Assembly: GCA_018648945.1 (NCBI GenBank)
Contig: JABGQJ010000120.1
Location: forward strand, 1 to 14,707
Direction: 5' to 3'
Source of the DNA: Victivallales bacterium
GTDB taxonomy: Bacteria; Verrucomicrobiota; Lentisphaeria; Oligosphaerales; Lenti-02
Length of the DNA stretch: 14,707 bases
Shown piece after piece: positions 1 through 14,707 of the stretch; position 1 is the first letter of the stretch; the number at the start of each line of letters is the position of its first letter. Under the pieces are notes generated by a model. It saw only the letters and a program-made list of their open reading frames with translations, ran no database searches and was not told the origin of the DNA. Both the position numbers and the translations under genes were made by a program.

Positions 1-109
1 CAGGGCAGCTGGTTTCGCGTCACTGCGCCGTCCATGCCGTCCAGCGTCCACGCAGTCCATGTGCCAAAGGCAAGCCCATGTCGTCCATGGCCCCGGTCCC
101 CGTTGGGCC

Positions 110-140
110 GGGAAACAGGAAACGCCCGCGGGTGCGGGCG
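110..140 (-). terminator. Intrinsic-terminator-like hairpin after tRNA-Arg
   Basis: A perfect 7-bp GC stem (123-129 with 134-140) closes a 4-nt loop. Read on the minus strand it is followed by a T-rich stretch, TTTCCTGTTTCC (about 111-122). It lies 13 nt past the encoded CCA of the tRNA, which is where a Rho-independent terminator for the tRNA, or for the whole minus-strand unit, would sit. The T-tract is interrupted by C and G, so strength is uncertain. Bases 1-109 hold no gene I can support. Confidence 0.6.
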
Positions 141-152
141 TCTCCCGGAAAG

Positions 153-229
153 TGGTACCCCGGACGCGATTCGAACGCGTGACCTACGGCTTAGGAGGCC
201 GTTGCTCTATCCAGCTGAGCTACCGGGGC
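153..229 (-). tRNA. tRNA-Arg (anticodon CCU), CCA encoded
   Basis: On the minus strand the sequence folds as a full cloverleaf of 77 nt including CCA. The acceptor stem is GCCCCGG with CCGGGGT (first pair G-U), followed by discriminator A and an encoded CCA. The D-arm contains AGCTCAGCTGGATAGAGC. The anticodon stem ACGGC/GCCGT closes loop CTCCTAA, giving anticodon CCU, which reads the arginine codon AGG. The T-arm carries the standard GTTCGAATC loop. It begins 45 nt after the stop of the HEAT-repeat gene on the same strand, so it could be read through from that operon. A promoter-like pair and a terminator hairpin around it suggest it can also be transcribed alone. Confidence 0.97.
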
Positions 230-239
230 ATGACCTGAA

Positions 240-267
240 ACTATCGTCTGGGGGACTCGGAATGCAA
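240..267 (-). promoter_or_regulatory. Candidate promoter for tRNA-Arg
   Basis: On the minus strand a -35-like TTGCAT (262-267) is followed after 16 bp by a -10-like GATAGT (240-245). The predicted start near 233 is only a few bases before the mature tRNA 5' end at 229. The spacing is good but neither box is a full consensus match, and the -35 box sits just past the upstream stop codon. This is an inference from spacing and position only. Confidence 0.35.
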
Positions 268-274
268 GGGGAAG

Positions 275-2092
275 TCAGGGCCTACGCGCCTCGAAGATGC
301 CGAACTGGTAGGACTTCCAGCGGGTGGGGCGGAGGGCGGGGTCGAGAGTGGTGCCCCCGAGGTAGGCACGGGCCTGGCGGGCGACTTCGAGCACTTCGGC
401 GGAGGGCATGAGGCTGCCGTCGGTGGGGAAGTCGCCTTTGGCGTAGACTTTGCCGTGGATCTTCATCACCTGTTCGAACTGAGGGAGGAACCGGGCGTCG
501 TGGCGGCTCATCTGGGCGAGGGCGAAGGTGCAGGAGCCAAGGACGTAGTCGGGTTCGAAGAGCATCTCGCCCATCTCGCCGGGGATCACGGGGACGGTGG
601 CCTGGACAACCAGACGCTTGGCGAGGGCGGGCGAAGGCGGGCGCGTGCGACCGATGGCCCAGGCAGCAGCGGCGTGGTTGGCACCGGACATTTTGTCAGT
701 GTTGACCGTTTTCAGCACCTTCAAGAGGGTGGGGTTGAAGACCTTGCCGTCGGCGATCCAGCCCATGCCGATGATGGCGGCATGGCGCACATCCTCCTCC
801 TTGTCGAAGGCGAGACGCTGGATGGTGGGGTAGGTATTGGGGACAGCGATGGCACCAAGGGCGCGGGCAACATCGGTGCGGACGCCGGTGTCCTTGTGGC
901 TGGCGAGGCGGTTGATGGCGTCGGCGGCGAAATCGGCATCGAAGCAACCCAGGGCGAAGACGGCGGCGGCAATATTGACTGGTCTGGTTTCCCGGGGAAG
1001 GCGCTGGGCGATGGGCTGGGCGAACTGGCGGCTGTTCAGGCGACCAAGCAGGCGGTAGACGTGGTAGCGGGTGTAGGCCCTGCCCTCGGGGAGGCGCTTC
1101 CCTGCGGCTTCATCGACGGGACAGGCGGGATGGATGGCAACCAAGCTGTCCTCCGCCTCCCGACGGACAAGGGTGCGGGGATCGCCAAGGAGCGCGACGA
1201 GGGCGTCGCGAGTGGCGGGTTGGGGGAAGGGGGCGAGGGATTCGGCGGCTTGGCGCCGGACCTCGGGATCGGGGTCGCGAGTCAGCGCCAGGAGAGTCTT
1301 GAGAAATGCCGGATCGGCTTTCTTGCCAAGGGATTGAGCGAGGCTGGCGCGGACACTGGGGTGGGCGTCCTTGGCCAGGCGTGGGACGAGGGATTTCGCA
1401 TCGGCTGGCGCGGCTTCGTCGATGGCATCGGCCAGAGCATGGCGCACCGGAATGGCGGCGGCCAGGGCTTTCCTGGGGATCCTGACGGCGCGTCCGGATG
1501 CCCCGCCAACGCGCAGGGCGGTGGCCAGCGAGGCGGCACTGACGACTGGGTCGGCATGGTCCCAGAGGGGGCGCAGGACGGTCAGACGGAGGCGCGTGCC
1601 CCGCTCCTGCAATGCCTGGGCGGCGGCGAGCCGCAAGCGGGAGGTGGGTTCGTTGGCCGCGAGGTCGGCCAGTCGCTTGGCCGGGAACTTCGGGATGTGG
1701 CCAGCAAGGCGGATTGCCCAGTAGCGGATGTCCGAGTCGCTGTCCTTGAGCCGAGCGTCCAGGGCCTTCATGTCCACGTCCGGCATGGTTGTGCAGAAGC
1801 TGAGCTGTTGGAGGATGGTGCCCACGAGGCGAGCATCCTGCTCCGTGGCAAGGGAGTCCGCGAGGACTTTCCGGGACGCGGGCAGGTCCATCTCGCGCAG
1901 GTGGCGGTAGATGGTGCCGCGCAGGTCGCGGTTCCCATGCTTGAGCCCCTGGCGCTGGCGGGGCACGTCCTGCTCGGCGACGGCAGTGGGGTAGTCGCCG
2001 GGGAAGGTGTCGGTCTCTTCCAACGGCCGCTTCTCCCACAAAGGCAGGAGCATGGGGAAGAGGGTGATGATTTTGATGATGGGGAGCCCCAT
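275..2092 (-). CDS. HEAT-repeat protein with hydrophobic N-terminus
   Basis: This 605-residue protein is rich in two-helix repeats of the HEAT/PBS-lyase type. They run roughly from residue 105 to 450, with recurring cores such as DSDIRYWAIRLAG, DPEVRRQAAESLAPF and EEDVRHAAIIGMG. Such repeats form curved protein-binding scaffolds; no catalytic motif is visible. Residues 4-19 (PIIKIITLFPMLLPLW) are strongly hydrophobic and could be a membrane anchor or docking helix, but there is no clear signal-peptidase site. The start is supported by AAGGAGA at 2100-2106, 7 nt upstream of ATG. It begins 22 nt after the ABC permease gene, so it is probably co-transcribed and may serve the transporter as a scaffold or adaptor. 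That role is inferred from neighbours. The C-terminal 150 residues match no family I recognise. Confidence 0.85.
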   Translation of the reverse strand: MGLPIIKIITLFPMLLPLWEKRPLEETDTFPGDYPTAVAEQDVPRQRQGLKHGNRDLRGTIYRHLREMDLPASRKVLADSLATEQDARLVGTILQQLSFCTTMPDVDMKALDARLKDSDSDIRYWAIRLAGHIPKFPAKRLADLAANEPTSRLRLAAAQALQERGTRLRLTVLRPLWDHADPVVSAASLATALRVGGASGRAVRIPRKALAAAIPVRHALADAIDEAAPADAKSLVPRLAKDAHPSVRASLAQSLGKKADPAFLKTLLALTRDPDPEVRRQAAESLAPFPQPATRDALVALLGDPRTLVRREAEDSLVAIHPACPVDEAAGKRLPEGRAYTRYHVYRLLGRLNSRQFAQPIAQRLPRETRPVNIAAAVFALGCFDADFAADAINRLASHKDTGVRTDVARALGAIAVPNTYPTIQRLAFDKEEDVRHAAIIGMGWIADGKVFNPTLLKVLKTVNTDKMSGANHAAAAWAIGRTRPPSPALAKRLVVQATVPVIPGEMGEMLFEPDYVLGSCTFALAQMSRHDARFLPQFEQVMKIHGKVYAKGDFPTDGSLMPSAEVLEVARQARAYLGGTTLDPALRPTRWKSYQFGIFEARRP

Positions 2093-2114
2093 CGGGCGGT
2101 CTCCTTGCGTCTGC

Positions 2115-3800
2115 TCAGACGCGGTGGTTGAAAATCACATGGACACGTACGGCCGTCAGTGCGACGAGCAGGACGGTGAAGCTGGACAGGTAGACCAAGG
2201 TGTTGATCCATAGCGGCATGCCAAGGATCTTCGGCAGCTGGAAAAGCTCGTTCGAACTGACCTGAAGGGTGGCGACGACGGGGTTGAAGGCGAGGATCAC
2301 GGATTGCAGTTCGGGCGACACACGCGAGCCGAAGAGGAGGACGCTGAGCGTCCCGATGCAGACCACGGCGGCAAAGCCGTAGCTCACGGCGGTGGCGGCC
2401 CCGGTGGAGGTGGTGAGGGTGGAGGCGCAGAGCCCTGCCGCCACGAAGAGCGCGGTGGCCAGGACCAGGATGCCCATGCAGGCGCCGACTCGCCAGTAGG
2501 ATGCCTTGGCTTCGAGGAAGGAGAGGGACAGGAGGACGGGGACACTGCTGACCAGGAAGATCAGCGTGTAGAGGAGCCCGGCCTTGAGTTTGCCGATGAC
2601 GACGGTGCGGACCGAGACGCAGGTCATGCGCAGCATGGTGAGGGTGCCGCTGGTGCGTTCGTCGGTGATGCTGCCCGCGCACACGGCAGGGGCGAAGAAG
2701 GCGACGACGCCGACCTGGAAGATGAGGGCGACGATGCGCACCTGGTCGGGCCGCAGCGCCGTGGCGGAGTTCATCGCGGTCAGCACCAGGAGCCCCATGC
2801 TGATGATGATGCAGGCGGAGAGGGCGCGGGCGATGACTTTGGGCTTGCCGAAGATACGGCTGCGGATCTCGGCCACGTAGATCGGGTTGCGCCAGGAGCC
2901 GATGGGCCGCTTGCGCTTGAGGGGGTCGATCAGATAGAAGGGGAACATGAGCTTGCGCCGGATCGCGGTCTTGAAGTCGGTGTAGTTCTCGTTGGCGACG
3001 GGTTTGTTGCGGCGGAGCGGGCGGAGGACAAAGAGGCAGAAGATGCCGAGGAAGCTGGTGCTTAGAATGGCCATGCCCATGAGATAGAGGCGGTAGACGC
3101 GTTCGGCATTGATGCCGGTGATCGCCAGCTCGTAGTGTTCGCGGTGGTTGAGGGCGAAGAGGACCTCGAAGGGACTGAGGCTGCGGATCATCTGCCAGAG
3201 CGGCCGCAGGATCACCAGCTGGGAGAGGAGCACGGAGGGCAGCCAGGTTGCCCCGGCCATCATGAGAATGCCCACGTAGGTGAGGGCGAGAGCGGTGAAG
3301 CTGCGTTGACAGAGCGCACTCATCGCCAGGCCGAAGAGGCCGTAGGTGAGGGTGGCCAAAAGCACCACGGAATAGGCTTTGAGGAGCAGTGGCACGCTGA
3401 TGCCCCCGGAAAGCGCGCAGATCGCCGGGATGGGGACCGAGGTAATCACCACCAAGAACGTGATCGCCAACGAGGCTAACAGCTTGCCTACCAAGATCTC
3501 GCCAGGGGTGAGCAAGGTCGTGAAGAGCATGTCGAACGAGCGGTTTTCCCGCTCTTGCGTGATCGTGGTCGAGACAAAGCCCGGCACGAGGAGGATCACC
3601 AGGGCCAGATTCAGGTTCAGGAAGACCGTGAAGATCTCGCTGGTGTTGGTCTCGGCGAAGATGCCGGTGCGCGGCCAGAGAATGGCCAGGGTGGTCGCCA
3701 ACGCCAGGATGAGCGTCAGGGTCAGCACCAGCGTTTTCCGGCACCGTGTGTTGGCGCGGAACTCGCGGAGGAAAATGGGATTGGCCCAGAAACGGAACAT
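2115..3800 (-). CDS. Fused tandem ABC-2 type permease
   Basis: This 561-residue polytopic membrane protein would form the channel part of an ABC-2 type transporter. It consists of two related halves (about 1-262 and 300-561) joined by a charged cytoplasmic linker. Each half opens with WxNPI plus a charged helix (NPIFLREFR at 7-15, NPIYVAEIR at 305-313). Each also carries the ABC-2 cytoplasmic motif ending in GK (TQERENRSFDMLF at 81-93 and TDERTSGTLTMLR at 379-391). Both pairs are exactly 298 residues apart, which points to internal duplication. Several hydrophobic segments flank these motifs in each half. ABC-2 permeases normally dimerise, so this one chain could supply both halves. ATG follows the ATPase stop by 1 nt, with GAGGA at 3806-3810 inside the end of the ATPase gene, suggesting translational coupling. 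The substrate cannot be told from sequence. Confidence 0.9.
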   Translation of the reverse strand: MFRFWANPIFLREFRANTRCRKTLVLTLTLILALATTLAILWPRTGIFAETNTSEIFTVFLNLNLALVILLVPGFVSTTITQERENRSFDMLFTTLLTPGEILVGKLLASLAITFLVVITSVPIPAICALSGGISVPLLLKAYSVVLLATLTYGLFGLAMSALCQRSFTALALTYVGILMMAGATWLPSVLLSQLVILRPLWQMIRSLSPFEVLFALNHREHYELAITGINAERVYRLYLMGMAILSTSFLGIFCLFVLRPLRRNKPVANENYTDFKTAIRRKLMFPFYLIDPLKRKRPIGSWRNPIYVAEIRSRIFGKPKVIARALSACIIISMGLLVLTAMNSATALRPDQVRIVALIFQVGVVAFFAPAVCAGSITDERTSGTLTMLRMTCVSVRTVVIGKLKAGLLYTLIFLVSSVPVLLSLSFLEAKASYWRVGACMGILVLATALFVAAGLCASTLTTSTGAATAVSYGFAAVVCIGTLSVLLFGSRVSPELQSVILAFNPVVATLQVSSNELFQLPKILGMPLWINTLVYLSSFTVLLVALTAVRVHVIFNHRV

Positions 3801-3801
3801 A

Positions 3802-4755
3802 TCAGTCCTCGCCGCTCTCGTCGGCTGCCTGTTCGGCGTCGCCGGTCACCGTGAGGAACACCTGCTCCAGGTCGGTCTCGGCTTCCTTGAGGGAGATGAC
3901 GCGCACGCCTTTCCCCACCAAGGCTGCATTGAGGTCGGCGATTTCGCGCCGGGTGCCGGAGAAGACGAGGCGGATCTCGTTGCCGGACGCGATGGCTTCC
4001 TCGACATTGGGGAAGTTCAGGCAGGCCATGACGGCTCGGGGGGTGCTGCCATCGACCACCAGGACGAGGACGAGCTTCTCGCGGAGGGTGTCGGTGATCT
4101 CCGCGACCGTGCCCCGGGCCAGGAGACGGCCGTGCTTGAGGATGCCGACCAGGTCGCAGACGGAGGCAAGCTCGGGCAAGATGTGGCTGGAGAGGAGGAT
4201 GGTCTTGCCGAGGTCGCGCAGCCGGGAGATGGTGTTCCGCATCTCGATGCGCGCCTTGGGGTCCAGGCCGCCTGCCGGTTCGTCAAGGATCAGCACCTCT
4301 GGGTCGTGCAGGAGCGTCTTGGCGAGGCCGATGCGCTGGCGCATGCCGCGGGAGAGGGAGGCGACCTGATAGTCGAGCATGTAGGCGGCATCGGTCAGGC
4401 GCAGGGCCTCGTCGATGCGCTCCTTGCGGTCGCGGGGTTTGATGCGGTAGGCCGCGCAGAAGAAATCGAGGTACTCCCAGACGCTCATCTGCTCGTAGAC
4501 GCCGAAGATGTCGGGCAGGTAGCCGACCAGGCGTTTGATCGTCTGGGTGTTGGCCGGGGTGACCTCGATGTCGTTGATGAAGGCGCGGCCGGAGGTCGGG
4601 CGCACCAGCCCGCAGAGGAGCTTGATCGTGGTCGTCTTGCCCGAGCCATTCGGTCCGATGTAGCCGAAGATCTTGCCCTTTGGCACGTGCAGGTCGAGGT
4701 CGAGGATGCCGCGCCCGCCGCCGTAGTCACGGGTGAGTTTTTCGGTACGGATCAT
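3802..4755 (-). CDS. ABC transporter ATP-binding protein (ABC-2/DrrA-GldA type)
   Basis: This 317-residue cytoplasmic ATPase should energise the adjacent permease. It shows Walker A GPNGSGKTT (34-42), signature LSRGMRQR (134-141), Walker B VLILDEP (154-160), D-loop GGLD (162-165) and switch histidine H191. At the usual Q-loop position the sequence reads GYLPDIFG, with Asp instead of Gln. An acidic residue there is common in the CcmA/DrrA-like branch, which normally serves ABC-2 permeases. About 100 residues after the nucleotide-binding domain form an accessory C-terminal region that ends in an acidic tail (ADESGED). The gene starts 1 nt after the preceding stop; the ribosome site is weak (GAGAGAG). 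DrrA, NatA, CcmA and GldA share this form, so the exact substrate class is open. Confidence 0.95.
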   Translation of the reverse strand: MIRTEKLTRDYGGGRGILDLDLHVPKGKIFGYIGPNGSGKTTTIKLLCGLVRPTSGRAFINDIEVTPANTQTIKRLVGYLPDIFGVYEQMSVWEYLDFFCAAYRIKPRDRKERIDEALRLTDAAYMLDYQVASLSRGMRQRIGLAKTLLHDPEVLILDEPAGGLDPKARIEMRNTISRLRDLGKTILLSSHILPELASVCDLVGILKHGRLLARGTVAEITDTLREKLVLVLVVDGSTPRAVMACLNFPNVEEAIASGNEIRLVFSGTRREIADLNAALVGKGVRVISLKEAETDLEQVFLTVTGDAEQAADESGED

Positions 4756-4756
4756 G

Positions 4757-7246
4757 TCAGAACTCTCTCTGCTCGGGCAGTTGCCCGGTGAGTCTTATCT
4801 GGATACTGCCGAAGCGCCAGGAATTCAGGCGCTCGGCGACGATGGGGTTGCGGACGAGTTGTTTCTGGGTCAGGCGGAGGACAAGCCTGCATTGCCCAGT
4901 GATCGGCGAGAAAAGGGTTGGGGGCAGGGACTGGAACGCGTGGGTGCTGCCGTTGCTGCTGGTGGCCTCGATGGCGCCCAGCCAAGACGCGCTGCTCCCC
5001 CCCAAGGTCTTCGCCTTGCCTGGCTGATGGCCCCGTTGGCCTGAGGGGGCGAGGCGGACCGTGGTGACCAGGTTGCCGCCGGGGTTGCGCGCGTCGATGA
5101 TCGCCTCGACCGAGTCGGGTTGGACGCCGATCATCCAAGCGGGCAACACCACATCGAACTCCAGGAAGAACTCGGGACGGCGCACCGTGCAGAGATCCCG
5201 GTTCGTCAGGTACATGCGGGTGACGTTGCCGCGGGGAACCACCCGGATGCAGGTGGCGGGAATCTCGATCTCGCCAGCCGGCGCGGAGGCGCGCATGGGA
5301 ATGAACTGAATGGCATAGCCTTGCGCAGTGAAGTCCGTCAGATCGAGGGGCAGGGGATCGGTGCCTGGCCGGAAAGGGTGTACGAAGGCGACGGCAGGGG
5401 AGGGGAAGCGCCCGGAACTGACCAGCTCCGACACGCCCGTCAGGAACGGGTCGAGGCGGAGCGCCGCCCGATCGCTGGCAAGCCCCTGAATCTGGCCATC
5501 GCCGAGGCGGAGCGGGCGAATCGCGTTGGGCAGGATGGCAAAGGCGTGGAGTTGGTTGGGCGGGAGCCAATCCGGAAGGTCGGTCGCCGCCACCGTGATG
5601 CTGTCGGTGCCCATCGTCAGGCGGGGGTGGGAAGTGGGCAGGGGAGGGGGGGAAGAGATGGCGGCGATACTCCTGGGCTTGAGCGCCGCCACATTGATCT
5701 TCGGTGTGCTGGAGATCTCGCCGGCGCGGTGCACCAGAACCGGGGCATCGCCGCTCTGCTTCCGTTTGTCCCGGGTCACGGCGGGGAGGCCGCGGATGAG
5801 GGTGTCAGCCGCCTGCCCGACCAGCGTAGGGCGGGCGTCGCTGCGGCTTTGCAGGCTGACGACGGCCTGGCTGGCAGTGCGCGTGCCGCTCGCGGTCGTG
5901 AGGGTGAGGACGGCTGCTCCCCGTCGCGGGCGGTGGCTGTTGGCCCGGTAGGCGCCGATGAACACCAGCCCGGTGGCCAGGAAGCCGAGTGCTGCAGCAG
6001 CGATCCACGCCGTGGCATGGCGGCGGAGGGCATAACCGACGATGAGGAGGATGGTCACCAGGGCAGCATAGCCAAAGAGCAGCGCCGCCACCGGTCGCAC
6101 TCCTGGAATCCGGTGCCCGGTAAGTTGGGCCATGAGCGCGGGAACTCGGGTGTTGTTCTCCCGATAGGAGAGGGAATAGGGGGCCTGCGCCCAAGAGAGG
6201 ATGTGGTTCCAGACTGCCAGGAAGCAGCCACTGTTCCGAGCGATGGCGCCACACGGGTCCACGGCGATCACACCCACGCGACCCAGGCCGATGGACCGCC
6301 AGCGGATGACAGGGAAGTCGCCGTGGGTGAGGGTGCTTACCCCCTCGTCCTTGGGGGTGCTTTCCAGGAACGGAATGCCGTCCGGGGAAGCGAATGGCTT
6401 GCGCTCGCGCTTCGGGCCAAACGCGGTGGCTCCCCAGCCATCCAGTTCGGGCACCACTTCGACGAGACGCACCCGCAGGGGGGTGACTGGGAGAATGTCG
6501 GCGAGGGGAGTGTGGGCGGCGGCGAGAGTACCCGCCGGGCTGATGAAGACCACCGTGCCGCCCCGGTGGACATACTCGATCAGAGCGGCGCAGCGGTCGC
6601 TGCCAAGGTAGCGGAAGTCGGGGGCACCGATGACGACCACGCGGCTGTCGTCGTACCCTGCCCAGTGGGTCGGGGCCTTGGCCGCCGAGATCTTGGTCTG
6701 GGATACGCGCTCCAGCAATTCGGGCGTCCTGCCCAGTTCGCTGACCCCCTCGAAGCTCGGGTTGTCGTCGAGGAAGAACGCCTGGCAGCGACTCAAGGGG
6801 TCGGAGTAGGCGGTAAGGGCCTCGAAGGTGGTCAGCTTCCGGGTGCCTTGGAAGACCTCCATGCGGTACTTCTGGCAGGGCGCCACCGTCACCATCTCCC
6901 GGCCATGGATGAAGCGTTTGCCGGGCACGGTGACCTCGTACTCGAAGATGGCGGTCCCGCCATCCTCAGGCAGCAGGCGGAGCCGGAGGGTGACCGACTT
7001 GGCGTCCGGATTCCGAAGGACGTAGGAGAGTGTGGCCCAGGTGTTCGCCGCGAGGGCACGACTCTTTCCGAAGGATAGGAACACCGACTGCAGCTCAGGC
7101 TTGGCTTGCGCTCCTGGCGTGCAGCAGCAGACGAGAAGCATGGCCAGCGCCGCCAACCAGCCGTTTCCTCGCCGGCTGGGCTGGCGAGGGGGGGCGGCAA
7201 ACCCCCGTCGCACGGCGCCGGGGGAGGATGGCGGGGACCAATGCAT
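4757..7246 (-). CDS. Exported/membrane protein with GATase-like domain, ABC-associated
   Basis: This 829-residue protein has no confident named family. A basic N-region (RRGNGW) and hydrophobic core (LAALAMLLV) end at AQA/KP near residue 48, consistent with a signal peptide or signal anchor. Residues 50-150 look like a beta domain. Residues about 155-350 resemble the glutamine-amidotransferase-like fold found in ABC-associated auxiliary proteins: SRVVVIGAPDFRYL, then ALIEYVHRGGTVVFISP, then GLGRVGVIAVDP. No catalytic Cys-His-Glu triad is evident. Two membrane segments follow (about 385-407 and 411-433), then about 400 residues of Pro-rich and beta-like sequence. The first ATG lies 3 nt after the phosphofructokinase stop with no clear ribosome site, so coupled translation is likely and the start is less certain. 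Placed directly before the ATPase, it may be the auxiliary or sensor subunit, as GldG is in Gld systems; this is inference. Confidence 0.75.
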   Translation of the reverse strand: MHWSPPSSPGAVRRGFAAPPRQPSRRGNGWLAALAMLLVCCCTPGAQAKPELQSVFLSFGKSRALAANTWATLSYVLRNPDAKSVTLRLRLLPEDGGTAIFEYEVTVPGKRFIHGREMVTVAPCQKYRMEVFQGTRKLTTFEALTAYSDPLSRCQAFFLDDNPSFEGVSELGRTPELLERVSQTKISAAKAPTHWAGYDDSRVVVIGAPDFRYLGSDRCAALIEYVHRGGTVVFISPAGTLAAAHTPLADILPVTPLRVRLVEVVPELDGWGATAFGPKRERKPFASPDGIPFLESTPKDEGVSTLTHGDFPVIRWRSIGLGRVGVIAVDPCGAIARNSGCFLAVWNHILSWAQAPYSLSYRENNTRVPALMAQLTGHRIPGVRPVAALLFGYAALVTILLIVGYALRRHATAWIAAAALGFLATGLVFIGAYRANSHRPRRGAAVLTLTTASGTRTASQAVVSLQSRSDARPTLVGQAADTLIRGLPAVTRDKRKQSGDAPVLVHRAGEISSTPKINVAALKPRSIAAISSPPPLPTSHPRLTMGTDSITVAATDLPDWLPPNQLHAFAILPNAIRPLRLGDGQIQGLASDRAALRLDPFLTGVSELVSSGRFPSPAVAFVHPFRPGTDPLPLDLTDFTAQGYAIQFIPMRASAPAGEIEIPATCIRVVPRGNVTRMYLTNRDLCTVRRPEFFLEFDVVLPAWMIGVQPDSVEAIIDARNPGGNLVTTVRLAPSGQRGHQPGKAKTLGGSSASWLGAIEATSSNGSTHAFQSLPPTLFSPITGQCRLVLRLTQKQLVRNPIVAERLNSWRFGSIQIRLTGQLPEQREF

Positions 7247-7249
7247 GGT

Positions 7250-8917
7250 CTAGCTGCGTTCCAGTACGAGTGTGAGGCTGGCGAGATCGCAGACCTCGGT
7301 GGGGCCAAAGTACTGAATCGGGCCGGGATACACGTAGTCGGACCCAGTGGCCCATGCGTCGCGTTTTCCCGCGAACTTCAGGAAGGGCTTGCCGTCAAGC
7401 TCCACGAGAGCCTTGCGGATCACGGGGCAGTCGTGGCCATGGCGCCGCTCCATGTTCATCATCATGGTCAAGGGAATGCCGCCGGCCTTCCACTCGCTGG
7501 CGGGACCGGAGACGTTCCTGACGCTGGCCATGTAGGCCGTGCGCCCGGCCCCGATCAGGGTCGCCGCCGTGTAGCCGAGCCCGTAGCAGTAGTCGGCGTC
7601 GAAGTTGGACGGGGCAGCGCAGCGTCCCTCATAGCCGAAGAAGTGGGTCTGGGGGCTGAACTTGCCGCCTGCCTGCCGGTACTCGGGATCGGCCTTGAGA
7701 ACGTCCGCAACCATCATGCCCAGCAGTTTCTCGGTCTCGATTTTGGAGACCTGGACGTTGCCGTGCGGGTCGCGGTCGGCCATCAGTTGGCCCTTGAGCT
7801 CGTTGGGCAGGGCCTTGAAGGTCTCGGCGGCGCCAGCACTCAGCTGGTCGGCGGCGAAGTCGATCTGGGTGTCGAGCCCGGCAAGCTTGGCGAAGGCATC
7901 GGCCGTCTCGCTGCCTTCCGCCAGGAGGTCGTTGAGTTCGCCGATGAGCACGCCGAGGGAGGGGATGAACTCGATCAGTCCCTCGGGGATCAGGACGATG
8001 CCGAAATTGTTGCCGGCCATCGCTCTGGCCTTGACCGTTGCCGCGATCTCGGCGACGACCTCGTCCAGCGTCTGGGCCTTGGCCTCGACTTCCTCGGAGA
8101 TGACGCAGCAGTTCGGGTGGGTCTGCAGGGCGCATTCGAGCGCGATGTGGGAGGCACTGCGCCCCATCAGCTTGATGAAGTGCCAGTATTTGCGGGCGGA
8201 ACTGGCGTCGCGCATGATGTTGCCGATCAGTTCGCTGTACACCTTGGTCGCGGTGTCGAAGCCGAAACTGATCTCTATCTGCTCGTTGCGCAGGTCGCCG
8301 TCGATGGTCTTCGGACAGCCGACGACTTGGATGCCCTTGTCGTTGGCCTCCATCCACTCGGCCAGCAGGCAGGCATTGGTATTGGAGTCGTCGCCGCCGA
8401 TCACGACCAGGGCGGAGACGCCGAGCTTGTGGCAGTTGCTCGCGACCGTTTCGAACTGCTCCTCGGTCTCCAGTTTCGTGCGACCGCTGCAGATGATGTC
8501 GAAGCCGCCGGTGTTGCGATACTCGTCGACGACCTCCTCGGTGAGCACTTTGTACTCGTTTTCGGTCAACCCGCTGGGGCCGCCGAGGAAGCCGAAGAGT
8601 TCGTTGTCTTCGTTCAGGGCCTTGAGGCCGTCGAAGAGCCCGGCGATGACGTTGTGCCCGCCCGGGGCTTGGCCGCCGGAGAGGATCACGCCTACCTTGA
8701 TGGCAGGAAGCTCGGACTGGGCACCGGGCGCGAAGGTCACGATCGGCAGGCCATAGGTGTTGGCGAAGAGCCCGGCGATTGCTTCGTGATCGGCCACCGA
8801 TGTGGTGTCCGCACCCTCGACCAGGGTCACGAATGGGCCGTTTTCGGCGAGCACGGGAGGGAGCTTCGGCTGGTAGGCGGCACGCGCCTGCTGGAGGGCG
8901 GAAATCTGAGCCATCAT
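7250..8917 (-). CDS. pfp: Diphosphate-fructose-6-phosphate 1-phosphotransferase (PPi-PFK, long form)
   Basis: This 555-residue enzyme interconverts fructose 6-phosphate and fructose 1,6-bisphosphate using pyrophosphate. It acts in the cytosol at the main control step of glycolysis and, unlike ATP-PFK, is reversible. Motifs in order: phosphate-binding GGQAPGGHN (81-89); GGDDSNTNA (174-182), whose second Asp (D177) marks PPi use; PKTIDGD (202-208), with catalytic TIDGD and the PPi-typical K203; and [11 protein letters not shown] (251-261) for sugar-phosphate binding. The length fits the long PFP class seen in plants, spirochaetes and PVC bacteria. Two adjacent ATGs begin the gene; either could be used, with GAGTAGAG just upstream. 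It is the first gene of the minus-strand unit and is followed after 3 nt by the 829-residue protein. No metabolic link to the ABC genes is evident. Confidence 0.96.
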
Positions 8918-8969
8918 CTCTACTCTTTATAATAGGGGGAACCGTTCTTGGTTGTGCAGAACCGAAGAG

Positions 8970-8983
8970 CCCGGCAAGCCGGG
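8970..8983. promoter_or_regulatory. Inverted repeat in the pfp/guaB divergent spacer
   Basis: CCCGGC-AA-GCCGGG is a perfect 6+6 inverted repeat in the 217-bp spacer between the divergent pfp and guaB genes. It could be a dyad operator or a short leader hairpin. The only AT-rich patch of the spacer is TATTATAAAG on the minus strand (about 8925-8934). It resembles a -10 box but lies very close to the pfp start and has no good -35 partner. No riboswitch fold was recognised. Confidence 0.3.
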
Positions 8984-9122
8984 ATTTGGCCGCGAAGCAA
9001 ACTGTACCCCGCACCCCGCTCTTTTCAAGATTGCCTGACCCGGTGGCAAGATGTTGGCCGGAGGTTGCGGGTTGCCCCTGGCGAAGCTAAATTCCCTGGG
9101 AACTTCGGAACGCGCATCATAC

Positions 9123-9126
9123 GGAG
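9123..9126 (+). promoter_or_regulatory. Ribosome binding site that sets the guaB GTG start
   Basis: GGAG at 9123-9126 lies 8 nt before a GTG at 9135. The frame stays open upstream to an ATG at 9051. That ATG lacks a comparable ribosome site and would add 28 residues with no counterpart in IMP dehydrogenases, so the GTG is preferred. Confidence 0.7.
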
Positions 9127-9134
9127 ATCCAGCT

Positions 9135-10631
9135 GTGAACAGCCCCAAACTCGTCGAGTTCATGCAAGCGCACGTGCACCAGGGACTCACGTTTGACGAC
9201 GTGTCTTTGGTGACCAAGTACGCGGACTTCCTTCCCTCGGAGGCGAGCATCGCCACCCGCGTGAGCCGCAACATCGCGCTCAACATGCCCTTTGTCAGCG
9301 CCGCCATGGACACGGTCACCGAGAGCGAGATGGCCATCGGCATGGCCCGCCTTGGCGGCATCGGAGTGATTCACAAGAATCTCACTCCCGAGGCGCAGGC
9401 GAGCCAAGTGTCACGCGTCAAACACTACCTGAACGGCCTGATCAGCAAGCCGGTGGTGTTCAGGGACAACATGCTGGTGAGCGAAGTGCTTGGGGAGAAA
9501 GAGCGGCATCACTACACCTTCAGCGGCTTCCCCATCCTTGGCGACGATGCACGCGTGGTGGGCATTCTCACCGCCAGGGACATGAAGTTCCTGACCGATT
9601 ACAGCATGAAGGTCAGCGAAATCATGACCCACGATCCCCTCGTGGGCGGGCCCGAAACGGACCTGAACCAGGCCTTCGAGCTGATGGTCAGCCACAAGGT
9701 CGGCAAACTGCCCATCGTCGATGCCGACCGGCGCTTGGTCGGGCTCTACAGCTTCCACGACGTGAAGAACCTGACCGAGGAGCGCGAGCCCGCCTACAGC
9801 CGGGATGACCGCCACCGCCTGCGGGTTGCCGCCGCCATTGGCCCCGGCGACCAGGAACGGGTGGCGCGGTTGGTTGCGGCCGATGTGGACATGCTGGTGA
9901 TCGATACCGCCCATGGCCACTCCAAGGGGGTCATCGAGATGCTCAAGCTGGTCAAACGCGAACACCCCGAGGTGGACGTGGTGGCCGGCAATATCGGTAC
10001 CGGCGAAGCCGCCCGCGATCTGATGATGGCGGGTGCCGACGCCGTGAAGGTGGGCATCGGTCCCGGCTCGATCTGCACGACCCGGGTCGTCGCCGGGGTG
10101 GGCATCCCGCAGATTTCCGCTATCTACGCTGCCGCCCAAGCGGTCAAGGGCGAGATCCCGGTCATCGCCGATGGGGGCATCAAATACTCGGGCGATGTGG
10201 CCAAGGCTTTGGCCGTGGGCGCGTCGGTGGTGATGATGGGGTCGGCGCTGGCCGGCACCGAGGAATGCCCCGGCGAACGGATTCTGCACCAGGGCCGCCG
10301 GTTTGTTGTCTACCGGGGCATGGGCAGCTTGGAGGCGATGAAGAGCGGCAAGGGCAGCCGCGAACGCTACAGCCAGGGAGATGTGGACAACGATGCCAAG
10401 CTCGTACCCCAGGGGATCGAGGGCATGGTCCCGTACCGAGGCCCCGTATCGGAGGTCCTGCACCAGTATGCGGGCGGCGTGCACTTCTCGCTTGGCTACT
10501 GTGGCTCGCGCAACATTCCCGAACTCCAGAGCAAGGCGGAACTGGTGCGCGTCAGCGCCGCCGGTCGCCAGGAAGCCCACCCGCACGATGTGACCGTTGT
10601 CAGAGACGCGCCGAACTACCGGGCCACGTGA
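9135..10631 (+). CDS. guaB: Inosine-5'-monophosphate dehydrogenase
   Basis: This enzyme oxidises IMP to XMP with NAD+, the committed step of GMP synthesis in the cytosol. From the GTG start it is 498 residues, the usual family length. The N-terminus has the family's [11 protein letters not shown] pair of CBS domains spans about residues 100-217 (for example [19 protein letters not shown] and [16 protein letters not shown]) and usually binds adenine or guanine nucleotides for allosteric control. The catalytic loop GPGSICTTR contains the nucleophilic cysteine C314. The mobile flap carries the catalytic Arg-Tyr pair (R411-Y412 in SRERYSQGD). The C-terminus ends in APNYRAT. The gene runs divergently from pfp. 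No guaA follows in the window. Confidence 0.97.
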
Positions 10632-10675
10632 AATCTCGTCTTCCGGGGATCATCTGTACCGCAAGACTGGTATGG

Positions 10676-10691
10676 AGGGCATCCCTGCCCT
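10676..10691 (+). terminator. Weak hairpin after guaB
   Basis: AGGGCA-TCCC-TGCCCT forms a 6-bp stem with a 4-nt loop, 44 nt after the guaB stop. The following bases (ACCGTATCTTAATG) are moderately AT-rich but lack a U-run, so termination would be weak or factor-dependent. guaB and floA could still share a transcript. Confidence 0.25.
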
Positions 10692-10751
10692 ACCGTATCT
10701 TAATGCAGAGTCTGCGACTCGAATCGGTCGCCATGACCGCCCTGGAACTTG

Positions 10752-10780
10752 GCGGGGGAGCCGGAGAAGGCGCTCCCCGC
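10752..10780 (+). other. GC-rich hairpin in the floA leader
   Basis: GCGGGGGAGC (10752-10761) pairs with GCTCCCCGC (10772-10780) with one bulged G around a 10-nt loop. It ends 11 nt before the floA ribosome site. There is no T-run after it, so it is not a normal intrinsic terminator. It may stabilise the floA message or affect its translation. Confidence 0.4.
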
Positions 10781-10806
10781 AGAACACGAAAAAGGAGATC
10801 TAAGAC

Positions 10807-11778
10807 ATGCCTCCCCCGTACGTCTGGGTGATCCTGGCTGTGCCTGCCGCCGTCCTCCTGTTCTTCGTGGTGCTCTTCGCCATGTTCTTCAACGTGTGGG
10901 TGCGGGCCAAGGCCGCAGGCATGCCGGTCAGCCTCTTCGGACTGCTCTTTGCCCGGCTTCGCCGCCTGGACCCGGAATACCTGGTGGACTGTCTGATCAC
11001 CCTGTGGAATGCAGGGCTGGAGATCAGCATGGAGGATCTGGAGGCCCATGTTCTCTGTGGCGGCAACCTGGGCTCCGTTGTGGATGCCGTCATTTCGGGC
11101 GACAAGGCGGGTCTGGATGTGGATTTCCACAGTCTGGCTGCCATCGATCTGGCGGGTCGCGACGTCATGGATGCCGTGAACACCCGGGTCAACCCCAAGG
11201 TGCTGGTCTGTCCTCCCGCTGGCTCTGGGCTCAGTGCCATCTCGGGCGTCGCCCAGGACGGGGTGCGCCTCGCGGCCCGGGCGCGCGTCACGGTGCGGAC
11301 CAACTTGGCGCATCTGGTCGGTGGCGCCGGCGAGGAGACAATCATGGCGCGCGTCGGAGAAGGGATCGTGACCGCCATCGGGCGTGCGGAGTCCCATCGC
11401 GCCATCCTCGAACGGCCCGAACTCATCTCGGAGTGCGTTCTGAGCAGAGGGCTGGACAGCGGCACCTGCTTCGAGATCCTCTCGGTGGACATCGCCGATG
11501 TGGACGTGTTGGACAATGTGGCCGCCCGCCTGCAGTCGAGCCAAGCCGCAGCGGACAAGCGGATCGCCCAGGCTGATGCCGAAATTCGACGGGCTGCGGC
11601 CGTGGCTGTTCAGCAGGAGATGAAGGCGCGCACAACCGAGAGCGAGAGCCGCGTGGCCGCGTCTCAGAGCGCCGTGCCATTGGGGGTTGCCGCCGCTTTT
11701 GGCGAAGCGAACCTCGGAAGACGCCGTCCGCTGCGACATTCTGTCAACTCCCGCATGCGTTGGCGTGCCGAGGCTTAA
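10807..11778 (+). CDS. floA: Flotillin-like protein FloA (SPFH family)
   Basis: This 323-residue protein matches the FloA/YqfA family, membrane scaffold proteins that form foci in functional membrane microdomains. A hydrophobic segment spans residues 5-33 and inserts into the membrane. The SPFH core is well preserved, with signatures such as AAIDLAGRDVMDAV, LVGGAGEETIMARVGEGIV and GLDSGTCFEILSVDIADVDV. It is followed by an Ala/Glu/Gln-rich coiled coil (about 240-300) with QAAADKRIAQADAE. The start has an excellent ribosome site, AAGGAG at 10792-10797, 9 nt upstream. Two things are odd. The C-terminus after residue 304 is a short, very basic tail (seven Arg in 19 residues) in place of the usual acidic end, and no NfeD-type partner is adjacent. 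Reading the tail in the other two frames does not restore the family ending, so I see no simple frameshift. Confidence 0.93.
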   Translation: MPPPYVWVILAVPAAVLLFFVVLFAMFFNVWVRAKAAGMPVSLFGLLFARLRRLDPEYLVDCLITLWNAGLEISMEDLEAHVLCGGNLGSVVDAVISGDKAGLDVDFHSLAAIDLAGRDVMDAVNTRVNPKVLVCPPAGSGLSAISGVAQDGVRLAARARVTVRTNLAHLVGGAGEETIMARVGEGIVTAIGRAESHRAILERPELISECVLSRGLDSGTCFEILSVDIADVDVLDNVAARLQSSQAAADKRIAQADAEIRRAAAVAVQQEMKARTTESESRVAASQSAVPLGVAAAFGEANLGRRRPLRHSVNSRMRWRAEA

Positions 11779-11845
11779 ACGCATACCAAGCCCGCCGCAT
11801 TTGCGCTTCGGCACTCCAGAGCGTAAAATGGCCGGGCAGATAGCC

Positions 11846-11874
11846 TTGATTTGAGAATCCGACGCCCGTATGGT
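11846..11874 (+). promoter_or_regulatory. Candidate sigma70-type promoter for the pilus genes
   Basis: TTGATT (11846-11851) and TATGGT (11869-11874) are separated by exactly 17 bp, in the 185-bp gap after floA. The predicted start near 11881 would give a leader of about 80 nt before the ATG at 11964. This is the best promoter-like pair noticed in the window. It would drive the 211-residue pilus-type gene and probably pilM. Confidence 0.5.
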
Positions 11875-11879
11875 ACACA

Positions 11880-11903
11880 CGCAACCCAACTCGCAACCCA
11901 ACT
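11880..11903 (+). repeat. Perfect 12-bp tandem direct repeat
   Basis: CGCAACCCAACT occurs twice head to tail (11880-11891 and 11892-11903), beginning at the predicted transcription start of the pilus unit and lying in its leader. A 12-bp period puts the two copies on nearly the same helix face. It could be a paired operator, an RNA-protein binding site, or a chance small duplication. Confidence 0.9.
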
Positions 11904-11951
11904 TAGTCTTCCGAGCCCCTCCCACATCCCCGGTTGTCCCGCTCGAATTTT

Positions 11952-11956
11952 AGGAG
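11952..11956 (+). promoter_or_regulatory. Ribosome binding site that sets the start of the 211-aa gene
   Basis: AGGAG lies 7 nt upstream of ATG at 11964. An in-frame TTG at 11934 would lengthen the protein by 10 residues but would place this site inside the gene and add an arginine-rich extension to the signal peptide, so ATG at 11964 is chosen. Confidence 0.75.
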
Positions 11957-11963
11957 AAGCTGG

Positions 11964-12599
11964 ATGGAGAGTTCAACACGGTCACCGAGATTCTGTGCGT
12001 TGCTGGTTTTCAGCCTTCTCCTGGCTGGCGGTCTGCAGGCCCAGAATCGAAACCGGGCGCGAATCAAGTTCACCGACTTCGAGCTGAACAACGTGCCCAC
12101 CCCGGAGTACAAGGACGCGACCCATCCGCAGGCCAAGGGCGAGCATGAGTGGCTGCAGATCTTCACCGAGTACGAGGCTAGCGGCGGCAGAGGCGGCTGG
12201 TTGGACCAAGTCGAGCTACGCTGGTACGTGCTCGTCAAGACCGCCCGCGAGCAGTTCATCCTTCTCCAGGCCAAAGTCGTCTATCTGGACGTGGAGACCA
12301 AGGGAGAGAAGCATCACGCGGTCGTCTACATCCGTCCCGCCTTCAGTCGGCGCTACTTCGACAAGGAGCGGATTCCCAAGGCCAACGTCTGGGTCCGCGT
12401 CGAAGCGGTCGTGAACGGCCAAGTCGTGGAAACCGAAAAATACGGGCGGTCGAAAAGTCCGCCCGGAAGCTGGTGGCAGGCAAAGGAACCCCGCGTCAAA
12501 CACGTTGCCGACACTCTGCTGACCCGCGACCGGACGCCGTTCGCCCCAATGGACTACGACTTCTACGAGCATATCAAGCCCTCTACCGGTATCCGCTGA
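11964..12599 (+). CDS. Exported pilus-like protein, Amuc_1102 family (probable)
   Basis: This 211-residue protein has a clear signal peptide: basic start (TRSPR), core CALLVFSLLLAGG, and cleavage likely after LQAQ near residue 27. The mature part is predicted to be mostly beta strands, with segments such as HEWLQIFTEYEA, QVELRWYVLVKT, FILLQAKVVYLDV and HHAVVYIRPAFSRRYF, then NGQVVETEKYG and a GSWW motif. This pattern, and its place directly before a PilM-like gene, resemble the Amuc_1102 family of Verrucomicrobiota/Lentisphaerota. Those are Ig-like, beta-sandwich proteins encoded with an atypical type IV pilus system. The family call is from recalled features and gene order. The alternative is an uncharacterised periplasmic protein. 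It has its own good ribosome site and a promoter candidate; 64 nt separate it from pilM. Confidence 0.7.
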   Translation: MESSTRSPRFCALLVFSLLLAGGLQAQNRNRARIKFTDFELNNVPTPEYKDATHPQAKGEHEWLQIFTEYEASGGRGGWLDQVELRWYVLVKTAREQFILLQAKVVYLDVETKGEKHHAVVYIRPAFSRRYFDKERIPKANVWVRVEAVVNGQVVETEKYGRSKSPPGSWWQAKEPRVKHVADTLLTRDRTPFAPMDYDFYEHIKPSTGIR

Positions 12600-12663
12600 G
12601 TCAAGAGACAGGCGACCTTTTCCGTTCTCCACTTTTCTACTCGCTACCCGGAACATTAGGCCC

Positions 12664-14703
12664 ATGGCAAGAGCTGAACGAATCCTCGCGATCGACATCG
12701 GCGCGACCAGCATCAAGGTCGGGGAATTTGAATATCCCGGGCGCGAGGCCGTCACTCTGATAAACTTCGCCCACCGCGAATACGAGGAGGAGCTGACCGA
12801 CAGCTCCCGCTCCGTGGTGGTTGCCGGCCTCCTGCGGCAGATGTTGATGGAGAACCACTTCACTGCCAGGCGGACGCTGCTCTCCATCTCCGGGCAATCC
12901 GCCTTCACGCGTTTCGTTCGCCTACCCCCCTTCTCCGACGATCAGAGCCGCATCCGCCAGATCGTCGAGTTCGAAGCCAGGCAGAATGTCCCCTTCCCCA
13001 TGGAGGAGGTCATCTGGGACTACCAGCTGATCGCCTCGCCGGACAGCGACGACATCGATGTCATGTTCGTGGTGATCAAGAACGACATCGTCGAACAGAT
13101 GACCGGGGCCGTACAGGCCGTCGGGCTCGAGCCGTTGTTGGTGGACGTGGCCCCCGCATCATGCTACAACGCCGGTCGCGCCAATCGCGTCGGCCAGGAC
13201 GAGTGCGCGATGATTCTCAATATCGGGGGTCGCAGCACCAACCTGCTGTTCGCCGACGGCGGGCGGATCTTCGCCCGCACGATTCCCATCGCTGGCCACT
13301 CGATCACCCAGCAGATCGGCAAGGAATTCGGCATTGGCTTCGCGGAGGCCGAGGAACTCAAGCGCCGTCACGGCTTCGTCGCCCTCGGTGGCGCCTATGC
13401 CGAGCCGGAGTCCGAGACTGCGGCCGCCGTCTCCAAGATCATTCGCAACGTCATGGCTCGCCTCCACGGCGAGATCAACCGCTCCATCAGCGTCTATCGC
13501 GCCCAGCAGAAGGGCAACCGACCGGTCAAGCTGTATCTCACCGGCGGTAGCTCGACCATGACCTACACGGACCACTTCTTTGCCGAGAAGCTCCGGATGG
13601 AGGTGGAGTATCTCAACCCCTTCGGGGTGGTCCAGTTGGGCCCTGGCGTGGATCGCGCCCGCCTCGAGGAAGTGGCGCACATGTTCAGCGAAGTGATCGG
13701 CCTGGGCCTGCGCTATCGCATGTCCTGTCCAATCGAGGTCAGCCTCGTCCCCGAGAGCATTACTCGCCAGCAGGCGCTGCGTCGCAAGAAGCCGTACCTG
13801 GTGTTGAGCATGATCTTCCTCGTCCTCGTGCTGGCCGTTGCCTGGCGGGGAGTGGACTTCCGCGCCGCGCTCTACGACCTCACGGCCACGGAGCTTAGCA
13901 AGAAGCGGCGCGAGCCGGAGGATCTCAAGAAGGCCATCGAGCAAGCCCAGGCCGAGGGGGGCCAACGGGACGAGCAGTACAAGAGCCTGTGCGCACTGCT
14001 TGGTCAGAGAAGCAACTGGCCCGAAGTCATCAACGAGCTCTATACCATCAGAGGCGATAACCTCTGGCTCGTCTCCATCACCCCGATTATTGGCGAGCTC
14101 AAGAGCACCTCGTCCGGCGGGAATGCGGACGGGGACGAGGGCGATGGCATGAGCGGCGAAGGCGACGTCGGCGGCGGCATGGCGGGCATGGGCATGGAAG
14201 GCGGCGGCATGTTCGGCGACGAAGGTGGCAGCGGTGGCGACGTCGGCGGCGGCATGTTCGGCGACGAAGGTGACGGCGGGTCGGACGCCCCAGAAGGCGA
14301 GGACGTCATGATTACCGGCCTGAAGCTTGTAGGGCATAGTGTAACCTACCTGGATTTGGCGAAGATCCGCAAGACCGGACCGACCAACAATGACCCCCGC
14401 ATGAGAGCCAACGTCGATGATCCTGGCGAAGGCGAACCGACCGACGAAGATGGCAAGAAAGTGGAGAAGGAGGTGGTGCGAGGCACCCCCGAGTCGATCT
14501 TCCTGAGCAAGCTGGGGAAATCCGAGTTCTTCGACGGCGACAAGGCCTATACCGACTTCATCCAGTATTACCCGCCCCGCACGGGAGCGAACCTGGCATC
14601 GTTCGTGATCCAGGTGAAGCTGAAGGAGCCCATCCCGTTCTACAAGGTGGCAGCTTCGACGACGACGACGGGAATGGGTGGCATGGACCGGGGAATGGAA
14701 TGA
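12664..14703 (+). CDS. PilM-PilN-like fused pilus assembly protein (Amuc_1101-like)
   Basis: This 679-residue protein has an actin-fold N-terminus of the PilM/FtsA class. Phosphate-1 loop DIGATSIK is at 11-18, a second phosphate/glycine segment NIGGRSTNLLF at 186-196, and adenosine segment YLTGGSS at 291-297; LPPF and EFEARQNVPFP are typical PilM landmarks. A single membrane helix follows (about 377-394). Next come a charged coiled coil (about 408-440) and a PilN-like periplasmic domain (NWPEVINELYTIRGDNLWLVSITP region, 451-474, resuming near 548). The chain thus joins the cytoplasmic ATPase and the inner-membrane PilN partner, which are usually separate. Residues about 485-547 form a Gly/Met/Asp/Glu-rich insert. 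The ribosome site is weak. The downstream pilus genes (Amuc_1100, 1099 and 1098-like) would be expected past the window edge. Its two halves are firm; the Amuc_1101 family name is inferred from architecture and context. Confidence 0.88.
   Translation: MARAERILAIDIGATSIKVGEFEYPGREAVTLINFAHREYEEELTDSSRSVVVAGLLRQMLMENHFTARRTLLSISGQSAFTRFVRLPPFSDDQSRIRQIVEFEARQNVPFPMEEVIWDYQLIASPDSDDIDVMFVVIKNDIVEQMTGAVQAVGLEPLLVDVAPASCYNAGRANRVGQDECAMILNIGGRSTNLLFADGGRIFARTIPIAGHSITQQIGKEFGIGFAEAEELKRRHGFVALGGAYAEPESETAAAVSKIIRNVMARLHGEINRSISVYRAQQKGNRPVKLYLTGGSSTMTYTDHFFAEKLRMEVEYLNPFGVVQLGPGVDRARLEEVAHMFSEVIGLGLRYRMSCPIEVSLVPESITRQQALRRKKPYLVLSMIFLVLVLAVAWRGVDFRAALYDLTATELSKKRREPEDLKKAIEQAQAEGGQRDEQYKSLCALLGQRSNWPEVINELYTIRGDNLWLVSITPIIGELKSTSSGGNADGDEGDGMSGEGDVGGGMAGMGMEGGGMFGDEGGSGGDVGGGMFGDEGDGGSDAPEGEDVMITGLKLVGHSVTYLDLAKIRKTGPTNNDPRMRANVDDPGEGEPTDEDGKKVEKEVVRGTPESIFLSKLGKSEFFDGDKAYTDFIQYYPPRTGANLASFVIQVKLKEPIPFYKVAASTTTTGMGGMDRGME
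14200..14272 (+). repeat. 28-bp exact direct repeat inside the PilM-like gene
   Basis: Bases 14200-14227 recur exactly at 14245-14272. The offset is 45 bp, so the reading frame is kept and 15 codons are added. Both copies encode a GGGMFGDEG-type unit. A related 21-bp match (14161-14181 with 14236-14256) overlaps the same low-complexity block. This looks like slippage or in-frame duplication within a Gly-rich linker. Confidence 0.9.
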
Positions 14704-14707
14704 GTTC

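Follow-up and report, generated by a model that had tools for sequence, protein, structure and literature searches.

Four adjacent genes of the window (the whole stretch of DNA analysed here, 14,707 nt from a Victivallales bacterium) are read as encoding a single ATP-driven ABC-2 envelope machine of the Lentisphaerota, distantly similar to GldF/GldG, a reading to which a probability of about 0.6 is given. The set comprises a GATase-like membrane protein (GAT), an ABC ATPase (ABC), an ABC-2 permease (PERM) and a HEAT-repeat protein (HEAT). The genes are conserved together in related genomes, and HEAT looks like a partner of the ABC-PERM-GAT system. Little is understood of ABC-2 machines that have GldG-like auxiliaries. 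Here a HEAT solenoid is added as a co-conserved partner, and this would widen the range of cytoplasmic subunits employed by ABC transporters. The set also provides an envelope system that is concrete and open to testing, in a bacterial group with a little-studied cell envelope.

Gene array in the window and across related genomes

The open frames place the array on the reverse strand, transcribed in the order GAT, ABC, PERM, HEAT (Table 1), and they confirm the same-strand cluster with gaps of 1, 1 and 22 nt that the initial annotation had described. A fifth gene, absent from that annotation, lies upstream of GAT and ends 3 nt before it, so that the gaps across the five protein genes are 3, 1, 1 and 22 nt. 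This gene, which encodes a PPi-phosphofructokinase (PFP), is probably part of the same transcription unit. PFP stands outside the core set; of the 39 loci first examined, 15 have it next to GAT. The scan for promoters and terminators stayed near chance (3 found against 1.6, and 6 against 7.5, in shuffled sequences). The window PERM is a full-length, 100% match to the database protein P0036 from a Victivallales bacterium MAG.

Table 1. Features of the window, in order of position.
Feature	Positions	Strand	Basis or remark
tRNA-Arg	153-229	-	Just downstream of HEAT
HEAT, 605-aa HEAT-repeat solenoid	275-2092	-	Pfam, AF2 model, structural neighbours, homologues with ABC genes
PERM, 561-aa tandem-duplicated ABC-2 permease	2115-3800	-	Pfam, halves homologous, hydropathy
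ABC, 317-aa ATPase	3802-4755	-	ABC_tran, motifs
GAT, 829-aa GATase-like membrane protein	4757-7246	-	Model, fold
PFP, diphosphate-fructose-6-phosphate 1-phosphotransferase	7250-8917	-	TIGR02477, 784.1 bits
guaB, FloA flotillin, Amuc_1102-family and Amuc_1101/PilM-like genes in a row	9051-14703	+	Divergent from the array

A contig scan with GAT patterns returned one locus (L001, Victivallales bacterium SZUA-436), which has these five genes in identical order. This single result marks the limit of the patterns, since a later search detected GAT in 38 of 118 genomes related to that of L001 (G001, itself included), the weakest being a partial match at 1.7e-12 in G062. With thresholds of E up to 1e-3 for GAT, 1e-30 for PERM and 1e-20 for HEAT, PERM was present in 41 of these relatives, HEAT in 38 and both in 37. 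In a draw of 387 genomes from the phylum, PERM and HEAT were found in 37 each and together in 31. The corresponding Fisher p values (6e-25 for the relatives, 8e-34 for the phylum) ignore kinship and overstate the significance, as the co-occurrence is confounded by shared ancestry. These overlaps, those of PERM with PF09822 and with PilM, and the layout classes given below were counted by hand.

Among the relatives, the only genome with HEAT and without PERM was G064, where the HEAT match is strong. The four relatives scored as PERM-only at the threshold (G007, G052, G055, G060) carry a diverged match to the HEAT profile directly downstream of PERM; together with G218 and G380, they make up the six PERM-only genomes of the phylum draw, all of which show such an adjoining match, at 57-113 bits. 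Three of these six diverged genes were run against Pfam, and two contain HEAT_2; the gene at L073 (G052) had no Pfam match at E up to 1e-3 and is named from the HEAT profile only. Six genomes of the phylum draw were HEAT-only (G214, G226, G331, G354, G371, G411). Five of them gave partial matches (1e-21 to 1e-35) of the kind expected from generic HEAT proteins, and G411 has a strong match without PERM, at the start of a contig.

The layout was tabulated for 57 genomes, namely all those with a GAT or PERM match plus the HEAT-only G064. All four genes lie on one stretch in 31 of them, which upholds, together with the joint presence of HEAT and PERM in the relatives, the proposal of a conserved set; in G377, PERM and HEAT are some 2 kb apart with other frames in between, and in G060 PERM is broken into two. 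In nine genomes (G003, G005, G006, G007, G035, G038, G040, G043, G045) the pieces reach contig ends, which fits an intact array. In 11 genomes at least one gene sits on another contig, though only part of these cases are certain because some pieces stop near a contig end: the displaced gene is HEAT in ten (G018, G061, G066, G096, G115, G260, G274, G281, G366, G397) and PERM in G099. In G018, no ABC gene of the system appeared in the stretches fetched. The remaining six (G028, G047, G062, G064, G291, G314) are incomplete or single-gene cases, G291 having only a partial HEAT match (7e-31). The order can also change, with HEAT first in G108 (HEAT-GAT-ABC-PERM) and in G099 (HEAT-GAT-ABC).

The recurrence of the array in related genomes indicates that the four-gene cluster is more than chance. 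The initial annotation had taken an unlinked HEAT gene as something that would speak against a system. Unlinked HEAT genes do occur, most clearly in G274, G281 and G397, where GAT-ABC-PERM is flanked by at least 17 kb and HEAT by at least 3.3 kb on both sides, but HEAT is still present in these genomes. Retention of a gene despite a change of place speaks more strongly for partnership than tight spacing does, and these cases therefore argue for a partnership rather than against it.

Architecture of the four proteins

HEAT belongs to the HEAT-repeat family (Pfam HEAT_2, 1.5e-35, 121.8 bits against a cut-off of 27.7), and its AF2 model (pLDDT 92.3) consists of helical repeats; its structural neighbours include alphaRep, importin-alpha and PP2A-A. 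The likeness to HEAT/Armadillo scaffolds such as the PP2A A subunit and importin alpha is one of solenoid fold and carries no functional inference. The hydrophobic N-terminus noticed in the initial annotation is present in all 22 alignment rows (window plus 21 relatives), as a conserved segment of about residues 5-20; the model has there a 7-residue helix (15-21) and no long membrane helix. This alignment (A2) took 21 of the 23 recognised loci, leaving out the partial L045 and L046, while the gene in L065 was not recognised by phmmer.

Regarding PERM, Pfam placed ABC2_membrane_3 at residues 50-255 and ABC2_membrane_2 at 364-519, and the ABC-2 membrane domains PF12698 (41.4 against 31.6 bits) and PF12679 (37.8 against 27.2) both exceeded their cut-offs. 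The two halves align as profiles over 205 columns (hhalign 98.6%, E 1.2e-15), so that the description as a fused permease was right. Hydropathy gave 13 transmembrane candidates (12-14 in relatives), and the loop between the halves is conserved (FPFYLIDPLRRKKPI region). PDB sequence searches with PERM gave no match at E up to 1. The PERM alignment (A3) contained 24 of 25 loci plus the window, with the partial L054 left out. Several gene starts were chosen by script.

Some relatives of PERM deserve separate mention. The permease of G066 (L048:463-2508, reverse strand) carries an insertion of about 100 residues between the halves, with extra hydrophobic segments. That of G060 (L076:8857-10496, reverse strand) is in two pieces with internal stop codons, next to open GAT, ABC and HEAT frames. 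A split permease considered in L051 was rejected: both neighbours are other proteins, RadC and EamA, and the permease of that genome (G115) is on another contig (L083). Among the 120 database permeases listed, those with a name are called 'hypothetical protein', 'ABC transporter permease (subunit)' or, in JGI records, 'multi-copper enzyme maturation permease subunit'. Most of these 120 have no source name; the rest are labelled as Lentisphaerae, Lentisphaeria, Victivallales or Oligosphaeraceae MAGs, plus one Candidatus Pacebacteria (P0071), which is probably a mislabelled MAG in the public record.

ABC is an intact ATPase. It matches ABC_tran (6.8e-28, 98.4 bits against a cut-off of 25) and presents Walker A (GPNGSGKT), signature (LSRGM), Walker B (LILDEP) and H-loop (SSH, at 189) motifs. 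A pattern search found the motifs complete in 34 of 38 system ATPases, the other four having a variant signature (LSHGMNKR or LSQGMGKR). Its best solved relatives by sequence are ABCA-family ATPase domains (8.9e-54).

GAT is the most complex of the four proteins, with a signal-like helix, an Ig-like sandwich (about residues 48-149), a GATase1-like domain (about 152-356), a transmembrane hairpin (about 383-436) and a large C-terminal beta-rich region. Its start is uncertain, as the database copy P0001 (794 aa) begins 35 residues later, and residues 1-28 of the model have a pLDDT below 50. The GATase1-like domain belongs by its fold to the GATase/IFT52 type. A PDB search with the GAT profile returned one weak match (3soz, E 0.018) that agrees with this result, the PDB sequence search gave six chance-level matches, and the Foldseek rows for the whole model held many single-domain or smeared multi-domain matches. 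In Pfam, the window GAT matches DUF4350 weakly (22.1 bits, below the cut-off of 30.4), and at E up to 0.01 this family is matched by 26 of 40 GAT members. Judging from the sequence, the RRH loop between the two helices of the hairpin would place both large domains outside.

An active class I glutamine amidotransferase was rejected for GAT, since the catalytic Cys is not conserved. No position conserved in 85% or more of the rows of the GAT alignment (A4) is a Cys, and no Cys occurs in the columns of residues 236-240, where the nucleophile elbow was placed by hand; at S236, the expected nucleophile position, the column varies (D, H, S, G and others). A4 combined 33 of 39 loci, six proteins and the window; the partial L041, L050, L058, L062, L071 and L072 were left out, and P0001, P0004, P0008 and P0009 were not used.

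Relation to Gld, pilus and archaeal systems

The initial annotation had compared the cluster with Gld-type systems. This likeness stands for the GATase-like fold of GAT and for a distant relationship of PERM to GldF, but neither the GldA and GldF cut-offs nor a match to GldG were reached. Based on profile matches, PERM is a distant GldF relative: GldF TIGR03518 is matched by 25 of 25 system permeases at E up to 1e-3 (best 8e-20), and PERM aligns with the GldF-like half-permeases over 74 columns (93.3%). GldA is also the best NCBIfam match of ABC. Both points favour the idea that the four genes are the Gld (GldA/F/G) gliding transporter itself, and yet the window proteins remain far below the curated cut-offs (ABC against GldA TIGR03522, 212.1 bits versus 402.6; PERM against GldF, 54 bits versus 288.5), on which membership in GldAFG was rejected. 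Moreover, the window GAT had no match to PF09822 (GldG / ABC_transp_aux) or NCBIfam at E up to 0.1, PF09822 is matched by only two of 40 GAT relatives at E up to 0.01, and GAT aligns with GldG profiles over 73 columns only (35% probability). SprA (gliding/T9SS) was matched in none of the 118 relatives, nor in any control genome.

Relatives additionally possess a GldF/GldG operon of a more typical kind. A GldG-type PF09822 protein above the cut-off is present in 75 of the 118, including 37 of the 41 genomes with PERM. Of such loci, ten (L125-L134) were opened, all but one from genomes that also carry PERM. All ten contain a half-size permease, nine an ABC gene, and eight a GldG-length frame of 631-645 aa, an overlapping frame having been picked by the script in the other two. 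L127, the one locus run against Pfam, encodes ABC, ABC-2 half-permease, ABC_transp_aux and DUF4340 proteins. These loci thus form an operon of ABC, half-size GldF-like permease, GldG-like and DUF4340-position genes, separate from the four-gene system. In the ATPase tree, a 97/93 branch divides nine GldG-operon ATPases from all 38 system ATPases, with the caution that two long 'other' rows disturb this tree, one of them inside the system group, and that the tree carries a long-branch warning. The separate operon, the ATPase branch and the missed cut-offs show that GAT-ABC-PERM-HEAT is a second system, parallel to the GldF/GldG operon, and identity with the Gld transporter is scarcely credible. 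Both share an ABC-2 ATPase, a GldF-like permease core and an auxiliary protein with a GATase-like domain. However, the four-gene system has a permease duplicated within a single chain, a GAT of different architecture (Ig-like, GATase-like, hairpin and large C-terminal region) and a HEAT gene where L127 has DUF4340.

A helper of type IV pilus biogenesis, like PilG/PilH/PilI of Myxococcus xanthus, was also considered. That set likewise has an envelope role and pairs its ABC ATPase with membrane proteins, and it is not known to have a HEAT partner. A passage of PMC3724824 calls PilG, PilH and PilI essential for pilin translocation in M. xanthus. Two positions would suit such a role: in the window, Amuc_1102- and Amuc_1101/PilM-like genes start 3 kb past PFP, and L049 has a diverged PilM-like gene some 2.8 kb away from GAT. 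On the other hand, a PilM match near GAT occurs in one of 39 loci, and strong Amuc_1101-family matches (E 2.4e-78 or better) are about as common without PERM (74 of 77 genomes) as with it (37 of 41). The raw PilM tally of 115 of 118 at E up to 1e-3 includes weak matches, none above the family cut-off, and the same search matched eight of 14 control genomes. By co-occurrence, pilus genes are not associated with PERM or the four-gene system, which gives no support to a pilus requirement, and a pilus role is considered improbable. It should be noted that the gene in L049 (7946-9781, forward strand, genome G061) is a second PilM-like gene, divergent from GAT-ABC, and that a long low-complexity stretch rich in Gly and Met occupies part of the C-terminal region of the window PilM-like protein.

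Another point of comparison is DUF4350, which the passages of Makarova et al. (2015, PMC5898192) on this domain tie both to GldG and to arCOG01314/DUF4350, an archaeal complex predicted to act in secretion or membrane remodelling. The DUF4350-type extracellular domain of that complex would correspond to the one matched by the majority of GAT members; its neighbours in the same passages are vWA, Ig-like and predicted S-layer proteins, with no HEAT protein named there. A description of the GAT-ABC-PERM-HEAT system was not found in the open-licence literature, which is not proof of absence.

Proposed function and flanking genes

In the proposed machine, two ABC subunits would power one duplicated PERM chain. 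GAT would be anchored by its signal-like helix and hairpin, with the Ig-like domain, the non-catalytic GATase-like domain and the beta-rich region outside the inner membrane, where it may bind the substrate, pass it on or convey force to the periplasm. HEAT could be a cytoplasmic scaffold that docks on ABC and on the conserved loop between the PERM halves, linking the assembly or activity of the machine to a partner in the cytoplasm. Export is the preferred direction because PERM is of the complete, two-halved ABC-2 type and the nearest solved relatives of ABC are ABCA lipid exporters; with low confidence, the substrate may be an envelope (glyco)polymer or a lipid-linked molecule. More tentatively still, the system could represent a so far undescribed class of Lentisphaerota ABC machine, parallel to the conventional GldF/GldG transporter, in which a single-chain ABC-2 permease would have HEAT as an obligate subunit on the cytoplasmic side and a dead-GATase receptor facing it from the periplasm, giving an ATP-driven path for a signal or a polymer through the envelope.

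The main rival is an ABC machine that does not transport. Some ABC machines couple ATP hydrolysis to conformational change across the membrane. In a system of this kind, hydrolysis would be coupled across the inner membrane to a movement or switching of the periplasmic domains of GAT, thereby controlling an envelope enzyme or surface structure, with HEAT as the cytoplasmic input. The lack of a conserved Cys and the variable nucleophile position, the character of GAT as a large sensor-type protein with Ig and GATase-like domains and the suitability of a HEAT solenoid as a regulatory scaffold would all agree with this. Nevertheless, a full ABC-2 permease with two halves is what exporters usually have and no envelope enzyme is consistently near the array, so that this alternative is regarded as rather unlikely. 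HEAT (or GAT) might also merely travel with the ABC genes in an operon of convenience, given the close spacing and the fact that PFP shows how a metabolic gene can ride in the array. This is very hard to reconcile with the retention of HEAT alongside PERM even where it is unlinked, whereas PFP is beside GAT in only a minority of loci, and such an operon is highly improbable.

A substrate theme was sought among the neighbouring genes, and none was common across loci; as the flanks of the array vary from one locus to another, the hints at a substrate are weak. One such hint is an O-antigen-ligase-like (Wzy_C) gene that adjoins GAT in five loci (L073:14091-16286, reverse strand; L056, L057, L074, L076). 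In L073, L074 and L076 it shares 4 nt with GAT, whose start it precedes by 32-38 nt in the two others, and a PSP1-domain gene lies before it; these identities come from Pfam on L073 and, for the first gene, L056, and from clustering elsewhere. Single-locus Pfam results near the array were ApbE, alpha-L-fucosidase, SHMT/RpiB and an aminotransferase. Furthermore, an HPr-like gene lies just upstream of GAT in six loci (L096:3926-4201, forward strand; L051, L060, L094, L098, L101), identified by Pfam on L096 only and by the GIHCRPSS motif in all six. With PFP in other loci, sugar-flux genes recur upstream of GAT.
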